From positions 62,001-126,000 of the forward strand of contig JAEUTQ010000011.1 of NCBI GenBank assembly GCA_016787445.1: a DNA stretch of 64,000 nt. The letters run 5' to 3'. The notes beneath the pieces were generated by a model that saw only the letters and a list, made by a program, of their open reading frames with translations, ran no database searches and had not been told where the DNA came from. This stretch comes from Bacteroidia bacterium. Lineage in GTDB: Bacteria; Bacteroidota; Bacteroidia; B-17B0; Aurantibacillaceae. Made by a program: the position numbers and the translations under genes. Of the stretch, positions 1-64,000 are shown piece after piece; the first letter of the stretch is position 1, and every line of letters starts with the position of its first letter.

Positions 1-129
1 AATTAAAGTTACAAAAATTATCTTATCAAAGAAAGGAACTACATCTCCAAACAGTTAAAACGGCGTTCCTCATACCTTTCACGAAAAAATCATGCCAAAA
101 CCATTACTGTATTTATTGGTCAATCTTTG

Positions 130-494
130 GAATCAAAACTATAATGCCCTTCGGGCTCGTTCCTCAGTTTTGTTTTGCCTTTTTCGGGGTCTGCGGCATT
201 CGTCGAATAAGCCTCTTTTGTCCTGCCTAGTCGCTCCGGCTTTGGGCAAAGGGCTGCAAACTGGTTGGTGTATAATTTTATTGATGTTTGCATCTCTTTT
301 GCCCTCGTTTTGCGGGTGCGTGGCACAAATCAAAGCCTCCCCGGATCTTTTCATGGGCCACGCTGTCAAAATAGGTTGCAACCACTCCATTCTGGGCTCC
401 TTTACTCATCCTCGCTCCACAGTGTTCGCATGCCGTAGACGACTTTTCAAAATACTCAGTAAAACTCGTATATTTAAAATTAGATTTCATCTGT
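130..494. other. GC-rich block without a convincing gene
   Basis: By hand count G+C is about 51% over 181-420, against roughly 35-40% in the flanking genes. Reading frames stay open for 80-150 codons on both strands, but the translations are of unlikely composition, overlap one another and run into the start of the nuclease gene. A short hairpin (GCCC-TTC-GGGC near 147-157) and an inverted pair gggcaaa/tttgccc (about 244-305) are visible. The block may be a structured DNA or RNA element, a recombination site, or a remnant of a mobile element. I see nothing definite in bases 1-129. Confidence 0.35.
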
Positions 495-3371
495 ATGAAC
501 ACCCTTTCACTCTTTCCACAAAACTTTTTAGCACCATATTTATCTGATTTCTCTTTGTCTGCAATCCCTGATATAAGAAAGATAACAGAACGTATTAAAG
601 GTCTAAATGACGAAGTACAATCCGGCAAACTCGAAAGTTTAAAAGAAGAAGAAATCAAATCCCGATTTATATCAACCTTCTTTGGTGATGTTCTGGGATT
701 CAACTATGGTAACTCCAACAAGTGGTTACTTCGCGAAGAAAAGAAATCTGTTATTGATGCAACGAAAGCAGATGCAGCTCTAGGATATTTTTTTGTTGAC
801 AAATCTAAAGATGATGTCAGAGCAGTTGTAGAACTAAAGAATGCAAAAACTAACCTCGATGACGCCCAAAGTAGACCCGATAAACAAAGCCCCGTTGCAC
901 AAGCCTTTGCTTATTCATCAAAAACAGGAGGCAATTGCAAGTGGGTTATTGTTTCAAATATGATCGAGACTCGTTTCTACGCATCTGGAGATCAATCAAA
1001 GTGTCAAGCTTTTTTTCTAAAGGATTTAATAAATGAAGATAAACTGAAGGAACTACTTTATTTATTTCACAAGGATCGTTTCATAAAGGAGGATGGAATA
1101 TCAGGAACAGAAAAGTTAACCGAATATTTAAAAACTCAAAAGCAGACCGAAAGTGAATCTGTGCATATCATAGATAAAATGTATCACTTTCTCCTTGGGT
1201 TTAAAGGGCTTGGTTTCGTTGATCCGAATTTTATTGCCGCTTCATCCCCCTTTAATATCCTTAATGAACACGTTTGGCATTATGGTGAACGTATTCTGTT
1301 TACTATTAACACAGAAATATACGAATTGCTGAATGCCATTACTATTCATGCAGATTCAATTAGTTTTTCTGCTGAATACGAAAAGGAGTTGATCAATAAC
1401 AATGTTACCGATCCAAAGGGCAAAATGGAATCAGTATTCAGGTTTCTAAATCAATGCATGATTCATAAAATAAGTGGGGTAAAAGATTATAAACAAATTG
1501 AGGAAAGAAGAAAAAAGGCAATAGGCTTTTCTTATAGAACAATGTTTGATTTCAAAGAGGGCGTTGATGGAGTAACAAAAAATATATGGATTTCACGATC
1601 TGAAAAGTGCGATTGTCTGTTGTGCAATTATAGAAGCTTAAATTTTAAATCTTTGATTAATAAATTAAAAGCAGCAGACGGAGATCCAAAAAACAACACT
1701 CTTGAATATGCATACGGAAATTACTTGACAGCAACAGATAACTTCAAAAAAGCATATCTTATTTATAAAGAGATTGAGAAAGACTTAAAGGGAAAAGATA
1801 ATAATGCGCCGGCATATTTCGTATGTAAATTAAACTTAAAACTTCTTCATAATTTAATTTTGGATTACGAGTTAGCGGATAGTAAAGAAATCATGGGTAA
1901 CATCAGGTCAGTTGATCTGGATAAGGTCATATATGATGAAATAGAATTCTCGGTTACCAAGCAAGTAAAAAAGTACTTGATAGATGTTAAAGAAGATGCT
2001 CTGATATATAAGCTTCAAGATCAAATAGAAGAGACTGTTTTCCAAATAGAAAAACTAAAACGACTCTATGATGGCGGAGGTATCCAACAATTCGGACCAA
2101 ATCTTCCAAGTAACCTTTCAGAGAAATATTATATGCTGTTCGCCTACACGCATCGTAATTATATTATCTATGATATATTTAAGAGGTATACGACGCTCAC
2201 AGAAAAAGTATTTAGAGGCTTGGTTATTAGCACTAAGATTCCCGATTTCGGATTGTCGGAGTTCAATGATTTTTTACTAACGGAAGCGATTTTGCATGTT
2301 GCACCTTCAGTGATGCAAGAAATTCTAAAAGATGTAGAGCAAATTCCAGTATCGGCTGAAACATCCGAATTATTAATAACGAAAGTTAGTAATTACTCGA
2401 ATTCCTATTTTGATTCCGCTTTATTTGGCTTTATGGTGAATAGTGATTTGAAAGCTCAGTTGCACAATTTTAAATTTCAGGATCGCTTTACGAATATATT
2501 CGCCAATTTATTTGCAATTCTTTCTAGAATTAACATCACGAAAGAGCAATTTGCTAAGTGCTCACCTTCTCTACTTACTTTTCTTAAGCTTGAAGATGAG
2601 CTAGCTTGGTATGACTTACGCGAGTTGGCCGAGTTTATAAAGAGAAAGGGTGATGTGGTTGATTCTAAGTTTCTGATCGATCTTCTAAGTCATGTAGTCG
2701 AGAAAACATCTTATGGAAGAAACAAGTATGAAAACCTTATAAAGCAGATCCCTTTGGTATTGGAAAAACATTATCCTAGCGTCAAGGTAACAAATTCAAC
2801 TCTTGTTCAGAAGGCTATTTTACAATTTAAATCACCACACAGTAATTCTAATAGTTATGACGACCTCATAAATTTAACTAAAGTATGTGATGAGAATTGC
2901 CGTGGTATTCTGTTTAAAGGTTTTGAAGATAGCCTTGATTCAGATTTTAATAAATATTTTTATGAGCTTATTTTGCGATGTACTAGTTATGATCATTTCA
3001 AAAAAGACTATTTTCAAAAGTATTGTGATAAGATAAATGAAAGAGTTAATCGAAATTTTTGTAAATACGGGGATTTGGAATTAACCGATTTAGCCTTTAT
3101 CAACATGATTACTTTAGTGTATAATAAAGATCTATTTAGTGTCTCAATGCTTGATAGTATCGTTACATACAATGATTTCGAAAGTTGGTTACTAAGGCCT
3201 TCAAAATTTCATTATACTCTTTTTAATCCTTTATGGCTCATAGAAGTTAATCGTCCGGAAATTTTAAAAAAATTTCAGAACAATTCTTTAATTAAAGCGG
3301 CTATTGAAAAAGAATTATCCCAAAAATTCAATTCCCAATTGGCCGAAATAAAATATAAATACTTTAGCTAA
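495..3371 (+). CDS. PD-(D/E)XK nuclease-like protein with TPR/helical body, putative defence protein
   Basis: This is a 958-residue protein. Residues about 40-165 resemble the N-terminal nuclease domain of type IIG/type I restriction enzymes. They have an acidic helix (EEEIKSRF, 51-58), D93 in KADAALGYFF, E113-x-K115 in VVELKNA, then SPVAQAFAY and KWVIVSN, matching the D...ExK...Q order of that fold. There is no methyltransferase or helicase motif. A C372-x-C374-x2-C377 cluster is followed by TPR-like helices (about 400-480) and an all-helical C-terminal half with no recognised domain. The HEPN gene follows after 8 bases, suggesting a two-gene operon. It sits at the end of a probable island. 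The nuclease domain is supported by visible motifs. A defence role is inference from architecture and context. No membrane segment or signal peptide is seen. Confidence 0.6.
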   Translation: MNTLSLFPQNFLAPYLSDFSLSAIPDIRKITERIKGLNDEVQSGKLESLKEEEIKSRFISTFFGDVLGFNYGNSNKWLLREEKKSVIDATKADAALGYFFVDKSKDDVRAVVELKNAKTNLDDAQSRPDKQSPVAQAFAYSSKTGGNCKWVIVSNMIETRFYASGDQSKCQAFFLKDLINEDKLKELLYLFHKDRFIKEDGISGTEKLTEYLKTQKQTESESVHIIDKMYHFLLGFKGLGFVDPNFIAASSPFNILNEHVWHYGERILFTINTEIYELLNAITIHADSISFSAEYEKELINNNVTDPKGKMESVFRFLNQCMIHKISGVKDYKQIEERRKKAIGFSYRTMFDFKEGVDGVTKNIWISRSEKCDCLLCNYRSLNFKSLINKLKAADGDPKNNTLEYAYGNYLTATDNFKKAYLIYKEIEKDLKGKDNNAPAYFVCKLNLKLLHNLILDYELADSKEIMGNIRSVDLDKVIYDEIEFSVTKQVKKYLIDVKEDALIYKLQDQIEETVFQIEKLKRLYDGGGIQQFGPNLPSNLSEKYYMLFAYTHRNYIIYDIFKRYTTLTEKVFRGLVISTKIPDFGLSEFNDFLLTEAILHVAPSVMQEILKDVEQIPVSAETSELLITKVSNYSNSYFDSALFGFMVNSDLKAQLHNFKFQDRFTNIFANLFAILSRINITKEQFAKCSPSLLTFLKLEDELAWYDLRELAEFIKRKGDVVDSKFLIDLLSHVVEKTSYGRNKYENLIKQIPLVLEKHYPSVKVTNSTLVQKAILQFKSPHSNSNSYDDLINLTKVCDENCRGILFKGFEDSLDSDFNKYFYELILRCTSYDHFKKDYFQKYCDKINERVNRNFCKYGDLELTDLAFINMITLVYNKDLFSVSMLDSIVTYNDFESWLLRPSKFHYTLFNPLWLIEVNRPEILKKFQNNSLIKAAIEKELSQKFNSQLAEIKYKYFS

Positions 3372-3379
3372 ATTCACTG

Positions 3380-4390
3380 ATGCCTGAACAAATAGAAACT
3401 GAAGTCTACGGGATATTTAGTAACATTGATCATACGATACTAAAATTAAATCCGATTTTACTGAAGCACGGTTATGAGTTTGAAGCTGTGAGTCTTTCCA
3501 AACTAGAGCTACAATTTTCTGAAGTGTTTAATATCCCTCGTCATCAAAAGCCACAACAGAACATTATTAAGAGTATCACAATGGACGGAGTTAATTCAGT
3601 ATCTGAATATTTTGACGACGCTCTGAATTATTATTTTCCATTAACTAAGCATGCCGATGAAGAGACCATTCTAAATCAAGAGGTCTATTTACTTAAACTG
3701 TCCAAAAACATCAATACTGAACATGGGGATAACTATTACATGGTTGGAGAATCAGAGATAGCTCTTTTGCAAATTTCGGTGTTTTCTGATAAGCTAATTA
3801 GGGTTCTAAGGTTGTATAAAGAAGGACAAATTAATTTTCAAGGCTACTTTTCAATTTTCAAAAAGGAACGTAAAGTTCTTCGCAAAATAAAAACAGCAGA
3901 TAAACCCATCTCTTCAAAGGTTGATTATACAATCTCTTCAGATGATATTTCTGTTTTATCAGAACTAATTAACTCTCCCACTTTGATTCCACCACATTTA
4001 TCATTAGCGGTAGATAGTTTTGAATTAACTTACAAGATACCTGAGCCGAATATTAAATTTACTTTATTGATAATTGCCCTTGAGAGTATTTTTAACAGAA
4101 GTTCTTTAGAGCCCATTAGACACATTATATCCAGACACACCGCTATTTTGCTTTCTTCAGATACTAATGAGTTCGATCTTATTTCGTCACAAGTAAAAAA
4201 GCTTTATGATACTCGAAGTAAGATTGTACACGGGTCAATGCCGATACAAAAATCTGATCAAAGTCTTATAGAACAGCTAAGGGCATTAGAAAACATAGTG
4301 CGCAAAGCAATATCTCGAATTATACTTTTAAATGACGTGAAAAGCAAGGATGAATTGTATGAATATTTAAACAAGAAGGGACTTAATTGA
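3380..4390 (+). CDS. HEPN-domain protein (Apea-like), putative partner of the upstream nuclease
   Basis: This is a 336-residue soluble protein. The C-terminal third (about 225-320) has the helical pattern of Apea-like HEPN domains: a hydrophobic helix LLIIALESIFN, then LYDTRSKIVHG carrying R279-x4-H284. R-x4-6-H is the catalytic motif of HEPN ribonucleases. The N-terminal two thirds are not recognised. It starts 8 bases after the nuclease stop on the same strand, so co-transcription is likely. HEPN proteins are frequent in toxin-antitoxin, abortive-infection and CRISPR-associated systems, either as RNases or as structural partners. Which applies here cannot be told from sequence. Confidence 0.6.
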   Translation: MPEQIETEVYGIFSNIDHTILKLNPILLKHGYEFEAVSLSKLELQFSEVFNIPRHQKPQQNIIKSITMDGVNSVSEYFDDALNYYFPLTKHADEETILNQEVYLLKLSKNINTEHGDNYYMVGESEIALLQISVFSDKLIRVLRLYKEGQINFQGYFSIFKKERKVLRKIKTADKPISSKVDYTISSDDISVLSELINSPTLIPPHLSLAVDSFELTYKIPEPNIKFTLLIIALESIFNRSSLEPIRHIISRHTAILLSSDTNEFDLISSQVKKLYDTRSKIVHGSMPIQKSDQSLIEQLRALENIVRKAISRIILLNDVKSKDELYEYLNKKGLN

Positions 4391-4439
4391 TTTTTCTTAT
4401 AAACTAAAAAAGCAAGCAGAGGTTAGTCTTTGCTCTAGC

Positions 4440-4466
4440 GGATTTGCAAGGTTAAAGTGCAAATCC
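4440..4466. terminator. Hairpin between convergent genes, possible bidirectional terminator
   Basis: A perfect 9-bp inverted repeat (GGATTTGCA / TGCAAATCC, 9-base loop) lies between the convergent HEPN and zinc-ribbon genes. It is followed on the plus strand by an AT-rich stretch but no clean T run. It could be a terminator or a leftover recombination or repeat structure. Confidence 0.4.
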
Positions 4467-4571
4467 TTAATAAAATAATATTGTAAATCAAAGGCAGGCG
4501 GGTTTTCAGTCTCAGGTAAAAAGGCTAGTTCAAATTGAAAAAACATATTGGTTATAACTCAAACTTGGTAG

Positions 4572-5258
4572 TTAGTTATTTTCCTTATAACAATCCCAAC
4601 AAAGTGGTTTGCTCATTGTGGTAGATCCGTCATCACCGCAACTGTGACAAACATTCTCTTTGTAGTCATAATTTTCGTATCGTTTCCAACTGGAATAGCA
4701 ATTAGGACACAGCGGTTTATCTGGATCAAAGTAAATTTCACCTTCACAACGTATGCAATATCCTGGCTCATCATCTTCAATTTGATAGGATTTCTTGTTT
4801 GATTTGTTTTTATCACGATTTTCTATCAAACAATCAGTCACAAGTTTTGCAGCCTCTTCTAAATTTTTTTCTATTAATGAATTTGGAATTCTTAATGTAA
4901 AAAAACCTTCCCTGAGAGAGTGAAAGGTCCGCTTTAAATCACTTAGCGCTTGTTTGGAATTATGCACATGATGTTTTCCATCAACTTCTATATGGATTTT
5001 TGCATCAGGCACGGAAATATCAATAGTTTTGTGACCATCACTACTTTCAAGGATCGCAGGTACACCAAGTTTTTTTAATGCAAAATAAAGTGTGATAGAA
5101 GTATCCGTTGCCGTAGTATATTTAATTACACCTTTAAACCAATTTTGACAGCTTTTACACAAAGGTTGTCCGTAATTTTGAGTTGAATAACTAAATACAG
5201 CGTTATCTATCTGGGATTCGCAATTAATACAATCACTTCGTTTACTATAATAAGACAT
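4572..5258 (-). CDS. Zinc-ribbon protein with DUF559/Vsr-like PD-(D/E)XK nuclease core
   Basis: This is a 228-residue protein. Residues about 60-145 match the small DUF559/Vsr-like endonuclease fold: D80 in TIDISVP, then E91-x-D93-G-K95-HH, a conserved D..R (D107, R110), and a beta strand GFFTLRIP. Four-cysteine ribbons flank it: C10-x2-C13/C34-x2-C37 at the N-terminus, and C168-x2-C171/C184-x2-C187 and C204-x2-C207/C220-x2-C223 at the C-terminus. It probably acts as a nucleic-acid nuclease with zinc-bound DNA- or RNA-binding ribbons. It is convergent with the nuclease-HEPN pair and lies inside the same probable island, so it is likely accessory cargo. No partner is assigned. Confidence 0.55.
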   Translation of the reverse strand: MSYYSKRSDCINCESQIDNAVFSYSTQNYGQPLCKSCQNWFKGVIKYTTATDTSITLYFALKKLGVPAILESSDGHKTIDISVPDAKIHIEVDGKHHVHNSKQALSDLKRTFHSLREGFFTLRIPNSLIEKNLEEAAKLVTDCLIENRDKNKSNKKSYQIEDDEPGYCIRCEGEIYFDPDKPLCPNCYSSWKRYENYDYKENVCHSCGDDGSTTMSKPLCWDCYKENN

Positions 5259-5586
5259 GCTTATATCTTTTGAGCAATAAAGATAATAAAAAAGCCGTTT
5301 TGTTAAGACGTTCCCTAAGCTATATGATGATTCTTGCTGACTTATTACGTTTCAGAAGTTTTGCTAGTATAGAAGTTAGGTTGTTGCACATTTGCATTGC
5401 AGGTTAACTTTTTATTCCCTTTTTTTACCAACCACTCATTCAGTAAGGGGGTTTTACCGCACATTTCAAAATTTCCGTGTTACACTAGCTAAATATTACA
5501 AGGTTAATTTGTCTTTATTAATTCGGTTATTCACTAATTTACTTATAAAAATAATTAAAGCTTTATGAAGTCTATATGTAGCTAAT

Positions 5587-5614
5587 TGGAGTACGGAAAT
5601 GGAGTACGGAAATG
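5587..5614. repeat. 13-bp direct tandem repeat
   Basis: Two perfect copies of TGGAGTACGGAAA (5587-5599, 5600-5612), followed by the first two bases of a third, lie about 70 bases before the tRNA-like fragment. Short direct repeats beside an attachment site can be integrase or excisionase arm sites, but this is only a possibility. The remainder of the 5259-5679 gap shows no gene. Confidence 0.6.
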
Positions 5615-5679
5615 TTTAAAATTGCAACAAATTGTAATGTTTTGAAACTTCCATCATTGTGATTTTCAGCATTAGTCGA

Positions 5680-5714
5680 GTGGACCCCAAGGGTTCGAAT
5701 CCCTGCGGGTCCAC
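5680..5714 (+). other. tRNA 3'-end-like fragment, probable attachment-site scar of an integrated element
   Basis: The sequence contains a T-arm with the canonical GGTTCGAATCC loop (5692-5702), followed by a run that reads as the 3' acceptor strand (cgggtcc) plus discriminator. No 5' half of a tRNA lies upstream. A tRNA-type terminator follows at once. Integrases that use tRNA genes leave the intact tRNA at one end of the element and a duplicated 3' piece like this at the other. That would place the element to the left, covering 1-5680, with the intact tRNA and integrase outside the window. The flanks also pair as GTGGACCC/GGGTCCAC, so a simple inverted repeat is the alternative reading. The tRNA identity is not resolved. 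Confidence 0.55.
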
Positions 5715-5724
5715 AGATAAATGC

Positions 5725-5757
5725 AAAAATCCCAAGCTTTTGGCTTGGGATTTTTTG
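5725..5757 (+). terminator. Strong rho-independent terminator
   Basis: A 13-bp perfect stem (5725-5737 with 5743-5755) with a 5-base loop has its right arm embedded in a T-rich tail. It lies 11 bases after the tRNA-like fragment, as expected for a terminator that once served a full tRNA gene. Confidence 0.8.
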
Positions 5758-5937
5758 TTTCTGCTGTAGCGTTGAAAGCTTTGCTTTCAAAAGCGAAGGT
5801 GGAAACAAAAAACCGATGCGTAGCAGCGGATTTTTGCATTTTGACTCTTGGTTAGCGGGGATCAACGCAGTTACTCCTAGCATATAAGTTGGGATATGAT
5901 AGGTATCAATTCCTAGTACGAATCTCGAAAATAATTC

Positions 5938-5945
5938 TACATTTG
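5938..5945 (+). promoter_or_regulatory. Putative -7 element for the PhnA-like gene
   Basis: TACATTTG matches the Bacteroidota -7 consensus TAnnTTTG and lies 19 bases before the ATG at 5965. No clear -33 TTTG is seen. Confidence 0.35.
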
Positions 5946-5964
5946 TCGCTCCTAATTTAATCTT

Positions 5965-6519
5965 ATGTCAATCTCTCCATCTCTAAAAGAACGCAACCAG
6001 GGTCAATGTGAATTATGTAATAGCGAAGCATCTACAATTGCTTATACGGTTAGCCCGAAAAACGACGACTCCATTGCCAATCAAGTAGCTTTATGCCCGA
6101 AATGTTTAGAGAACCTGGATAAAGACGATGCTTTTTACTGGCGCGTATTGGAAGGCAGTATTTGGAGTACGGAGCCCAGCGTGCAAGCTTTAAGTTATCG
6201 ATTATTACAGAAATTCAAGAATGAAGATTGGGCAAACGATTTAATCTCCTCTATCGACTTAGACGAAAAAACAGTTTCATGGGCCATGAGTGCTTTGGCT
6301 GTGAAAGAAATTCACAAGGATGCATTTGGAAACGTTCTAGAAAATGGCGACAATGTTGTGCTCACACAAGCGCTGGATGTTAAAGGCACCAACTTTACCG
6401 CGTCTAAAGGAACGGTGGTTAAGCGTATTAAATTAATCGCCGACAATCACGAACAAATTGAAGGTAAAATCAACGAGCAGTCGATTGTAATTCTAACTAA
6501 GTTTGTGAAGAAAAATTGA
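5965..6519 (+). CDS. PhnA/YjdM-family zinc-ribbon protein
   Basis: This is a 184-residue protein. A zinc ribbon (C15-x2-C18 ... C44-x2-C47) is followed by a helical region. The typical PhnA C-terminal SH3-like domain comes next (about 113-184), with DAFGNVLENGDNVVL, KGTVVKRIKLI and EGKINEQSIVILTKFVKK. The family is named after a phn operon gene but is widespread, and its cellular role is not firmly known; a phosphonoacetate hydrolase activity belongs to a different PhnA. It is the first non-island gene to the right of the tRNA-like scar and stands alone, convergent with the MORN gene. Confidence 0.8.
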   Translation: MSISPSLKERNQGQCELCNSEASTIAYTVSPKNDDSIANQVALCPKCLENLDKDDAFYWRVLEGSIWSTEPSVQALSYRLLQKFKNEDWANDLISSIDLDEKTVSWAMSALAVKEIHKDAFGNVLENGDNVVLTQALDVKGTNFTASKGTVVKRIKLIADNHEQIEGKINEQSIVILTKFVKKN

Positions 6520-6555
6520 TGGATTAATTTAGGTATGACAAGGCTTCCTGAAAAA

Positions 6556-6573
6556 TAAGCGAATATTCGCTTA
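6556..6573. repeat. Perfect 18-bp palindrome in convergent intergenic region
   Basis: TAAGCGAATATTCGCTTA is a perfect palindrome without a loop, 37 bases after the PhnA-like stop and 177 bases before the MORN gene stop. Without a loop or T run it is a poor terminator; a protein-binding site is possible. The rest of 6520-6749 shows nothing recognisable. Confidence 0.5.
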
Positions 6574-6749
6574 GACTTCAAACACTTTTATTAATCTCCT
6601 TCTATCATTTTTCTATCCTCCAACATTACTATAAATCTGTGCATTATACTCTGGACAGAGATACGAAATATACAACGTTGCGTCTCCCTACCTTCACTGC
6701 CAAGAAAATATCTTTCTGTTATTCCATAAAACCAGGCTGAAGAAGACCA

Positions 6750-7073
6750 TTAACGTGTAAAAGGCTTATTCAACTCTTCAACTAAATGATCTTTAAAATA
6801 TAAGCGGGTCTGCTTTAATTTACCTGACTGATCATATATTCTAAATTCACCCTCTTTCTTACCCTCCTTATACCAACCCGAACACCAAAGTATACCATTA
6901 TCATAATAGGATTTGTAAAACCCATGTCTAAATCCATTCGCATAATGCTCTTCAATAATAATTGTTCCATATCGGCTATACTCAATCCATAATCCAGATT
7001 TTAATCCCCTGGAATCAAATTGACCTTCCAGTAAAAGCTCACCGTTTTCAGAATATTCTTTATATAAAGACAT
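6750..7073 (-). CDS. MORN-repeat variant protein (YwqK-like)
   Basis: This is a 107-residue protein built of about four repeats of the MORN-variant type: YSENGELLLEGQF, YSRYGTIIIEEHYANG, YYDNGILWCSGWYKEGKKEG and YDQSGKLKQTRLYF. There is no signal peptide. In Bacteroidota such repeats form beta-strand ladders in many uncharacterised proteins. It is the last gene of a three-gene minus-strand run, 3 bases after the gene upstream, so it is probably co-transcribed with the Rnk-like gene. Function unknown. Confidence 0.7.
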   Translation of the reverse strand: MSLYKEYSENGELLLEGQFDSRGLKSGLWIEYSRYGTIIIEEHYANGFRHGFYKSYYDNGILWCSGWYKEGKKEGEFRIYDQSGKLKQTRLYFKDHLVEELNKPFTR

Positions 7074-7076
7074 ATA

Positions 7077-7718
7077 CTAATTCATAAATTCATTCTGATT
7101 AATTTTAGGGTATGCAGATCCGGATGAAAATACAATCATCTGAATAATCAGCCCAATAACAATAATTAATGCCCAATTTAACTGGCTAATTGTGCCGGCA
7201 AATGAAACTATTTTAACAGATTCATTATTAATTTTATTGCTACGACTCAATTGAATTTTATTCAATTCCTCCAAATCTGCTAATACTATATCAGCTTGCC
7301 TTAAACAAGTTTGTTTATCTAATAAGGTATCTCTTTCTTTCACATAATTAACAGCCAATAACTCGAACTCCCTTACATTCTTCTTGAAATTTGTCAGAAC
7401 AACCTTTTCATTATCTGTTAACTTTGTTAACTCATACTGATTAATTAAATCTTCAATCGCTTTTTCATCACGCAAAATCAATTCTAGGTTATTAGAATCC
7501 TCACTCATCAAACCATATTTTTGCACGTGTATCTTTTCAGACATTGAATAAATATAGTCCTGTACTATCAAACGGTCGGCATACACTTCCTTAAATGCGT
7601 TTTCTAACTGCAAAATATTATTACTCTGACTGCTATTATTAAACACTTCAATAACAATGAGCATCAGCAACAAAAAAGCAATTCTGCCTTTGTGTCTAAT
7701 CGCATAAAACCCTTTCAT
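7077..7718 (-). CDS. Membrane protein with four-helix-bundle sensor-like domain
   Basis: This is a 213-residue protein with one membrane segment near the N-terminus (about 11-27) and one near the C-terminus (about 181-199). Between them lies a long helical periplasmic region rich in E, K, L and N, with the look of the 4HB_MCP ligand-binding bundle of chemoreceptors. It lacks HAMP and signalling domains, ending 14 residues after the second membrane segment, so it would be a sensor module without an output or a partner of another protein. It sits between the Rnk-like gene (7 bases upstream) and the MORN gene. Confidence 0.55.
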   Translation of the reverse strand: MKGFYAIRHKGRIAFLLLMLIVIEVFNNSSQSNNILQLENAFKEVYADRLIVQDYIYSMSEKIHVQKYGLMSEDSNNLELILRDEKAIEDLINQYELTKLTDNEKVVLTNFKKNVREFELLAVNYVKERDTLLDKQTCLRQADIVLADLEELNKIQLSRSNKINNESVKIVSFAGTISQLNWALIIVIGLIIQMIVFSSGSAYPKINQNEFMN

Positions 7719-7725
7719 TATACAA

Positions 7726-8088
7726 CTATTCGTTAATAACTCTAATTATCTTTAACCGCTTGGTTCCTGAAGGCAAGAGCCATTTAAATGAATAAGATTC
7801 CCTGAATCCGATTAAAGCAATACTTATTGGCGCGAAAATTGAAATTTTACGTTTAGATAAATCAGCCTCGTCAGGTAAAACAATTTGTAAACGGATAGGC
7901 TTAGCCATAGAGTCTTCTATAAACTCCACGGTTGAATTTAAACTTACAATATCCTTCCTTAATTCATCATCCTTTACAACCTGGGCTTTGGACAGTTCCG
8001 CGCCTAATTGTTTTCCTTCAGGCGATTTAAATTTCCCAAGCAAGTTTAATAACCTGCGATAAACTGTTTCTGAAATAATTGGTTTCAT
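7726..8088 (-). CDS. rnk: Rnk / GreA-GreB C-terminal family protein
   Basis: This is a 120-residue protein. The N-terminal short coiled region (1-50) is followed by the GreA/GreB C-terminal fold shared with Rnk: VSLNSTVEFIE, IRLQIVLPDEADLSKRKISIFAPISIALIGFRE and SFKWLLPSGTKRLKI. The length fits Rnk (about 130) rather than GreA (about 158). Rnk-type proteins bind RNA polymerase near the secondary channel; in Bacteroidota their exact role is not known. It is first in a run with the four-helix and MORN genes. Confidence 0.75.
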   Translation of the reverse strand: MKPIISETVYRRLLNLLGKFKSPEGKQLGAELSKAQVVKDDELRKDIVSLNSTVEFIEDSMAKPIRLQIVLPDEADLSKRKISIFAPISIALIGFRESYSFKWLLPSGTKRLKIIRVINE

Positions 8089-8100
8089 ACGATTAGTGTT

Positions 8101-8235
8101 TTAAAATTTTGGATTTAATTTTTTAATGGCATTAACACGCGAAATTTTCTTTTTTCTTATCTCACTGTGCTTTTTTATAATTTTCATTATAGACAAGTTA
8201 CAGACTGTCGTACCTGAAATAACAACATACTTCAT
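8101..8235 (-). CDS. Possible small protein, 44 residues
   Basis: An ATG-to-TAA frame on the minus strand ends 12 bases before the Rnk-like start. The second half is lysine-rich (KIIKKHSEIRKKKI). An internal ATG would give 28 residues. No homology is recognised. It could be a leader peptide or chance. Confidence 0.25.
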   Translation of the reverse strand: MKYVVISGTTVCNLSIMKIIKKHSEIRKKKISRVNAIKKLNPKF

Positions 8236-8315
8236 GACTTAAAAAATTAAGAAGTTAAATTATAATACCGTTAAATAATTACTGGGATTTTCCCCGCCCT
8301 TAAAGCGCGCGGGGC

Positions 8316-8417
8316 TTAAATCACAAAGGCCTTGTTATTAGAAGTAAAAATGAACTTCTCAATATTAATAACACGCTTAGGTGTTAAAGATTTTAATATA
8401 TAAGTAATATTGTTCAT
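8316..8417 (-). CDS. Possible small protein, 33 residues, behind a good promoter
   Basis: The ATG is 11 bases downstream of a consensus -7 element (8429-8436), leaving an almost leaderless message. The frame stops at 8316, next to a GC hairpin (ccccgc/gcgggg, 8292-8314). It reads MNNITYILKSLTPKRV... and is not recognised. The transcript could instead be a noncoding leader running into the 44-residue frame and the Rnk-like gene. Confidence 0.3.
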   Translation of the reverse strand: MNNITYILKSLTPKRVINIEKFIFTSNNKAFVI

Positions 8418-8428
8418 TTTTGTTGCTA

Positions 8429-8436
8429 CAAATATA
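8429..8436 (-). promoter_or_regulatory. -7 element TATATTTG, minus strand
   Basis: It is an exact match to TAnnTTTG, reading leftwards towards the 33-residue frame and the Rnk operon. It lies in the 390-base gap between the divergent Rnk and hemD genes. Confidence 0.45.
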
Positions 8437-8479
8437 GGAAACTAATTCGCATTTAATCGTTAAGATTTGTTATTTATCA

Positions 8480-9169
8480 ATGTCCACTAATATTCTTCAA
8501 AACAAAAGCGTTTTCATTTCAAGAAAAATCGGAAACACAAGTATTTTTAACAAACTAGTAACTGAGTATGATATAAGTTTAAATGCAACCTCACTCATTA
8601 ACATAGTTCAAATTCCTTTTTCTTATACACCAAAAACTGATTGGATTTTTTTCACTAGTAAGAATGCTATTAATTTTTTCTTTGCTCAATATCCTGAAAT
8701 AAGTGACTTTGTTAAATATGGCGTCATCAGTGATTCATCCGCCGGTGAGCTTAAATTACACAAAAAAGAAGTTCACTTTATCGGTAAGGGTACTGATCTT
8801 TTAAAGATTGCGAAAAGTTTTAGAGAAACGCTTGGAAACGCCAGTGTGCTTTTTCCACAAGCCATGGATTCTATGCAAACCATACAAAAACAACTAGCGT
8901 TTAGTAACACTACTTACAATCTATATACGTACAAAACCATCATCCGAACCGACATCAACGTTCCTTATGCCGACATTTTAGTGTTTACCAGCCCCTCTAA
9001 TGTAACAGCATACTATAATCAATACAAACCAGACAACAGACAAATTATTGTAGGCATGGGAAACTCAACTAAATATCGGCTTTCGGAGTATGGAATTAAA
9101 AATGTTTTGGTTCCTGCGGAGTTTAGTGAATACGGTTTATACAAGTGTATTATAGGCATTCATCAATAG
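8480..9169 (+). CDS. hemD: Uroporphyrinogen-III synthase
   Basis: This is a 229-residue protein of the HemD fold, which closes and inverts ring D of hydroxymethylbilane to form uroporphyrinogen III in haem and sirohaem biosynthesis. It shows the family landmarks: VFISRKIG near the start, DWIFFTSKNAINFFF (about 54-68), VLFPQAMDSMQTI, ADILVFTSPSNVTAYY (about 165-180), and a final NVLVPAEFSEYGLYKCI resembling PSPTxxGL. HemD diverges strongly between species; these motifs and the length make the call sound. It stands alone here, with other haem genes outside the window. Confidence 0.85.
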   Translation: MSTNILQNKSVFISRKIGNTSIFNKLVTEYDISLNATSLINIVQIPFSYTPKTDWIFFTSKNAINFFFAQYPEISDFVKYGVISDSSAGELKLHKKEVHFIGKGTDLLKIAKSFRETLGNASVLFPQAMDSMQTIQKQLAFSNTTYNLYTYKTIIRTDINVPYADILVFTSPSNVTAYYNQYKPDNRQIIVGMGNSTKYRLSEYGIKNVLVPAEFSEYGLYKCIIGIHQ

Positions 9170-9249
9170 TGCTTTAGATCTCTTTGTGAAAAAATCTAAA
9201 AAAATGTGCTTTTTATTTCATTACTAATAGTTTTTGGATAAATAAGCTA

Positions 9250-9257
9250 TACTTTTG
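9250..9257 (+). promoter_or_regulatory. Putative -7 element for the efflux region
   Basis: TACTTTTG matches TAnnTTTG 10 bases before the ATG at 9268. It could drive the small membrane protein and the RND efflux genes behind it. Confidence 0.4.
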
Positions 9258-9267
9258 CATAACTGAT

Positions 9268-9594
9268 ATGCCAGTAATTACTAAAATAGTCAAATTCTCC
9301 CAACATATATTTGTTATACTTATTTTATTAGGCACATTATCTGCTTTAAGCTTGTCTTCCATCCAGTGGATTGAAAGTGACATTAAACAGACTGAAATCA
9401 TTTTAAATCAAGATTCACAATCAGAGAATTCTGAAGAGAAATCTGAATTCGAATTAGAAGAAACACTTTTAAATTCCAATAATCTGGAACACACAATTAA
9501 ATTATGTTATTCTGAAATTTATTTTTCACAACAAAACGTTTTATTAATTGATGGTCTATCCGGCCATACCACACCTCCTCCAAAGGTTTGTTAA
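9268..9594 (+). CDS. Small membrane-anchored protein upstream of RND efflux genes
   Basis: This is a 108-residue protein with one hydrophobic segment (about 13-32). An acidic stretch (about 45-65) and a short tail HTTPPPKVC follow. Small periplasmic proteins ending in a His/Pro-rich PPP tail often lie ahead of efflux operons in Bacteroidota, but I know no function for them. It is codirectional with and 68 bases from the adaptor gene. The C-terminal His and Cys could bind metal; that is speculation. Confidence 0.5.
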   Translation: MPVITKIVKFSQHIFVILILLGTLSALSLSSIQWIESDIKQTEIILNQDSQSENSEEKSEFELEETLLNSNNLEHTIKLCYSEIYFSQQNVLLIDGLSGHTTPPPKVC

Positions 9595-9662
9595 TCTAAT
9601 TTCCATTTTATTTTTCTATTCTATAAAACCTTTATGGTTTTGACTTAATTAATTTACTTATC

Positions 9663-10787
9663 GTGAAAACAAAATCAATTGCGCTATACTTAGCAGCCGC
9701 TCTTTTGGTAGCGAGCTGCCAAAGCAAACAAAATGAAAATGAAACTAAGGAAACCTTTCCTGTCACTACCGTTATTAAATCAGATACTTCTACGTTTACC
9801 GATTATGTGACGGAAGTGCATGCCATTCAAAATGTTGAGATAAGAGCCCGTGTTACAGGATATCTTGAAAAGATCCATGTTGACGAGGGAACTTATGTTA
9901 TAGAAAACCAATTACTCTTCACTATTAATAACCGCGAATACCTGGAGGAACTGGCAAAAGCCAAAGCGCTATACAGAAGCGCCGTTGCAGATATGGATGC
10001 TGCCGAATTAGAACTCAAAAATGTTCAGCAACTCGCCGATAAGAAAATTGTTTCTTCAACAGAACTTGCTCTTGCTAAAAACAAACTGGAAGCACAAAAA
10101 GCAAAAATGGAGGAAGCCTTAGCTCATCAGTCATACGCGCAAATCCGTTTATCCAATACGGAAATCCGGGCTCCATTCAATGGTATAATAAATCGGATTC
10201 CTCACAAAATAGGAAGCCTGATTGATGAAGGCACGTTACTCACTACAATTTCACAGAATGACGATGTGTTTGCCTATTTTGATGTATCGGAAAAAGAATA
10301 TTTAAGCTATGCTAGAAACCTTCAATCAGACAGCATTGAATCAAAAACTGTATCACTAATTCTTGCCGATGGCACCGAACATCCTCACAAAGGAAAAATC
10401 GAAACTATTGAAGGTATTATTGATGAAAAAACCGGAACCATAGCTTTCAGAGCACGATTCAGTAATCCCAGTAAAATAATTAAACATGGCGCCAGTGGAC
10501 GTGTACGATTACGAAAAAAATTCAAAGATGCAGTTTTCGTCCCACAAAAATCAACCTTTGAAATTCAGGACAAATTATATGTATATGTGGTTGACAATGC
10601 AAATAAAGTTCAGGCAAAGAACATCACAATCAAACATCGCCTTCCTCATTTATTCATAATTAATGAAGGGGTAAAAGAAGGTGATAAAATAATCTATGAA
10701 GGCATTCAAAATGTAAAAGACAATATGATTATTAATCCTTCAGTAATAAACATGAAAACAATTATTAAAGAATTAGCTTCCAAATAA
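9663..10787 (+). CDS. RND efflux periplasmic adaptor (membrane fusion) lipoprotein
   Basis: This is a 374-residue protein with a GTG start. A lipoprotein signal peptide ends at LLVASC (C19). The AcrA/MexE-type order follows: barrel-sandwich start EIRARVTGYLEKIHVDEGTYV, an alpha-helical hairpin (about 95-160), NTEIRAPFNGIINRIPHKIGSLI closing the lipoyl half, then beta-barrel and membrane-proximal domains. It would bridge the inner-membrane pump and the outer-membrane channel encoded next, starting 9 bases before the pump gene. The HAE1-type pump suggests organic substrates such as drugs or detergents. Confidence 0.9.
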   Translation: MKTKSIALYLAAALLVASCQSKQNENETKETFPVTTVIKSDTSTFTDYVTEVHAIQNVEIRARVTGYLEKIHVDEGTYVIENQLLFTINNREYLEELAKAKALYRSAVADMDAAELELKNVQQLADKKIVSSTELALAKNKLEAQKAKMEEALAHQSYAQIRLSNTEIRAPFNGIINRIPHKIGSLIDEGTLLTTISQNDDVFAYFDVSEKEYLSYARNLQSDSIESKTVSLILADGTEHPHKGKIETIEGIIDEKTGTIAFRARFSNPSKIIKHGASGRVRLRKKFKDAVFVPQKSTFEIQDKLYVYVVDNANKVQAKNITIKHRLPHLFIINEGVKEGDKIIYEGIQNVKDNMIINPSVINMKTIIKELASK

Positions 10788-10796
10788 CCATTAATC

Positions 10797-13700
10797 ATGT
10801 TTAAGAAATTTATACAAAGACCCGTTTTATCGCTCGTTCTTTCGGTATTTATTACCCTTTTAGGCTTATTAGCAATGACACAGCTTCCGGTGACTCAATA
10901 TCCCGACATTGCTCCTCCCGCTGTTTCAGTTACAACAAAATATACCGGTGCAAACGCGGAGGTGTGTGCCAAAGCTGTTGTTACTCCTTTGGAAAGAGCA
11001 ATTAATGGTGTACCGGGTATGGCATATATGACTTCCGTATCAGGTAATGATGGAACAAGTATTATTCAGGTCTATTTTAAAGTAGGCACCGATCCTGATT
11101 TAGCAGCTGTAAACGTACAGAACCGTGTTGCCACTGTACTGGATGAATTACCCGAAGAAGTAATTAAAGCAGGTGTATCTACCGAAAAAGAAGTGAACAG
11201 TATGCTGATGTATTTAAATCTTGTGAGCAGCGATACAACATTAGATGAAAAGTTCATTTACAATTTTGCGGATATTAATGTATTGGCGGAACTAAAACGG
11301 ATTGACGGTGTAGGCTTTGCAGATATTATGGGGCAACGCGAATACGCCATGAGAGTTTGGCTTAAACCCGCAAAACTTGATGCCTACGAAATTTCAGCAG
11401 AAGATATTGTTACTGCCTTGAGGGCGCAAAATATAGAAGCTGCACCCGGAAAAATTGGCGAAAGTTCCGGAAAAAAAGCACAGTCGTTACAATATGTATT
11501 ACGTTACACAGGAAAATTAACACAAAAAGAACAATATGAAAATCTGGTTGTAAAAGTTGGTACAGGCGGTGAAATGCTACGTTTGAAAGATGTGGCTGAT
11601 ATCGAATTCGGCTCATTGGATTATGATGTATTATCAAAAGAAAACGGCCGACCTTCCGCTGCAATTGTATTAAAACAACGACCTGGCTCTAATGCCGCGG
11701 AAGTAATCAGCAACATAAAAGATAAAATGTCGTTCTTAAAAGAAAGCACCTTCCCCCCCGGAATGGATTATACTATCAGCTATGACGTATCACGTTTTCT
11801 GGACGCATCCATTCATGAGGTAATAAAAACATTACTGGAAGCATTTATCCTGGTGGCTTTGGTTGTATTTATTTTTCTTCAAGACTGGCGTTCCACTTTA
11901 ATTCCGGTTTTAGCGGTACCTGTATCGTTAATCGGAACATTCGCTTTTATGCAACTTTTTGGTTTCTCCATTAATCTGTTAACCTTATTTGCACTGGTTC
12001 TGGCTATCGGTATTGTGGTTGATAATGCCATTGTGGTGGTTGAAGCTGTACATGCGAAAATGGAAGAAACTAATTCTGACGCAAAAACAGCAAGCATGCA
12101 GGCAATGGGCGAAATAGGAGGAGCAATTATTGCAATTACATTGGTTATGTCTGCCGTATTTATTCCTGTTGCGTTTTTAGATGGTCCTGTGGGTGTTTTT
12201 TACAGACAATTCTCCATTACTATGGCCATTTCAATTATTATTTCCGGAATAAACGCCTTAACCTTAACACCGGCACTCTGCGCCATATTACTGAAAAACC
12301 CTCATCACCACCCTAAGCCAAAAAATATTTTAACACGCTTCTTCGATTGGTTTAACCGTAAATATGATTCCATATCACTTCGCTACAAAAATACTCTGAA
12401 TGTGTTTATCAACAGGCGTTCAATAACTATTGGAGTTCTAGTCGTTTTCAGTTTAGGAACCTGGGGCGTAGGAAAATTATTACCTACCGGTTTTATCCCT
12501 ACCGAGGATCAAGGTACAATTTACGTTAATGTTACAACTCCTGTAGGTGCTACTCTTGAAAGAACAGAAGAGGTAATGGGCGAAATAGATAAGGTTGCAA
12601 AAACACTAGCGGAAATAGAATCAACATCATCCTTGGCCGGCTTTAGCATGATGACCGACGGATCCGGAGCTTCATTCGGCATGAGTACAATTAGTTTAAA
12701 ACCATGGAAAGACCGGGATAAAACCGCTGAGGAATTGATTACCGAATTAGAAGAAAAAACAAAACACATAAAGGATGCTGAAATACAATTCTTCCCTCCA
12801 CCAGCAGTTCCGGGCTTTGGTAACGCCGGAGGATTTGAGTTACGTTTGCTGGATAAAACAGGTTCGGGTAACCTTCATTACACCTATGATGTGACTCAGA
12901 AATTTATGGAAGCTGTTAAAAAGAGAAAAGAAATTAAAAATATTTTCACCAGCTTTAACCCTACTTTTCCCCAATACTTAATTCATATTGATCAGGATGT
13001 TGCTGCCAAAAAAGGTATTACCGTTGATAATGCCATGAGTAATCTGCAAACATTGATGGGAAGCTATTACGCAACTAATTTTATCCGCTTCGGTCAAATG
13101 TATAAAGTAATGTTGCAGTCCGATCCTAAATTCAGAGCACAACCTGAAGACATCTTAAAGCTTCGTGTTAAAAATAAAGATGGTGAAATGGTTCCTTATT
13201 CACTGTTCAGTAAAATAGAGCGTATTTATGGTCCTGAACAATTAACGCGTTACAATATGTACATTTCCGCGATGCTAAATGGGGAGGCTGCCGACGGTTA
13301 TAGCAGTGGAGATGCCATTAAAGCAATTGAAGAAACTGCAAAAATAAGTTTACCAAGAGGCTACTCCTATGAGTGGTCTGGAATGACACGTGAAGAAATT
13401 CTTTCAGGCAATCAGGTTATTTACATTTTCGCATTGTGTCTGGTGTTTGTTTACCTCTTACTAAGTGCGCAGTATGAAAGTTTTTTATTACCTCTACCTG
13501 TAATCTTATCGCTTCCTGTTGGAATATTCGGTTCACTATTTTTATTATTAATTACAGGTTTAGAAAACAACATTTACGCGCAGGTAGCAATGGTAATGCT
13601 CATTGGTTTACTGGGTAAAAATGCCATTTTAATTGTTGAATTTGCCATCTTAAAACAAAAACACGGATTAAGTCCGGTAGAGGCTGCCATGCAAGGCGCT

Positions 13701-13955
13701 GTTGCACGCTTACGACCTATTCTTATGACATCATTTGCTTTTATTGCCGGTTTAATTCCGCTAATGATGGCGTCAGGAGCAGGAGCAATTGGTAACCGAA
13801 CCATTGGTACCGCGGCAGCCGGTGGTATGTTATTAGGTACCGTATTTGGTGTTTTAGTTGTGCCAGGACTTTATATTCTGTTTTCAGGCAAAGAAATTAA
13901 ACACAAAAAAAATAAACATTTAGAAGAAATAGCAGAAGCACATGTTGAAAATTAA
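10797..13955 (+). CDS. RND multidrug efflux pump, HAE1 (AcrB-like)
   Basis: This is a 1052-residue inner-membrane pump of the usual length. Landmarks are FIQRPVLSLVLSVFITLLGL (TM1), QLPVTQYPDIAPP, the TM4 proton-relay region GIVVDNAIVVVEAV (about 405-418) and the TM10 GKNAILIVEFA with its lysine. The second relay residue, Asp in AcrB, is Asn here (VDN); this is a known variation but affects the relay triad. It lies between the adaptor and TolC-like genes, overlapping the latter by 14 bases. Energy source: proton-motive force. Confidence 0.95.
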   Translation: MFKKFIQRPVLSLVLSVFITLLGLLAMTQLPVTQYPDIAPPAVSVTTKYTGANAEVCAKAVVTPLERAINGVPGMAYMTSVSGNDGTSIIQVYFKVGTDPDLAAVNVQNRVATVLDELPEEVIKAGVSTEKEVNSMLMYLNLVSSDTTLDEKFIYNFADINVLAELKRIDGVGFADIMGQREYAMRVWLKPAKLDAYEISAEDIVTALRAQNIEAAPGKIGESSGKKAQSLQYVLRYTGKLTQKEQYENLVVKVGTGGEMLRLKDVADIEFGSLDYDVLSKENGRPSAAIVLKQRPGSNAAEVISNIKDKMSFLKESTFPPGMDYTISYDVSRFLDASIHEVIKTLLEAFILVALVVFIFLQDWRSTLIPVLAVPVSLIGTFAFMQLFGFSINLLTLFALVLAIGIVVDNAIVVVEAVHAKMEETNSDAKTASMQAMGEIGGAIIAITLVMSAVFIPVAFLDGPVGVFYRQFSITMAISIIISGINALTLTPALCAILLKNPHHHPKPKNILTRFFDWFNRKYDSISLRYKNTLNVFINRRSITIGVLVVFSLGTWGVGKLLPTGFIPTEDQGTIYVNVTTPVGATLERTEEVMGEIDKVAKTLAEIESTSSLAGFSMMTDGSGASFGMSTISLKPWKDRDKTAEELITELEEKTKHIKDAEIQFFPPPAVPGFGNAGGFELRLLDKTGSGNLHYTYDVTQKFMEAVKKRKEIKNIFTSFNPTFPQYLIHIDQDVAAKKGITVDNAMSNLQTLMGSYYATNFIRFGQMYKVMLQSDPKFRAQPEDILKLRVKNKDGEMVPYSLFSKIERIYGPEQLTRYNMYISAMLNGEAADGYSSGDAIKAIEETAKISLPRGYSYEWSGMTREEILSGNQVIYIFALCLVFVYLLLSAQYESFLLPLPVILSLPVGIFGSLFLLLITGLENNIYAQVAMVMLIGLLGKNAILIVEFAILKQKHGLSPVEAAMQGAVARLRPILMTSFAFIAGLIPLMMASGAGAIGNRTIGTAAAGGMLLGTVFGVLVVPGLYILFSGKEIKHKKNKHLEEIAEAHVEN

Positions 13956-15390
13956 ACACTCTTTTTTATTTAGTATTGTTATCCTCCTGATTGTAATTTC
14001 AGGTTGCAAAACAATTCAGTTAGATACGGCATCCGTTAAAAAACAATTGCCTGTAAAATATTCTAACGCATCTGATTCAGTTTCGACCCAGCCGCAAAAA
14101 TGGCAAGTGATGTTTTTTAATCCTGATTTAAAAACCCTAATCGACACCGCTTTAAAAAATAATTTTGACTTGAAGCTGGCTTTGCAGAAAATTGAAACTT
14201 ACAAAGCCGGACTTACTTTAAATAAGGGAATTCGTTTGCCTGAACTTGGAGTGAATGCTGCCATTGGTCAACGGAAATTTGGTGATTACACGATGGACGG
14301 CGTTGGAAATTACGACACACAATTTTCGCCAAACATCAACGACAAACAACAAATCCCTAATCCACTGCCAGATTACTACGTGGGCTTTGGTGCTTCCTGG
14401 GAAATTGATTTGTGGGGCAAATTAAAAAACAAGAAAAAAGCGGCAGCAGCAAGATTTATTGCTTCCCAACATGGAAGAGATTTAATTATAACAAACTTAA
14501 TTTCTGAAATTGCTTCGAATTACTTCCGTTTACTGGCACTCGACAATGAAGCAAAAATCCTGGAAGACAATATCGAACTTCAACAGGCAGCATATGATCT
14601 TGTTACTGCTCAGAAAGAAGCCGGAAAAGCAAATGAGCTTGCTGTAGAGATGATGAAAGCGCAATTACTAAGTTCTAAGGCCATTCAAACAGAGGTACAA
14701 CAAATGATTATTGAAACGGAAAGTACAATTAATTTTTTGTGTGGTACTTATCCTAAAGCTGTAAATCGTGATACTACTTACTTTTCACAACATTTATCTA
14801 CCACCATTAACACCGGAATTCCCTCCGATTTACTAAAAAACCGACCTGACATTAAACAGGCCGAAGCAGAACTTAAAGCCGCTAATGCAGATGTAAAATC
14901 AGCCCAGGCTGCATTTTACCCTAGCTTAAACATTAATGCTGCATTGGGTTTACAATCATTCAAATCATTTCTGTTACTGGAAACGCCCGCCTCTCTGGCT
15001 TATAATGTGGCAGGCGGACTTGCCGCTCCTTTAATCAACCGGCGACGATTAAAATCAGAATTAATGGCCGCAAAGTCTGAACAAAAACAAGCTTACATCA
15101 ATTACGAAAAAACGGTTACTAATAGTTTTAAAGAAGTATACATTGCTCTTAATAACATTAAGAACATTAAGAATATGTACGACTTAAAAAAAGAAGAAGC
15201 AGATATTTTAAAAAAATCAATTGTAACTTCAGGAGAATTATTTAAAGCCGGACGAGCCAGTTATCTTGAAGTGATAACTACTCAAAAAAACGCATTGCAA
15301 TCACAATTAGAATTAATAAATTTATATAACCGCCAAAATGTTGCACTTGTAAATTTATATAGGGCAATCGGAGGAGGCTGGAAGAATTAA
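13942..15390 (+). CDS. RND efflux outer-membrane lipoprotein (OprM/NodT family)
   Basis: This is a 482-residue protein with a lipoprotein signal ending at VISGC (C22). It has the two OEP repeats of the TolC/OprM fold, with internal marker motifs WEIDLWGKLKNKKKAAAARF (about 152-171) and LLKNRPDIKQAEAELKAANADVKSAQAAFYPSL. It starts 14 bases inside the pump gene, so translation is probably coupled. It completes a tripartite pump. TerC begins 6 bases after its stop. Confidence 0.92.
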   Translation: MLKIKHSFLFSIVILLIVISGCKTIQLDTASVKKQLPVKYSNASDSVSTQPQKWQVMFFNPDLKTLIDTALKNNFDLKLALQKIETYKAGLTLNKGIRLPELGVNAAIGQRKFGDYTMDGVGNYDTQFSPNINDKQQIPNPLPDYYVGFGASWEIDLWGKLKNKKKAAAARFIASQHGRDLIITNLISEIASNYFRLLALDNEAKILEDNIELQQAAYDLVTAQKEAGKANELAVEMMKAQLLSSKAIQTEVQQMIIETESTINFLCGTYPKAVNRDTTYFSQHLSTTINTGIPSDLLKNRPDIKQAEAELKAANADVKSAQAAFYPSLNINAALGLQSFKSFLLLETPASLAYNVAGGLAAPLINRRRLKSELMAAKSEQKQAYINYEKTVTNSFKEVYIALNNIKNIKNMYDLKKEEADILKKSIVTSGELFKAGRASYLEVITTQKNALQSQLELINLYNRQNVALVNLYRAIGGGWKN

Positions 15391-15396
15391 CCAACT

Positions 15397-16092
15397 ATGA
15401 TAGCAGAAATACTAGCACCATTATTATCCCTTATTTCATTAGAAGTAATTTTAGGTATTGATAACATTATATTCATATCAATACTGGCAGATAAACTACC
15501 TGCAGAACAAAAAGACAAACTTCGGTACTGGGGTCTGGGTCTTGCTATGTTTATCAGATTACTACTATTAACAGTTATTGCCTGGATACTGAAATTAGAC
15601 AAGGAATTATTCACTTTGTTTAATGTATCTTTTTCAGGAAAAGGATTGATTTTACTGGCAGGGGGATTATTTCTTATTTATAAAAGCACAAAAGAAATTT
15701 TACATAAAACAGAAGGTGATGACAAAGATAATCAGAGCAGCACAAAGAAAGGGAGCTTTAAGACACTTTTAACCGAGGTTATTATCCTTGATTTAGTGTT
15801 TTCTATCGACTCAATTATAACCGCGGTTGGGATGGTTCAGGAATTGTGGATCATGTATGCATCCGTTATCATTGCCGTAGTTATCATGCTTTTCGCATCG
15901 AAACCAATCAGCAAATTCATTCAAAAACATCCTTCATTTAAAATCCTGGCATTATGTTTTTTAATGATGATTGGTGTATCGCTTATCGCGGAAGGAATGC
16001 ATTTTGTCATACCTAAAGGATATATATACTTCTCTATGGCATTTGCCTTTATTGTGGATGTGATACAAATGAAAAAGTTAAACAAAATTTAA
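15397..16092 (+). CDS. TerC-family integral membrane protein
   Basis: This is a 231-residue protein with about seven membrane segments. It shows the family signature SLEVILGIDNIIFISIL near the N-terminus and the mirrored ILDLVFSIDSIITAVGM (about 130-146), whose acidic residues in the membrane suggest ion binding. TerC homologues are implicated in manganese export and in metalation of exported proteins; tellurite resistance is only the historical name. It follows the efflux genes by 6 bases and so may belong to the same transcript. It converges with the FGE-like gene 3 bases away. Confidence 0.85.
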   Translation: MIAEILAPLLSLISLEVILGIDNIIFISILADKLPAEQKDKLRYWGLGLAMFIRLLLLTVIAWILKLDKELFTLFNVSFSGKGLILLAGGLFLIYKSTKEILHKTEGDDKDNQSSTKKGSFKTLLTEVIILDLVFSIDSIITAVGMVQELWIMYASVIIAVVIMLFASKPISKFIQKHPSFKILALCFLMMIGVSLIAEGMHFVIPKGYIYFSMAFAFIVDVIQMKKLNKI

Positions 16093-16095
16093 ATA

Positions 16096-16914
16096 TTAGA
16101 CGCCAGCATTTTGTTTCACAATGCAAACACACCGAAAGCCTAACCAAGCTGTAGGTTTTTCATAATGAATGTCTTTCCCTACTCTGCATTCTTCCAGTAA
16201 ATTTCTCCAACTTCCTCCTTTACTGATTCCTTTTTCCAATACCATTTCGGCGGCATTGCCAATCATATTGTACAATTTGAAGCTATTGGGCCAATAAGAA
16301 ATAACAGGCGCGAATACTTCCATTCCTATTCTATTTACATCGCCACCGCTTCTCACCCATTCTGCCGTATCCTTTGCCCAACGATGATTAAAGGTTACTA
16401 AACCTTTTTCATTCTTGCCACCTCGCGAGAATACTGAATAACCATCGCTATAATTTCCATTGTTACTTATAAACTCCCATTCTGCTTTGGATGGTAGCCT
16501 GTATTCGAAATTAATGTCCTGGTATTTTTTTGAAATTATCATAAGCCGTTTCACTTGTTCTGTTCGCCATTTACAATAAGCCGTTACTTGCTCATAACTG
16601 ATACCTACTACTGGAAAATAATTATAAGCCGGATGACGATAATAGTATATGACATATGGTTCATTCGTTGCATATTTCTCTCGCCATACTGTTGTATCCG
16701 GAAGTACAGCTTTATGTTCAGGCGAATTCGCACCATACTTGGTTTTAACCCACATTTCGTATTCAAGCCATGCCAGATTCGTTATTTCGGCTTCATCAGC
16801 ATAGAGTGTATCACAAATCTTCACCGTACCGGGCGGAATAAATTGCTTTTTCTTTTTTCCCGTGAAGGAAAGTAAAACGGTTGCAAGCAGAGTAAGAAGT
16901 ATTATTTTTCTCAT
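16096..16914 (-). CDS. FGE/SUMF-domain (formylglycine-generating-like) secreted protein
   Basis: This is a 272-residue protein. A signal peptide (1-18, LLTLLATVLLSFTG) is followed by an FGE-sulfatase fold: VGISYEQVTAYCKWRTEQ (about 104-121), YRLPSKAEWEFISN, MIGNAAEMVLEKG, SKGGSWRN and the terminal WLGFRCVC. In Bacteroidota, relatives include GldK/PorK and many non-catalytic binding proteins. Catalytic competence is uncertain. It lies 75 bases beyond the sigma/membrane-protein pair on the same strand. Confidence 0.75.
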   Translation of the reverse strand: MRKIILLTLLATVLLSFTGKKKKQFIPPGTVKICDTLYADEAEITNLAWLEYEMWVKTKYGANSPEHKAVLPDTTVWREKYATNEPYVIYYYRHPAYNYFPVVGISYEQVTAYCKWRTEQVKRLMIISKKYQDINFEYRLPSKAEWEFISNNGNYSDGYSVFSRGGKNEKGLVTFNHRWAKDTAEWVRSGGDVNRIGMEVFAPVISYWPNSFKLYNMIGNAAEMVLEKGISKGGSWRNLLEECRVGKDIHYEKPTAWLGFRCVCIVKQNAGV

Positions 16915-16989
16915 GGAATTAGTTTTAATAATAGATTTTTAAGGTGCGAGATCATCGCACTTAATATGTTTAATAAATTCTGTTTGTAC

Positions 16990-18759
16990 TTAAATTTCGA
17001 GGGCCTTTCTTAAATCGGCCACATCGCTGATATGTTCAGGCAATGGTGTTAGAATAAGTTTCTTTTTCTTTTCACCTGCTATTGCACTGAATTGCTCTTT
17101 CGAATAAACATAGAGTTGTCCGTTTACCACAGCACATAAACTATATTCTGTTCCGGGATTATACTTTAAATTATAAATGGTAGCTCCGTCATAAGTATAC
17201 ACTTGGTTTTTGCCATGCTCAATCACATAAACCAAACGTGGTGACAACAATGCACTGTTTTCATTGAGTGCGTAACTTACATTGATGTCGGCTCCGGTTG
17301 GCAAAGTTTTTGGACAATCCGAATTATAAATCCCGAAATTACTCACCTGAAATATGCGGGTTGCCTTTTGAATATTATTGAGGCTACCGGCTTGCGAAGC
17401 TAATAATGCTTCTTGCTGTTGCTGGAAACGAATTCTCTCTTTAACTAATTCAGCGCTTAATTTCTTTTGCTCCTCCATGTAAGCTTTCTGCTTAGCTTCC
17501 ATTTCTTGCTTTAATTTTAATTCTTCCGCTTCTTTCTTCTCCACTAACTTGTTGTACTCCGTAAATTTCTTTTCGTAACCTGCTATGGCGGTTTCGTAAT
17601 CATCCTCACTCAACACCGGATACACAACCAACTTCTCTACTCTGTTGCGTGATTTTAAGGTGAGCAAATAGTTTTTACCTTTTTGCGGACCTTCGGAAAC
17701 AACCGCGCTATTCCAGGTGATTTGATGTAACTCTTTGGTGTAATTTTTATTTTCTGCGCCAACTTCAAAAACAGCATTTTTAAAGGCGCTGAGTTCAGGA
17801 AACTCTTTGTAATCCACTTCCAGTTCAAACTGAGGTTTACCGGAAGCTTTAGCCGGCTTATTAGGTTGGGATGGTGCCGGCAGTTTATTAATTTTTTTGG
17901 TGTAAACAGTTTTTACGCTGTCTACTTGAACGGGAATGTGTTCAATTTTCTTTTCAAGGTTTACTATTTGCTTTGGTTCCTGTGCTTTTTGTGCCGAATT
18001 ATTTTCAGGTGGTTTGCGTTTATCGGCGATTGGGGTATCGTGTTTAATAACCACCCAGTTTTGAGCTACTGTATCTAAATAATACTGATTATAACTGTCG
18101 GCAGCTTGCCTCGAAATCATATCCACGGTAATTTGTTTGCCGTGCTTTAAAAATACTTGTTCGCCATTTTGTGAGGCTTTGATATCAAACATACCGGCAC
18201 TCTCAAAATGATATTTTGTACCGGCGCTATCGTAGGTCATTGGTATTCCACTGGCGATAATATCGGCCTGGTCATGCATTTCACGATACTGGATTTCTAC
18301 ATCACCAATAATATCTTGTCCGGCTTTATTTACAAAAGCATTTTGCGGAACTTTAATTTTAGATTTGGTGTGATGCGCAATTTCTCCGCCTTTAGACGTA
18401 TTTACTTTATAGGTACTGTAAGGAACATTCAGTTTTTTAGCAGGTGGCGCAACGAATGGTTTTTTAACAGTGGTTTTATTTTCGGTAACCTTGTTTTCTT
18501 TTAAAGTAGTGGTTTTATCATTGGCAATTTTGGTGTTTTGGTTTTTAAATACAGTAAAATAAGTAACGGTACAGATAACAGCGATTCCGGCGATTACCGT
18601 AGCGTATGTTGCTTTTTTATTCTTTAAAAAATTAACATCACTACGGGCCTTTTGAATGCTCTGTTCTTTAAACTGTTTCACAAGGTTATTAAAATCCTTG
18701 TGCTTGTTTATTTCATCGTCACTTACCTTCGGGCGATCCAAATTAAATTTTGGTTCCAT
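16990..18759 (-). CDS. Single-pass membrane protein coupled to a sigma factor, putative anti-sigma-like regulator
   Basis: This is a 589-residue protein. A cytoplasmic N-terminus (1-50) precedes one membrane helix (51-70). A periplasmic domain follows (about 110-250: IKVPQNAFVNKAGQDIIGDVEI, DIIASGIPMTYDSAG, FESAGMFDIKASQNG), recurrent in Bacteroidota and possibly carbohydrate- or surface-related. Next come a proline-rich linker, a long charged coiled coil (about 390-455) and a C-terminal beta domain. It begins 1 base after the sigma factor stop, so the two are one operon. Cognate membrane regulators encoded beside an ECF-type sigma factor usually control it; the cytoplasmic segment carries no motif I can match to a known anti-sigma domain. 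Confidence 0.6.
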   Translation of the reverse strand: MEPKFNLDRPKVSDDEINKHKDFNNLVKQFKEQSIQKARSDVNFLKNKKATYATVIAGIAVICTVTYFTVFKNQNTKIANDKTTTLKENKVTENKTTVKKPFVAPPAKKLNVPYSTYKVNTSKGGEIAHHTKSKIKVPQNAFVNKAGQDIIGDVEIQYREMHDQADIIASGIPMTYDSAGTKYHFESAGMFDIKASQNGEQVFLKHGKQITVDMISRQAADSYNQYYLDTVAQNWVVIKHDTPIADKRKPPENNSAQKAQEPKQIVNLEKKIEHIPVQVDSVKTVYTKKINKLPAPSQPNKPAKASGKPQFELEVDYKEFPELSAFKNAVFEVGAENKNYTKELHQITWNSAVVSEGPQKGKNYLLTLKSRNRVEKLVVYPVLSEDDYETAIAGYEKKFTEYNKLVEKKEAEELKLKQEMEAKQKAYMEEQKKLSAELVKERIRFQQQQEALLASQAGSLNNIQKATRIFQVSNFGIYNSDCPKTLPTGADINVSYALNENSALLSPRLVYVIEHGKNQVYTYDGATIYNLKYNPGTEYSLCAVVNGQLYVYSKEQFSAIAGEKKKKLILTPLPEHISDVADLRKALEI

Positions 18760-18760
18760 A

Positions 18761-19357
18761 CTATACTTTAATATTCGTTATACTCTTTTTCAATCTCTCT
18801 AATATGCGGTACATTCTCACTTTGGCGTTATTCTCGGTGATATTTAAAATTTCGGCGATTTCCTTAAATGGTCTTTGCTCAAAAAAACGCATCTCTACTA
18901 ATTGTAAATCTTCATCGGGCAATTGCTTTATCAAAACCTGAATGTGCGGTAAATACTCTTCAAAAAACGGCTCCTGAACTTCTTCACAAATATTTCTCAA
19001 ATCGCCCACATCAGCATTAATGGCGCGCTTGTTTTTTTGATCGCGGAACAATTGCATAACTTCACTGTGTGCAATGCGGAATAACCAGCTTGCAAAAGGC
19101 ACACCTTTAAATTCGTAACGGTGCAAATTAGTTAAGGCCTTTAAAAATACCTGAGCTGTAATATCGAATGCCGATTCCTTGTCGTCCATACGTTGATACA
19201 CATAACCAAAAATTTGCTTGTAGTATTTATCGTATAACGGTCCGAAGTACTCCGGATTCTCCTTTGCAGCTTCGATGATCAATTGCTCGTCGTGCAATTG
19301 TGCGGTGGTGTGATGGTATCGCGGGTTAAAACTCATATCAGCTGCGTTGAGTAGCAT
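18761..19357 (-). CDS. ECF-type RNA polymerase sigma factor
   Basis: This is a 198-residue protein. Sigma region 2 (about 35-100: LYDKYYKQIFGYVYQRM, AFDITAQVFLKAL, PFASWLFRIAHSEVMQLFRDQ) is followed by region 4 (about 140-195: IKQLPDEDLQLVEMRFFEQRPFKEIAEILNITENNAKVRMYRILERLK). The start could be the Met at residue 8 instead. The gene downstream encodes its likely membrane partner. Upstream (19358-19517) no clear promoter is recognised. Confidence 0.85.
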   Translation of the reverse strand: MLLNAADMSFNPRYHHTTAQLHDEQLIIEAAKENPEYFGPLYDKYYKQIFGYVYQRMDDKESAFDITAQVFLKALTNLHRYEFKGVPFASWLFRIAHSEVMQLFRDQKNKRAINADVGDLRNICEEVQEPFFEEYLPHIQVLIKQLPDEDLQLVEMRFFEQRPFKEIAEILNITENNAKVRMYRILERLKKSITNIKV

Positions 19358-19517
19358 TATATCCTTATAATGACTAACGCACCTTGGGGTTACGCCAAAA
19401 TTTCAAAAAACTATACATATATAACTAAGTTGCTGAGTATCAGTTACAGAAATTATCAAAATAATGAGTGAAACTTTGTTAAAGAAGGGTGAAATGGCGT
19501 TTTGAATGAGTGAACGG

Positions 19518-21518
19518 TTATGCCTTTAAACCCATTATACACACATCATCCACCTGTTCCAAGCCCATTTTCCAGTTGATGAATACTGTTTCGAGTTTTT
19601 CTTTTTGTGTGCTGGTCGATTCAGTATGGATATTCAACAATAGCTCGTTGAGTTGCTTATACTTGAATTTTTTTCCTTTAGGTCCGCCAAACTGATCGGC
19701 ATAACCGTCGGTATACAAGTACAAAGTATCGGAAGGTGCCAACTTAACGCCATACAGATTAAATTTATTTTCATGTACGCCTTTTCCAACCGGCATTTTA
19801 TCGAATGGTAATTCGCTAATCGTATTTGAACTTATCAGAACAGGAGCATTATTAGCCGCAGCATAGGTAAGCTGACCGTTAGATTTATCGAGACAAAGCA
19901 ATACGCCATCCATTCCGTCTTGCTGCTCTTCTCTACTCACGCTTTCGATTAACCGTTGACGTACATAATTAAATATTTCGTTCGGTTGAGAAATGTTTTT
20001 TTCATTAATGGCTTCATTCAAAAAACCAATGTTTAACAAACTCATAAAAGCTCCCGGTACGCCGTGCCCTGTACAATCACAAACGGCCATGTAAAATTTA
20101 TCGCCTTTTAACGTGGCCCAGTAAAAATCACCGCTTACTATATCTTTCGGTTTAAATAAAACAAAATAATCACTCAAATTATTTTTTAATAATTCCTCGT
20201 TTGCTAATAATGTTAGTTGAATTTTACGCGCGTAATTAATGGAATCAAGAATTTCTTTGTTTTTGGTTTCTATTAAGTCTTTTTGAGTCACTACTTCTAA
20301 CTTTTGTGACTCAATTAATTTATTCTTTTCATTTAACTGCGTATTAATTCGTTTTCTTATTTGATTAGACTTATATAATACAATCGCTGCAATTATTACG
20401 ACCATCAAAATGATGGCAGAGGCAATCAAAATATAATTTTGTCGTTTTATTTGAGTTTGTTTTTCTTGTTGGGAAAGATTTAAATCTTTAATCTCTGCTT
20501 CCTTTTTGGCCGTTTCATATTTTTTATTGAGCTCAGCAATAGTTTCCGCATTTCCCACTATCGTTAAACTATCATTTAATTCTGCGTAACGCAAAGCGTA
20601 CTCGGAACTTAATTCGTATTCCTTTAAAACGCTATATACGTAAGCCTTTTCATAATACACTTCTTCTCTCAATTCAACATCATCAATCATTTCTGATATT
20701 GTTAATGCAGAATCCAAATACTTCATAGCAATTTTAGCCTGAGGCTCTTTTCTGGTTGCGCTTAAACATCTACCCATTTGGTAATAAGTATAACCAAGCA
20801 TTTCTTTATCCTCAAGAAATCGGTTAATGGCTAATGCATTCCTAAAGGCTGTTTCTGCTTCGGGAAAATGCCTTAAATCGGTTTCTAATAATCCTAAAGT
20901 TTGATAAGACGATTGCAGTTGAACTGTGTTTTTATATTTTTCACAAAGTGCGATGGATTTGTTTAAATACACACGAGAACTGTCTAAATAATTAAACTTA
21001 CTTTGTCCCATTTTGTAAAACAAACCGGCAAAATTACCATAGATGGTTGGTAAGGACTTATAGTTTTTATACTTCTGTAAATACTTAATTCCGTTATAAA
21101 AACAAGTTACACCTTCATCAAACAACTTCATTTCTCCATAAATATTCCCAAGCATATTATATAAATAACCTTTGGAAGTATGTTGATTGTATTCATCAGT
21201 AAGTTTAAGCGTACTTAAAATGAGACTTTGCGCTTCATCGTATTCAAGATTCTCATTAAAAACTGATGCGGTTGATAATAACAAAAAGAATTTAGGATCA
21301 TATTTGTCCAATTTGGAGAGCAATTCTTCCTGGTTTCTGAAAACATATTCAGCTAATCCCTTTTCAACAATAAAACTTTCTATTTTTTCCTGCTTCCAGC
21401 CGGAGTTAACACCATCTATCAATTGAGCTACTGCGTCTTGATTTGACACGCTCTCATTCGCATCCTGAGAATAGGCGAAACTGAAAAGAAAAACAAATAT
21501 GACGAGAATACGATACAA
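19518..21518 (-). CDS. TPR-SpoIIE: membrane-anchored PP2C-type serine phosphatase
   Basis: This is a 666-residue protein with signal peptide 1-17 and TPR repeats (about 85-330). One membrane helix (362-383) and a coiled coil (390-425) lead to a SpoIIE/PP2C phosphatase domain (about 440-666). The metal-binding motifs are visible: D464 in IVSGDFYW, D481 in CDCTGHGVPGAFMS and YLYTDGYADQFGG near the end. The layout implies a periplasmic TPR sensor controlling a cytoplasmic phosphatase that probably acts on an anti-sigma antagonist; no such antagonist gene is adjacent. The same output domain occurs in four other genes at 47.9-61.8 kb. Confidence 0.85.
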   Translation of the reverse strand: MYRILVIFVFLFSFAYSQDANESVSNQDAVAQLIDGVNSGWKQEKIESFIVEKGLAEYVFRNQEELLSKLDKYDPKFFLLLSTASVFNENLEYDEAQSLILSTLKLTDEYNQHTSKGYLYNMLGNIYGEMKLFDEGVTCFYNGIKYLQKYKNYKSLPTIYGNFAGLFYKMGQSKFNYLDSSRVYLNKSIALCEKYKNTVQLQSSYQTLGLLETDLRHFPEAETAFRNALAINRFLEDKEMLGYTYYQMGRCLSATRKEPQAKIAMKYLDSALTISEMIDDVELREEVYYEKAYVYSVLKEYELSSEYALRYAELNDSLTIVGNAETIAELNKKYETAKKEAEIKDLNLSQQEKQTQIKRQNYILIASAIILMVVIIAAIVLYKSNQIRKRINTQLNEKNKLIESQKLEVVTQKDLIETKNKEILDSINYARKIQLTLLANEELLKNNLSDYFVLFKPKDIVSGDFYWATLKGDKFYMAVCDCTGHGVPGAFMSLLNIGFLNEAINEKNISQPNEIFNYVRQRLIESVSREEQQDGMDGVLLCLDKSNGQLTYAAANNAPVLISSNTISELPFDKMPVGKGVHENKFNLYGVKLAPSDTLYLYTDGYADQFGGPKGKKFKYKQLNELLLNIHTESTSTQKEKLETVFINWKMGLEQVDDVCIMGLKA

Positions 21519-21662
21519 TTACCTGAAGTAAACCAAATATAATACAAATCCCACACAATATGCAACCGCTTGCGAGTCAGTTACTTTAAAAGGAATTCCA
21601 ACCAACTATAACTATAGCGACACGGAAAAATAAATACTATATTTACGATTCTATTTTAAACC

Positions 21663-23291
21663 ATGAATTTAGAGTTTAATAAAAACGACGACAAAATGCG
21701 ATTGCTGATTTCTCAAATGGAACAGCGATTAGCTAAAATATATTTAGGTGGCGGAAAATCGCGCATCGAAAAATTGCACGAACAAGGAAAAATGACTGCG
21801 CGTGAGCGTATTGATTTTCTTTTGGATAAAGACAGTCCTCGTGTTGAAGTTGGCGCTTTTGCCGGTTATGACATGTATCCCGAACATGGTGGTTGTCCTG
21901 CCGGAGGTGTGGTAATCGTTATAGGATATGTAAGCGGCAAGCAATGTATTGTTGTTGCCAATGATGCTACCGTTAAAGCCGGAGCTTGGTTTCCTATTAC
22001 CGGTAAAAAGAATTTGCGTGCACAGGAAATTGCGATGGAGAACCGTTTACCAATTATCTATTTGGTTGACAGTGCAGGTGTGTATTTACCTATGCAGGAT
22101 GAAATTTTCCCTGATAAAGAACATTTCGGTAGAATTTTCAGAAACAATGCAGTGATGAGCAGCATGGGGATTTTACAAATTTCAGCTGTTATGGGAAGTT
22201 GTGTGGCCGGTGGAGCTTATTTACCTATCATGAGCGATGAAGCCATGATTGTAGATAAAACAGGTTCCATCTTTTTAGCCGGAAGTTACTTAGTGAAAGC
22301 CGCTATCGGTGAAAATATTGATAACGAAACTTTAGGTGGTGCTACAACACATTGTGAGATCAGTGGTGTTACAGATTATAAATGCAAGGATGATGCCGAT
22401 TGTTTAACCCGCATTCGTAACATCATGGGTAAAGTTGGTGATTATGAAAAAGCCGGCTTTAACCGTGAAACACCCGCTCTTCCTAAAAAGGATCCAAAAG
22501 AAATTTACGGTATCATTCCTGATACACGCGATAAACAATTTGATATGCATGAGGTGATTGAACGCCTGGTGGATAACAGTGAGTTTGAAGAATACAAAGA
22601 ATTGTACGGACAAAGCATTATTTGTGCTTATGCGCGTATTGAAGGTTGGGCTGTAGGAATTGTTGCCAATCAACGCAAAGTAGTAAAAAGCAAAAAAGGT
22701 GAAATGCAATTTGGTGGTGTAATTTATAGTGACAGTGCCGATAAAGCCGCGCGCTTCATCATGAATTGCAATCAAAAGAAAATTCCATTGGTGTTTTTAC
22801 AAGATGCTACAGGCTTTATGGTGGGCTCACGCAGTGAACATGGCGGAATTATTAAAGATGGTGCAAAATTGGTAAACGCCATGAGTAATTCAGTTGTACC
22901 TAAGTTTACAATTATCCTTGGTAATAGTTATGGAGCAGCTAACTATGCAATGTGCGGAAAAGCATACGACCCACGTTTAATTGTAGGTTGGCCAACAGCT
23001 CAGGTGGCGGTAATGGGCGGCGCGCAAGCCGCAAAAGTTTTAGTACAAATTGAAGTAGCCAGTTTAAAAGCCAAAGGCGAAGAAATCACACCTGAAAAGG
23101 AAGCAGAATTATTTAATAAAATTAAAGACCGTTACGATTCTCAAACTACACCGTATTACGCGGCTTCACGTTTATGGTTGGATGCAATCATTGATCCTCT
23201 GGAAACCCGAAAAGTAATAAGCATGGGTATTGAGATGGCAAACCATTCACCGATTACAAAACAGTACAATGTGGGGGTGCTTCAAACATAA
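21663..23291 (+). CDS. Acyl-CoA carboxylase, carboxyltransferase beta subunit (methylcrotonyl-CoA type)
   Basis: This is a 542-residue protein with two crotonase-like carboxyltransferase domains. Motifs include KMTARERIDFLLDKDS (about 43-58), CVAGGAYLPIMSDEA (about 180-195), LQDATGFMVGSRSEHGGIIKDGAK (about 379-402), GNSYGAANYAMCGKAYDPR and MGGAQAAKVL. The second-domain pattern is closer to MCC beta than to propionyl-CoA carboxylase. It transfers carboxyl from carboxybiotin to a branched acyl-CoA in leucine or related catabolism. No biotin subunit gene is adjacent, so its partner lies elsewhere. The next gene starts 2 bases after the stop. Confidence 0.88.
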   Translation: MNLEFNKNDDKMRLLISQMEQRLAKIYLGGGKSRIEKLHEQGKMTARERIDFLLDKDSPRVEVGAFAGYDMYPEHGGCPAGGVVIVIGYVSGKQCIVVANDATVKAGAWFPITGKKNLRAQEIAMENRLPIIYLVDSAGVYLPMQDEIFPDKEHFGRIFRNNAVMSSMGILQISAVMGSCVAGGAYLPIMSDEAMIVDKTGSIFLAGSYLVKAAIGENIDNETLGGATTHCEISGVTDYKCKDDADCLTRIRNIMGKVGDYEKAGFNRETPALPKKDPKEIYGIIPDTRDKQFDMHEVIERLVDNSEFEEYKELYGQSIICAYARIEGWAVGIVANQRKVVKSKKGEMQFGGVIYSDSADKAARFIMNCNQKKIPLVFLQDATGFMVGSRSEHGGIIKDGAKLVNAMSNSVVPKFTIILGNSYGAANYAMCGKAYDPRLIVGWPTAQVAVMGGAQAAKVLVQIEVASLKAKGEEITPEKEAELFNKIKDRYDSQTTPYYAASRLWLDAIIDPLETRKVISMGIEMANHSPITKQYNVGVLQT

Positions 23292-23293
23292 TT

Positions 23294-23707
23294 ATGGTTA
23301 AAGCATCTGATTTTAAAATCATAAAACAAATTAAACACCCGGAAGCAACTTTAAGTTTATGGGAAAATGGTATTGTACATGTTTATTATCATGACAATAC
23401 TGTATTGGATGTAGAGTTGCAATTAAAAATGGCTGATTCATTTAATGAAATCACCAATAAAAAACACTCTCTATTTATTTTTGATGCAGGCGACGGTGTT
23501 ACCATTACTAAAGAAGCACGAGATAATGCTCTCAAGCTAGAAGACTCTACTCCTATTCTGGCTTCGGCAGTAATTGCGCCCAATTTAGCATATCGAATAA
23601 TTGCGAATTTCTTTTTAAAAGTGCAAAAACCAAAAGGACAATATCAAGTTGTTGCTGATGTGAACGCGGCCATCGAATGGTTTAAAAAAATCAATTTAAT
23701 TTCCTGA
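23294..23707 (+). CDS. Small STAS/SpoIIAA-like (DUF7793-type) protein
   Basis: This is a 137-residue soluble protein with alternating strands and helices (WENGIVHVYYHDNTVLDVELQLKMADSFNEI, SLFIFDAGDGVTITKEARDNAL, AYRIIANFFLKV, VVADVNAAIEWFK), a pattern shared with small STAS-fold proteins of Bacteroidota. Function is unknown. Given the many SpoIIE phosphatases in this region, a STAS antagonist would be a natural substrate; that is inference only. The start is 2 bases after the carboxylase stop. Its 3' end overlaps the convergent glycosyltransferase by 17 bases. Confidence 0.6.
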   Translation: MVKASDFKIIKQIKHPEATLSLWENGIVHVYYHDNTVLDVELQLKMADSFNEITNKKHSLFIFDAGDGVTITKEARDNALKLEDSTPILASAVIAPNLAYRIIANFFLKVQKPKGQYQVVADVNAAIEWFKKINLIS

Positions 23708-24839
23708 TTTTCTCGAGCAATTGTGGAATGAGTTGCTCCCACGTAAACTTTTCTTTCATTAAGCTTAAAGCATTTCGCTTTCTTTCATTAAGAGTTTCAG
23801 TGTTTGACACGATAATTTCATTCATGCATTTTTTTAAAGTGAATGAGCTACCCTCTTTCAATAACCAACCGGTTTTATCGCTCACTAAAAGGCAGGTTGC
23901 TCCCACATCCGTTGCTATTACGCATAATCCATTACTCATGGCCTCTAAAATTACATTTGGCATGCCTTCACTATGACTCGGACAAATCAACACATCACAA
24001 GTGCGCAATAAATTATTCAACGTCTCCTTCTCTCTTATTTCGCCATGATAAACGATTCGATGATCAATTATTTTTTTATCATTTGGGATAGGACCGATAA
24101 AGTGAAATTTAAATGATGAATTTTTATCGAGTGACTTCAGTGCTTCATTTAACTCTTCTACTCCTTTTCGTCTTTCGTACCGTCCTAAAAAAACAAATTC
24201 GATAATTTTGGCTGTTGGCTTAATGAATTCAACAAGTGTATTTTCCTCAACACCGGAAGGCATTTCAATAATCTTTTCTGTGGAGACACCGATTTGCGTA
24301 AGAATGTTTGTGATTTTACCGCCATAAGAAAAAACCACATCAGCCATTAATGTAATTTGCTTTACGGGTTTTCTTAATAAGAATATTTGCTGTAAATAAC
24401 TCTTGAAATCAGGCGCCTTTTGAAACATTTCATATCCATGAAATTTGACACCTATTTTACAACAGTTAATATTTCCCTTATACTTTTCCTCTATTAGCTT
24501 CCATCCGGAGAAACCTTTAGTATATATGAAATCATAGGAGGTCAAACTTGGTTTGATTGCATCGTAAACCAGTTCTGAATAGCTTCTTGAATTCTTTAAA
24601 TAATTCCCGAAACCTTTTTTCTCGTTTGGAAATTTCAGAATGAAAGAATTAATATACTTTCTTTCTTCTTCGGTAAACACTTTTAATTCATTTATGTCGA
24701 ATTCACTTTGATTAAAGTGATATAAATCCACTTGAATTTTATTTTGCGCGAAATATTTACAGAGGTAATACGAATGCTTTTGCATTCCCCCTAACACATA
24801 AGGCCAAATCCCATCCGTTATCAGTGCAATTTTTTTCAT
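23691..24839 (-). CDS. Glycosyltransferase family 4 (GT-B fold)
   Basis: This is a 382-residue protein from the ATG at 24839; an upstream in-frame ATG at 24950 lies inside the preceding gene and is unlikely. The N-terminus KIALITDGIWPYVLGGMQKHSYYLC is the typical GT4 acceptor-side start. The C-terminal donor domain has FVFLGRYERRKGVEEL (about 232-247) and CDVLICPSHSEGMPNVILEAMSNGLCVIATDVG with the E-x7-E sugar-nucleotide motif. Start and upstream stop overlap by one base (TAATG), so it is coupled to the preceding gene. It is likely a step in surface glycan synthesis; the sugar is unknown. Confidence 0.85.
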   Translation of the reverse strand: MKKIALITDGIWPYVLGGMQKHSYYLCKYFAQNKIQVDLYHFNQSEFDINELKVFTEEERKYINSFILKFPNEKKGFGNYLKNSRSYSELVYDAIKPSLTSYDFIYTKGFSGWKLIEEKYKGNINCCKIGVKFHGYEMFQKAPDFKSYLQQIFLLRKPVKQITLMADVVFSYGGKITNILTQIGVSTEKIIEMPSGVEENTLVEFIKPTAKIIEFVFLGRYERRKGVEELNEALKSLDKNSSFKFHFIGPIPNDKKIIDHRIVYHGEIREKETLNNLLRTCDVLICPSHSEGMPNVILEAMSNGLCVIATDVGATCLLVSDKTGWLLKEGSSFTLKKCMNEIIVSNTETLNERKRNALSLMKEKFTWEQLIPQLLEKIRKLN

Positions 24840-25954
24840 TAAGCCAAAAGGGAAAGGTATTGTTCTGTGAAATTTTGTTTTGTCAGATATTTCATGGCCA
24901 GACCATGATTTTTTATTTTCTGTTCGTAATTTACCGGTTGTAAAACCCATTCAGCGGTTCCTGACTGTCCGCATCCCTGCTCTTTTACAAATTCACTAAA
25001 ATCACCCAAATTATCGCTGACCAACACATTCAATCCGCAACTTAAATACTCTGCAAATTTTACAGGTGAAGCTACCAGGTTAGTTACCGAGTTTTCCCTG
25101 TATAAAATTCCATAATCGGCTGCCAATAAATATTTGCGTACATCTTTTGGCTGTAACCAATTGGTTACAATTCTGTCTCCAAATCGTTTAACAAAAGTCG
25201 AGTTGCGATCATAATCATGGGTTAGCCAAAGCAGTTTTACTTTATCATTCTTCTCCATCACCTCGGTCATTTTTCTTTCTACCAATGAGAAAGACTGCCA
25301 ACCTGCTGATGAACCGGAATAAACCATGACTATGTCATCCTCACCAAATCCAATTTCCTTTTTGTAATTCAACAACTCATAGGAAGGCGGGAATTCAAAA
25401 ATAAAATCATTACTGAGGGTACAAGGTATTACAACATGCTTCTGCGAATCGAAATTGTAATCCGACTTCCAATATTTTACTAAAGTCTTCGATACCGATA
25501 ATATTGCATCACTCCTTCTTAATATATCCTGTTCTATTCCTGCAATTTCACTTTTAAGAATTTCATCATTCACTACATTGTATTCATTCAACTCAGCTTT
25601 ATAGGCACCTCTTGCATCAAAAATCACTTTTTTAGTTTGACCATTCTGTTTGAGTTTTAACGCTAATGCAGTTGCAAATGGTCCGCGTGCCATAATTTTT
25701 TCTTTCCCCGAAACAGAATTTAATTGAAACAAATTCCATTTCCACCGTGAAGCACCGGGTGCCATAGGCAACACAACAGCATCCGGCAAACGTGTCTTAA
25801 TTTTTTTCCGGTTTTCGAAGAAATTACGAATGGAAATAAGCGCTACCAGTTTAACCTTTTCTTTGGATTGGATGCTATTTAAATAGTTCACTACATCAAT
25901 TACCTGACTGTAATAAATTCCGTTAGGCTGATCGTTATAGGTTAAATAAATCAC
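24839..25954 (-). CDS. Glycosyltransferase-like (GT-B) protein
   Basis: This is a 371-residue protein. The N-terminal domain is atypical (IYLTYNDQPNGIYYSQVIDVVNYL). The C-terminal part has GT-B features: DIVMVYSGSSAGWQSFSLVERKM (about 211-233), YLLAADYGILYRENSVTNLVASPVKFAEYLSCGLNVLVSDNLGD with an acidic residue in the donor loop. It is translationally coupled to the GT4 gene downstream, implying one pathway. The start codon follows an empty stretch after the terminator of the MBL-rhodanese gene. Confidence 0.75.
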   Translation of the reverse strand: MIYLTYNDQPNGIYYSQVIDVVNYLNSIQSKEKVKLVALISIRNFFENRKKIKTRLPDAVVLPMAPGASRWKWNLFQLNSVSGKEKIMARGPFATALALKLKQNGQTKKVIFDARGAYKAELNEYNVVNDEILKSEIAGIEQDILRRSDAILSVSKTLVKYWKSDYNFDSQKHVVIPCTLSNDFIFEFPPSYELLNYKKEIGFGEDDIVMVYSGSSAGWQSFSLVERKMTEVMEKNDKVKLLWLTHDYDRNSTFVKRFGDRIVTNWLQPKDVRKYLLAADYGILYRENSVTNLVASPVKFAEYLSCGLNVLVSDNLGDFSEFVKEQGCGQSGTAEWVLQPVNYEQKIKNHGLAMKYLTKQNFTEQYLSLLA

Positions 25955-25965
25955 TTCCTAAAAAT

Positions 25966-25996
25966 AACAAAAAAAGCCGCAATAATGCGGCTTTTA
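25966..25996 (-). terminator. Rho-independent terminator of the MBL-rhodanese gene
   Basis: A 10-bp perfect stem (AAAAGCCGCA / TGCGGCTTTT, 4-base loop, 25972-25995) is followed on the minus strand by a T run. It lies 19 bases after the stop at 26015. Confidence 0.8.
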
Positions 25997-26014
25997 TAAG
26001 TGAGTTTTTAGCTA

Positions 26015-27436
26015 TTAAAGCATGGTAGTCGGACAAACATAATCGCTTACTTTAAATAAGCCGCTATTTTTAATTGCTGTAAATCCTCCTTTAACGTCTA
26101 TCAGATTACGGTAGCCTCGCGCCTGTAAAATGGAAATGAAGGTCATGGAACGATAACCCGCCGCGCAATGCACGTAATAAGTTTTGTTTTTATCCACCTT
26201 CGTCATACTATCGTTTACATAATCTAAGGGAGCATTGATTGCATCCAAAACATGCTCACTGTAATATTCGCTGGCTTTACGCACATCCAAAATATTTACT
26301 GCTTCCGTTTTCAACTTTTGAGCTAATTCTTCTGCGGTAATCTGTTGAACTGAATCAGTTTCCTTTTTTGCCTTGATCCACTCTTCTACTCCTCCTTTTA
26401 AATAACCCAAGGCATTATCGTATCCAACACGTGCAAGACGCGTGATGATTTCTTCCTCGCGACCGGCATCAGACACAATTAGTAATGCTTGTTTAACATC
26501 CGGAATTAATGTACCTGCCCATACTGCAAAACTACCGTCGATTCCAATATTTACTGAATTAGGAATATACGCCTTACGAAAATCATCCGCCTTACGGGCG
26601 TCGATAATGAGTGCGCCGGTTTCTTCTGCGGCCGCTTCAAATTCTGTTACGCTTAATGCTCGTGTACCTTTCTTTAAGACATTATCGAAACTTTCGTAAC
26701 CACCGATATTCATAAGCACATTTTGCGGGAAATATCCAGGAGGAGGCGTTAATCCGCTTAACACTTGCTTAATAAACTCTTCTTTACTAAGATTTGGGTT
26801 CAATGCATAATTCACCTGTTTCTGATGTCCGAGTGTATCTGTTGTTTCCTTACTCATATTTTTACCGCAAGCACTTCCTGCACCGTGTCCGGGATATACA
26901 ATTAACTCATCACTTAAAGGCATAATTTTATTGCGTAACGAGTCGAACAAATGAGCGGCCAACTTTTCTTGCGTTAACTCAGCAATTACCTTTTGAGCTA
27001 AATCCGGACGACCAACATCACCGATAAACAAAGTATCACCTGTAAAAATCGCCTTCTCTTTTCCATTTTCATCTTTCAATAAAAAGCAAGAGCTTTCCAT
27101 GGTATGGCCGGGAGTATGAATCAATTTTATAGAAATATTTCCTAATTTAAACTCTTCACCATCATGACCCACCAACATATCAAAACCGGTTTTCATGGTG
27201 GTTGGACCATATACAATTACTGCACCTGTTTTTTTAGACAAATCAACATGTCCGCTTACGAAATCAGCATGAAAATGTGTTTCGAACACATATTTAATTT
27301 TCGCATTGCGTGATTTAGCCTTTTGAATATAAGGTTCTACTTCACGTAATGGATCAATAATAGCCGCTTCCCCATTACTTTCGATATAATAGGCAGCTTC
27401 GGCTAAACAGCCTGTGTAAATTTGCTCAATGATCAT
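26015..27436 (-). CDS. MBL-fold/rhodanese fusion, persulfide-dioxygenase-like
   Basis: This is a 473-residue protein. The N-terminal metallo-beta-lactamase domain (1-200) is of the ETHE1-like kind: ETHFHADFVSGH (about 51-62), HTPGHTMESSC (metal-binding His), FTGDTLFIGDVGRPDL and VYPGHGAGS. Two rhodanese domains follow. In the first (about 265-365) the active-site Cys is replaced (IVSDAGREEE), so it is probably inactive. The second (about 375-465) keeps it (VHCAAGYRS). Such fusions oxidise or transfer glutathione-type persulfide sulfur in the cytoplasm. A close paralogue lies at 37804-39216. It has its own predicted Crp/Fnr-type promoter and a terminator. Confidence 0.85.
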   Translation of the reverse strand: MIIEQIYTGCLAEAAYYIESNGEAAIIDPLREVEPYIQKAKSRNAKIKYVFETHFHADFVSGHVDLSKKTGAVIVYGPTTMKTGFDMLVGHDGEEFKLGNISIKLIHTPGHTMESSCFLLKDENGKEKAIFTGDTLFIGDVGRPDLAQKVIAELTQEKLAAHLFDSLRNKIMPLSDELIVYPGHGAGSACGKNMSKETTDTLGHQKQVNYALNPNLSKEEFIKQVLSGLTPPPGYFPQNVLMNIGGYESFDNVLKKGTRALSVTEFEAAAEETGALIIDARKADDFRKAYIPNSVNIGIDGSFAVWAGTLIPDVKQALLIVSDAGREEEIITRLARVGYDNALGYLKGGVEEWIKAKKETDSVQQITAEELAQKLKTEAVNILDVRKASEYYSEHVLDAINAPLDYVNDSMTKVDKNKTYYVHCAAGYRSMTFISILQARGYRNLIDVKGGFTAIKNSGLFKVSDYVCPTTML

Positions 27437-27569
27437 AATTTTAGCTTTAAGAGTTTATTTTACTTATGCAAATTTCATAAAGCATCTCCATTCTACCTAT
27501 GATTTAAGTCAGGTAAAAACTCTACTTAAACCCATTATAGAGAGAAGACTTTAATGAAATAAGTTAAAA

Positions 27570-27614
27570 TAAAATTAGACCCAGAAGTTTACTGTCTTAG
27601 TAACAACAGTTACA
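27570..27614 (-). promoter_or_regulatory. Crp/Fnr-type operator plus -7 element of the MBL-rhodanese gene
   Basis: The inverted repeat AGTAAC-AACA-GTTACA (27599-27614) has its centre 36.5 bases from the distal base of the -7-like TAATTTTA (27570-27577, one mismatch to TAnnTTTG, minus strand). This matches the spacing at the other sulfur-cluster promoters. The implied leader is long (about 130 bases). Confidence 0.5.
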
Positions 27615-27632
27615 GATGGAAGATGATAAAAA

Positions 27633-28265
27633 TCAGAAATCGCTGAGGAGTTTGATTTCGTTGCGATACAGTACTAATTTTTTCTCGTTTTCAAGTTGCT
27701 TTAACAAGCGAGAAATAACTACGCGGCTTGTTCCTAATTCTTCCGCAATTTGATTATGGGAAAGCTGAATGGCGGATTTACCGGTAACTTTAGATTTATT
27801 CTTTAAATATTTTATTAAACGCTGATCGAGTTTATGAAACGCGATACTTTCCAATGAGCGTAACAATTCATTAAAACGCTGCGTGAAGCTATTGAAAATA
27901 TAACTTTTCCAGCTAGGATATTTAGTTAACCACTCATCAAGCTTTTCATGAGGGATGGCTACTAATTCAACATTATCTTCAGCAATGGCCTTAATTTCAC
28001 TTTTGCGCGCTTCCATGCAACAGGTATAAGCCATGGCGCAACTTTCATTCGAACTTAAATAATACAATAGGATTTCATTATCCTCCTCATCTTTTCGCAT
28101 CACACGAATCGTTCCGCTAATTATCAAAGGCATGAACTTGATGTTTTTATTGTAATCAATAATTACATCGCCTTCCTTAAAAGACATGAATTTGCCTTCT
28201 TTCTCAATTTCTTCAATGAGTTTTAACTCCAGAAAATTGCGCAATCTTTCTTTTAGATCTTTCAT
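27633..28265 (-). CDS. Crp/Fnr-family transcription regulator of the sulfur cluster
   Basis: This is a 210-residue protein. It has an N-terminal cyclic-nucleotide-binding-like barrel (about 25-130; GDVIIDYNKNIKFMPLIISGTIRVM), a dimerisation helix, and a C-terminal winged HTH (about 150-205) with recognition helix GTSRVVISRLLKQLE. Cysteines C66, C71 and C72 are near FNR-like positions but do not form a standard cluster motif. It is the last gene of the long run from 35155 to 27633, 40 bases after the SoxB-like gene. It is the natural candidate to bind the repeated TGTAAC-N4-GTTACA sites at the cluster promoters, giving positive feedback through its own operon. Confidence 0.85.
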   Translation of the reverse strand: MKDLKERLRNFLELKLIEEIEKEGKFMSFKEGDVIIDYNKNIKFMPLIISGTIRVMRKDEEDNEILLYYLSSNESCAMAYTCCMEARKSEIKAIAEDNVELVAIPHEKLDEWLTKYPSWKSYIFNSFTQRFNELLRSLESIAFHKLDQRLIKYLKNKSKVTGKSAIQLSHNQIAEELGTSRVVISRLLKQLENEKKLVLYRNEIKLLSDF

Positions 28266-28305
28266 CCTTATAAAGATATTTATTAATTAAGAATGAGCAA
28301 AATTA

Positions 28306-30027
28306 TTATCTGAACTCGTAGGTTGTTCCTTTAAGTTGTGTTAGCAATGTAGCAGGTTCGTCGGTAGCAACAGCTCTGCCTTCCAATTTTGGTTCTACAG
28401 GGGAGTTTGCCTTTAAATATTCCATGATGACATCGTGTAGCAAATACGGCGTCTTCTTAGGATTTTTCACATGTTCAATTCTGCATAATGTATCATCCGG
28501 ATCACCTTCACGTTCACAAGCTACAATTGAATACTCTTTATTTAAATCAATTGGTTGCCCTCCTACTTTCACAGAATTTACGCGCTTTCCAAATTCATTT
28601 CCTACGGTAAAATTCACTTCCATTCCATTGTAACGAACGAACCAGCCACCAAATCGCTTGGAAGGATCTTTAGCAAATGCGTTTTGTAATTCCTTTTCTA
28701 ACCAATCCCACAATTGCTTTCCGGTTACAATACCTGTTTTTGCTTCGCTATTAACAGGTAACATATTCCATAGAAACTCCTTCGTTATATTGGCTAATCC
28801 TGTTTTAGGATCAACAGCTAAAGGCTGACAAAAGCGAAAACCATTGGACAAAGCAATATCCGGTTTAAATTTCCATTTTACGGCATCTGTAATAAGATTA
28901 TCCATTGGAGTCTCTAATACAAAGTAACGCACCAATGGCGTTTTACTGGTTCCGATTACAGTTTGCAAATCACTTTTAAACGGCTCATATGCTTTATCAA
29001 CCAGAGATTGCATTTCTTTATCGGCAGGGTATTTCAAAGGATCTACATCCAGTAATTGATATTTTGTATTGATCAATTTACCATTTTCTATTTCCAAATC
29101 CAGCTTACCTAAAAAAGAACCGAAAGCTCCGCATTCAATAACTTTGGTGTACTTTGCCTGAATAGGTTCACGTACACGCTCATGTGTATCCGCACCCATA
29201 ATTATATCTACACCTTCTGCAACGGGATTATTGGCTAGTCCAACTTGTTGTGCAAGTCCCATATGCGTGGCTACAATTACAACCGCGCAACCTTCTACCT
29301 CACGCAATAATTTTACATACTTGGCTAAATTATTTTCAGCATGCTCAAAACGTAAACCTTCGCTATAAGCCGGTGATTGTCGTTTTGGAATTAAATGATC
29401 GGTATAACCGATAAATCCAATTTTTACGCCTGCCACATACTTGATCCAATAAGGAGGATAAACGAGCTCACCGTTATAATTATCGTCGCTTTTATGCCAC
29501 ATGTTCGCGCAGATTTTAGCAGCGTTGGCATGTCCCATATCAAACAACATTTTTTTCTTTTTATAAACTACTTCCCAATTGCCGGGTAACATTAAATCGT
29601 AACCCAATTTATTAAAAATAGGAATGAGTGCCTCGCCTTCTGTTAGTGAGGCAACAGCATGTCCGTGAAAATAATCACCGCCATCATAAAGAATTGTATT
29701 AGCCGGATTTTTCTTACGAAATGACTCAATCATCGTTTTTAAAACTGCCATACCGCCACGCTTTTTGTAAACAGCTTTGCCATTCTCCCAGAAAAATTCA
29801 TCATGGGTATTTAATTGCGAATGTATATCTGTTGTGATTAATACTGTAACAGTTTGTTTACCGGAAGGCGGAAGTTCAATGCTCTCCAATGAAGCTTCTT
29901 TCTCCATAGTAGACGCTACTACATTCGTAACCGGACTGAGCATAGTGCCCAATCCCACCAACGCTGATTTTTTCAAAAAATCACGACGATTATCGGCTTT
30001 AATTTCTTTTTCGCTTTTATTTTCCAT
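28306..30027 (-). CDS. SoxB-like / 5'-nucleotidase-family periplasmic hydrolase with Tat signal
   Basis: This is a 573-residue protein. A twin-arginine signal (NRRDFLKKSALVG, 13-25) precedes a calcineurin-like metallophosphatase domain: TTDIHS (D67, H69), YDGGDYFHGH (D118), LMLPGNWEVVY (N150), VVIVATHMG and GADTHERV. A 5'-nucleotidase C-terminal domain follows (about 370-545). In ordinary nucleotidases the third motif is GNHE with a catalytic His; here it is GNWE, closer to thiosulfohydrolase SoxB, where a Trp occupies that place. Context with a TsdA-like cytochrome, DsrE and sulfur transporters supports sulfur chemistry. No SoxYZ carrier is in the window, so a true Sox role is uncertain. Confidence 0.7.
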   Translation of the reverse strand: MENKSEKEIKADNRRDFLKKSALVGLGTMLSPVTNVVASTMEKEASLESIELPPSGKQTVTVLITTDIHSQLNTHDEFFWENGKAVYKKRGGMAVLKTMIESFRKKNPANTILYDGGDYFHGHAVASLTEGEALIPIFNKLGYDLMLPGNWEVVYKKKKMLFDMGHANAAKICANMWHKSDDNYNGELVYPPYWIKYVAGVKIGFIGYTDHLIPKRQSPAYSEGLRFEHAENNLAKYVKLLREVEGCAVVIVATHMGLAQQVGLANNPVAEGVDIIMGADTHERVREPIQAKYTKVIECGAFGSFLGKLDLEIENGKLINTKYQLLDVDPLKYPADKEMQSLVDKAYEPFKSDLQTVIGTSKTPLVRYFVLETPMDNLITDAVKWKFKPDIALSNGFRFCQPLAVDPKTGLANITKEFLWNMLPVNSEAKTGIVTGKQLWDWLEKELQNAFAKDPSKRFGGWFVRYNGMEVNFTVGNEFGKRVNSVKVGGQPIDLNKEYSIVACEREGDPDDTLCRIEHVKNPKKTPYLLHDVIMEYLKANSPVEPKLEGRAVATDEPATLLTQLKGTTYEFR

Positions 30028-30035
30028 AATGAGTT

Positions 30036-31451
30036 TTAAATTTTAAAGTCGACAATTAAATTCAAGTTTACCATATTTACCTTATTGTAAACATACCTTA
30101 AATTATCATAAGTTTCACCGGCTTTTAGTTTATACACTGCTAAAAACTTTATTTCCAATCCTCTTAAAAATTTGTCAAATGAATAACCTAAGTCCAGATT
30201 CATTTGATGATAAGAAGGCATTCCGTATTTATTCAAACGATAATCCTTTACATCCGGCAATAAATAGTATCCGTAAGCTAAACCTGCTTTGAATTTATTT
30301 TTAAATGCGTTGAAAGTTGTTTTAGCCATAATAGCATGAACGTTACCTAATCCCTCATTTCTTTCGCGCGGCATAAATGTATAGAAGGGTTCTTTTCCCC
30401 ACTCTCTTGGCATTAAATAACGACCATCACCTGTAATATGGGTATAATTTAATGAAGTATTGCTTTTCCTATTTCTCACTCCAATTTGCGCACTGATTAC
30501 ATTTGACTGAGCGCCTCTGTTTATATAGGTTTCCCTTTGATTCTCGTTACCGCCATCATTAACTGCATCCTGATGAATATACATTATACCTTGATACAAT
30601 TTTGAATTTTCACTTAGTGATTGAGTGGTATTTACTTCAATCATCGCTGAGTTCATCACATTATCAAGATAAGAGTTCCACAAATTGACTTTTAAGTTCT
30701 CATTTGGTTTAATATACACATTCGCAATAGCCATCCCTTCACTTTTAATATGGTCATGATAATCTGATTTGGTACCATCTACATTAACACCCATTGGGTT
30801 TATGCCCATTGAATTTGCTAAGGTAAACCATTGTACAGTGGAACGAGGTGAAACTTCCCATATCCAACCACCGTTAAAGCCAATTTTTTTTGACTCGTTA
30901 ATCTGTAACCATACACCTTCTTCAATTGTTGGACGCATACGTCCATCCTGTGGATTTAAAAATGGCGTATTGATATTAATTTTCCCAACCGTAATTGCAC
31001 TTTTGGATAAATTATACTTAATGTAAAGCTCTTCCAATCGATCAAGGTCATTTTTATTCGTATGATTTTCCACATCAAACAAGCCAACCTCATATCGGTT
31101 CGGAAGTTTAGTAAGTGAATCTATATTATGAATGTCGCTCGACCATAAATTGTAAATAAAAAATCCGCTTACCCCTACCTGAAACCCATACACCGGCTTT
31201 GTTAATACTCCGATACCGGCACCTGATGCCAAAGCATAATCATCTTTTAAATCACCTTCATTAATCGTATGCATTAAAAAAGTTCGCGAATGCGCCTCCC
31301 AATGTGCTTTCAGAAAACAATCTTTTAAGCACGTAGAGTCTTTTGGTTTCAAAGAAATATGATGATTATCGGTTGAATGGTGCTGACCGTTATCCTGCGC
31401 AATAGAATAAAACGAAATGATAAAAAATATATATAAGAGGCTTTTTTTCAT
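30036..31451 (-). CDS. Outer-membrane beta-barrel porin-like protein
   Basis: This is a 471-residue protein. Signal peptide 1-18 (LLYIFFIISFYSIAQ) is followed by a His-rich segment (QHHSTDNHH) and an alternating-strand barrel ending in a typical aromatic/hydrophobic last strand (VNLNLIVDFKI). Segments such as GVWLQINESKKIGFNGGWIWEVSP and a conserved Asn-Pro loop resemble OprD-like porins. It lies 8 bases upstream of the SoxB-like gene and 14 bases after DsrE, so it probably lets sulfur compounds across the outer membrane. The substrate is inferred from context only. Confidence 0.65.
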   Translation of the reverse strand: MKKSLLYIFFIISFYSIAQDNGQHHSTDNHHISLKPKDSTCLKDCFLKAHWEAHSRTFLMHTINEGDLKDDYALASGAGIGVLTKPVYGFQVGVSGFFIYNLWSSDIHNIDSLTKLPNRYEVGLFDVENHTNKNDLDRLEELYIKYNLSKSAITVGKININTPFLNPQDGRMRPTIEEGVWLQINESKKIGFNGGWIWEVSPRSTVQWFTLANSMGINPMGVNVDGTKSDYHDHIKSEGMAIANVYIKPNENLKVNLWNSYLDNVMNSAMIEVNTTQSLSENSKLYQGIMYIHQDAVNDGGNENQRETYINRGAQSNVISAQIGVRNRKSNTSLNYTHITGDGRYLMPREWGKEPFYTFMPRERNEGLGNVHAIMAKTTFNAFKNKFKAGLAYGYYLLPDVKDYRLNKYGMPSYHQMNLDLGYSFDKFLRGLEIKFLAVYKLKAGETYDNLRYVYNKVNMVNLNLIVDFKI

Positions 31452-31465
31452 TTAAGTACTAATTT

Positions 31466-31909
31466 TTAATTTCCTGCTTTAATATAACTCCAACCTTGTT
31501 CCTGTTTACTTACAATTTCTACAATTCCTGCGGCTACAAATCCGGCGCTTTCAATAATTTTCTCTTTTTCCACTTTTCTTTCCTTCATCGAGAATTCACA
31601 TGCTTTAAATGCAACGCCCTTTTCGGCCATTAATTTAATTTTATCACCCACAATTGTTTTTCCTGCAACCAACATATCTAAGCCCGGACCATGACACACT
31701 ACTTCAATTTGTGTAGTTGGAGATACTGATAGTATATTACTAAACTGCTTCATTAGTTGCTTATGCGCAGTAGTATCACCGGTAGTTAATTGAAAGATAA
31801 TTTTATGCTCGGGCTTTGAACTTGCAACCGAAGACTGTTGTGCTGAAGAAATATTCCACGACACAATCATCAAGATTACAACTGTGATTTTTTTAATTGA
31901 ATTTTTCAT
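31466..31909 (-). CDS. Secreted DsrE/DsrF-like protein
   Basis: This is a 147-residue protein. A signal peptide (1-23, ending SSAQ) is followed by a DsrE fold: KIIFQLTTGDTTAHKQLMKQFSNIL, IEVVCHGPGLDMLV and VAFKACEFSMKERK with a candidate active Cys in KACEFS. DsrE-type proteins carry sulfane sulfur on a conserved Cys; this one would do so in the periplasm, next to the TsdA-like cytochrome encoded 10 bases upstream. Confidence 0.8.
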   Translation of the reverse strand: MKNSIKKITVVILMIVSWNISSAQQSSVASSKPEHKIIFQLTTGDTTAHKQLMKQFSNILSVSPTTQIEVVCHGPGLDMLVAGKTIVGDKIKLMAEKGVAFKACEFSMKERKVEKEKIIESAGFVAAGIVEIVSKQEQGWSYIKAGN

Positions 31910-31919
31910 AGTAAAATAA

Positions 31920-33023
31920 TTACGCTTTAGATTTTTTATTTTTCTTCATCGCCTCTTGCTTTTCCTTGATAGGCTTAAAAGGTCCAAACTTGTGTTGTTT
32001 CTCAGTAAACCCATCCGCGAAGGGACCAAATGGATGATCAAAAGGTTTTTCTTCTATCTTCGGCCAATCCTTACTTATATCCTTTTTAGGGCGCGGTTGC
32101 GAATTCACAAATGCTGCCACATCCCAAGCTTCTTCGTCGGTTAATTGTACCATATCATGCGAAGCACCCAATGGCATATTATACTTTACAAACTTCGCGA
32201 AGTTGGATAAGCGGTATAAACCTGCGCCATCGTTATAGCTTTTTTCTCCCCATAGAGGCGGATATGTATAAGCAGTTTTATCGCCATTCATTATTCCTTC
32301 TCCATTAGCCTGATGACAACTTTGACATTTCGCTACATAAACACTTTTTCCACCTTCAGGATCGGCTGCTCTATCCAGAAAAGCTAAGTCCTTGAACCCG
32401 GAACCTTCCGGTTTTTTTCCTTTTGCCACATCTTTACCTAACCAGTTAATGTATTCTACAATGGCTTGCATTTCTTTCGATGTTGTATCCAATGCTTTTC
32501 CATTTAAACTTCTTTCGAAACAATCATTCACACGTTTGTAAATATTTTCGATAGCACCTGAACGTGCACGGTATTTTGGATAGGTGGAAGTAACGGCGCT
32601 GTAATTATTACCATAAACTTTAGTTCCTGCATCTAGATGACAATTTTGACAATTCATTCCATTGGTAGAATTGTATATTTTACCATTCTCGCCAAAATAA
32701 ACGGAAGTATGAGCAATTAAATCCTTTCCATATAAAATAGATTCTTTTTTTGAATTGCCTTCCAGTGCAGATTCATCAGGTGCCTTCCAATAATTGATGG
32801 TATCCTTTAATCTTTGTTCAGTAGATTGCTTTCCTGCTTCTGTAAAATTTCCATAAGCATCCGGCACCGGGGTTTCCACAACAGGCTCCGGTTTAGGTGC
32901 GGGAATAAATTTTGCCAATGCAATCACAAGAGCAATAATAAATACAACGAGAACAATTATTATTTGCGTCAGGCGTATGACAATCGCCGCTAGGTCTCTA
33001 TCAGGTTTATTTGTATTGCTCAT
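31920..33023 (-). CDS. Dihaem cytochrome c, TsdA-like thiosulfate dehydrogenase
   Basis: This is a 367-residue protein with an N-terminal membrane anchor (12-38). The periplasmic part has two haem sites, CQNCH (125-129) and CQSCH (233-237). Between them RVNDCFERSLNGK carries C168, at the place of the axial Cys of TsdA/SoxA-type haems. A Met in KYNMPLGASH could ligate the second haem. TsdA joins two thiosulfates into tetrathionate or runs in reverse. The Lys-rich C-terminal tail with two FGPF motifs is unusual. It is operonic with YeeE/YedE genes upstream (11 bases) and DsrE downstream. Confidence 0.75.
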   Translation of the reverse strand: MSNTNKPDRDLAAIVIRLTQIIIVLVVFIIALVIALAKFIPAPKPEPVVETPVPDAYGNFTEAGKQSTEQRLKDTINYWKAPDESALEGNSKKESILYGKDLIAHTSVYFGENGKIYNSTNGMNCQNCHLDAGTKVYGNNYSAVTSTYPKYRARSGAIENIYKRVNDCFERSLNGKALDTTSKEMQAIVEYINWLGKDVAKGKKPEGSGFKDLAFLDRAADPEGGKSVYVAKCQSCHQANGEGIMNGDKTAYTYPPLWGEKSYNDGAGLYRLSNFAKFVKYNMPLGASHDMVQLTDEEAWDVAAFVNSQPRPKKDISKDWPKIEEKPFDHPFGPFADGFTEKQHKFGPFKPIKEKQEAMKKNKKSKA

Positions 33024-33034
33024 AACTAAATATT

Positions 33035-33448
33035 TTAATGAGGTAATTTATCTTTTATAGCTCCGTATAAGAAAGTACCAAGTATAGCAAAAAGAAACAC
33101 AACAATCATAGCTAAATATCCATAACCAATATTCACTACCATCGGACCCGGACAAGCACCGCTCAATGCCCAACCTAAACCGAAAATGGTTCCTCCGATT
33201 AAGTATCTAATAACTGATTTATCTTTTGGATAAAACATGATTGGATTACCATTCATATCGCGCATTTTATATTTTTTTATCAGGAATACACCTAATACAC
33301 CAAGAGTAACTGCTGTGCCAATGATTCCATACATATGAAATGATTGAAAACGGAACATTTCCTGTATGCGAAACCATGAAAATGCTTCTGATTTGGCCAT
33401 AACAATACCGAAAACAATTCCGGCTAGTAAGAATTTAAGAAATTTCAT
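33035..33448 (-). CDS. YeeE/YedE-family sulfur transporter, small half
   Basis: This is a 137-residue membrane protein with about four helices. FLAGIVFGIVMAKSEAFSW at the start and GGTIFGLGWALSGACPGPMVVNIGYGY (about 80-106) carry the Cys typical of thiosulfate-transporting YeeE/YedE proteins (SGACPGP). It starts 3 bases after the larger half. Bacteroidota often split the transporter into two such genes, which probably work together. Confidence 0.85.
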   Translation of the reverse strand: MKFLKFLLAGIVFGIVMAKSEAFSWFRIQEMFRFQSFHMYGIIGTAVTLGVLGVFLIKKYKMRDMNGNPIMFYPKDKSVIRYLIGGTIFGLGWALSGACPGPMVVNIGYGYLAMIVVFLFAILGTFLYGAIKDKLPH

Positions 33449-33451
33449 TTT

Positions 33452-34009
33452 TTATAGAATTAAAGGTAATAAAACAAAAGTCATTAATAATCCACCTGCA
33501 AAAAAACCAATTACAGCTATAAGAGATGGTACTTGTAAATCAGATAAACCACTAATAGCATGACCCGAAGTACATCCGCCGGCATAACGTGATCCAAAGC
33601 CTACCATAATTCCGCCAAGAGCAAGAATTAAAAAGCCTTTCACAGAAAATACAGCATCTAAACTAAAAAGCTCATTGGGTTGAGCCGAAGTTGGAGCAGC
33701 AATTCCTAACTTAGCTAGATCACTAATCGTACTTTCAGAAATTTTTACCGGCTCTCCATTCGAGAGAAACTGAGCAGCAATAAATCCGCCGATTATAGCT
33801 CCTACAAGAAATACTAAATTCCATAATTGACTTTTCCAGTTGAAATCGAAAAACTTTACTTTTTTCCCCCCTCCCGCTGCTGCGCATATGGTCCGAAGAT
33901 TTGCAGAAAAACCGAATGATTGTCCGAAAAAAATCAGAACAAACATGATTGCTGCTATTATTGTACCCGACACGTACCATGGCCAAGGTTGTTGAATGAG
34001 TTCTAACAT
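33452..34009 (-). CDS. YeeE/YedE-family sulfur transporter, large half
   Basis: This is a 185-residue membrane protein with about four to five helices. The motif GGIMVGFGSRYAGGCTSGHAISGLSDLQ (about 135-162) has the second conserved Cys (GGCTSGH). Together with the smaller half it makes the full-length equivalent. Thiosulfate or persulfide uptake is known for some family members; here the substrate is inferred from the surrounding rhodanese and cytochrome genes. Confidence 0.85.
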   Translation of the reverse strand: MLELIQQPWPWYVSGTIIAAIMFVLIFFGQSFGFSANLRTICAAAGGGKKVKFFDFNWKSQLWNLVFLVGAIIGGFIAAQFLSNGEPVKISESTISDLAKLGIAAPTSAQPNELFSLDAVFSVKGFLILALGGIMVGFGSRYAGGCTSGHAISGLSDLQVPSLIAVIGFFAGGLLMTFVLLPLIL

Positions 34010-34014
34010 AGTTC

Positions 34015-34842
34015 TTATTTTAAATGAAATGAAATAATTGGTTTAAATAAATGATTCACTAATTTTTCGGTAGCACTGGTATGAAACAATCCGCCTTTTC
34101 CGTGTGTTCCGATACATATCACATCCATCTCATGCATTTGATTAAAATGAACCACACCATTCTCCACATCTTTATCAATTAAAAAATGTTTTTCATAGTT
34201 GCTAATGCTGTTTTCAGTTGCAAATTTATCCATACCTGTTATCACAGTATCCCTTTCACTTTCCTTCGTTAGAATATGTAATAAATGAGTTTTAGTATTG
34301 AAAGCTTTAATGAGTTTATGTAATAAATTCAAATTTTCGTTTTTTGATTTTGTAAAATCATGAACTAGTAAAACATTCTCAATAACTAAGTCAGATCGGT
34401 CGCACATGAGTGATAAAAGCGGGATTTGCGATTGACGAGCTATCATTTGTGTTTCAGAGCCGGATAATTTTTCTTTAATACCCCAAGCGCCCTTCGTACC
34501 CATTACTATTAAATCAAAATTATTATCCTTAGCATAGGAAACAATTTTATCGGTTAGTTTTCCAAGTTCCAAATGAACATTTACTTGATTACCATAAATG
34601 GTTTTCAAATTATTGAGTTTACGAATTGCTATGTCTTTTTGAGAAACAACATAATCTACGCTAATCTCTCCACATGTTTGGATGTTACCGTTTTTATCCA
34701 TGGTAACAGTATCCGGAACAGATAAAACGTGAATGAAATGAATTTCAACCGGAATTTTTTCTTCCAATTTTTTCACCATCAAATAAGCATATTCAGCCTG
34801 AACTGAAAAATCGGTTGGGATTAAAACTTTTAATGATTCCAT
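34015..34842 (-). CDS. Universal stress protein with two Usp domains
   Basis: This is a 275-residue cytoplasmic protein. It has tandem UspA domains with nucleotide-binding loops MGTKGAWGIKEKLSGSE (about 117-133) and IGTHGKGGLFHTSATEKLV (about 248-266), both close to G-x2-G-x9-G-S/T. It starts 4 bases after the rhodanese gene and is second in the sulfur operon. Its role there is unknown; ATP-binding stress proteins accompany such clusters in several Bacteroidota. Confidence 0.85.
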   Translation of the reverse strand: MESLKVLIPTDFSVQAEYAYLMVKKLEEKIPVEIHFIHVLSVPDTVTMDKNGNIQTCGEISVDYVVSQKDIAIRKLNNLKTIYGNQVNVHLELGKLTDKIVSYAKDNNFDLIVMGTKGAWGIKEKLSGSETQMIARQSQIPLLSLMCDRSDLVIENVLLVHDFTKSKNENLNLLHKLIKAFNTKTHLLHILTKESERDTVITGMDKFATENSISNYEKHFLIDKDVENGVVHFNQMHEMDVICIGTHGKGGLFHTSATEKLVNHLFKPIISFHLK

Positions 34843-34846
34843 ATAA

Positions 34847-35155
34847 TTATAGGTATTGATTTACATTTTGCCAGCTGCCGCCGTTTACAACATTGGTTAG
34901 TCCTTTTGATTCTAAAACGCGTTGTGCCATTCCACTGCGATTTCCGCTTCGGCAACAAACATTCACATGTTTCTGTTTTTTCAAAGTATCTGCACTGTTG
35001 CCAATTAATTCGAGCGGTATATTCTTTGAGCCTTTTACATGTCCGCCTGCAAACTCAGCTTTACTTCTAACATCAACAATCAATGCGCCTTCTTTGATAA
35101 GAGCGGCTAAATCAACTTTCTTTGATGAGAATAGATTTTTAAATAGTGATAACAT
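34847..35155 (-). CDS. Single-domain rhodanese, first gene of the sulfur operon
   Basis: This is a 102-residue protein from the ATG at 35155. A GTG at 35173 is in frame but lies inside the predicted -7 element, so the ATG is preferred. The rhodanese fold is visible: VDVRSKAEFAGGHVKGSKNIPL, then the active-site loop VCCRSGNRSGMA. It transfers sulfane sulfur in the cytoplasm. The operon runs on through Usp, YeeE/YedE, cytochrome c, DsrE, porin, SoxB-like and Crp/Fnr genes with gaps of 3-40 bases. Confidence 0.88.
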   Translation of the reverse strand: MLSLFKNLFSSKKVDLAALIKEGALIVDVRSKAEFAGGHVKGSKNIPLELIGNSADTLKKQKHVNVCCRSGNRSGMAQRVLESKGLTNVVNGGSWQNVNQYL

Positions 35156-35172
35156 AATTTCTTTATTTATCA

Positions 35173-35218
35173 CAAAAGTATGACATAAGTCAGGGCTTAA
35201 ACGGTTACAAAAGTTACA
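35173..35218 (-). promoter_or_regulatory. Crp/Fnr-type operator plus -7 element of the sulfur operon
   Basis: The operator GGTTAC-AAAA-GTTACA (35203-35218) has a weaker left arm (4 of 6 positions). The -7 element TACTTTTG (35173-35180, minus strand) is an exact match to TAnnTTTG. The centre is 37.5 bases from the distal base, so the predicted start is near 35168 with the operator centred at about -42. Confidence 0.6.
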
Positions 35219-35263
35219 TTGTGGAAGGCTTAACTTAAATAGCTAAGAGATTAACAAATTTTA

Positions 35264-35584
35264 TTAAACTTCGTCTTCGTGTAGGTATTCGTCTTTATAA
35301 CCGCCCACATGTCTTTCACTTTCCTTAATTATCCTGTTTTGGCGGAAATAATTAAAAACACCAATGATAAATATGATTACGGCGGTAATAAAAAACAAAA
35401 CCTCAAACAGCAAGCCATTTTCGAGCTTTAATAAACTTCTGATGCTTAATCCTGCAACAATAAAATAAAGTGAAGTACGAATAAACGACAATAAAGTAGT
35501 TTGATTAGCTAAACGCGTGCGTTGCAATGCCAGGCGCTCTCTTAAAATGAGTTCTTTGTTTATCTTGGTCGATTCTCCGGCCAT
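35264..35584 (-). CDS. DUF202 membrane protein
   Basis: This is a 106-residue protein. Family signature LALQRTRLANQTTLLSFIRTSLYFIVAGLSI (about 17-47) with two membrane helices (about 38-56 and 64-84) and a charged C-terminal tail. It begins 2 bases after the multicopper oxidase stop, so the two are one transcript. Function unknown. Confidence 0.85.
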   Translation of the reverse strand: MAGESTKINKELILRERLALQRTRLANQTTLLSFIRTSLYFIVAGLSIRSLLKLENGLLFEVLFFITAVIIFIIGVFNYFRQNRIIKESERHVGGYKDEYLHEDEV

Positions 35585-35586
35585 TA

Positions 35587-37320
35587 TTAATTCTTAATTA
35601 ATTTTAAAGTCGCTATACCTTTTGTTGTATTAACTTTGAGATGGTAAACTCCCGATGATAAATTATTGTTATTAATAGAAATTGTTCCGTCATAATTAGT
35701 AACAATTTTTACTGACTCCACTTTTTGTCCAATTGCATTCGATAATTCTACAGACTTTATTGAATTAACATCATCAACCATAATATTCCATGAAACATTC
35801 GCGGGATTAGGATAAGCTTTCGCGAAAATTGAATTAGAGGTATTTTCCTTGATGCCTGCAAAATAATCATAAACCAAAAACTGTCCCATCATTCCATCGT
35901 CTTCATGAGCCAGCATATGACAATGATACATATACGGCATCATTGGATCAGCGAAATTCTCAAACTTAGTAATGAATCTAACGGTTTGCTGCGAAGGTAC
36001 AACCACCACATCTTTACGTCCGGCCATATTAGCTGGAGGTGCCACACCATTAATGTCAATAATATAAAACTGCACATCGTGAATATGAAATGGATGTGCG
36101 ATGGCTGTATTGTTTGTTAAATTCCAAATTTCAACGTTGTTAAATGGAACAGTATCGTTTATCACCATCATGTCAAAGCTTTGTCCGTTTATTACAAACG
36201 GACCATTCAATCCGGCTCCTCCACCCATGGTTTTTGGTGTAAATGTTTTTGTTCTTGTAAAGTTAGCCGCCGATTGAGGAATTGGTGTAACCACGGTAAG
36301 CGATGAAGGAATGGTTGTAACCGGAGAAGCCGTTGGTGCCGCTACATTAATTTGCATTAAATTTTTATCGGTACCATTTAATCCATTACTACTATATCCT
36401 GGAATTGTTGCCATTCCCATAGCTGCAGGATTTGGAGCACCATAGTAACCGTTAGGAAGCTGACTTCCATAATTCGTTAAATAGATGGTTTGTCCTTGCA
36501 TACCCGTTAAATCCAGTAATACCTCGGCTCTTTCGCCCGGAGCCAAACGAAGACGCGTCATGGAAACAGGTGCTGCAAGCAAACCTCCATCTGTTCCAAT
36601 TTGATAAAACGTTGCGTTATTGCTAAAACCGAAATTAAACAAACGCATGGTTGCCGCATTTATTAAACGTAAACGCACCACCTGCGCTGGCAAGTTAACA
36701 AAGGCATTTTTTGTGCCGTTAATCAGTACAACGCTATCGATTGCCGACATAGCATCGAATTGCTTGGCTGCATCGAAAGCGCGAGTTTGAACAACAAGAG
36801 GAATATCATCCGTTCCATAGTTACGAGGTAATGTTAAAGCCGCTTCTATTGGGTCTTTCACAATCACTAAGCCCGCTTCACCCTTCGTAACTTGCTCGGC
36901 GGTTAGCATATGAAGGTGCGAGTGATACCAATACATCGCAGCATCATCACGAACTTTAAACTTAGGTGACCATGTAGTTCCGGGAGGAATAACGGTGTGC
37001 GGACCTCCGTCGTTGCTCGGAGATACATGCATTCCATGCCAATGTACAGTAGTGGTATCTGCCATGGTATTGCTTACATTAATATGAACCGAATCACCTT
37101 TGTTCAACATCAGTGTTGGTCCGAGATAATTATACGCGTTAAAACCAATGGTGTTTGTATTAAAACCGGGATAAAAAGAGACAGTTCCTGTATGAACGGA
37201 GAGATTAATATTTGTACCTGTTAAAACAGATGGAATAGCTATAGAATTTGTAAATGTCTGTGAAAAAACTGTAGTGAATAGAACAGTATTACAGAGCAAG
37301 AAGAATAGTACCTTTTTCAT
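35587..37320 (-). CDS. Secreted multicopper oxidase with T9SS sorting domain
   Basis: This is a 577-residue protein. Signal peptide 1-20 is followed by three cupredoxin domains with all four copper motifs: TTVHWHGMH, MYWYHSHLHM, HPFHIHDVQF and YMYHCHMLAHEDDGMMGQF. The C-terminal about 80 residues are a type A Por/T9SS sorting domain (AYPNPANVSW...GVYHLKVNTTKGIATLKLIKN), marking secretion by the Bacteroidota-specific system. It resembles CueO/CotA-type laccases; the substrate could be Cu(I), phenols or a reduced sulfur or metal species. It shares a regulator site type with the sulfur genes. Confidence 0.88.
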   Translation of the reverse strand: MKKVLFFLLCNTVLFTTVFSQTFTNSIAIPSVLTGTNINLSVHTGTVSFYPGFNTNTIGFNAYNYLGPTLMLNKGDSVHINVSNTMADTTTVHWHGMHVSPSNDGGPHTVIPPGTTWSPKFKVRDDAAMYWYHSHLHMLTAEQVTKGEAGLVIVKDPIEAALTLPRNYGTDDIPLVVQTRAFDAAKQFDAMSAIDSVVLINGTKNAFVNLPAQVVRLRLINAATMRLFNFGFSNNATFYQIGTDGGLLAAPVSMTRLRLAPGERAEVLLDLTGMQGQTIYLTNYGSQLPNGYYGAPNPAAMGMATIPGYSSNGLNGTDKNLMQINVAAPTASPVTTIPSSLTVVTPIPQSAANFTRTKTFTPKTMGGGAGLNGPFVINGQSFDMMVINDTVPFNNVEIWNLTNNTAIAHPFHIHDVQFYIIDINGVAPPANMAGRKDVVVVPSQQTVRFITKFENFADPMMPYMYHCHMLAHEDDGMMGQFLVYDYFAGIKENTSNSIFAKAYPNPANVSWNIMVDDVNSIKSVELSNAIGQKVESVKIVTNYDGTISINNNNLSSGVYHLKVNTTKGIATLKLIKN

Positions 37321-37338
37321 GATTAGTTGAATATAAAA

Positions 37339-37383
37339 CTAAAATAAGGAGAATAAAAAAGGCGCAATGTAACATTTGTCACA
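37339..37383 (-). promoter_or_regulatory. Crp/Fnr-type operator plus -7 element of the multicopper oxidase gene
   Basis: TGTAAC-ATTT-GTCACA (37368-37383, one mismatch to the inverted repeat) has its centre 36.5 bases from the distal base of TATTTTAG (37339-37346, one mismatch to TAnnTTTG, minus strand). The operator also forms the top of the terminator hairpin of the preceding gene. Confidence 0.55.
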
Positions 37384-37391
37384 TTACGCCT
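37354..37391 (-). terminator. Terminator of the rhodanese lipoprotein gene, overlapping an operator
   Basis: The stem AGGCG/CGCCT plus AATGT/ACATT, with one mismatch between, is followed on the minus strand by six T (37355-37360). It lies 19 bases after the stop at 37410. Confidence 0.75.
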
Positions 37392-37409
37392 CAAAACACT
37401 AATAACTAA

Positions 37410-37793
37410 TTACTTAACCACCCCAACCGCATTCTGCCAAGGCCCCATGTTTTCTACATTTTTTATACCCGCTTGCTCAAGTATGTTTTTTGCGATACCA
37501 GCGCGATTTCCGCTGCGACACACTAAAATAACGTGGTCGTATTTCTTTAAATCTTCAATCTTGTTTTGAATCTGATCTAAAGGATAGTTAACTGAACCTT
37601 CGGCATGACCATCCATTTCGAATTCCTCTTCGGTTCTTACATCTACGATTATTTCTTTACTATTTTTCATGATATTTTCTTTTTTGGGTTCAACTTTTGT
37701 TTTGTTTTCTGTTTGCGACTGACAGTTTGTTAATACAATGAATGAAAACACCATCGTTAACATCAGCGCCCATTTTCCATTCAGTAATTTCAT
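37410..37793 (-). CDS. Rhodanese-like lipoprotein
   Basis: This is a 127-residue protein. A lipoprotein signal ends at FIVLTNC (C25), so it is anchored in the periplasm or outer membrane. The rhodanese domain (about 45-125) has VDVRTEEEFEMDGHAEGSVNYPL and active-site loop LVCRSGNRAGIA. It starts 10 bases after the second MBL-rhodanese fusion and would act as its periplasmic counterpart in sulfane-sulfur handling. Confidence 0.85.
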   Translation of the reverse strand: MKLLNGKWALMLTMVFSFIVLTNCQSQTENKTKVEPKKENIMKNSKEIIVDVRTEEEFEMDGHAEGSVNYPLDQIQNKIEDLKKYDHVILVCRSGNRAGIAKNILEQAGIKNVENMGPWQNAVGVVK

Positions 37794-37803
37794 CGCTCTT
37801 TAT

Positions 37804-39216
37804 TTATTTTTGTAGTTTACTTTGACATACATAATCGGTTTTTGATACACCGGCTTCAGCGATGGCTTTAAAACCACCTTCTACCTCTTTAAAATTGTGG
37901 ATACCACGTGATTTTAAAATACTGGCCGCAATCATACTGCGATATCCGCCCGCACAGTGAATGTAAAATGGTTTGTTAGTATCAATTTCAGCGAACCAGC
38001 TGTTGATTTGATCAAGCGGTTTGTTGTATGCTTCCTCAACATGCTCTGCACGATATTCACTTTCACGACGTACATCAAAGACATTACCGGCTTTTACATC
38101 AAATTCTTTTGCAAATTGTGTTGCAGGAATACGATTGACAGTATCTGTTTCTTTGCCACTTGCTTTCCATGCTTCAAATCCACCTTCCAAATGTCCGATA
38201 ACATTATCAAATCCTACACGGCTTAAGCGAGTCACAACCTCTTCTTCCATTCCAACTTGAGTAATCAACAATAAAGGTTGCTTTACATCTTTAATTAAAG
38301 CCCCTACCCACGGCGCGAAATCGCCATTGATTCCAATACTGATAGAACGAGGAATAAACCCTTTTGCGAATTCAGCAGCGGGACGAGTATCTAACACTAA
38401 AGCATCTGTAACTTCTGCAGCTGTTTCAAAAGCATCCGGACTTAAAGCACGCATTCCCATACTTAATACTTTATCAAAGCTCTCATAACCTTTTTTATTC
38501 ATCGCCACATTCATTGGGAAATAAGCCGGAGGAGGTAATAAACCATCTGTTACCGCTTTAATGAATGCTTCTTTGCTTGGTTGATTTAAAGCGTAATTCA
38601 TTTTCTTTTGATTACCTAAAGTATCAACGGTTTCTTTCATCATATTTTTACCGCAAGCACTTCCGGCACCGTGTGCAGGATATACAGTGATATCATCCGA
38701 CAAAGGCATGATCTTTTTAGTTAAAGATTCATATAACAAACCTGCTAACTCTTCCTGAGTCATAGAGGCTGCTTTTTGTGCTAAGTCAGGACGACCAACA
38801 TCACCTAAAAACAAAGTATCTCCACTAAATAAAGCGGTATCCTTTCCGTTTTCGTCTCTTAATAAGAAACAAGAACTCTCCATGGTATGACCCGGAGTGT
38901 GCAATACCTTAATGGTTACATTACCTAATTTAAACTCTTCGCCATCCTGAGCGATGATTGATTCAAACTCCGGTTTAGCGGTTGGTCCGTAAACAATTGG
39001 AGCATCCGTTTTTTTACTTAAATCAAGGTGACCTGAAACGAAATCGGCATGAAAATGCGTCTCGAAAATGTACTTAATTTTTACGCCATCTTTCGCAGCG
39101 CGATCAATGTAAGGCTGTACCTCACGTAATGGATCGATAATTGCAGCTTCACCGTTTGAAGTGATGTAGTAGGCACCTTGTGCCAAACATCCGGTATATA
39201 TTTGCTCTACTTTCAT
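37804..39216 (-). CDS. MBL-fold/rhodanese fusion, persulfide-dioxygenase-like (second copy)
   Basis: This is a 470-residue protein, similar to the 26015-27436 product along its whole length (ETHFHADFVSGHLDLSKKTD, HTPGHTMESSC, FSGDTLFLGDVGRPDLAQKA). The first rhodanese lacks the Cys (ITQVGMEEE); the second has it (IHCAGGYRSM). The two copies probably came from a duplication and have kept the same pattern of one dead and one live rhodanese. It is transcribed with the rhodanese lipoprotein from a promoter with two operator copies. Confidence 0.85.
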   Translation of the reverse strand: MKVEQIYTGCLAQGAYYITSNGEAAIIDPLREVQPYIDRAAKDGVKIKYIFETHFHADFVSGHLDLSKKTDAPIVYGPTAKPEFESIIAQDGEEFKLGNVTIKVLHTPGHTMESSCFLLRDENGKDTALFSGDTLFLGDVGRPDLAQKAASMTQEELAGLLYESLTKKIMPLSDDITVYPAHGAGSACGKNMMKETVDTLGNQKKMNYALNQPSKEAFIKAVTDGLLPPPAYFPMNVAMNKKGYESFDKVLSMGMRALSPDAFETAAEVTDALVLDTRPAAEFAKGFIPRSISIGINGDFAPWVGALIKDVKQPLLLITQVGMEEEVVTRLSRVGFDNVIGHLEGGFEAWKASGKETDTVNRIPATQFAKEFDVKAGNVFDVRRESEYRAEHVEEAYNKPLDQINSWFAEIDTNKPFYIHCAGGYRSMIAASILKSRGIHNFKEVEGGFKAIAEAGVSKTDYVCQSKLQK

Positions 39217-39266
39217 ATTGTTGTTTGTTTTATTTGTTATTATTTATTTGGATTAATTTTATGATA

Positions 39267-39341
39267 CAAAGTTAGGGCGATAAAATCCCATCGAGTGTAA
39301 CAGTAGTTACATGCGAAATTAAAATGTAACAAGAGTTACAT
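39267..39341 (-). promoter_or_regulatory. Two Crp/Fnr-type operators plus -7 element of the second MBL-rhodanese gene
   Basis: Two perfect inverted repeats are present: TGTAAC-AGTA-GTTACA (39296-39311) and ATGTAAC-AAGA-GTTACAT (39324-39341), 29 bases centre to centre. The proximal one is centred 36.5 bases from the distal base of TAACTTTG (39267-39274, exact TAnnTTTG, minus strand). The distal one reaches the stop codon of the TauE gene. Confidence 0.7.
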
Positions 39342-40162
39342 TAGTGGCCGCCGCCGGTTTTCAGAAATAATTCGTTAACGATAATGTAGATTCCCATTAT
39401 CAACACAAACCAACCAAACCCTTTTTTGAGTTTGTTCCCATCGATTTTTTTAGAGAGTGTGTTCCCAACAAAGATGCCGCCGATAGCAAGAGCTGTTACA
39501 GACATAAGCAAAGTCCAATCCATGTTAGCTGCATTGGTAGACAAATCGCCGATGAATCCTATTAAAGATTTTGCTGCAATAATGAGTAAAGAAGTACCCA
39601 CCGCCATTTTCATCGGGAGTTTACTTAACATGACTAATGCAGGAATGATTAAAAATCCTCCTCCTGCCCCAACTAATCCCGTTAATACACCAACAATGGC
39701 TCCTTCCAGAACAATCATGGGGTAATTAAATTTTTGCTCTGCCGCTTCTTCGCCATTCGATTTATTCTTCTTCTCACGAATCATGGAAACGGAAGCCGCT
39801 ACCATTAACACAGCGAAAAGAATCATCATTAAAATAGATTTTGTGACTACAAAATCGCCTAAAGTAAATACCTGGGCAGGAATAGCAGGAACAATAAACT
39901 TACGTGTAGCAAATACAGCCGCTATAGAAGGTATACCAAAAACAATGGCTGTTTTAAGACTGATTAAGCCTTGCTTGTATTTAGGAAAGGCTCCTACTAA
40001 GCTACTGGTACCAACAATAAAAAGTGAATAGGCTGTAGCCATCATAGGCTCAACTCCAAATAAGTAAACTAATACAGGTACGGTAAGTATAGAACCACCG
40101 CCACCAATTAAACCTAAAGATATACCGATAATAATTGAAGATATGTAACCAAAAATTTCCAT
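39341..40162 (-). CDS. TauE/SafE-family sulfite/organosulfonate-type exporter
   Basis: This is a 273-residue inner-membrane protein with about eight helices and the family's glycine-rich repeats: IGISLGLIGGGGSILTVPVLVYLFGV (about 13-38) and VGVLTGLVGAGGGFLIIPALVML (about 158-180). In sulfur clusters members export sulfite or sulfoacetate. It has its own predicted operator and promoter, and its stop codon overlaps the upstream operator of the next gene. Confidence 0.88.
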   Translation of the reverse strand: MEIFGYISSIIIGISLGLIGGGGSILTVPVLVYLFGVEPMMATAYSLFIVGTSSLVGAFPKYKQGLISLKTAIVFGIPSIAAVFATRKFIVPAIPAQVFTLGDFVVTKSILMMILFAVLMVAASVSMIREKKNKSNGEEAAEQKFNYPMIVLEGAIVGVLTGLVGAGGGFLIIPALVMLSKLPMKMAVGTSLLIIAAKSLIGFIGDLSTNAANMDWTLLMSVTALAIGGIFVGNTLSKKIDGNKLKKGFGWFVLIMGIYIIVNELFLKTGGGH

Positions 40163-40181
40163 GTTTATAATTTTATGGGCA

Positions 40182-40226
40182 CAAAGTTCGGATAGGATTT
40201 AAGGATTAACGGTTACAATTGTTACA
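40182..40226 (-). promoter_or_regulatory. Crp/Fnr-type operator plus -7 element of the TauE gene
   Basis: GGTTAC-AATT-GTTACA (40211-40226) has its centre 36.5 bases from the distal base of GAACTTTG (40182-40189, one mismatch to TAnnTTTG, minus strand). The left arm is GGTTAC, as at 35203, so the two form a subtype. Confidence 0.55.
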
Positions 40227-40267
40227 AAGCGTGTTTTGACTTACGAATATAGCATAAATTAACGCAA

Positions 40268-42046
40268 TTAAGCCATTGCCACTAATTGATTTCTGTACTT
40301 ATCAAGAATACTTGATTTGGACAAAAAACCAACATATAAACCATTTTCAACTACCGGCAGGTTCCATTGTCCGGATTCTTCAAATTTCTTCATAATTGAA
40401 AAAATATCTTCGCTTAACTCAATAACCATAGAAGGTTTCTGCATCATTTCATGGGCAATAATTTTATCGTACAACTCAGGATTAAACATCTCTTCACGTA
40501 TATTATCCAGATATATGATACCAATCAATTTATTGTTTTTCTTTACTACGGGAAATGTATTCCGCCTTGAGTGTTTAATAATCTCAACGACTTGCCGTAA
40601 AGTTAATTTGAAATGAATGGGCGAAAAGTCAGTTTCAATAACTTCTTGTATAGAGATTTTACTTAGAATGCTTGTGTCCTTATCCTCTGAAACTATAGCT
40701 CCCATTTTCTTTAATCGCCTAATTTCAAGCGAATCGGGTTGGAAGTATTTTGCAATGACATAACTAAATGAAGAAACAATCATGAGTGGGATGATTAATT
40801 CATAACCACCTGTAATCTCTGCAATTAAAAAGATGCCGGTTAAAGGTGCATGAAAAACTCCGCTTAAAATGCCAGCCATTGCCACAATTGTGAAGTTCAC
40901 CAAAGGAACATTATCAAAACCCAGTAAACGCAGAAAAAACGCAAATGCAAAGCCGAGATAGGCCCCAACAAACAAAGATGGTGCAAAGTTACCTCCATTA
41001 CCTCCACTCCCTAATGTGATTGCCGCAGCAACCGATTTTAATAACATCACCGCAAGAATGAAAATCAAAACAATCCATTGATTATTTATCGATTCGAATA
41101 TAATACTGTCGTGATACAATTGCTCCACATTCATTTCCGACAAGGATTTGATACTTTCATAACCCTCTCCAAACAAGGACGGAAACAAGGCAAAAAGCAA
41201 AGCAAGAGACAGACTTCCTATCACCCACTTTGTTATTTTTGAATTGATTTTTAAAAAAAACTGATCTACCCTTTCAAAAAAGTTAACATAGTAAAGGGAA
41301 ATTATTCCTGATAACAAGCCCAATAAAATATAAAATAATACATTATGATAATCGAAGGGTTGCTTAAGTTTGAAAAAAAGCAAACTGCTTTCGTGCAAAA
41401 TAATTTTTGAAAGTAATGCCCCGGAAGCACTTGCAATTAATAAAGGAATGAAAGCACTTATACTAATATCCACCAAGATTACTTCGAGTGCAAATAGTAC
41501 TCCTGCAATTGGTGCATTAAAAGCACCTGCAATTCCACCTGCAGCTCCTGCAGCAAGAAGCATGGTTCTGTCTTTGTAATTAAGTTTATAGGTACGTGCG
41601 AAATTAGAACCGATTGCAGACCCTGTACTGACGATTGGAGACTCCAAACCTGCTGAACCACCAAAACCAATTGTAAGTCCACTCGTGATAATATGAGAAT
41701 ACATCTGATGAAACGGCAAAAAACCACTTCGTTTAGCAATTGCATATAAAATATAGGATGCCCCTTTATAAATTTGATTACGAAAAAAGTACGACACGAT
41801 TACAACAGTAAAACCAATACCAATTAATGGCAGTAATAAATAAATATACTTGAAATCGATTCTTAAAAGATAGCCTTCAACAAGATAATGCTTTATGGCA
41901 GAAACAAATAATTTAAGAATAACTGCAGCCAATCCCGCGCTTAATCCAACTAAAATACTCGCGAATATCAAAAACTGCTTTTCACTGGTTTTCTCATGAA
42001 TCCAGTTAATCAGCTTTTCAATAACATTATGCTTCTTTAAGTTCAT
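40268..42046 (-). CDS. ClC-family chloride channel/transporter with CBS domains
   Basis: This is a 592-residue protein. The ClC membrane domain (about 20-445) has GGSAGLESPIV (about 128-138), where the Glu is in the gating-glutamate position, and GSGGNGGNFAPSLFVGAYLG (about 345-364). Two CBS domains follow (about 460-590), probably binding adenine nucleotides. The canonical GSGIP selectivity motif is not obvious. It lies 60 bases downstream of the KamA-like gene on the same strand, but is probably a separate unit. Role: chloride or proton-coupled anion exchange. Confidence 0.88.
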   Translation of the reverse strand: MNLKKHNVIEKLINWIHEKTSEKQFLIFASILVGLSAGLAAVILKLFVSAIKHYLVEGYLLRIDFKYIYLLLPLIGIGFTVVIVSYFFRNQIYKGASYILYAIAKRSGFLPFHQMYSHIITSGLTIGFGGSAGLESPIVSTGSAIGSNFARTYKLNYKDRTMLLAAGAAGGIAGAFNAPIAGVLFALEVILVDISISAFIPLLIASASGALLSKIILHESSLLFFKLKQPFDYHNVLFYILLGLLSGIISLYYVNFFERVDQFFLKINSKITKWVIGSLSLALLFALFPSLFGEGYESIKSLSEMNVEQLYHDSIIFESINNQWIVLIFILAVMLLKSVAAAITLGSGGNGGNFAPSLFVGAYLGFAFAFFLRLLGFDNVPLVNFTIVAMAGILSGVFHAPLTGIFLIAEITGGYELIIPLMIVSSFSYVIAKYFQPDSLEIRRLKKMGAIVSEDKDTSILSKISIQEVIETDFSPIHFKLTLRQVVEIIKHSRRNTFPVVKKNNKLIGIIYLDNIREEMFNPELYDKIIAHEMMQKPSMVIELSEDIFSIMKKFEESGQWNLPVVENGLYVGFLSKSSILDKYRNQLVAMA

Positions 42047-42106
42047 TTACCGGGCTTATAATACATTTAACAAATTGGCCCGATTCAAATATAGCATTTA
42101 ATAAAA

Positions 42107-43447
42107 TTATGCTGCTTCTTCCTCTGAATTTGATTTGAAGAGTGGTGTTAGATGCCTTTGCTCACCTTCATTCTCAAAGAAAAACTTTTTTTGTCCGAAT
42201 GCCGGCTTTAAATCGTCCATCCATATTGCATTTTTGTCATATTCGGCGAAAAATGGTCTAGCCGCCCAATCAGGATTACGTCCTTGCAACATTCTTAAAA
42301 CAAAATATTTCTTCTCGTTGATTTGAGTGATACCGAGTACTTGAACCTTACCGGGCTGACAAGACATACTTGGTCCGCGTACAGTTCTGCAAACTCCACT
42401 TACCGACTGATATGCTTTTCGGAAAACATCCCAAGCCTTTTCTAAAGTTACTGCAAAATATTCCTGTGCTCCTGTATCACGCGGTATGAACATATAATAA
42501 GGAATGCAATTTAAATTCACTTGCTTTCGCCACATTTCAGCCCAAATATCAGGAGAATTATTAATATGGTTTAAAATTGGAGATTGCGTACGTATTTGAA
42601 CACCTATAGCACGTAAGCGTTTTATGGCCTCTTTCACTATTGGAGTATCTAACTCTACCGGATGAGAAAAATGAGCCATGATAGATAAATTAATTCCTTT
42701 TTTTATTACAGACTCAAAGAGAGCCAACATCTCATCAGCATCATCATCCGTCACAAATTTATAAGGCCAATAAGCCAAGGCTTTGGTTCCGATTCTGATG
42801 GTTTGTAAATTTTTAATGTCGGAATTAATGAGTGGCTCAATGTATGTTGCCAAAATTTTTGCTTTCATAATCATAGGATCACCGCCCGTAAATAGTACAT
42901 CCGTGACTTCAGGATGCGATGTTAAATAAGCTTGGAGTAACGACGCTTCTTTACTGGCGAATTTTAATTCATTCATCCCAACAAATTGTGGCCATCTAAA
43001 ACAAAAGGTACAATAAGCATGGCAGGTTTGTCCCTGACTTGGAAAAAACAAAACAGTTTCGCGGTATTTGTGTTGCATGCCTTCAATTTTCTCTCCATTA
43101 ATTTCAGGCACATTATGTTCTAATTGTCCGGCCGGGTGAGGATTTAATTCATTTCTAATTTTATTGGCACAAGCCTTTATTGCGTCTTTTGATGAATTGG
43201 TCAAAATACAATTCTTCATCAATTCATAATGTTTTTTTGTAAGCATTCCTTTTTGAGGGAATGTCAATTTAAAAATCGGATCATGTTCAAGATTATCCCA
43301 ATTTATTAATTGCTCAATAACATAATTATTTACCTTAAATGGTAACACATTACCAACTACTTCAATTGCTTCCAATTGTTGTGAATTAAGTTTATTAATC
43401 TGTGGGATACTTTTGTAATTGTGTAAAGAATAAGCTTGCATTTTCAT
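42107..43447 (-). CDS. KamA-family radical SAM protein (lysine 2,3-aminomutase-like)
   Basis: This is a 446-residue protein from the ATG at 43447. The reading frame continues upstream to 43522, but those 25 residues are hydrophobic and unlike the family. The radical SAM cluster CHAYCTFCF (C-x3-C-x2-C) and TDVLFTGGDPMIM follow the KamA pattern, with HFSHPVELDTP and RGPSMSCQPGK. True KamA needs PLP on a lysine in the C-terminal part; I did not verify that lysine. It could act on lysine or a related amino acid, or modify protein, as EpmB does. It is divergent from the Crp/Fnr gene across the small-RNA region. Confidence 0.75.
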   Translation of the reverse strand: MKMQAYSLHNYKSIPQINKLNSQQLEAIEVVGNVLPFKVNNYVIEQLINWDNLEHDPIFKLTFPQKGMLTKKHYELMKNCILTNSSKDAIKACANKIRNELNPHPAGQLEHNVPEINGEKIEGMQHKYRETVLFFPSQGQTCHAYCTFCFRWPQFVGMNELKFASKEASLLQAYLTSHPEVTDVLFTGGDPMIMKAKILATYIEPLINSDIKNLQTIRIGTKALAYWPYKFVTDDDADEMLALFESVIKKGINLSIMAHFSHPVELDTPIVKEAIKRLRAIGVQIRTQSPILNHINNSPDIWAEMWRKQVNLNCIPYYMFIPRDTGAQEYFAVTLEKAWDVFRKAYQSVSGVCRTVRGPSMSCQPGKVQVLGITQINEKKYFVLRMLQGRNPDWAARPFFAEYDKNAIWMDDLKPAFGQKKFFFENEGEQRHLTPLFKSNSEEEAA

Positions 43448-43577
43448 AATCAACAGATTTAAAAGTGAATAATATGCAAGTAATAAAATAACAAATCGAA
43501 AGTCATTGACATTCATCAACACAATACTTGTGTTTTATTTTCATTCGTTAAAAAAACAAAAACGACAACTTCTTATA

Positions 43578-43641
43578 AATAAAAAGCCCGTTAACAATAG
43601 TATCGTTAACGGGCTTAACTAAAACAGAACTCTTATTCGGA
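43578..43641 (-). ncRNA. Predicted small RNA with strong terminator (FnrS-like arrangement)
   Basis: The minus strand has a -7 element TAACTTTG (43646-43653) and then about 64 bases ending in an 11-bp perfect stem (43585-43595 with 43605-43615, 9-base loop) followed by TTTTTATTT. No coding frame of note lies between. No gene upstream on this strand could use the terminator, since the neighbour at 43723 runs the other way. An Fnr-type palindrome is centred about 41 bases before the predicted start. It is predicted only from promoter and terminator geometry. Confidence 0.5.
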
Positions 43642-43645
43642 TGAG

Positions 43646-43689
43646 CAAAGTTACAAAATCAATTATTGTTAAAATTGACAATTGTCAAT
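43646..43689. promoter_or_regulatory. Fnr-type palindrome and minus-strand -7 element
   Basis: The perfect 16-bp palindrome ATTGACAATTGTCAAT (43674-43689) has the core TTGAC-N4-GTCAA of Fnr/Dnr-type sites. It lies 33 bases before the ATG of the Crp/Fnr gene (43723) and centred 35.5 bases from the distal base of TAACTTTG (43646-43653) facing left. It could activate the leftward RNA and autoregulate the regulator gene. Confidence 0.65.
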
Positions 43690-43722
43690 CTACAGTATAA
43701 ATAAAAACATTAAACTTAGAAT

Positions 43723-44418
43723 ATGGAATTTAATATTGAGAATTATCACTTAAAATCAACAGCACTATTTGATTACTTATCGGTAACTGAAAAGAATTTT
43801 ATCAAAAATAAAATTCAGAGAAAAGAATTTAGTAAAGGAGCGTATTTGTTTAGAGAAAAAAGTTATCCGAAAGGTGTTTATGTAATCAGAAAAGGAAAGG
43901 TTAAAATTTTTCAAACCAATAGTGAAGGAAAGCAAAGCATTGTCTACATATATAAAAAAGGAGACTACTTTGGTTATCGCCCACTACTTGCAGATGAAGC
44001 ACAACCTGTTTCGGCAGTGGCCATGGATGGCGTTGTGATTAGCTTTATTCCAAAAGAAACTTTTAAAGAACTGCTTGAATTTTCAGGAAATCTAGCTAAC
44101 AAATTACTTGTTTCCTTATCAAAAGAATTTTCGGTTTGGATAAATAAGATGACAGTGTTTTCGCAATATGGTGTAAAGGAAAGAGTGGCGTTAAGTCTTT
44201 TAATACTTAATGAAGTTTATCGTGTATCTAATGATAACAATAAAAAAGTAGTAATTAATATCAGCCGTGACGATTTTGCCGGATTTGTTGGAACCGCTAA
44301 AGAAACACTGGTAAGAATGCTTCGTTTTTATAAAGATGAAAACATGATTGTATCAAAAGGAACAAAAATCATTCTTCAAGACGAAGAAGCCATTCGTCAT
44401 CTGGTAGCAGGATTCTAA
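43723..44418 (+). CDS. Crp/Fnr-family transcription regulator (second)
   Basis: This is a 231-residue protein. An N-terminal sensory barrel (about 20-135; FSKGAYLFREKSYPKGVYVIRKGKVKIFQ) and dimerisation helix precede a winged HTH (about 170-225) with recognition segment GTAKETLVRMLRFYKDENM. There are no Cys clusters, so an oxygen-sensing 4Fe-4S is unlikely; cyclic-nucleotide or haem sensing is open. The TTGAC-N4-GTCAA palindrome directly upstream suggests autoregulation. The helix differs from that of the sulfur-cluster regulator, in line with the different palindromes. Confidence 0.88.
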   Translation: MEFNIENYHLKSTALFDYLSVTEKNFIKNKIQRKEFSKGAYLFREKSYPKGVYVIRKGKVKIFQTNSEGKQSIVYIYKKGDYFGYRPLLADEAQPVSAVAMDGVVISFIPKETFKELLEFSGNLANKLLVSLSKEFSVWINKMTVFSQYGVKERVALSLLILNEVYRVSNDNNKKVVINISRDDFAGFVGTAKETLVRMLRFYKDENMIVSKGTKIILQDEEAIRHLVAGF

Positions 44419-44441
44419 ATAAACAATCCGAGAAATCACAT

Positions 44442-44753
44442 TTAGGCCTGAGCCGTTGGTCCGCCAAAGTTTAATGGCAGTGCTCCTGCTTCTAAATCTT
44501 TTATTTTGCCATGCGCAGCTTCAAAGCGATTTACATTATCTGCCAAAGCCTTTACCAAACGCTTCGCGTGTTGAGGCGTAAGTACAATGCGTGATTTTAC
44601 TTTTGCTTTTGGCACACCAGGCATCATTTTTATAAAATCAAGCACAAACTCGCTTTGAGAATGGGTGATGATAGCCAAGTTTGAATAAATTCCTTCAGCA
44701 ATTTCTTCGCTTAATTCTATATCAATTTGGTTGGGATTCTTATTTTCTTCCAT
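44442..44753 (-). CDS. DUF3467 family protein
   Basis: This is a 103-residue protein. It shows the family pattern IELSEEIAEGIYSNLAIITHSQSEFVLDFIKMMPGVPKAKVKSRIVLTPQHAKRLVKAL, common and highly conserved in Bacteroidota. Function is unknown. It lies 6 bases after pyrF on the same strand, so it may be co-transcribed with it. Confidence 0.85.
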   Translation of the reverse strand: MEENKNPNQIDIELSEEIAEGIYSNLAIITHSQSEFVLDFIKMMPGVPKAKVKSRIVLTPQHAKRLVKALADNVNRFEAAHGKIKDLEAGALPLNFGGPTAQA

Positions 44754-44759
44754 TGTATT

Positions 44760-45572
44760 TTATTTTATGTACATACTCATTTGAGAACTTAATTTTTTTG
44801 CTTCCTCCGCTGCTTTCTCGGCAAAGTCTTCGCCATTGCTCGCGTAAATAATATTTCGCGAAGCATTCACTAATAAACCGATGTCTTTATTTAAACCGTA
44901 TCTGCAAACTTCTTCCAACGAACCTCCTTGCACGCCTACTCCCGGTACTAAGAAAAAATGATCAGGTACTACTGCACGAATAGGTTCCATCATCTCTGCT
45001 TTAGTAGCACCGATAACAAACATCATATTTTCTGAAGTACCCCATGTGGCGCAAGTTTTAATTACATTCATAAATAAAGGTTCATTATTCACCGCTTTCA
45101 TTTGGAAGTCGGCCGAACCTTCATTGCTTGTTAAACCTAAAACGATGGCCCATTTATTCTCAAAACCTAAAAAAGGTTTTACGGAATCGCTTCCCATATA
45201 AGGCGCAATGGTAATCGCGTCGGCATTTAAACGTTTAAAGAAAGCTTTTGCATACATCATCGATGTATTTCCGATATCACCACGTTTTGCATCCGCAATT
45301 ACAAAATGATCAGGATAATTGGCTTTAATGTACTTAATTGTTTTCTCCAGACTCTCCATCCCGGTTAAACCATAAGCCTCATAAAAAGCTGTATTCGGCT
45401 TAAACGCCACACAATAATCAGCAGTAGCATCAATGATGGCCATGTTGAATTCGAAGATGGGATCTTCTTCGTCTAAAAATTGTTTCGGCATTTTATCCAC
45501 GTCGGGGTCGAGTCCAACGCATAAAAAAGTTTTTTTCTTTCTAATTTCTTCGATTAATTTTTTGCGGTTCAT
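44760..45572 (-). CDS. pyrF: Orotidine-5'-phosphate decarboxylase
   Basis: This is a 270-residue protein. It decarboxylates OMP to UMP, the last step of de novo pyrimidine synthesis. The catalytic segment FVIADAKRGDIGNTS (about 92-106) has the D-x-K-x2-D triad, and VVPDHFFLVPGVGVQGG and GLLVNASRNIIYA are phosphate-binding. The length and motifs mark the longer bacterial subfamily 2. It lies 2 bases after the class IV aminotransferase and 6 before DUF3467. Confidence 0.93.
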   Translation of the reverse strand: MNRKKLIEEIRKKKTFLCVGLDPDVDKMPKQFLDEEDPIFEFNMAIIDATADYCVAFKPNTAFYEAYGLTGMESLEKTIKYIKANYPDHFVIADAKRGDIGNTSMMYAKAFFKRLNADAITIAPYMGSDSVKPFLGFENKWAIVLGLTSNEGSADFQMKAVNNEPLFMNVIKTCATWGTSENMMFVIGATKAEMMEPIRAVVPDHFFLVPGVGVQGGSLEEVCRYGLNKDIGLLVNASRNIIYASNGEDFAEKAAEEAKKLSSQMSMYIK

Positions 45573-45574
45573 AA

Positions 45575-46426
45575 TTATTCTTGTCGTGTAAGTTCGTTTA
45601 ATTTATCTGTAAAAAATGCTGCCATACGATTGGTGTAAAATTTATTTTTATACTGTCCAACCCACTCTACGCCTTTAATCGCGTTGGTTAAAAATAATTC
45701 ATCTCCATTCATGAGCGAATTAATCGTAATCGGCATTTCAAATGCCAATATTTTATGTGTGGTAGCCAATCGCATGATTTGCTTGCGCATGATACCATCT
45801 ACACAACCTTCATTTAAAGGTGGTGTGTAAAGTGCTCCGTTTTTAACTACAAAAATATTAGAACTGATAGCTTCACATATAGTACCGTTTTCGTTTATCA
45901 GCAAACAATCATCGAGCTTCATCGAGGTTTTTGCCAATCCTGCCATCACATAAAAAAGTGCATTACCATGCTTCAAATTGCAGAGTTTATTTAACTGCTT
46001 TTTCATGTCAGTATAAATATCCAGCCATAAGCCTTTCTGATTTAAAACATAACCTTCACTTTCTAAACTTTCGGCTTCAATCAAAAAGGAGATATCATTC
46101 GTTTCGGGCGTGTAAAAACCGCCTTCATTTCTAAAAACAGTTAAGCGAACTCTTGCATCCCGGCCTAAATGATTTTTTACCAATAAAAGTTTGATTAAGG
46201 CTTCTATATTTTCGGTATTAAACTCGGCAGGAAGATTCATACGCATTACTGTCATTCCCAACTTCAACCGTGTAATATGGTCTTTTAAAAACATGATTTT
46301 ACCATTCGCCACACGGATGCTCTCAAAAATAGAATCACCGTATCTGAACGCACGGTTACTGAAAGTTACCGCAGGCTCATAAATACTGATGAGATGTCCG
46401 TTATATATGCAATGCGTATCAAGCAT
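45575..46426 (-). CDS. Class IV PLP aminotransferase (branched-chain or ADC-lyase-like)
   Basis: This is a 283-residue protein from the ATG at 46426; the frame is open to 46483 but the extra 19 residues are not family-like. The motifs FRYGDSIFESIRVANGKI (about 28-45), LCNLKHGNALFYVMAGLAK (with the catalytic Lys in LKHGN), CLLINENGTICEAISSNIFVV and GCVDGIMRKQI are of class IV. Whether it is a transaminase or aminodeoxychorismate lyase is not settled. It runs into pyrF with a 2-base gap. Confidence 0.82.
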   Translation of the reverse strand: MLDTHCIYNGHLISIYEPAVTFSNRAFRYGDSIFESIRVANGKIMFLKDHITRLKLGMTVMRMNLPAEFNTENIEALIKLLLVKNHLGRDARVRLTVFRNEGGFYTPETNDISFLIEAESLESEGYVLNQKGLWLDIYTDMKKQLNKLCNLKHGNALFYVMAGLAKTSMKLDDCLLINENGTICEAISSNIFVVKNGALYTPPLNEGCVDGIMRKQIMRLATTHKILAFEMPITINSLMNGDELFLTNAIKGVEWVGQYKNKFYTNRMAAFFTDKLNELTRQE

Positions 46427-46568
46427 AAGCTCCAAAGTTAAGGATATGCCTCCAATGTAGCGTGAATGTTGATAATTGAACAATAAAGTACCTCTCTAAA
46501 TCAGGGTCTTAAGCCTATGAAAATCCATTAAAAATGCCTACTTTTGTGCATCTTAATCTACACACATT

Positions 46569-47825
46569 ATGAAAGATATATTCGAAAAAGTTGTAAAAAA
46601 TATGGGACCTCTTGGTATTCATGCCGAAAGTGGTCATGGCTATTTCTTTTTTCCTAAGCTAGTAGGAGAAATCGGTCCTCATATGGAGTATCGTGGCAAA
46701 AAAATGTTGAACTGGAGTTTAAATAACTATTTAGGTTTAGCAAACCATCCTGAAGTAAGAAAAACAGACGCGGAAGCTGCACAACAGTACGGTTTGGGCT
46801 TACCTATGGGTGCAAGAATGATGAGTGGAAACTCCGACAATCACGAATTACTTGAAAAAGGTCTTTCGCAATTAGTAGAGAAAGAAGACACCATTCTTTG
46901 CAACTTTGGTTACCAGGCTATGGTGAGCGCTATTGATGCTTTGGTTGACCGTCACGATGTAATTGTTTACGATTCTGAAAGTCATGCTTGTATTTTAGAT
47001 GGTGTTCGTCTTCATATGGGTAAACGTTATGTATATAAGCATAACGACATGGCTGACTTCGAAAAACAAATGGATCGCGCCACTAAATTGGCCAATGAAA
47101 CCGGTGGTGCTATTTTAGTAATTACTGAGGGAGTATTTGGAATGCGTGGCGACCAAGGTAAATTAAAAGAGATTGTAGCATTAAAGAAAAAATACAACTT
47201 CCGTTTATTTGTTGATGATGCGCACGGTATCGGAACATTAGGCGCTAAAGGTGGAGGAACCGGACAAGAACAAGGCTGTCAGGATGGTATTGATGTTTAC
47301 TTCGGAACCTTTGCAAAATCATTTGCGTTAATTGGTGGATTCATCAGCTCGAAAAAAGAAATCATTACCTATTTACGTTATAACATGCGCTCGCAGATTT
47401 ATGCTAAATCAATGCCAATGCCATTGGTAGTTGGCGCGTTAAAACGTCTTGAATTAATCAACAAACACCCTGAATACAAAGCAAAATTATGGGAAATCAC
47501 TAATGCTTTACAAAAAGGATTAAGAGATGCCGGCTTTAATTTAGGAGACACTAATAGTTGCGTAACTCCTGTTTATTTAAGTGGAGAAGTAGCTGAAGCA
47601 ACAAATATTATTCACGATTTACGTGAAAATTACGGTATCTTCTGTTCGGTGGTAACCTACCCTGTTATTCCGAAAGGAATGATTATTATTCGTGTTATTC
47701 CAACCGCAACGCACACTTTAGAAGATGTGAAATACACTGTAGACACATTCTCTAAAATCGTACACAAACTGAAGAGCGGTGAATATGCTAAAGCAGGATT
47801 CGCGAAAGTAAAAGTAGATTTATAA
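46569..47825 (+). CDS. Alpha-oxoamine synthase (2-amino-3-ketobutyrate CoA ligase / serine palmitoyltransferase family)
   Basis: This is a 418-residue PLP enzyme that condenses an amino acid with an acyl-CoA. Landmarks: NWSLNNYLGLANHPEVRK (about 49-66), GARMMSGNSDNHELLEKGL, VIVYDSESHACILDGVRL, the PLP-phosphate Asp in LFVDDAHGIGTLG and the PLP lysine in YFGTFAKSFALIGG. Relatives in Bacteroidota synthesise sphingoid or sulfonolipid bases, or cleave 2-amino-3-ketobutyrate. The first role is more likely for a long, lone gene with this N-terminal extension, but I cannot tell which acyl-CoA or amino acid is used. Confidence 0.82.
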   Translation: MKDIFEKVVKNMGPLGIHAESGHGYFFFPKLVGEIGPHMEYRGKKMLNWSLNNYLGLANHPEVRKTDAEAAQQYGLGLPMGARMMSGNSDNHELLEKGLSQLVEKEDTILCNFGYQAMVSAIDALVDRHDVIVYDSESHACILDGVRLHMGKRYVYKHNDMADFEKQMDRATKLANETGGAILVITEGVFGMRGDQGKLKEIVALKKKYNFRLFVDDAHGIGTLGAKGGGTGQEQGCQDGIDVYFGTFAKSFALIGGFISSKKEIITYLRYNMRSQIYAKSMPMPLVVGALKRLELINKHPEYKAKLWEITNALQKGLRDAGFNLGDTNSCVTPVYLSGEVAEATNIIHDLRENYGIFCSVVTYPVIPKGMIIIRVIPTATHTLEDVKYTVDTFSKIVHKLKSGEYAKAGFAKVKVDL

Positions 47826-47847
47826 TCAAATTATAATCATTGTAATA

Positions 47848-47877
47848 AAAGGCCTCCTGAACTAAGGGGGCTTTTTT
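47848..47877 (+). terminator. Rho-independent terminator after the oxoamine synthase gene
   Basis: An 8-bp stem with one bulged base (AAGgCCTCC / GGGGGCTT) and a 7-to-8-base loop is followed by six T. Confidence 0.7.
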
Positions 47878-47905
47878 ATTCAATTGAATTTATTAAATTT
47901 AAAAT

Positions 47906-50900
47906 ATGAATTTAACAAAGAAACTGTTTTTACTGCTTTTATTCTCGGTAAAATTAATTTTTAGTCAAGATTTTGAAATTAAAAAATTCACGGTCGAGGA
48001 CGGATTGTTTAGTAACGAAGTGGAAAAACTATTTCTTGACTCAAAAGGGGTTTTATGGATTAAATGTGGGAAAGGTATTTGTAGTTATGATGGAAGACAA
48101 ATTTCTCAATATACAGATGGACAAATCATTAGTGGATATGGGGAATTCTCTGAGAACAATAAAGAAGTACATTATCCATCCGTAAGAGGTATAGTTTATA
48201 CAAAGCTCAACAAATTAGAGAGAGAGCGAGTAGATAGTTCTATTTGCATGTATGTTGATAAAGAGAAAGAAGCTATTAAAGTAGCGGAACACATTATAGA
48301 CAAAAACGGCTATCATTATTTCGATTTTCACAACGATTCAGTTATTAATATTTATAAAAAGGGAAAGGTTACTCCTCTAAATATTTATAAATACTCTAAC
48401 ACATACGGAGATTCAAAACTCATCTTAGACAATAATAAAGAAGTATGGCTCATCTTTACAAAAAACGAGGTTTCTACTTTATTTAAACTGAATAATAATT
48501 CCCTTCCACAAAATAGCCTTAAAATCAAAATGGGTAGTATTAATGGATTACACATAAATTCCAATGGTACTATCTGTCTTGCCAATGATAAAGAGGTGGT
48601 AATTTACCAAAATAATGAAACGAGAAAGTTTTCAATTCCCATAACTCTTCCTTTTAATTACTATTCCGATAATATAATATCGAACAGTGAAGGCGATTTT
48701 TGGATGCCCTATAATAAAGGCTTAATGCAGATTAATTTAAGAGGCATAAAAGTCCATGAAAATCCAGCCAGACCAATTAAATGCGACTACATAGAAATGT
48801 TGTCCTATGATCGAAATGGAAAAGAAACACGAATTAATGAATATGCATGCGAAGACTTTCTTTTTAATTATGATATAGAAATTTCAAAGTCCGGTCATAT
48901 TATTACGGGTAATGAATGTTTTATTAATGGGAATTTTTTAAAAATAGCTGATTTTGAAGAGAGATGCGTTATATATGACCTACTAATCGATAACGAAAAT
49001 CACATTTGGATGGCTACATCAAATGGGCTCTATCAATGCAATTATTCAATAATTTCAAAATCAAACGAAAAATCAATTTATAATGATATTGAGTTTATAG
49101 AGTCAATTAAAAAAAACGGAAATCAATTCATAAGTGCCTCCAAGCTTCGAATTTATCACAACAGAACAGCAATAGACTCCGTTCCCCTAACTTTTAAATA
49201 TTCCACCACACAATCATATGAAAGCCGTAATGGATTTGTTTTTGGCAAAAAGTTAAAAAAAGGAGTATTAATCATAACGAAAGAAGAAGTTTTACTTTAT
49301 ACAAATAAAAAACTGAATGTACCAAACCTTAAAAACTTACAAAAAAACAAGTATCCATTAATAATACATCAACCCGGACGGCGCTATACTTCGGAAATTA
49401 ATTACTCTGAAATAACAATGCTGGGGGAATGGTTCTATTTTAATTTTGGCAATTACATTTACAAGACAGACGGACAAAATCTAATTTGCTTTGGCAAAGA
49501 AATTGGATTAAAAGACACCATTAATTATTTTATACCCATAAAGAATCCTAAAAATGAACATACAATTAATTGGTCTGATGAATTAATTGCAACAAACAAA
49601 AACTTGTACAAAATTACGAATGACAAATTAATTCGAATTGAATCGGCTGATTTGTTCAGTTCAGATGTTTCCTTACTTACAGCGATTTCTGATTCAAGAA
49701 AAAGAAACTTTTTAATCAGAACTTCATTTAACAGAATCACAAAATTATACCAGTACTCAAAAAACGGGCTTATTGAGAGGGAAATTGACAACCCTAACAA
49801 TTTATCTTTTATTGATTATAATTCAATTATAAAAACTTCTAATCAAAACAAGTATGTGTTTCATACGCGCCAGTCCTTAGTTGGTATGCTGTCTTTTGAA
49901 AATGATAAACCAAGTTTGCTCAAATTAAATCTTCCGGAAAATGTAAGCACAAGTTATGGAACGATTGAATTAGTTAAGGACAATATTATAATCTTTCCAT
50001 TGGATGAACCAATGAGCATTTGCAAATTGGACATAACCAAAAACATCATCACAGCTGTTAAATCATTCAAGAAGTATAACCATTTTGAAGCGCCGGAAAC
50101 CTCTACAACTGACAGCACCATTTTATTTAATCAGTTTTTAAACTCTGACTGGTCATTTTATAAAATAAACTTCAACAAACCTATTTTTAACCAAATAGAA
50201 CCTATAACTACTTTTGAATTTCTGCGCTACTACTGCAACAATGACACGATTGAAAAAGAAGAACTTACTAATATCGAAATCCCTTATAATTTCAATCCTC
50301 TAATCATTTATTTCAAAGGTGTTTGTCTTTCGGATGGAAGCAAAGTAAAATTTAAATACCTACTGGATGGTTTAGATAAAAACTGGCAAGAAACCACTGA
50401 AGAAAATGTTACAATATCAACTTTACCAGCCGGCACCTATAAGTTTAAGTTAATTGCATGCAACAACGACGGCCTGTGGAATAAAACTCCAATTGAATTC
50501 TCGTTCACCGTTATGCCTCCATGGTATAAAACATGGTGGGCCTACTCTTCTTATGTTTTAATTGGATTTGCAGGAGTATTCGGATTCGTAAAAAACCGTA
50601 CACAACAATTAGAAAAAGAAAAACAAAAATTAGAAAAAACAGTTGAAGAACGTACTGCCGAAATTGTTGAACAAAAACATTTAATCGAAGAAAAAAACAA
50701 GGAAATTACTGACAGTATCCATTACGCACAAAAAATACAACACACCTTACTCGCTTCTCAATCTTTACTTAACGATAATCTCAAAGATTATTTTGTTTTC
50801 TTTAAACCTAAAGACATTGTAAGCGGTGATTTTTACTGGGCAGCTAAACACGAAACCGGTTTCCTTATCATAACGGCCGATTGTACCGGACATGGTGTTC

Positions 50901-51454
50901 CGGGCGCATTCATGAGTTTATTGTCTATCAGTTATCTAAACGAAATAACTAAAGAGCAAAAAATTACCCAACCCGACAAGGTATTTAATCTCCTACGGGA
51001 TAAAATTATAAGCAATTTTGATTCGGATAACAGCGAACACGAGCGCAAAGACGGAATGGATGCCGTTATATGTAATTACAACTTCAATTCAAACCGCTTA
51101 CAGTTTGCTGCAGCCAACAATCCGCTTTGGTTAATGCGTAATGGTGAACTTTTGGAATACAAACCCGATAAAATGCCAGTTGGCCGCGCAGCAGTGGAGA
51201 ATAAACCGTTTAACTTACAGGAATTACAATTAGAAAAGGGCGATATTATTTACACACTAACCGACGGTTACGCTGATCAGTTCGGCGGACCGAAAGGAAA
51301 AAAATTCATGTATAAACAAATGAAAGAATTAATCGCATCAATTTCTCATTTGCCTATGCAAGAGCAAAAGGAAAAACTGGAATCGGAAATTAATGCCTGG
51401 AAAGGGAACACCGAACAGGTAGATGATATTTTGGTTATTGGAATCCGTATCTAA
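47906..51454 (+). CDS. Two-component-regulator-propeller sensor with Y_Y_Y and SpoIIE phosphatase output
   Basis: This is a 1182-residue protein with signal peptide 1-20. About 780 residues of beta-propeller repeats (reg_prop type, seen in KFTVEDGLFSNEVEKLFLDSKGVLWIKCGKGI and similar) precede a Y_Y_Y domain (about 800-870) with LLDGLDKNWQET. Then come one membrane helix (about 875-892), a coiled coil and a PP2C/SpoIIE domain (about 940-1182), with IVSGDFYWA, DCTGHGVPGAFMS and LTDGYADQFGG. It looks like the sensor half of a hybrid histidine kinase whose output has been replaced by a serine phosphatase. It starts 28 bases after a terminator. Confidence 0.82.
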   Translation: MNLTKKLFLLLLFSVKLIFSQDFEIKKFTVEDGLFSNEVEKLFLDSKGVLWIKCGKGICSYDGRQISQYTDGQIISGYGEFSENNKEVHYPSVRGIVYTKLNKLERERVDSSICMYVDKEKEAIKVAEHIIDKNGYHYFDFHNDSVINIYKKGKVTPLNIYKYSNTYGDSKLILDNNKEVWLIFTKNEVSTLFKLNNNSLPQNSLKIKMGSINGLHINSNGTICLANDKEVVIYQNNETRKFSIPITLPFNYYSDNIISNSEGDFWMPYNKGLMQINLRGIKVHENPARPIKCDYIEMLSYDRNGKETRINEYACEDFLFNYDIEISKSGHIITGNECFINGNFLKIADFEERCVIYDLLIDNENHIWMATSNGLYQCNYSIISKSNEKSIYNDIEFIESIKKNGNQFISASKLRIYHNRTAIDSVPLTFKYSTTQSYESRNGFVFGKKLKKGVLIITKEEVLLYTNKKLNVPNLKNLQKNKYPLIIHQPGRRYTSEINYSEITMLGEWFYFNFGNYIYKTDGQNLICFGKEIGLKDTINYFIPIKNPKNEHTINWSDELIATNKNLYKITNDKLIRIESADLFSSDVSLLTAISDSRKRNFLIRTSFNRITKLYQYSKNGLIEREIDNPNNLSFIDYNSIIKTSNQNKYVFHTRQSLVGMLSFENDKPSLLKLNLPENVSTSYGTIELVKDNIIIFPLDEPMSICKLDITKNIITAVKSFKKYNHFEAPETSTTDSTILFNQFLNSDWSFYKINFNKPIFNQIEPITTFEFLRYYCNNDTIEKEELTNIEIPYNFNPLIIYFKGVCLSDGSKVKFKYLLDGLDKNWQETTEENVTISTLPAGTYKFKLIACNNDGLWNKTPIEFSFTVMPPWYKTWWAYSSYVLIGFAGVFGFVKNRTQQLEKEKQKLEKTVEERTAEIVEQKHLIEEKNKEITDSIHYAQKIQHTLLASQSLLNDNLKDYFVFFKPKDIVSGDFYWAAKHETGFLIITADCTGHGVPGAFMSLLSISYLNEITKEQKITQPDKVFNLLRDKIISNFDSDNSEHERKDGMDAVICNYNFNSNRLQFAAANNPLWLMRNGELLEYKPDKMPVGRAAVENKPFNLQELQLEKGDIIYTLTDGYADQFGGPKGKKFMYKQMKELIASISHLPMQEQKEKLESEINAWKGNTEQVDDILVIGIRI

Positions 51455-51546
51455 ATTCACCTAAAAGCACTAATTATGCCATAAAGTCGGGTTTTGCCAT
51501 TTGGCACAATAATGGTAACTTACAGTGAGCATTTAACATTTTACGT

Positions 51547-53976
51547 ATGAATTTTTTTAGTGATAGCGACAGAATGCCCTTTAACCCTGGGATTGACGAG
51601 GATACTGACTTTATTCCCCTCTTGTCTATAGAGGATGAAGATAATATGCAGGCCGAGAAATTGCCTGATGTTCTGCCAATTTTACCGCTCCGTAATACAG
51701 TTTTATTTCCGGGTGTGGTTATTCCCATTACTGTTGGTCGTGATAAATCCATTGCGCTTATAAAAGAGAGTTATAAAGGCGACCGCACCATTGGCGTAGT
51801 TTCTCAAAAAAGCGATGCCGTTGAAGAACCCAATTATGAGGACTTAAACAATATTGGAACTGTAGCACACATCATAAAAATGTTGCGTATGCCCGATGGT
51901 AATACTACCGTTATTATTCAGGGTAAAAAGCGTTTTAAAATAAAAGAATTTATTCAGAGCGAGCCATTTCATAAAGCCGCTGTGGAAGCTTTTGATGAAA
52001 TTAAACCGCCTAAAAATGATAAAGAGTTTCAGGCTATCATTTCTAACCTGAAAGAAATCTCTCATCAAATCATTAAGCAATCACCAAACATTCCAACCGA
52101 AGCTGGTTTTGCATTAAACAATATTGAGAGTACAACTTTCTTAATCAATTTCATTTCTTCTAACATGAATGCCAGCACGCAGGATAAACAAAGCATGCTG
52201 GAGGTACCGGATTTAAAACAGCGCTCTATGTTAGTGTTGGCTAATTTGAATAAGGAATTACAAATGCTTGAATTAAAAAATCAGATTCAAAATAAAACCA
52301 AGCATGATTTAGATAAGCAACAACGCGAATACTTTCTTCACCAACAAATGAAAACCATTCAGGAAGAATTGGGCGGAAATAATTTCGAACAAGAATTGAA
52401 TGAGTTCAAAGAAAAAGCGAAAAGCAAAAAATGGAGTAAGGAAGTTCAGGCGGTATTCGATAAAAATTTCAGCAAATTACAACGCATGAATCCAAATGCG
52501 GCTGAATATGCTGTCCAAACCAATTATATTGAGTTAATGTTGGAATTACCTTGGGGCGATTATACCAAAGATAATTTCGACATCAAGAATGCGGAGAAAA
52601 TTCTGAATGAAGATCATTATGGTTTAGAGAAAGTAAAAGAACGCATCTTAGAACATTTAGCTGTTATCAAACTAAAAGGTGATTTAAAAGCGCCGATAAT
52701 TTGTTTATACGGCCCTCCCGGAGTAGGAAAAACCTCTTTAGGAAAAAGTATTGCTAAGGCTTTAGGCAGAAAATACGTCCGAATGAGTTTGGGTGGATTA
52801 AAAGACGAGAGTGAAATCCGCGGTCACCGCAAAACTTACATTGGTGCTATGCCCGGGCGCGTACTACAAAATTTAAAAAAGGTGCAAAGCTCCAATCCTG
52901 TTTTTGTATTGGATGAAATTGATAAAGTAGGTAGTGATTTTCATGGCGACCCTTCCTCTGCTCTATTAGAAGTGTTAGATCCTGAGCAAAACTCTACTTT
53001 CTATGATAATTTTTTAGAATTGGATTACGACTTAAGTAAAGTGATGTTCATTGCTACCTGCAATAATTTAAACACCATTCAGCCTGCGCTTCGCGACCGT
53101 ATGGAGATTATTGAAGTAAACGGCTACACCATTGAAGAAAAACTGGAAATCGCCAAGCGTCATTTAGTACCGAAGCAAATTGAAGAAAACGGATTAAAAA
53201 AATCGCAATTAAAATTAAGCGATAAAGTTATTGAACATGTGATTGAAAATTACACAGCAGAAAGCGGTGTGCGTAATCTGGAAAAGAAAATTTCGAAAAT
53301 TGCACGCTATGTAGCTGTACACATTGCCGGCGAAAAACCGGAACCAAAAATCACAGAAGAAGAATTAATCAAGATATTAGGACCTGCTCATATCAAAGAT
53401 AAATATCAAGGAAATGACACTCCCGGTGTGGTGACAGGTTTGGCCTGGACACAAGTGGGCGGCGATATATTATTTATTGAAACCAGTTTAAGCAAAGGGA
53501 AATCTCAAAAATTAACCTTAACAGGTAATTTAGGAGAGGTGATGAAAGAAAGCGCTACTTTAGCTTTGGAATTTTTAAAAGCACATCCGGATGTATTGAA
53601 TTTGGATCATGAGATCTTTGATAATTACAATATTCATTTACATGTTCCGGAAGGCGCTACACCTAAAGATGGTCCGAGCGCAGGTATCGCCATGTTAACT
53701 TCCATTGCCAGCGCTTTAACGCACCGTAAAGTAAAGAAAAGCATCGCGATGACCGGAGAAATAACATTACGTGGAAAAGTATTACCGGTTGGAGGTATCA
53801 AAGAAAAAATACTGGCAGCTAAACGTGCAGGTATTAAAGAAATTATTTTATGTGCCGACAATAAAAAAGACGTGGATGAAATTAAAGCCGATTACTTAAA
53901 AGGTTTAAAATTCACGTATGTAACACAAATGAGTGAGGTACTGGAACAGGCTTTACTCAAAGAAAAAGCAAAATAA
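51547..53976 (+). CDS. lon: ATP-dependent protease Lon
   Basis: This is an 809-residue protein. Domains: substrate-binding LON-N (about 40-245; VLPILPLRNTVLFPGVVIPI), AAA+ with Walker A GPPGVGKT (about 385-395) and Walker B VFVLDEIDK, then the protease domain with catalytic Ser in DGPSAG (about 709) and Lys in GGIKEK (about 752). It is the classical cytoplasmic protein-quality-control protease. It stands alone, with a good terminator after it. A perfect TGCCA-TT-TGGCA repeat (51495-51506) lies before the start. Confidence 0.96.
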   Translation: MNFFSDSDRMPFNPGIDEDTDFIPLLSIEDEDNMQAEKLPDVLPILPLRNTVLFPGVVIPITVGRDKSIALIKESYKGDRTIGVVSQKSDAVEEPNYEDLNNIGTVAHIIKMLRMPDGNTTVIIQGKKRFKIKEFIQSEPFHKAAVEAFDEIKPPKNDKEFQAIISNLKEISHQIIKQSPNIPTEAGFALNNIESTTFLINFISSNMNASTQDKQSMLEVPDLKQRSMLVLANLNKELQMLELKNQIQNKTKHDLDKQQREYFLHQQMKTIQEELGGNNFEQELNEFKEKAKSKKWSKEVQAVFDKNFSKLQRMNPNAAEYAVQTNYIELMLELPWGDYTKDNFDIKNAEKILNEDHYGLEKVKERILEHLAVIKLKGDLKAPIICLYGPPGVGKTSLGKSIAKALGRKYVRMSLGGLKDESEIRGHRKTYIGAMPGRVLQNLKKVQSSNPVFVLDEIDKVGSDFHGDPSSALLEVLDPEQNSTFYDNFLELDYDLSKVMFIATCNNLNTIQPALRDRMEIIEVNGYTIEEKLEIAKRHLVPKQIEENGLKKSQLKLSDKVIEHVIENYTAESGVRNLEKKISKIARYVAVHIAGEKPEPKITEEELIKILGPAHIKDKYQGNDTPGVVTGLAWTQVGGDILFIETSLSKGKSQKLTLTGNLGEVMKESATLALEFLKAHPDVLNLDHEIFDNYNIHLHVPEGATPKDGPSAGIAMLTSIASALTHRKVKKSIAMTGEITLRGKVLPVGGIKEKILAAKRAGIKEIILCADNKKDVDEIKADYLKGLKFTYVTQMSEVLEQALLKEKAK

Positions 53977-53998
53977 TTAATCATAGATTAAATCAGAA

Positions 53999-54029
53999 AC
54001 CCCGCTATAAAAAGTGGGGTTTTGTTTTA
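53999..54029 (+). terminator. Rho-independent terminator of lon
   Basis: The stem ACCCCGC/GTGGGGT (7 bp, one G-U, 53999-54005 with 54014-54020) is followed by TTTGTTTTA. It lies 22 bases after the lon stop. Confidence 0.8.
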
Positions 54030-54060
54030 TTGAAACAGATTAAGTACATTCATTATAGCA

Positions 54061-55062
54061 ATGAAGTACATTCCGCAATTAACCGGTTTACGTGGATTAA
54101 CAGCCCTTATGATTTTTGTTGTTCACGCCGTGAAAGATGGTTTTCTTCCGAAAGCTTTCTTAGAAGGCGCCTATAACAAACCCGCCATCATTGCCTTTTT
54201 TATTTTAAGTGGTTATCTCATTACACGCATCTACTTAAACCGGGATTTTAACCGTGAAAATTTAAAATCATACTTTATCGCGCGTTCAGCTCGGATACTC
54301 CCCTTGTATTTCTTTGTACTTTTTATTTCAGTTCTCATTACGCTAACTATTTATCCGGATTTTCATTATGATTTCACAGCACCAATCAAATTTATTACTG
54401 CTCTGTTTTTAATCAATTCACCTTACGAGCCCTGGACGATTCCCGTAGAATTTCAACTATACATCTTCTTTATTTTACTCTGGTACCTTAGCAAAAAAAC
54501 AAAAATATCACCTTATGTTATTGCGGTAGGAATCGGCCTTTTACTTTTGATTGTTTCCATCTGCATTGCTCTTTACATCCATAAAATTCCTCACATCATG
54601 CCCTCCATGGCTATTTTTTATTTTGGAGGAAGTATGGTGGCCATAAGTGAAGAAAACAACAGTTTATCCTTTTTCAAAAAACCGGTAATGATGTGGATAG
54701 GACGCATCTGTTTGCTATTGTTTTTACTTATGCCATTCACAAAAACTTACTTAAACTTTTTATTTCTTGGTGGTTGGTATGATCCGTTTCAATTGGCACT
54801 GCTATTTTTATTCTTTACGTCACTCATTGCCAATAGCGAGCATTTTTTTATTCTTGGTACTAAACCAGTTGTTCTGTTTGGAGAGATTTCATATGGATTT
54901 TACATGGCGCACCGTCCGATTCTAAAAATAACACAAACACATTTCGGCACAACGGGATTAAACTTAGTTGCAGCATTTGTATTAACACTGCTTTTTGCTT
55001 TTTTAAGTTATAAGCTGATTGAGGAACCAAGCCGAAAATGGCTGGTAAAAAAATTCAAATAA
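54061..55062 (+). CDS. Acyltransferase 3 family membrane protein
   Basis: This is a 333-residue protein with about ten membrane helices. The N-terminal signature LTGLRGLTALMIFVVHA (about 8-24) has the R-x10-H pair of the family (catalytic His), followed by FFILSGYLITRIY and SYFIARSARILPLYF. Members O-acetylate surface glycans, peptidoglycan or lipid A; the target here is unknown. It converges with the tandem SpoIIE genes, ending 22 bases before the first of them. Confidence 0.85.
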   Translation: MKYIPQLTGLRGLTALMIFVVHAVKDGFLPKAFLEGAYNKPAIIAFFILSGYLITRIYLNRDFNRENLKSYFIARSARILPLYFFVLFISVLITLTIYPDFHYDFTAPIKFITALFLINSPYEPWTIPVEFQLYIFFILLWYLSKKTKISPYVIAVGIGLLLLIVSICIALYIHKIPHIMPSMAIFYFGGSMVAISEENNSLSFFKKPVMMWIGRICLLLFLLMPFTKTYLNFLFLGGWYDPFQLALLFLFFTSLIANSEHFFILGTKPVVLFGEISYGFYMAHRPILKITQTHFGTTGLNLVAAFVLTLLFAFLSYKLIEEPSRKWLVKKFK

Positions 55063-55084
55063 TTACTCGGAGAAGCAAATCCAT

Positions 55085-57361
55085 TTATACTCTTAAGCCA
55101 ATCACACACACATCATCAATTTGCTCGAGATTTCCTTTCCAGGAATCAAAAGTGCTGCTTAGGATATTCTTTTGTTCGTCCGGATTCTTATGTGAACTTG
55201 CGATTAATAATTCGGCCAGATGCTTATATTTAAATTTCTTTCCTTTTGGTCCGCCAAACTGATCGGCAAAACCATCCGTAAAAATGTAAATCGAATCTCC
55301 ACTTTGCAAATTAACAGTATGATTGGTATATGGTTTTTCATCGGCGTATTTCCCGATGGGTTGCTTATCGGCCTTATACTCCAACAATTCCTTATTACGC
55401 ACTATCCACAAAGGATTATTAGCGCCCGCCCACTCCATTTCCATAGATTTCAAATTCAATGCGCATAAAGAAATATCCATACCGTCTTTCACTTCACTTT
55501 CGCTTCTTTCAAAAGTTTCTATCACTAACTCACGCGTTTTATCCAATATTTTTGAAGGAGATTTAATTCCGAATTCCTTCACGGCACGATTTAAGGCATT
55601 ACTGCAAACAACACTTACCATCGCACCGGGTACACCATGACCTGTACAATCTGCAGCGGCAAAGAACACCACCTCATTCACTCGCTCCATCCAATAAAAA
55701 TCTCCTGCGATAATATCCTTAGGTTTATAATAAATAAAACTGTTTGGCAAAGTAGCTCTAAATAAATTAGTCGGAGGCATGATGGCTTCCTGCAATCGTT
55801 TGGCATATGTAATTGAATCCAAAATTTCCTTTTGTTTCTCCTCTACGATTATCTTTTGCTGCTGAATAGTTTTATTATCCTTCTTCTTTTGGTTATAACC
55901 CCTTACAGCGAAAAACAATAAGCCTGCTACCAGTAATCCCCCAGAACTAACTGCATAATTGACTATGCGCTGCTTATTTAATTCTTCTTCCTTTTGTTTA
56001 GCTTCTATTTCCTTAAGTTGTTTGTCTTGCGCCAATAGTTGCAATTGCTTCTTTTGATTTTCAGTTTCCGTTGCCTTTTGTTTTAGTTCAAGTTCAGATT
56101 TAGCCAGATCCATTTCTTTGAGTTTACTTTCTTGCTCCAGTATCAAAAACATTTGCCTATTTCTTTCGAGCATGGCTTGCTTGCGGGCTAACTCGGCGGA
56201 AGATAGCGCTTCCTTTTTATCGAATTCAGCTTTTAAAATGGCTTCATTTTTTTCTACGTCCTTTTTAAATTCAGCCAACACAATTTGCTGTTGTGCCTGA
56301 TCTTGATTGTTAGCTGTTTTAATGCTATCGTACTTATTAAAACAATAGAGTGCTTGTTGATAGTCGCCATTCTTAAAATAAATTCGCTTACCCATTTGAT
56401 AATAGAACATCCAGACAATTCCTTCAACTTTATCGTTTAATTGCATTTTAACCGTATCTAATGCACGAATCGCTTCCTTTGTATTGTTTATACTGTCGTA
56501 TACCCTTACTTTATATTCATACAGTAATAATTCACGCCCCTTCCATTTCGCCTTAGCAAAGTATTCAATTGATTTATCGTAATCATTTAGCGCCAAGTCA
56601 TACTGACGTTTCACCAAATAAACATCACCTCGGTACCGATAAGCTTCCGCAATGCCTGATATATTCGTTGTTGTTAAATAATAATTCAATACTTGATCGC
56701 GGTAATAAAGAGCTGAATCGAACATTTTTAAAGCACTGTAATTCTGACCAAGCCAACCTAAAGCATTAAAATAACTTTGATCATCTTTTAAGATCTTATA
56801 AATGGAGGCCGATCTTTGTAAATCAGACACTCCTTTTCTATACACCTTTCCATTAAACGCGTGCCAACCGGCTAACCAAAGCATGCGCGCTTCTCTTTGC
56901 TTTTCATTTCTTGCACGATAGATTGCAGACATACGCTCTCTAATTTCAACGCACTTTGGCAACATCTGTAAATCCTGCATTAAACTATTACGCGTTTCAA
57001 GAGATCTCAACAAAATGAGTGTGTCTTTAGTTTCGTCATACAAAGACTCCATTTTGATTAAGTAATTATAGCCCTCGCTCAATTTTTTTATTGTAAAATA
57101 ATAGTTGGTATAAGACTCAAACGATAAGGCCTTGAAATAATTACTATTGATAGAATTACTTAATGATAAAGCCTTATTGGAATACTCTAATGCTTTATCA
57201 TTTTTTTCCTTCCTGAAATGCTCTGCAATTTTTAAAGCTAAGCGAATAGTATTAGTATCAGATGGTGAATTATTAAACACACTTATGAGTGAATCCACCT
57301 TTTGAGATTTTACCTGTAAGAATAAAACAAGTAACAGAAAAACAAATCTTAAAATTTTCAT
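55085..57361 (-). CDS. TPR-SpoIIE phosphatase, tandem copy 1 (last in the run)
   Basis: This is a 758-residue protein with signal peptide 1-19. TPR repeats span about 35-350. A long charged coiled coil (about 355-465) leads to one membrane helix (about 470-485) and a SpoIIE/PP2C domain (about 520-758) with IIAGDFYWM, DCTGHGVPGAMVS, IFTDGFADQFGGPKG. Its stop is separated by 22 bases from the convergent acyltransferase. It shares a 4-base start/stop overlap with copy 2. The N-terminal half differs from copies 2 and 3, so the three sensors probably bind different partners. Confidence 0.82.
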   Translation of the reverse strand: MKILRFVFLLLVLFLQVKSQKVDSLISVFNNSPSDTNTIRLALKIAEHFRKEKNDKALEYSNKALSLSNSINSNYFKALSFESYTNYYFTIKKLSEGYNYLIKMESLYDETKDTLILLRSLETRNSLMQDLQMLPKCVEIRERMSAIYRARNEKQREARMLWLAGWHAFNGKVYRKGVSDLQRSASIYKILKDDQSYFNALGWLGQNYSALKMFDSALYYRDQVLNYYLTTTNISGIAEAYRYRGDVYLVKRQYDLALNDYDKSIEYFAKAKWKGRELLLYEYKVRVYDSINNTKEAIRALDTVKMQLNDKVEGIVWMFYYQMGKRIYFKNGDYQQALYCFNKYDSIKTANNQDQAQQQIVLAEFKKDVEKNEAILKAEFDKKEALSSAELARKQAMLERNRQMFLILEQESKLKEMDLAKSELELKQKATETENQKKQLQLLAQDKQLKEIEAKQKEEELNKQRIVNYAVSSGGLLVAGLLFFAVRGYNQKKKDNKTIQQQKIIVEEKQKEILDSITYAKRLQEAIMPPTNLFRATLPNSFIYYKPKDIIAGDFYWMERVNEVVFFAAADCTGHGVPGAMVSVVCSNALNRAVKEFGIKSPSKILDKTRELVIETFERSESEVKDGMDISLCALNLKSMEMEWAGANNPLWIVRNKELLEYKADKQPIGKYADEKPYTNHTVNLQSGDSIYIFTDGFADQFGGPKGKKFKYKHLAELLIASSHKNPDEQKNILSSTFDSWKGNLEQIDDVCVIGLRV

Positions 57362-59634
57362 AATCGAATTCCAATAATTGTTATATCATCTACTTGTTCC
57401 AGATTTCCTTTCCAGGATGTAAATGTGTTATTCAAAATTTTCTTCTGCTCTACCATTGGAGCGGAAACCAATGACACCATGGTTTCTTCTAATTGCTTAT
57501 ACTTAAACTTCTTTCCTTTCGGACCACCAAACTGATCGGCAAAACCATCTGTTAACAAAAACAATTCATCACCTTTCATTAATTCAAAGGTGTGTGTTGG
57601 AAAAGGGGTTGCTTGCTCTGTCTTACCAATCGGTTGTTTATGTGCTTTTATTTCGTGTATTTGTCCCTCTGAATAATACCAAAGCGGATTATTCGCTCCC
57701 GCCCATTCAATTTTATATTTGGTTTGAGAACTTATGACATCTTTCAATGTTTGTCCTTTTGGTATCACTAATCTTCCCGGAATATTTTTCTCGGCAGGTA
57801 ATTCGGTAATTTTTACCAAACTAATATCCATTCCATCTTTCACATCTTTATCACTCTTGGCAAATGTTTCTAAAACCAATTCACGGGTTTTATCTAAAAT
57901 TTCTCCCGGACTTCTCAATCCAAATTCATGCACTGCTCTGTTTAAAGCGTTACTGCACACCACGCTTACCATCGCGCCGGGAACGCCATGCCCCGTACTG
58001 TCAGCCGCCGCCATGTAAGATGCGTTATCTAAATATTCAAACCAATAAAAATCACCCGCTACAATATCCTTTGGCAGATACAAAATAAAATTATCGGGTA
58101 AATGTTTTGTAACAATATTTTGAGGAGGCAATATGGCTTCCTGCAATCGCTTGGCGTAAGCGATGGAATCTAAAATTTCTTTTTGCTTTTCTTCGACTAA
58201 ATGTTTTTGTTGCTCCGCAATTTGCTTTTGCTCGGTTATTAAAACATTTGCCTTTTGCTTATCCTTATAAGCTTTAAAAGAAACGCCGGCTACTACCAAC
58301 ATCAAGGCTAATCCGATAAATCCGCCATAGGTAAATAATTTCTGTTGTCCGATGGCTTGTTCGTGCCGGAATTTTTCTTCTGTTAATTTATTCGCATTGC
58401 TTATACTATCTTTTACCGCTTGTGATTTATATTCGTATTCAAATCGTTTCTTTATGTTTTCCTTTCTGGTGTTTATGTTGTTGACACTATCGCGCATTTG
58501 AACAAATAATATCTGCATGTCAAGCGCTTTGTCAAATAATCCGCTTTTTTTATAATATGTACTTAACTCCTCTGAAGAATTCTCTATTAATTCCGGAAAA
58601 CCTAATTCCAAGGCCAAACTGTGCGATTTTTGCGCAAAGTCTATTGCTGTCTTAATATCACCCTTTCTTGCGTAATACGAAGAAAGTGAAGAATAGGATT
58701 GAGCTAAACCGGGTTTATCTCCCACTTTTTCTCGTATGTGAAGCGCTTCGAGATACAACTCGTAGGCCCGTTTTTTGGAATGTACTGCACATGTCAATGA
58801 ATCCTCAATGCATTTGGGATCGCCGTATGTTTCTATTAAACTTGCCAACACATTTAATGTACCTGATAATTTTTCAGTGTCATTTATTTCTGTTTGTAAT
58901 TGTCGCGCTTTTTCCAATAGTTCAATTCCAACAACAACTCCTTCTTTTAAACCTCCTTTTAATTTAATATTACCCGAGTAATACAGCTTAGCCTTATTTG
59001 CGGTGTAATTTCCAATGCTACTTTTATCCTTCAATTTTTCAACAATTGCAATAGCTTTATTATATAATTCCTCAGCTTTTAAATACTCACCTTGTAATAC
59101 ATTTACAAAAGCAATGTTATTATAACAAGCCGCCATATTATTTTGATTGCCTGCCTTTTCGAACATCTTTAGGGCTTCATAATAGTGATTTAAAGCCATT
59201 GGTATATTTCCTTGTATGCGATAGATATAACCAATGTTATTGAGTGTTCCGCCGGCACCCTCATAATTTTCTAATCCTTTTTGAAATTTTTGAGCGAAAT
59301 TATAATACTTCAATGCATTCTGATAGTCACCTCTTATATTATAGAGATAACCAACATTTGAAATGTAAATTGAATAATAAAAAAGATAATACGACCTGAC
59401 ATGCCCCTTTTGTTTTCTGAAATTTTCTAATGAAAGAGCTCCTAATTTGTCATTGTATGGCGACCAAACAGCAGGGTCGTAATCGCTTTCCATGAGATAA
59501 TATAAGATTTGACACTTGAGAGAATCATCATTCGTTGCATTGAAAGCGCGATTAAGTGAATCAGCCATCCGATTTTGACCATTCGCAATTACGGAATAGA
59601 AACTTAGTATCAAAAACAAATAGAGAAACCTCAT
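57358..59634 (-). CDS. TPR-SpoIIE phosphatase, tandem copy 2
   Basis: This is a 758-residue protein. Signal peptide 1-19, six or more TPR repeats (about 60-365), a membrane helix (about 437-455, TYGGFIGLALMLVVAGVSF), coiled coil, then SpoIIE/PP2C (about 490-758) with IVAGDFYWF, DSTGHGVPGAMVS and LLTDGFADQFGG. From the membrane helix to the end it is almost identical to copy 3, apart from a few residues. Its start and stop overlap those of copies 3 and 1 by 4 bases, so the run is one transcript. The first PP2C acidic motif is DSTGHG rather than DCTGHG. Confidence 0.82.
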   Translation of the reverse strand: MRFLYLFLILSFYSVIANGQNRMADSLNRAFNATNDDSLKCQILYYLMESDYDPAVWSPYNDKLGALSLENFRKQKGHVRSYYLFYYSIYISNVGYLYNIRGDYQNALKYYNFAQKFQKGLENYEGAGGTLNNIGYIYRIQGNIPMALNHYYEALKMFEKAGNQNNMAACYNNIAFVNVLQGEYLKAEELYNKAIAIVEKLKDKSSIGNYTANKAKLYYSGNIKLKGGLKEGVVVGIELLEKARQLQTEINDTEKLSGTLNVLASLIETYGDPKCIEDSLTCAVHSKKRAYELYLEALHIREKVGDKPGLAQSYSSLSSYYARKGDIKTAIDFAQKSHSLALELGFPELIENSSEELSTYYKKSGLFDKALDMQILFVQMRDSVNNINTRKENIKKRFEYEYKSQAVKDSISNANKLTEEKFRHEQAIGQQKLFTYGGFIGLALMLVVAGVSFKAYKDKQKANVLITEQKQIAEQQKHLVEEKQKEILDSIAYAKRLQEAILPPQNIVTKHLPDNFILYLPKDIVAGDFYWFEYLDNASYMAAADSTGHGVPGAMVSVVCSNALNRAVHEFGLRSPGEILDKTRELVLETFAKSDKDVKDGMDISLVKITELPAEKNIPGRLVIPKGQTLKDVISSQTKYKIEWAGANNPLWYYSEGQIHEIKAHKQPIGKTEQATPFPTHTFELMKGDELFLLTDGFADQFGGPKGKKFKYKQLEETMVSLVSAPMVEQKKILNNTFTSWKGNLEQVDDITIIGIRL

Positions 59635-61835
59635 ACTCGAATTCCAATTATTGTTACATCATCCACTTGCTCTAATTGGCCCTTCCATTCATTAAACGAA
59701 GCATTCAAAATTTCTCGTTGTTGGACAGGTGCCTTATCACTGCAGGAAAGTACAATCTCCTGAAGTTGCTTAAACTTAAACTTTTTTCCTTTCGGACCAC
59801 CAAACTGATCGGCAAAACCATCCGTAAATAAAAACAATTCATCACCTTTCATTAATTCAAATGAATGAGTTGGAAAAGATGTAGGTTGCTCTGTCTTCCC
59901 GATAGGTTGTTTGTGTGCCTTTATTTCGTGAATAGTTCCGTTAGAATAATACCAAAGCGGATTATTCGCTCCTGCCCACTCAATTTTATATTTGGCTTGA
60001 GAACTCATCACATCTTTCAATGTCTGTCCTTTTGGTATCACTAATCTTCCCGGAATACTTTTCTCGGCAGGTAATTCCGTTATCTTCACCAAACTGATAT
60101 CCATTCCATCTTTCACATCTTTATCACTCTTGGCAAATGTTTCCAATACAAGCTCACGGGTTTTATCCAATATCTCACCCGGACTTCTCAATCCAAATTC
60201 ATGCACTGCTCTGTTTAAAGCGTTACTGCACACAACGCTCACCATCGCGCCCGGAACGCCATGTCCGGTACTGTCAGCTGCCGCCATATAAGATGCGTTA
60301 TCCAAATGTTCAAACCAGTAAAAATCACCTGCTACTATATCTTTTGGCAGATACAAAATAAAATTATCAGGTAAATATTTTGTTACTATGTTTTGAGGGG
60401 GCAATATGGCTTCCTGCAATCGCTTGGCATAAGCAATGGAATCTAAAATTTCTTTTTGCTTTTCTTCGACTAAATGTTTTTGAGTTTCTACAATTTGCTT
60501 TTGTTCACTAATAAGAACATTCGCCTTTTGCTTATCCTTATAGGCTTTAAAAGACACACCGGCTACTACCAACATAAAAGCCAATCCTATAAATCCACCG
60601 TAAGTATATGTCCTTTGCGTTTTAATTTCTTGCTGATGACGCATGTTTTCCTTTTCAATACTCGCTGCGTGTGAGAGACTATCTTCAAGCACTTTCTTAT
60701 CAAAGTTGTATTTTATCTCAGCCTCTATTGCCGCCTTTTGATTTTCAGTACTCATTAAACTATCGCGCATGCTTATGTAAAGCACATAAGCATTGAAGGC
60801 CTTCTCTGAATTCCCCGTTAATTGATACAGTTTATACAACTGATTTGAACCTGATTCTATCAGTCTTGGATTTTCTAATTCCTTTGCCAACGCTAAACAT
60901 TCTTCCCCAATTAAAATAGCCTTCTTATAGTCTTTTTTATTGGCATACGCCATTACTAAATTCAACATGGCGTTTACCTTGGGCTCTTTGTTTTTTATTT
61001 CTTTCGAAATTTCAATGGATTGGTTCAAATATTTTATCGCGCTATCCGGTTGTCCGATGGTATTCCATAATTTCCCAATTCCATTTAAAGTATTGGCAAT
61101 ATAATGCGCATTCCCTAATTGCAATCTGATTTCGTAACACTTTTTGAAATATTCCATTGAGCTTTCGAAGTCCTTCATCGCTAAATGACTTGTTGCAATA
61201 TTATAATATGAATTTGCCACACCTTTCATATCATGTATAGCCTCCCGTAAATTCAAAGCTTTGGTATAAATTTCGATGGCTTTTTTCCGATCGTTTTGTT
61301 GAGCGTATACTAAGGCGAGATTATTCCAGGCATTCGCTAATTCGACTGTATCTCTTATTTTCTCTGAAATTTTAATCGATTTCAAATAATAATCGATTGT
61401 CTTAGGATAGTCGGCTCGTGAAAAATAAACCGTACCAATATTTAAAAGCGTGCTGGCTTTCTGAGCCAACCATTCATCGCTATCACTAAACTCTAAACCT
61501 TTTTTGTAATAAATTAGCGCGTTGTAGTCATCGCCATTATGCTGAAGCGCTAATGCTTTATTATTATAAGCCGTGGCGATATAACCGCGGTATTTAACCG
61601 ACTTCTTCTCGTCGAGTTTTGTGCTAAGTAAACGTTTCGCACACTGTTCCAATTCATCGGAATATTTTTCCAATTCTTCTTCGGGCACCAAATCCCCTAA
61701 CTGATAAAGCAATTCACATTTAACCGTATCATGTTTGGCGTTCTTATATAGCGCCAATAAAGAATCCAGTTCCGCATCCTGAGAGAATACAATCAATCCA
61801 AACAAACAAAATATGAACGTGATTTTAAATCTCAA
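59631..61835 (-). CDS. TPR-SpoIIE phosphatase, tandem copy 3 (first in the run)
   Basis: This is a 734-residue protein. Signal peptide 1-18, TPR repeats (about 85-350), membrane helix (about 410-430), then SpoIIE/PP2C (about 465-734) nearly identical to that of copy 2. The TPR part is clearly different from copy 2. It begins 2 bases after the purC stop, so it may be transcribed from the purC promoter. Confidence 0.82.
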   Translation of the reverse strand: MRFKITFIFCLFGLIVFSQDAELDSLLALYKNAKHDTVKCELLYQLGDLVPEEELEKYSDELEQCAKRLLSTKLDEKKSVKYRGYIATAYNNKALALQHNGDDYNALIYYKKGLEFSDSDEWLAQKASTLLNIGTVYFSRADYPKTIDYYLKSIKISEKIRDTVELANAWNNLALVYAQQNDRKKAIEIYTKALNLREAIHDMKGVANSYYNIATSHLAMKDFESSMEYFKKCYEIRLQLGNAHYIANTLNGIGKLWNTIGQPDSAIKYLNQSIEISKEIKNKEPKVNAMLNLVMAYANKKDYKKAILIGEECLALAKELENPRLIESGSNQLYKLYQLTGNSEKAFNAYVLYISMRDSLMSTENQKAAIEAEIKYNFDKKVLEDSLSHAASIEKENMRHQQEIKTQRTYTYGGFIGLAFMLVVAGVSFKAYKDKQKANVLISEQKQIVETQKHLVEEKQKEILDSIAYAKRLQEAILPPQNIVTKYLPDNFILYLPKDIVAGDFYWFEHLDNASYMAAADSTGHGVPGAMVSVVCSNALNRAVHEFGLRSPGEILDKTRELVLETFAKSDKDVKDGMDISLVKITELPAEKSIPGRLVIPKGQTLKDVMSSQAKYKIEWAGANNPLWYYSNGTIHEIKAHKQPIGKTEQPTSFPTHSFELMKGDELFLFTDGFADQFGGPKGKKFKFKQLQEIVLSCSDKAPVQQREILNASFNEWKGQLEQVDDVTIIGIRV

Positions 61836-61837
61836 GC

Positions 61838-62785
61838 TTACGATAATTTGTTTAAATAATCAGTAACACTTTTTTCAATATCACTCGTAAAATTATCCGT
61901 TGAATGGCGTGGGAATTTTTCACCGGTTACTTTCTCAAACAATTCAATATATCGTTCTGATATTTTATTCACCCAAGCTTCATTCATTTCCGGAACTTTT
62001 TGTCCGTCCTTCCCTTGAAATCCATTTTCGATTAACCAACGACGTACAAACTCTTTACTCAACTGCTTTTGTTCTTCACCTTTCTTCTGACGGTCATCAT
62101 ACCCCTCCAAATAAAAATAACGTGATGAATCCGGTGTGTGAATTTCATCCATTAAGGTTACTTCACTATTATACAAACCAAACTCATATTTCGTATCCAC
62201 TAAAATCAATCCCATCTTATTAGCGATTTCTTGTCCGCGTTGATACAAGGCACGCGTATATTTTTCCAACTGCACATAATACTTTTCTTCCACAATACCT
62301 TGTTTTAAAATTTCTTCGCGACTGATATCTTCATCGTGTCCTTCAGAAGCTTTTGTGGTGGGTGTAATAATTGGCTCCGGTAATTTATCGTTCTCTTTTA
62401 ATCCTTCCGGTAATGTTACACCGCATAAAACGCGTTTACCAGAATTGTAAGTACGCGCTGCGTGACCGGCTAAATAACCGCGAATAACCATTTCTACTTT
62501 AAAAGGCTCACACATTTTACCAACGCTAACGTTTGGATGCGGCGTTCCCATTAACCAATTCGGAACTATATCTTTAGTTGCATTCAAAAATTTAGAAGCG
62601 ATTAAATTTAAAACTTGTCCTTTATACGGAATACCTTTTGGTAATACCACATCAAAAGCACTGATACGATCGCTCGCCACCATCACTAAGTATTTACCGT
62701 CGATGTTATACACATCACGTACTTTGCCTTTGTAAACACTCTTTTGCTTAGGGAAATTAAAATTGGTACTGGTTATTGTTTGCAT
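61838..62785 (-). CDS. purC: Phosphoribosylaminoimidazole-succinocarboxamide synthase (SAICAR synthetase)
   Basis: This is a 315-residue protein, catalysing the ATP-dependent step that joins CAIR and aspartate in purine synthesis. It has the family signature [34 protein letters not shown] (about 36-57), [28 protein letters not shown] and the aspartate-binding [17 protein letters not shown]. The length fits the longer (about 300-residue) type. It lies 2 bases upstream of the tandem SpoIIE genes on the same strand, an unusual neighbour. Confidence 0.95.
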
Positions 62786-62872
62786 AATATTATTTCTAGT
62801 TTCTTGTTATATATTTCTGTTTTCTTCTTTTCGACTTTCCCTCAATCCTACATCCTATCCCCTTAATCCTAA

Positions 62873-63901
62873 TTAATAATCAATGGTCCAGGTGGTGAGG
62901 CCTTCAGTTGTAAATTTAAATGGTTGAACGCGTCCGCCTTTTTGTTCAATGGCGTGTGCCACTTTTATTTTGGTGACCTTCGGACAAAAGAAAAACATAA
63001 ATCCGCCTCCACCCGCGCCTGAAATTTTCCCACCGGTAGAACCGTTATTAAGCGCGGTTTCATAAATCGAATCAATTAAAGGATTGGAAATGGATTGCGC
63101 CATTTGTTTTTTATTTTGCCACCCAAAATGTAAAATCTCCCCTATTTTATTGAGTTCACCTCGCAGTAAACTTTCTTTCATCTGATGCGCCTGCTCTTTT
63201 AAATTATGCATGGCATCCACCGACTTTTCATTCTTATCATTCACGTTCTTTACTTGTTCATTAATGATGGCGGCCGATAAACGTTGTGTTGCCGTAAAGT
63301 ATAAAAGCAAATTCACTTCCAATTCATTTATCACTTCACGCTTTAACTGAAGGGGATTTACAATTACTCTGTCGTTTGCTAAAAACTCGATGTAATTGAT
63401 GCCGCCAAAAGTAGCCGCGTATTGATCTTGCTTTCCGCCTGCCATTTTTAAATCGATGCGTTCAATTTCATAGGCCAAATGGGCGATATCATATTTCCCT
63501 AAGGGCAACTTCAACCATTCGATAAACGCACCTAAGATGGAAACAACAATAGTAGATGATGTTCCTAAACCTGAACCTTGAGGCGCCTCTATGAATGAGG
63601 TTAATCGAAATGATAAAGGCTTTAAATTAAATTGTTTGATTACGCGGTTATAAACACCAATGAATAATTCGAATCCCTCTATTAATTCCAATTGCGCTTT
63701 CGAATCCAACACCAAACATTTATCGGTACCATCGATGCAAAATTCAATTTTACCATTATTCAACGGTTCAAGCGAAGCATACGCGTATAAATCGATGGTG
63801 GCATTTAAAATTGCTCCTCCATAAATATCACTGTATGGTGATACGTCTGTTCCGCCGCCGGCTAAACCAATTCGTAATGGAGCTTTACTTCTTATGATCA
63901 T
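62873..63901 (-). CDS. hddA: GHMP-family sugar kinase, HddA-like (heptose 7-phosphate kinase)
   Basis: This is a 342-residue protein. N-terminal APLRIGLAGGGTDVSPYSDIYGG is the HddA/sugar kinase pattern. The ATP loop PQGSGLGTSSTIVV (about 110-123) and the C-terminal GGKISGAGGGGFMFFFC are GHMP motifs. HddA phosphorylates D-glycero-alpha-D-manno-heptose 7-phosphate for GDP-heptose synthesis in surface glycans; other GHMP sugars are possible. A partial gene lies upstream on the same strand. Confidence 0.8.
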   Translation of the reverse strand: MIIRSKAPLRIGLAGGGTDVSPYSDIYGGAILNATIDLYAYASLEPLNNGKIEFCIDGTDKCLVLDSKAQLELIEGFELFIGVYNRVIKQFNLKPLSFRLTSFIEAPQGSGLGTSSTIVVSILGAFIEWLKLPLGKYDIAHLAYEIERIDLKMAGGKQDQYAATFGGINYIEFLANDRVIVNPLQLKREVINELEVNLLLYFTATQRLSAAIINEQVKNVNDKNEKSVDAMHNLKEQAHQMKESLLRGELNKIGEILHFGWQNKKQMAQSISNPLIDSIYETALNNGSTGGKISGAGGGGFMFFFCPKVTKIKVAHAIEQKGGRVQPFKFTTEGLTTWTIDY

Positions 63902-63944
63902 GTGAGTTCGTAGTTTGTTTTAGTTGGCAATGAAAATTTGATCC

Positions 63945-64000
63945 TTATTTCATATTCACAAATTGCAATGGCACATCATAATTATTTTTACGGCACAAAG
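63945..64000 (-). CDS. Partial gene, C-terminal end only
   Basis: A minus-strand frame enters from the right edge and stops at 63945, encoding about 17 final residues (CRKNNYDVPLQFVNMK). It has ordinary coding composition and is 43 bases upstream of the GHMP kinase start, so probably the same operon. Too short to identify. Confidence 0.5.
   Translation of the reverse strand, partial: LCRKNNYDVPLQFVNMK

Follow-up and report, generated by a model that had tools for sequence, protein, structure and literature searches.

A Putative Anti-Phage Protein of DSR2 Architecture With a Predicted Nuclease as Effector in a Bacteroidia Bacterium

Introduction

DSR2 (defence-associated sirtuin 2) of Bacillus subtilis (PDB 8wy8, 8k98, and others) is a protein of the length class of about 1000 amino acids, encoded by a single gene, in which effector, middle domain (MD), and C-terminal domain (CTD) follow in this order. 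The effector is a SIR2 NADase, and MD and CTD form a body of ~700 residues. DSR2 is kept inactive as a tetramer; MD and CTD are bound by the monomeric phage tail tube protein, and the resulting change reaches the SIR2 heads (PMC11087589, PMC10981675, PMC10973363). DSR2 has been described so far as a sirtuin system. In the open-access papers searched it always occurs with SIR2, and no description of DSR2 bodies with non-SIR2 effectors was found there. Effector exchange is common in bacterial immunity.

A second group of related proteins are the restriction-modification enzymes of types IIG and IIL (MmeI family), which combine an N-terminal PD-(D/E)XK nuclease with methyltransferase and target-recognition domains.

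Here, a locus is described which joins features of both groups. It lies in a window of 64,000 nucleotides from a contig of a Bacteroidia bacterium, to which all positions refer. Its gene 1 (495..3371, + strand) codes for a DSR2-like sensor protein of 958 amino acids with a predicted nuclease effector. It is probably a single-protein anti-phage sensor-effector of DSR2 architecture, in which a DNA nuclease has taken the place of the original effector. In the open-access papers and family libraries searched, DSR2-like proteins bearing a nuclease were not found described.

Results and Discussion

Genomic Setting and Distribution

Two open reading frames on the + strand, 495-3371 (gene 1) and 3380-4390 (gene 2), are separated by 8 bases, as given in the preliminary description. 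On the same contig, a 957-amino-acid protein upstream of gene 1 matches the PADLOC family Upx (E 2.7e-20). Downstream, a gene for a zinc-ribbon and DUF559-type nuclease-like protein was identified on the - strand (4572..5258; PF04480 above the cut-off). Since ordinary chromosomal genes begin at about 5.9 kb, namely a YjdM/PhnA domain protein followed by an efflux-pump operon as read from the sequence, the region of gene 1 can be regarded as the edge of an island. The island setting proposed earlier was upheld. A non-coding block upstream of gene 1 (50..383, + strand) is conserved in a congener, where pieces of 77-93% identity precede the counterpart of this gene. It was considered as an integron attC site, a repeat, or a known RNA, and these assignments were rejected, as the block is present in a single copy and has no Rfam match.

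Relatives were searched in a whole-genome sample of about 2000 genomes of Bacteroidota relatives. Full-length relatives of gene 1 were found in a congener (L002, 52% identity), in a Cyclobacteriaceae genome (L005, 36%), on a Hymenobacter plasmid (L006/H1, 38%), and at three further loci (L034:4795, L054, and L055), with another Bacteroidota genus among the hosts. In more distant relatives, the body is the only common region. It occurs in 9 of 299 genomes of one genus sample (about 3%); in a class sample, a near-complete match was obtained in 5 of 325 genomes, in addition to one split across contigs and three further matches, which were weak and partial. Plasmid searches with other bodies returned the Hymenobacter plasmid only. 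Carriage by phages was rejected, as five protein queries (gene 1, the HEPN protein, and the DUF4365, PIN, and SIR2 members) gave zero matches in viral contigs and phage records match the nuclease domain only.

The N-Terminal Nuclease Domain

The putative effector comprises residues 1-217 of gene 1 (495..1145, + strand). The phage protein family phrog_31645 (1075 residues) matches residues 28-215 (E 2.2e-24), and the Pfam family MmeI_N (PF20464) is at or above its curated cut-off in close relatives. The best plasmid match is a Pontibacter plasmid protein (H2), annotated with a TaqI-like specificity domain, with 44% identity over residues 6-217. All plasmid and phage matches outside the family lie below about residue 240 of gene 1, and most of the matched proteins bear the annotation DNA methyltransferase or type II restriction enzyme. 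The N-terminus thus corresponds to the nuclease part of a type IIG/IIL restriction enzyme and lacks the methyltransferase and specificity parts.

The residues D93, E113, and K115 are invariant in 7 of 7 nuclease-type relatives, and so are E51 and E52. In the structural model of gene 1 (mean pLDDT 82.8), the core consists of helix 51-66, the strands 78-83, 92-98 (with D93), and 108-114 (with E113), helix 133-143, and strand 150-154. This alpha-beta-beta-beta-alpha-beta order is that of PD-(D/E)XK nucleases. A profile search with the N-terminal domain gave no relative of solved structure, and among methyltransferase and helicase families none matches gene 1 except a type IIG model, which covers residues 91-221 only. 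These results bear out the preliminary description, which had proposed a restriction-type nuclease with D93 and E113-x-K115, lacking methyltransferase and helicase, and the fold it had assumed is the one predicted by the model. Judged by sequence comparison, residues 1-217 are a type IIG/IIL-like nuclease domain with an intact D...ExK site and a presumed nuclease activity. This domain is common to gene 1 and the Pontibacter protein, but in place of the methyltransferase and target-recognition domains of type IIG/IIL enzymes gene 1 has a DSR2-like body. A plain solitary restriction enzyme was rejected as an assignment, as this body is neither a methyltransferase nor a specificity domain.

A Body Homologous to the Middle and C-Terminal Domains of DSR2

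The body of gene 1 (residues 217-958; 1143..3368, + strand) is not recognised by any of the family libraries. A profile of 19 bodies matched residues 422-1000 of DSR2 in the PDB (E 9.2e-9); all seven listed matches are DSR2, and no other PDB protein was found at E<=10. Using a profile of 10 bodies, in which no row bears SIR2, full-length DSR2 chains were matched with E 0.0022 and a 707-residue construct with E 1.5e-4. The SIR2-bearing member L062 matches DSR2 end to end (E 3e-29); its body alone gave no DSR2 match in a single-sequence search. In the structural comparison, residues 217-957 of the gene 1 model aligned to DSR2 296-1004 with a VIA-align Z of 26.2 over 604 residues, the best unrelated chain reached Z 9.5, and Foldseek gave E 1.6e-10 for DSR2. 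This fold match depends in part on the sequence match, since the AlphaFold input alignment, used with no templates, contained SIR2-type rows. The junctions of both comparisons coincide: the similarity to the Pontibacter IIG-like protein stops at residue 217, and the DSR2 alignment starts at 217-223.

The identity to DSR2 is low, at only about 14%. Fold residues such as N477, N598, F954, and W958 (DSR2 numbering) are near-invariant, and the members have the C-terminal motif FDYxxFxPxW in common. By homology, the C-terminal 740 residues of gene 1 are the middle and sensor domains of DSR2. The body had been characterised earlier as TPR-like and helical; it is indeed helical, but it is more precisely described as the middle and C-terminal domain of DSR2. 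That it corresponds to the DSR2 sensor, and that the N-terminal effector is exchangeable, had been overlooked. The C-x-C-x2-C cluster noted before was confirmed at C372, C374, and C377 (1608..1625, + strand). At least 90% of the members retain this cluster, which is a possible metal site and, in a difference from DSR2, lies just ahead of the DSR2-aligned region.

Exchangeable Effectors

The body profile recovered about 20 Bacteroidota loci with differing N-termini, and all effector types sit on bodies found in this way. MmeI_N nuclease heads are present in the window, in L002, L005, L006, L054, and L055, and in the second gene of L034. The first gene of L034 and L007 carry Mrr-like nuclease heads (Mrr_cat 8e-4, just under the curated cut-off), and in L034 the Mrr-type and MmeI_N-type members are arranged in tandem, 44 bases apart. 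A DUF4365 head was identified by Pfam in L036 (2e-6); those of L056 and L058 were assigned from their similarity to L036 together with weak PADLOC matches, and that of L016 from place and motif only. SMEK heads (SMEK_N 1.8e-29) occur in L057 and in the partial L014, and L035 has a PIN head (PIN_12 4.5e-16). SIR2 heads were identified in L059 and L077 by Pfam SIR2_2 (3.6e-27 and 5.5e-26 for the set of both) and in L061, L062, and L063 by strong matches to the SIR2 domain of ThsA. At L078, the body is encoded by a gene of its own, which lies between two EAD11-domain genes, one of them with a sub-threshold EAD11 match.

In the body tree, the MmeI_N members form one clade (support 100/99). Mrr, PIN, and DUF4365 heads are mixed within one clade (100/99), and well-supported branches force at least two acquisitions of DUF4365. 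Since the body is joined to other effectors in the relatives, it forms the constant, presumably sensing and regulatory portion, and the N-terminal killing part is the exchangeable one. The chances appear even to us that one phage-protein-sensing body drives at least six chemically different effectors (an NADase, four kinds of restriction-type nuclease, and a PIN RNase), including a trans-acting, EAD11-coupled form, and that DSR2 is one variant of a modular NTPase-free sensor class with a logic like that of Avs and CBASS. The effector set DUF4365, SMEK, and SIR2 and the logic overlap with those of the short pAgo-APAZ systems SPARDA and SPARSA (PMC10810196). In these, however, the sensor is an Argonaute-APAZ sensing nucleic acids, for which no homology to the body was found here. 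No short Argonaute was seen among the neighbouring ORFs that were inspected.

Several relatives are accompanied by genes of the defence type. AbiEi/AbiEii and a type IIG enzyme lie directly upstream of the SIR2-type L061, and in the SMEK-type L057 a type IIG enzyme overlaps the body gene. The neighbours are a caspase and a DUF4365 protein in L054, a cytosine methylase in L035, a dynamin-DUF4365 protein in L031, and a pPIWI-associating nuclease in L034. The likely defence role attributed to gene 1 in the first description was upheld on the basis of these neighbours and the homology to DSR2, from which we infer the defence function.

Gene 2 and Its Relation to Gene 1

Gene 2 (3380..4390, + strand) codes for a HEPN-like protein of 336 amino acids with the motif R279-x4-H284. 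The motif was present as first reported, and both residues are invariant in six relatives. No family of the libraries is above the cut-off for gene 2 itself; weak matches were obtained in one relative each for PF18735 (0.0011), PF18737 (0.0031), and PF18739 (0.05), and a Nostoc relative is annotated as HEPN domain-containing. The predicted structure is a poor model (pLDDT 47), with which Foldseek found nothing at E<=0.001. The putative HEPN assignment rests on the Rx4H motif, the weak matches in single relatives, and the one annotated relative. The motif is common to the HEPN defence RNases (ApeA/Apea-like and RiboL-PSP HEPN), which account for the weak matches in the relatives of gene 2.

The two genes had been proposed to form a two-gene defence module. 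A profile of gene 2 and five relatives was run over every ORF of the fetched body and HEPN loci. The gene 2 family was found beside a body gene in the window only and at 0 of 21 other body loci, some of which are short contigs with partly unseen flanks; conversely, a body gene was near 0 of 5 other HEPN loci. As the pair is not adjacent at any of these other loci, an outcome which the first description had itself named as a refutation, the module was dropped. It is improbable that HEPN RNase and nuclease-sensor form a true two-gene system and act together, be it as a toxin with its regulator or as a pair of effectors set off by a single alarm. The same strand and the 8-base spacing suggest co-transcription, which is likely, and HEPN relatives inside defence operons would fit an accessory effector, as in L041, where the HEPN gene was read from the sequence to lie between mod and res of a type III restriction-modification system. 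Against joint action stand, besides the absence of the pair from the other loci, the closest relative of gene 1 (L002, 52%), where the next gene downstream is a convergent HNH gene, and the solitary members L005 and L006. The other HEPN genes are located near AbiE-like genes (L040, by sequence reading), on a Nostoc plasmid and followed by a DEAD/DEAH helicase (L024), or are solitary (L038 and L039). Most simply, gene 2 would be an independent defence-type neighbour of gene 1; a recent pairing or a functional link in this lineage is possible.

Proposed Mechanism and Alternative Explanations

For gene 1, a sensor-effector mechanism can be proposed by analogy to DSR2. The body would keep the nuclease silent, probably in a dimer joined through the middle domains as in DSR2, until a phage protein synthesised in the course of infection binds to the body and alters its shape. 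This change would free the nuclease, which would cut DNA and bring the production of phage to a halt, and the cell itself might be sacrificed. All of these steps, from the nuclease activity and its autoinhibition to the trigger and the abortive outcome, are predicted by homology. As in DSR2, a phage structural protein may act as the trigger. Binding of the tail tube by DSR2 depends on L495, L497, and L498; these residues belong to an insert which is a gap in 19 of 19 members, and most other tail-tube contact residues of DSR2 differ in these members. Because this site-1 contact loop of DSR2 is missing from gene 1, as from all members compared, the ligand of gene 1 or its binding mode probably differs from that of DSR2. 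The body would be the same kind of sensor, whose ligand may be other than the tail tube.

Two other explanations of the fused protein were considered. It could be a restriction or type IV-like enzyme, in which the helical body reads DNA sequence or modification and the nuclease cuts incoming DNA. The nuclease domain common with type IIG/IIL restriction enzymes would suit this, as would the restriction-type folds of Mrr, DUF4365, and MmeI_N, but SIR2 and PIN, which are not DNA restriction modules, occur on this body too, the body is homologous to a protein-binding sensor, and gene 1 has neither a methyltransferase nor a target-recognition domain, which makes a DNA-reading enzyme quite improbable. 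The relatives could also be unrelated helical-repeat proteins linked by composition, with the DSR2 match as a solenoid artefact. Although the identity of 14-20% is low and fold scores are inflated by helical repeats, DSR2 chains were alone at E<=10 in the search with the 19-body profile, other solenoids remained at Z 9.5 or below against 26 for DSR2, and the near-invariant residues and the common C-terminal motif speak for homology, so that such an artefact is highly improbable. The reading of gene 1 as a DSR2-like sensor with an exchanged effector is preferred.

Conclusion

Gene 1 has the domain order, the length class, and the single-gene form of DSR2 but differs from it in its effector, an MmeI_N-type nuclease, with SIR2 found in other members only. 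As the DSR2 sensor is found on nucleases, PIN, and other heads, it is the sensor, and not the NADase, that would define the DSR2 family, and searches which depend on SIR2 would miss most of the members of the body family found here. The exchange of heads among members offers directly testable chimeras and candidates for new phage triggers. In many Bacteroidota, phage-triggered cleavage of DNA or RNA may be expected in place of NAD depletion.

Upstream region and further genes of the island

The non-coding block located 5′ of gene 1 (window 50-383) is present as a single copy and has a counterpart only in the congener genome G052, where it lies upstream of the same gene and is conserved in pieces with 77-93% identity. 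No match for this block was found in Rfam. A further defence-type gene stands on the reverse strand at the island edge (window 4572-5258, -); its product combines a zinc ribbon with a nuclease region that resembles DUF559/PvuRts1I. Upstream of the window, the same contig (L030) carries a run of unfamiliar genes (L030:6493-15380), including one for a 957-aa protein, in which a PADLOC Upx match spans residues 255-930. A HEPN-like gene of 202 aa (L030 15391-15999) is located on the strand opposite to this gene row.

Gene arrangements in related loci

In locus L041, a relative of the HEPN protein is flanked by mod-like and res-like genes (L041:4767-10429), and the operon reads as type III restriction-modification (RM).

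Two DSR2-like body genes, separated by 44 bases, stand in tandem in L034 (L034:2117-8668), the first with an Mrr-like and the second with an MmeI_N-like head. After them comes a gene for a pPIWI-associating nuclease (PADLOC Aga_Nuclease, E 3e-73). A type IIG RM gene immediately precedes the SIR2-type body gene of L061 (L061:3571-9839), and another overlaps the SMEK-type body gene of L057 (L057:261-6723); these pairs possibly form operons that combine RM with abortive infection.

Finally, the 761-aa body gene of L078 has no effector of its own and is flanked on both sides by EAD11-domain genes (L078:5437-9770), the match being sub-threshold in one of the two. The upstream one ends about 11 bases before the body gene. 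This arrangement may represent a trans-acting split form of the body-effector system.
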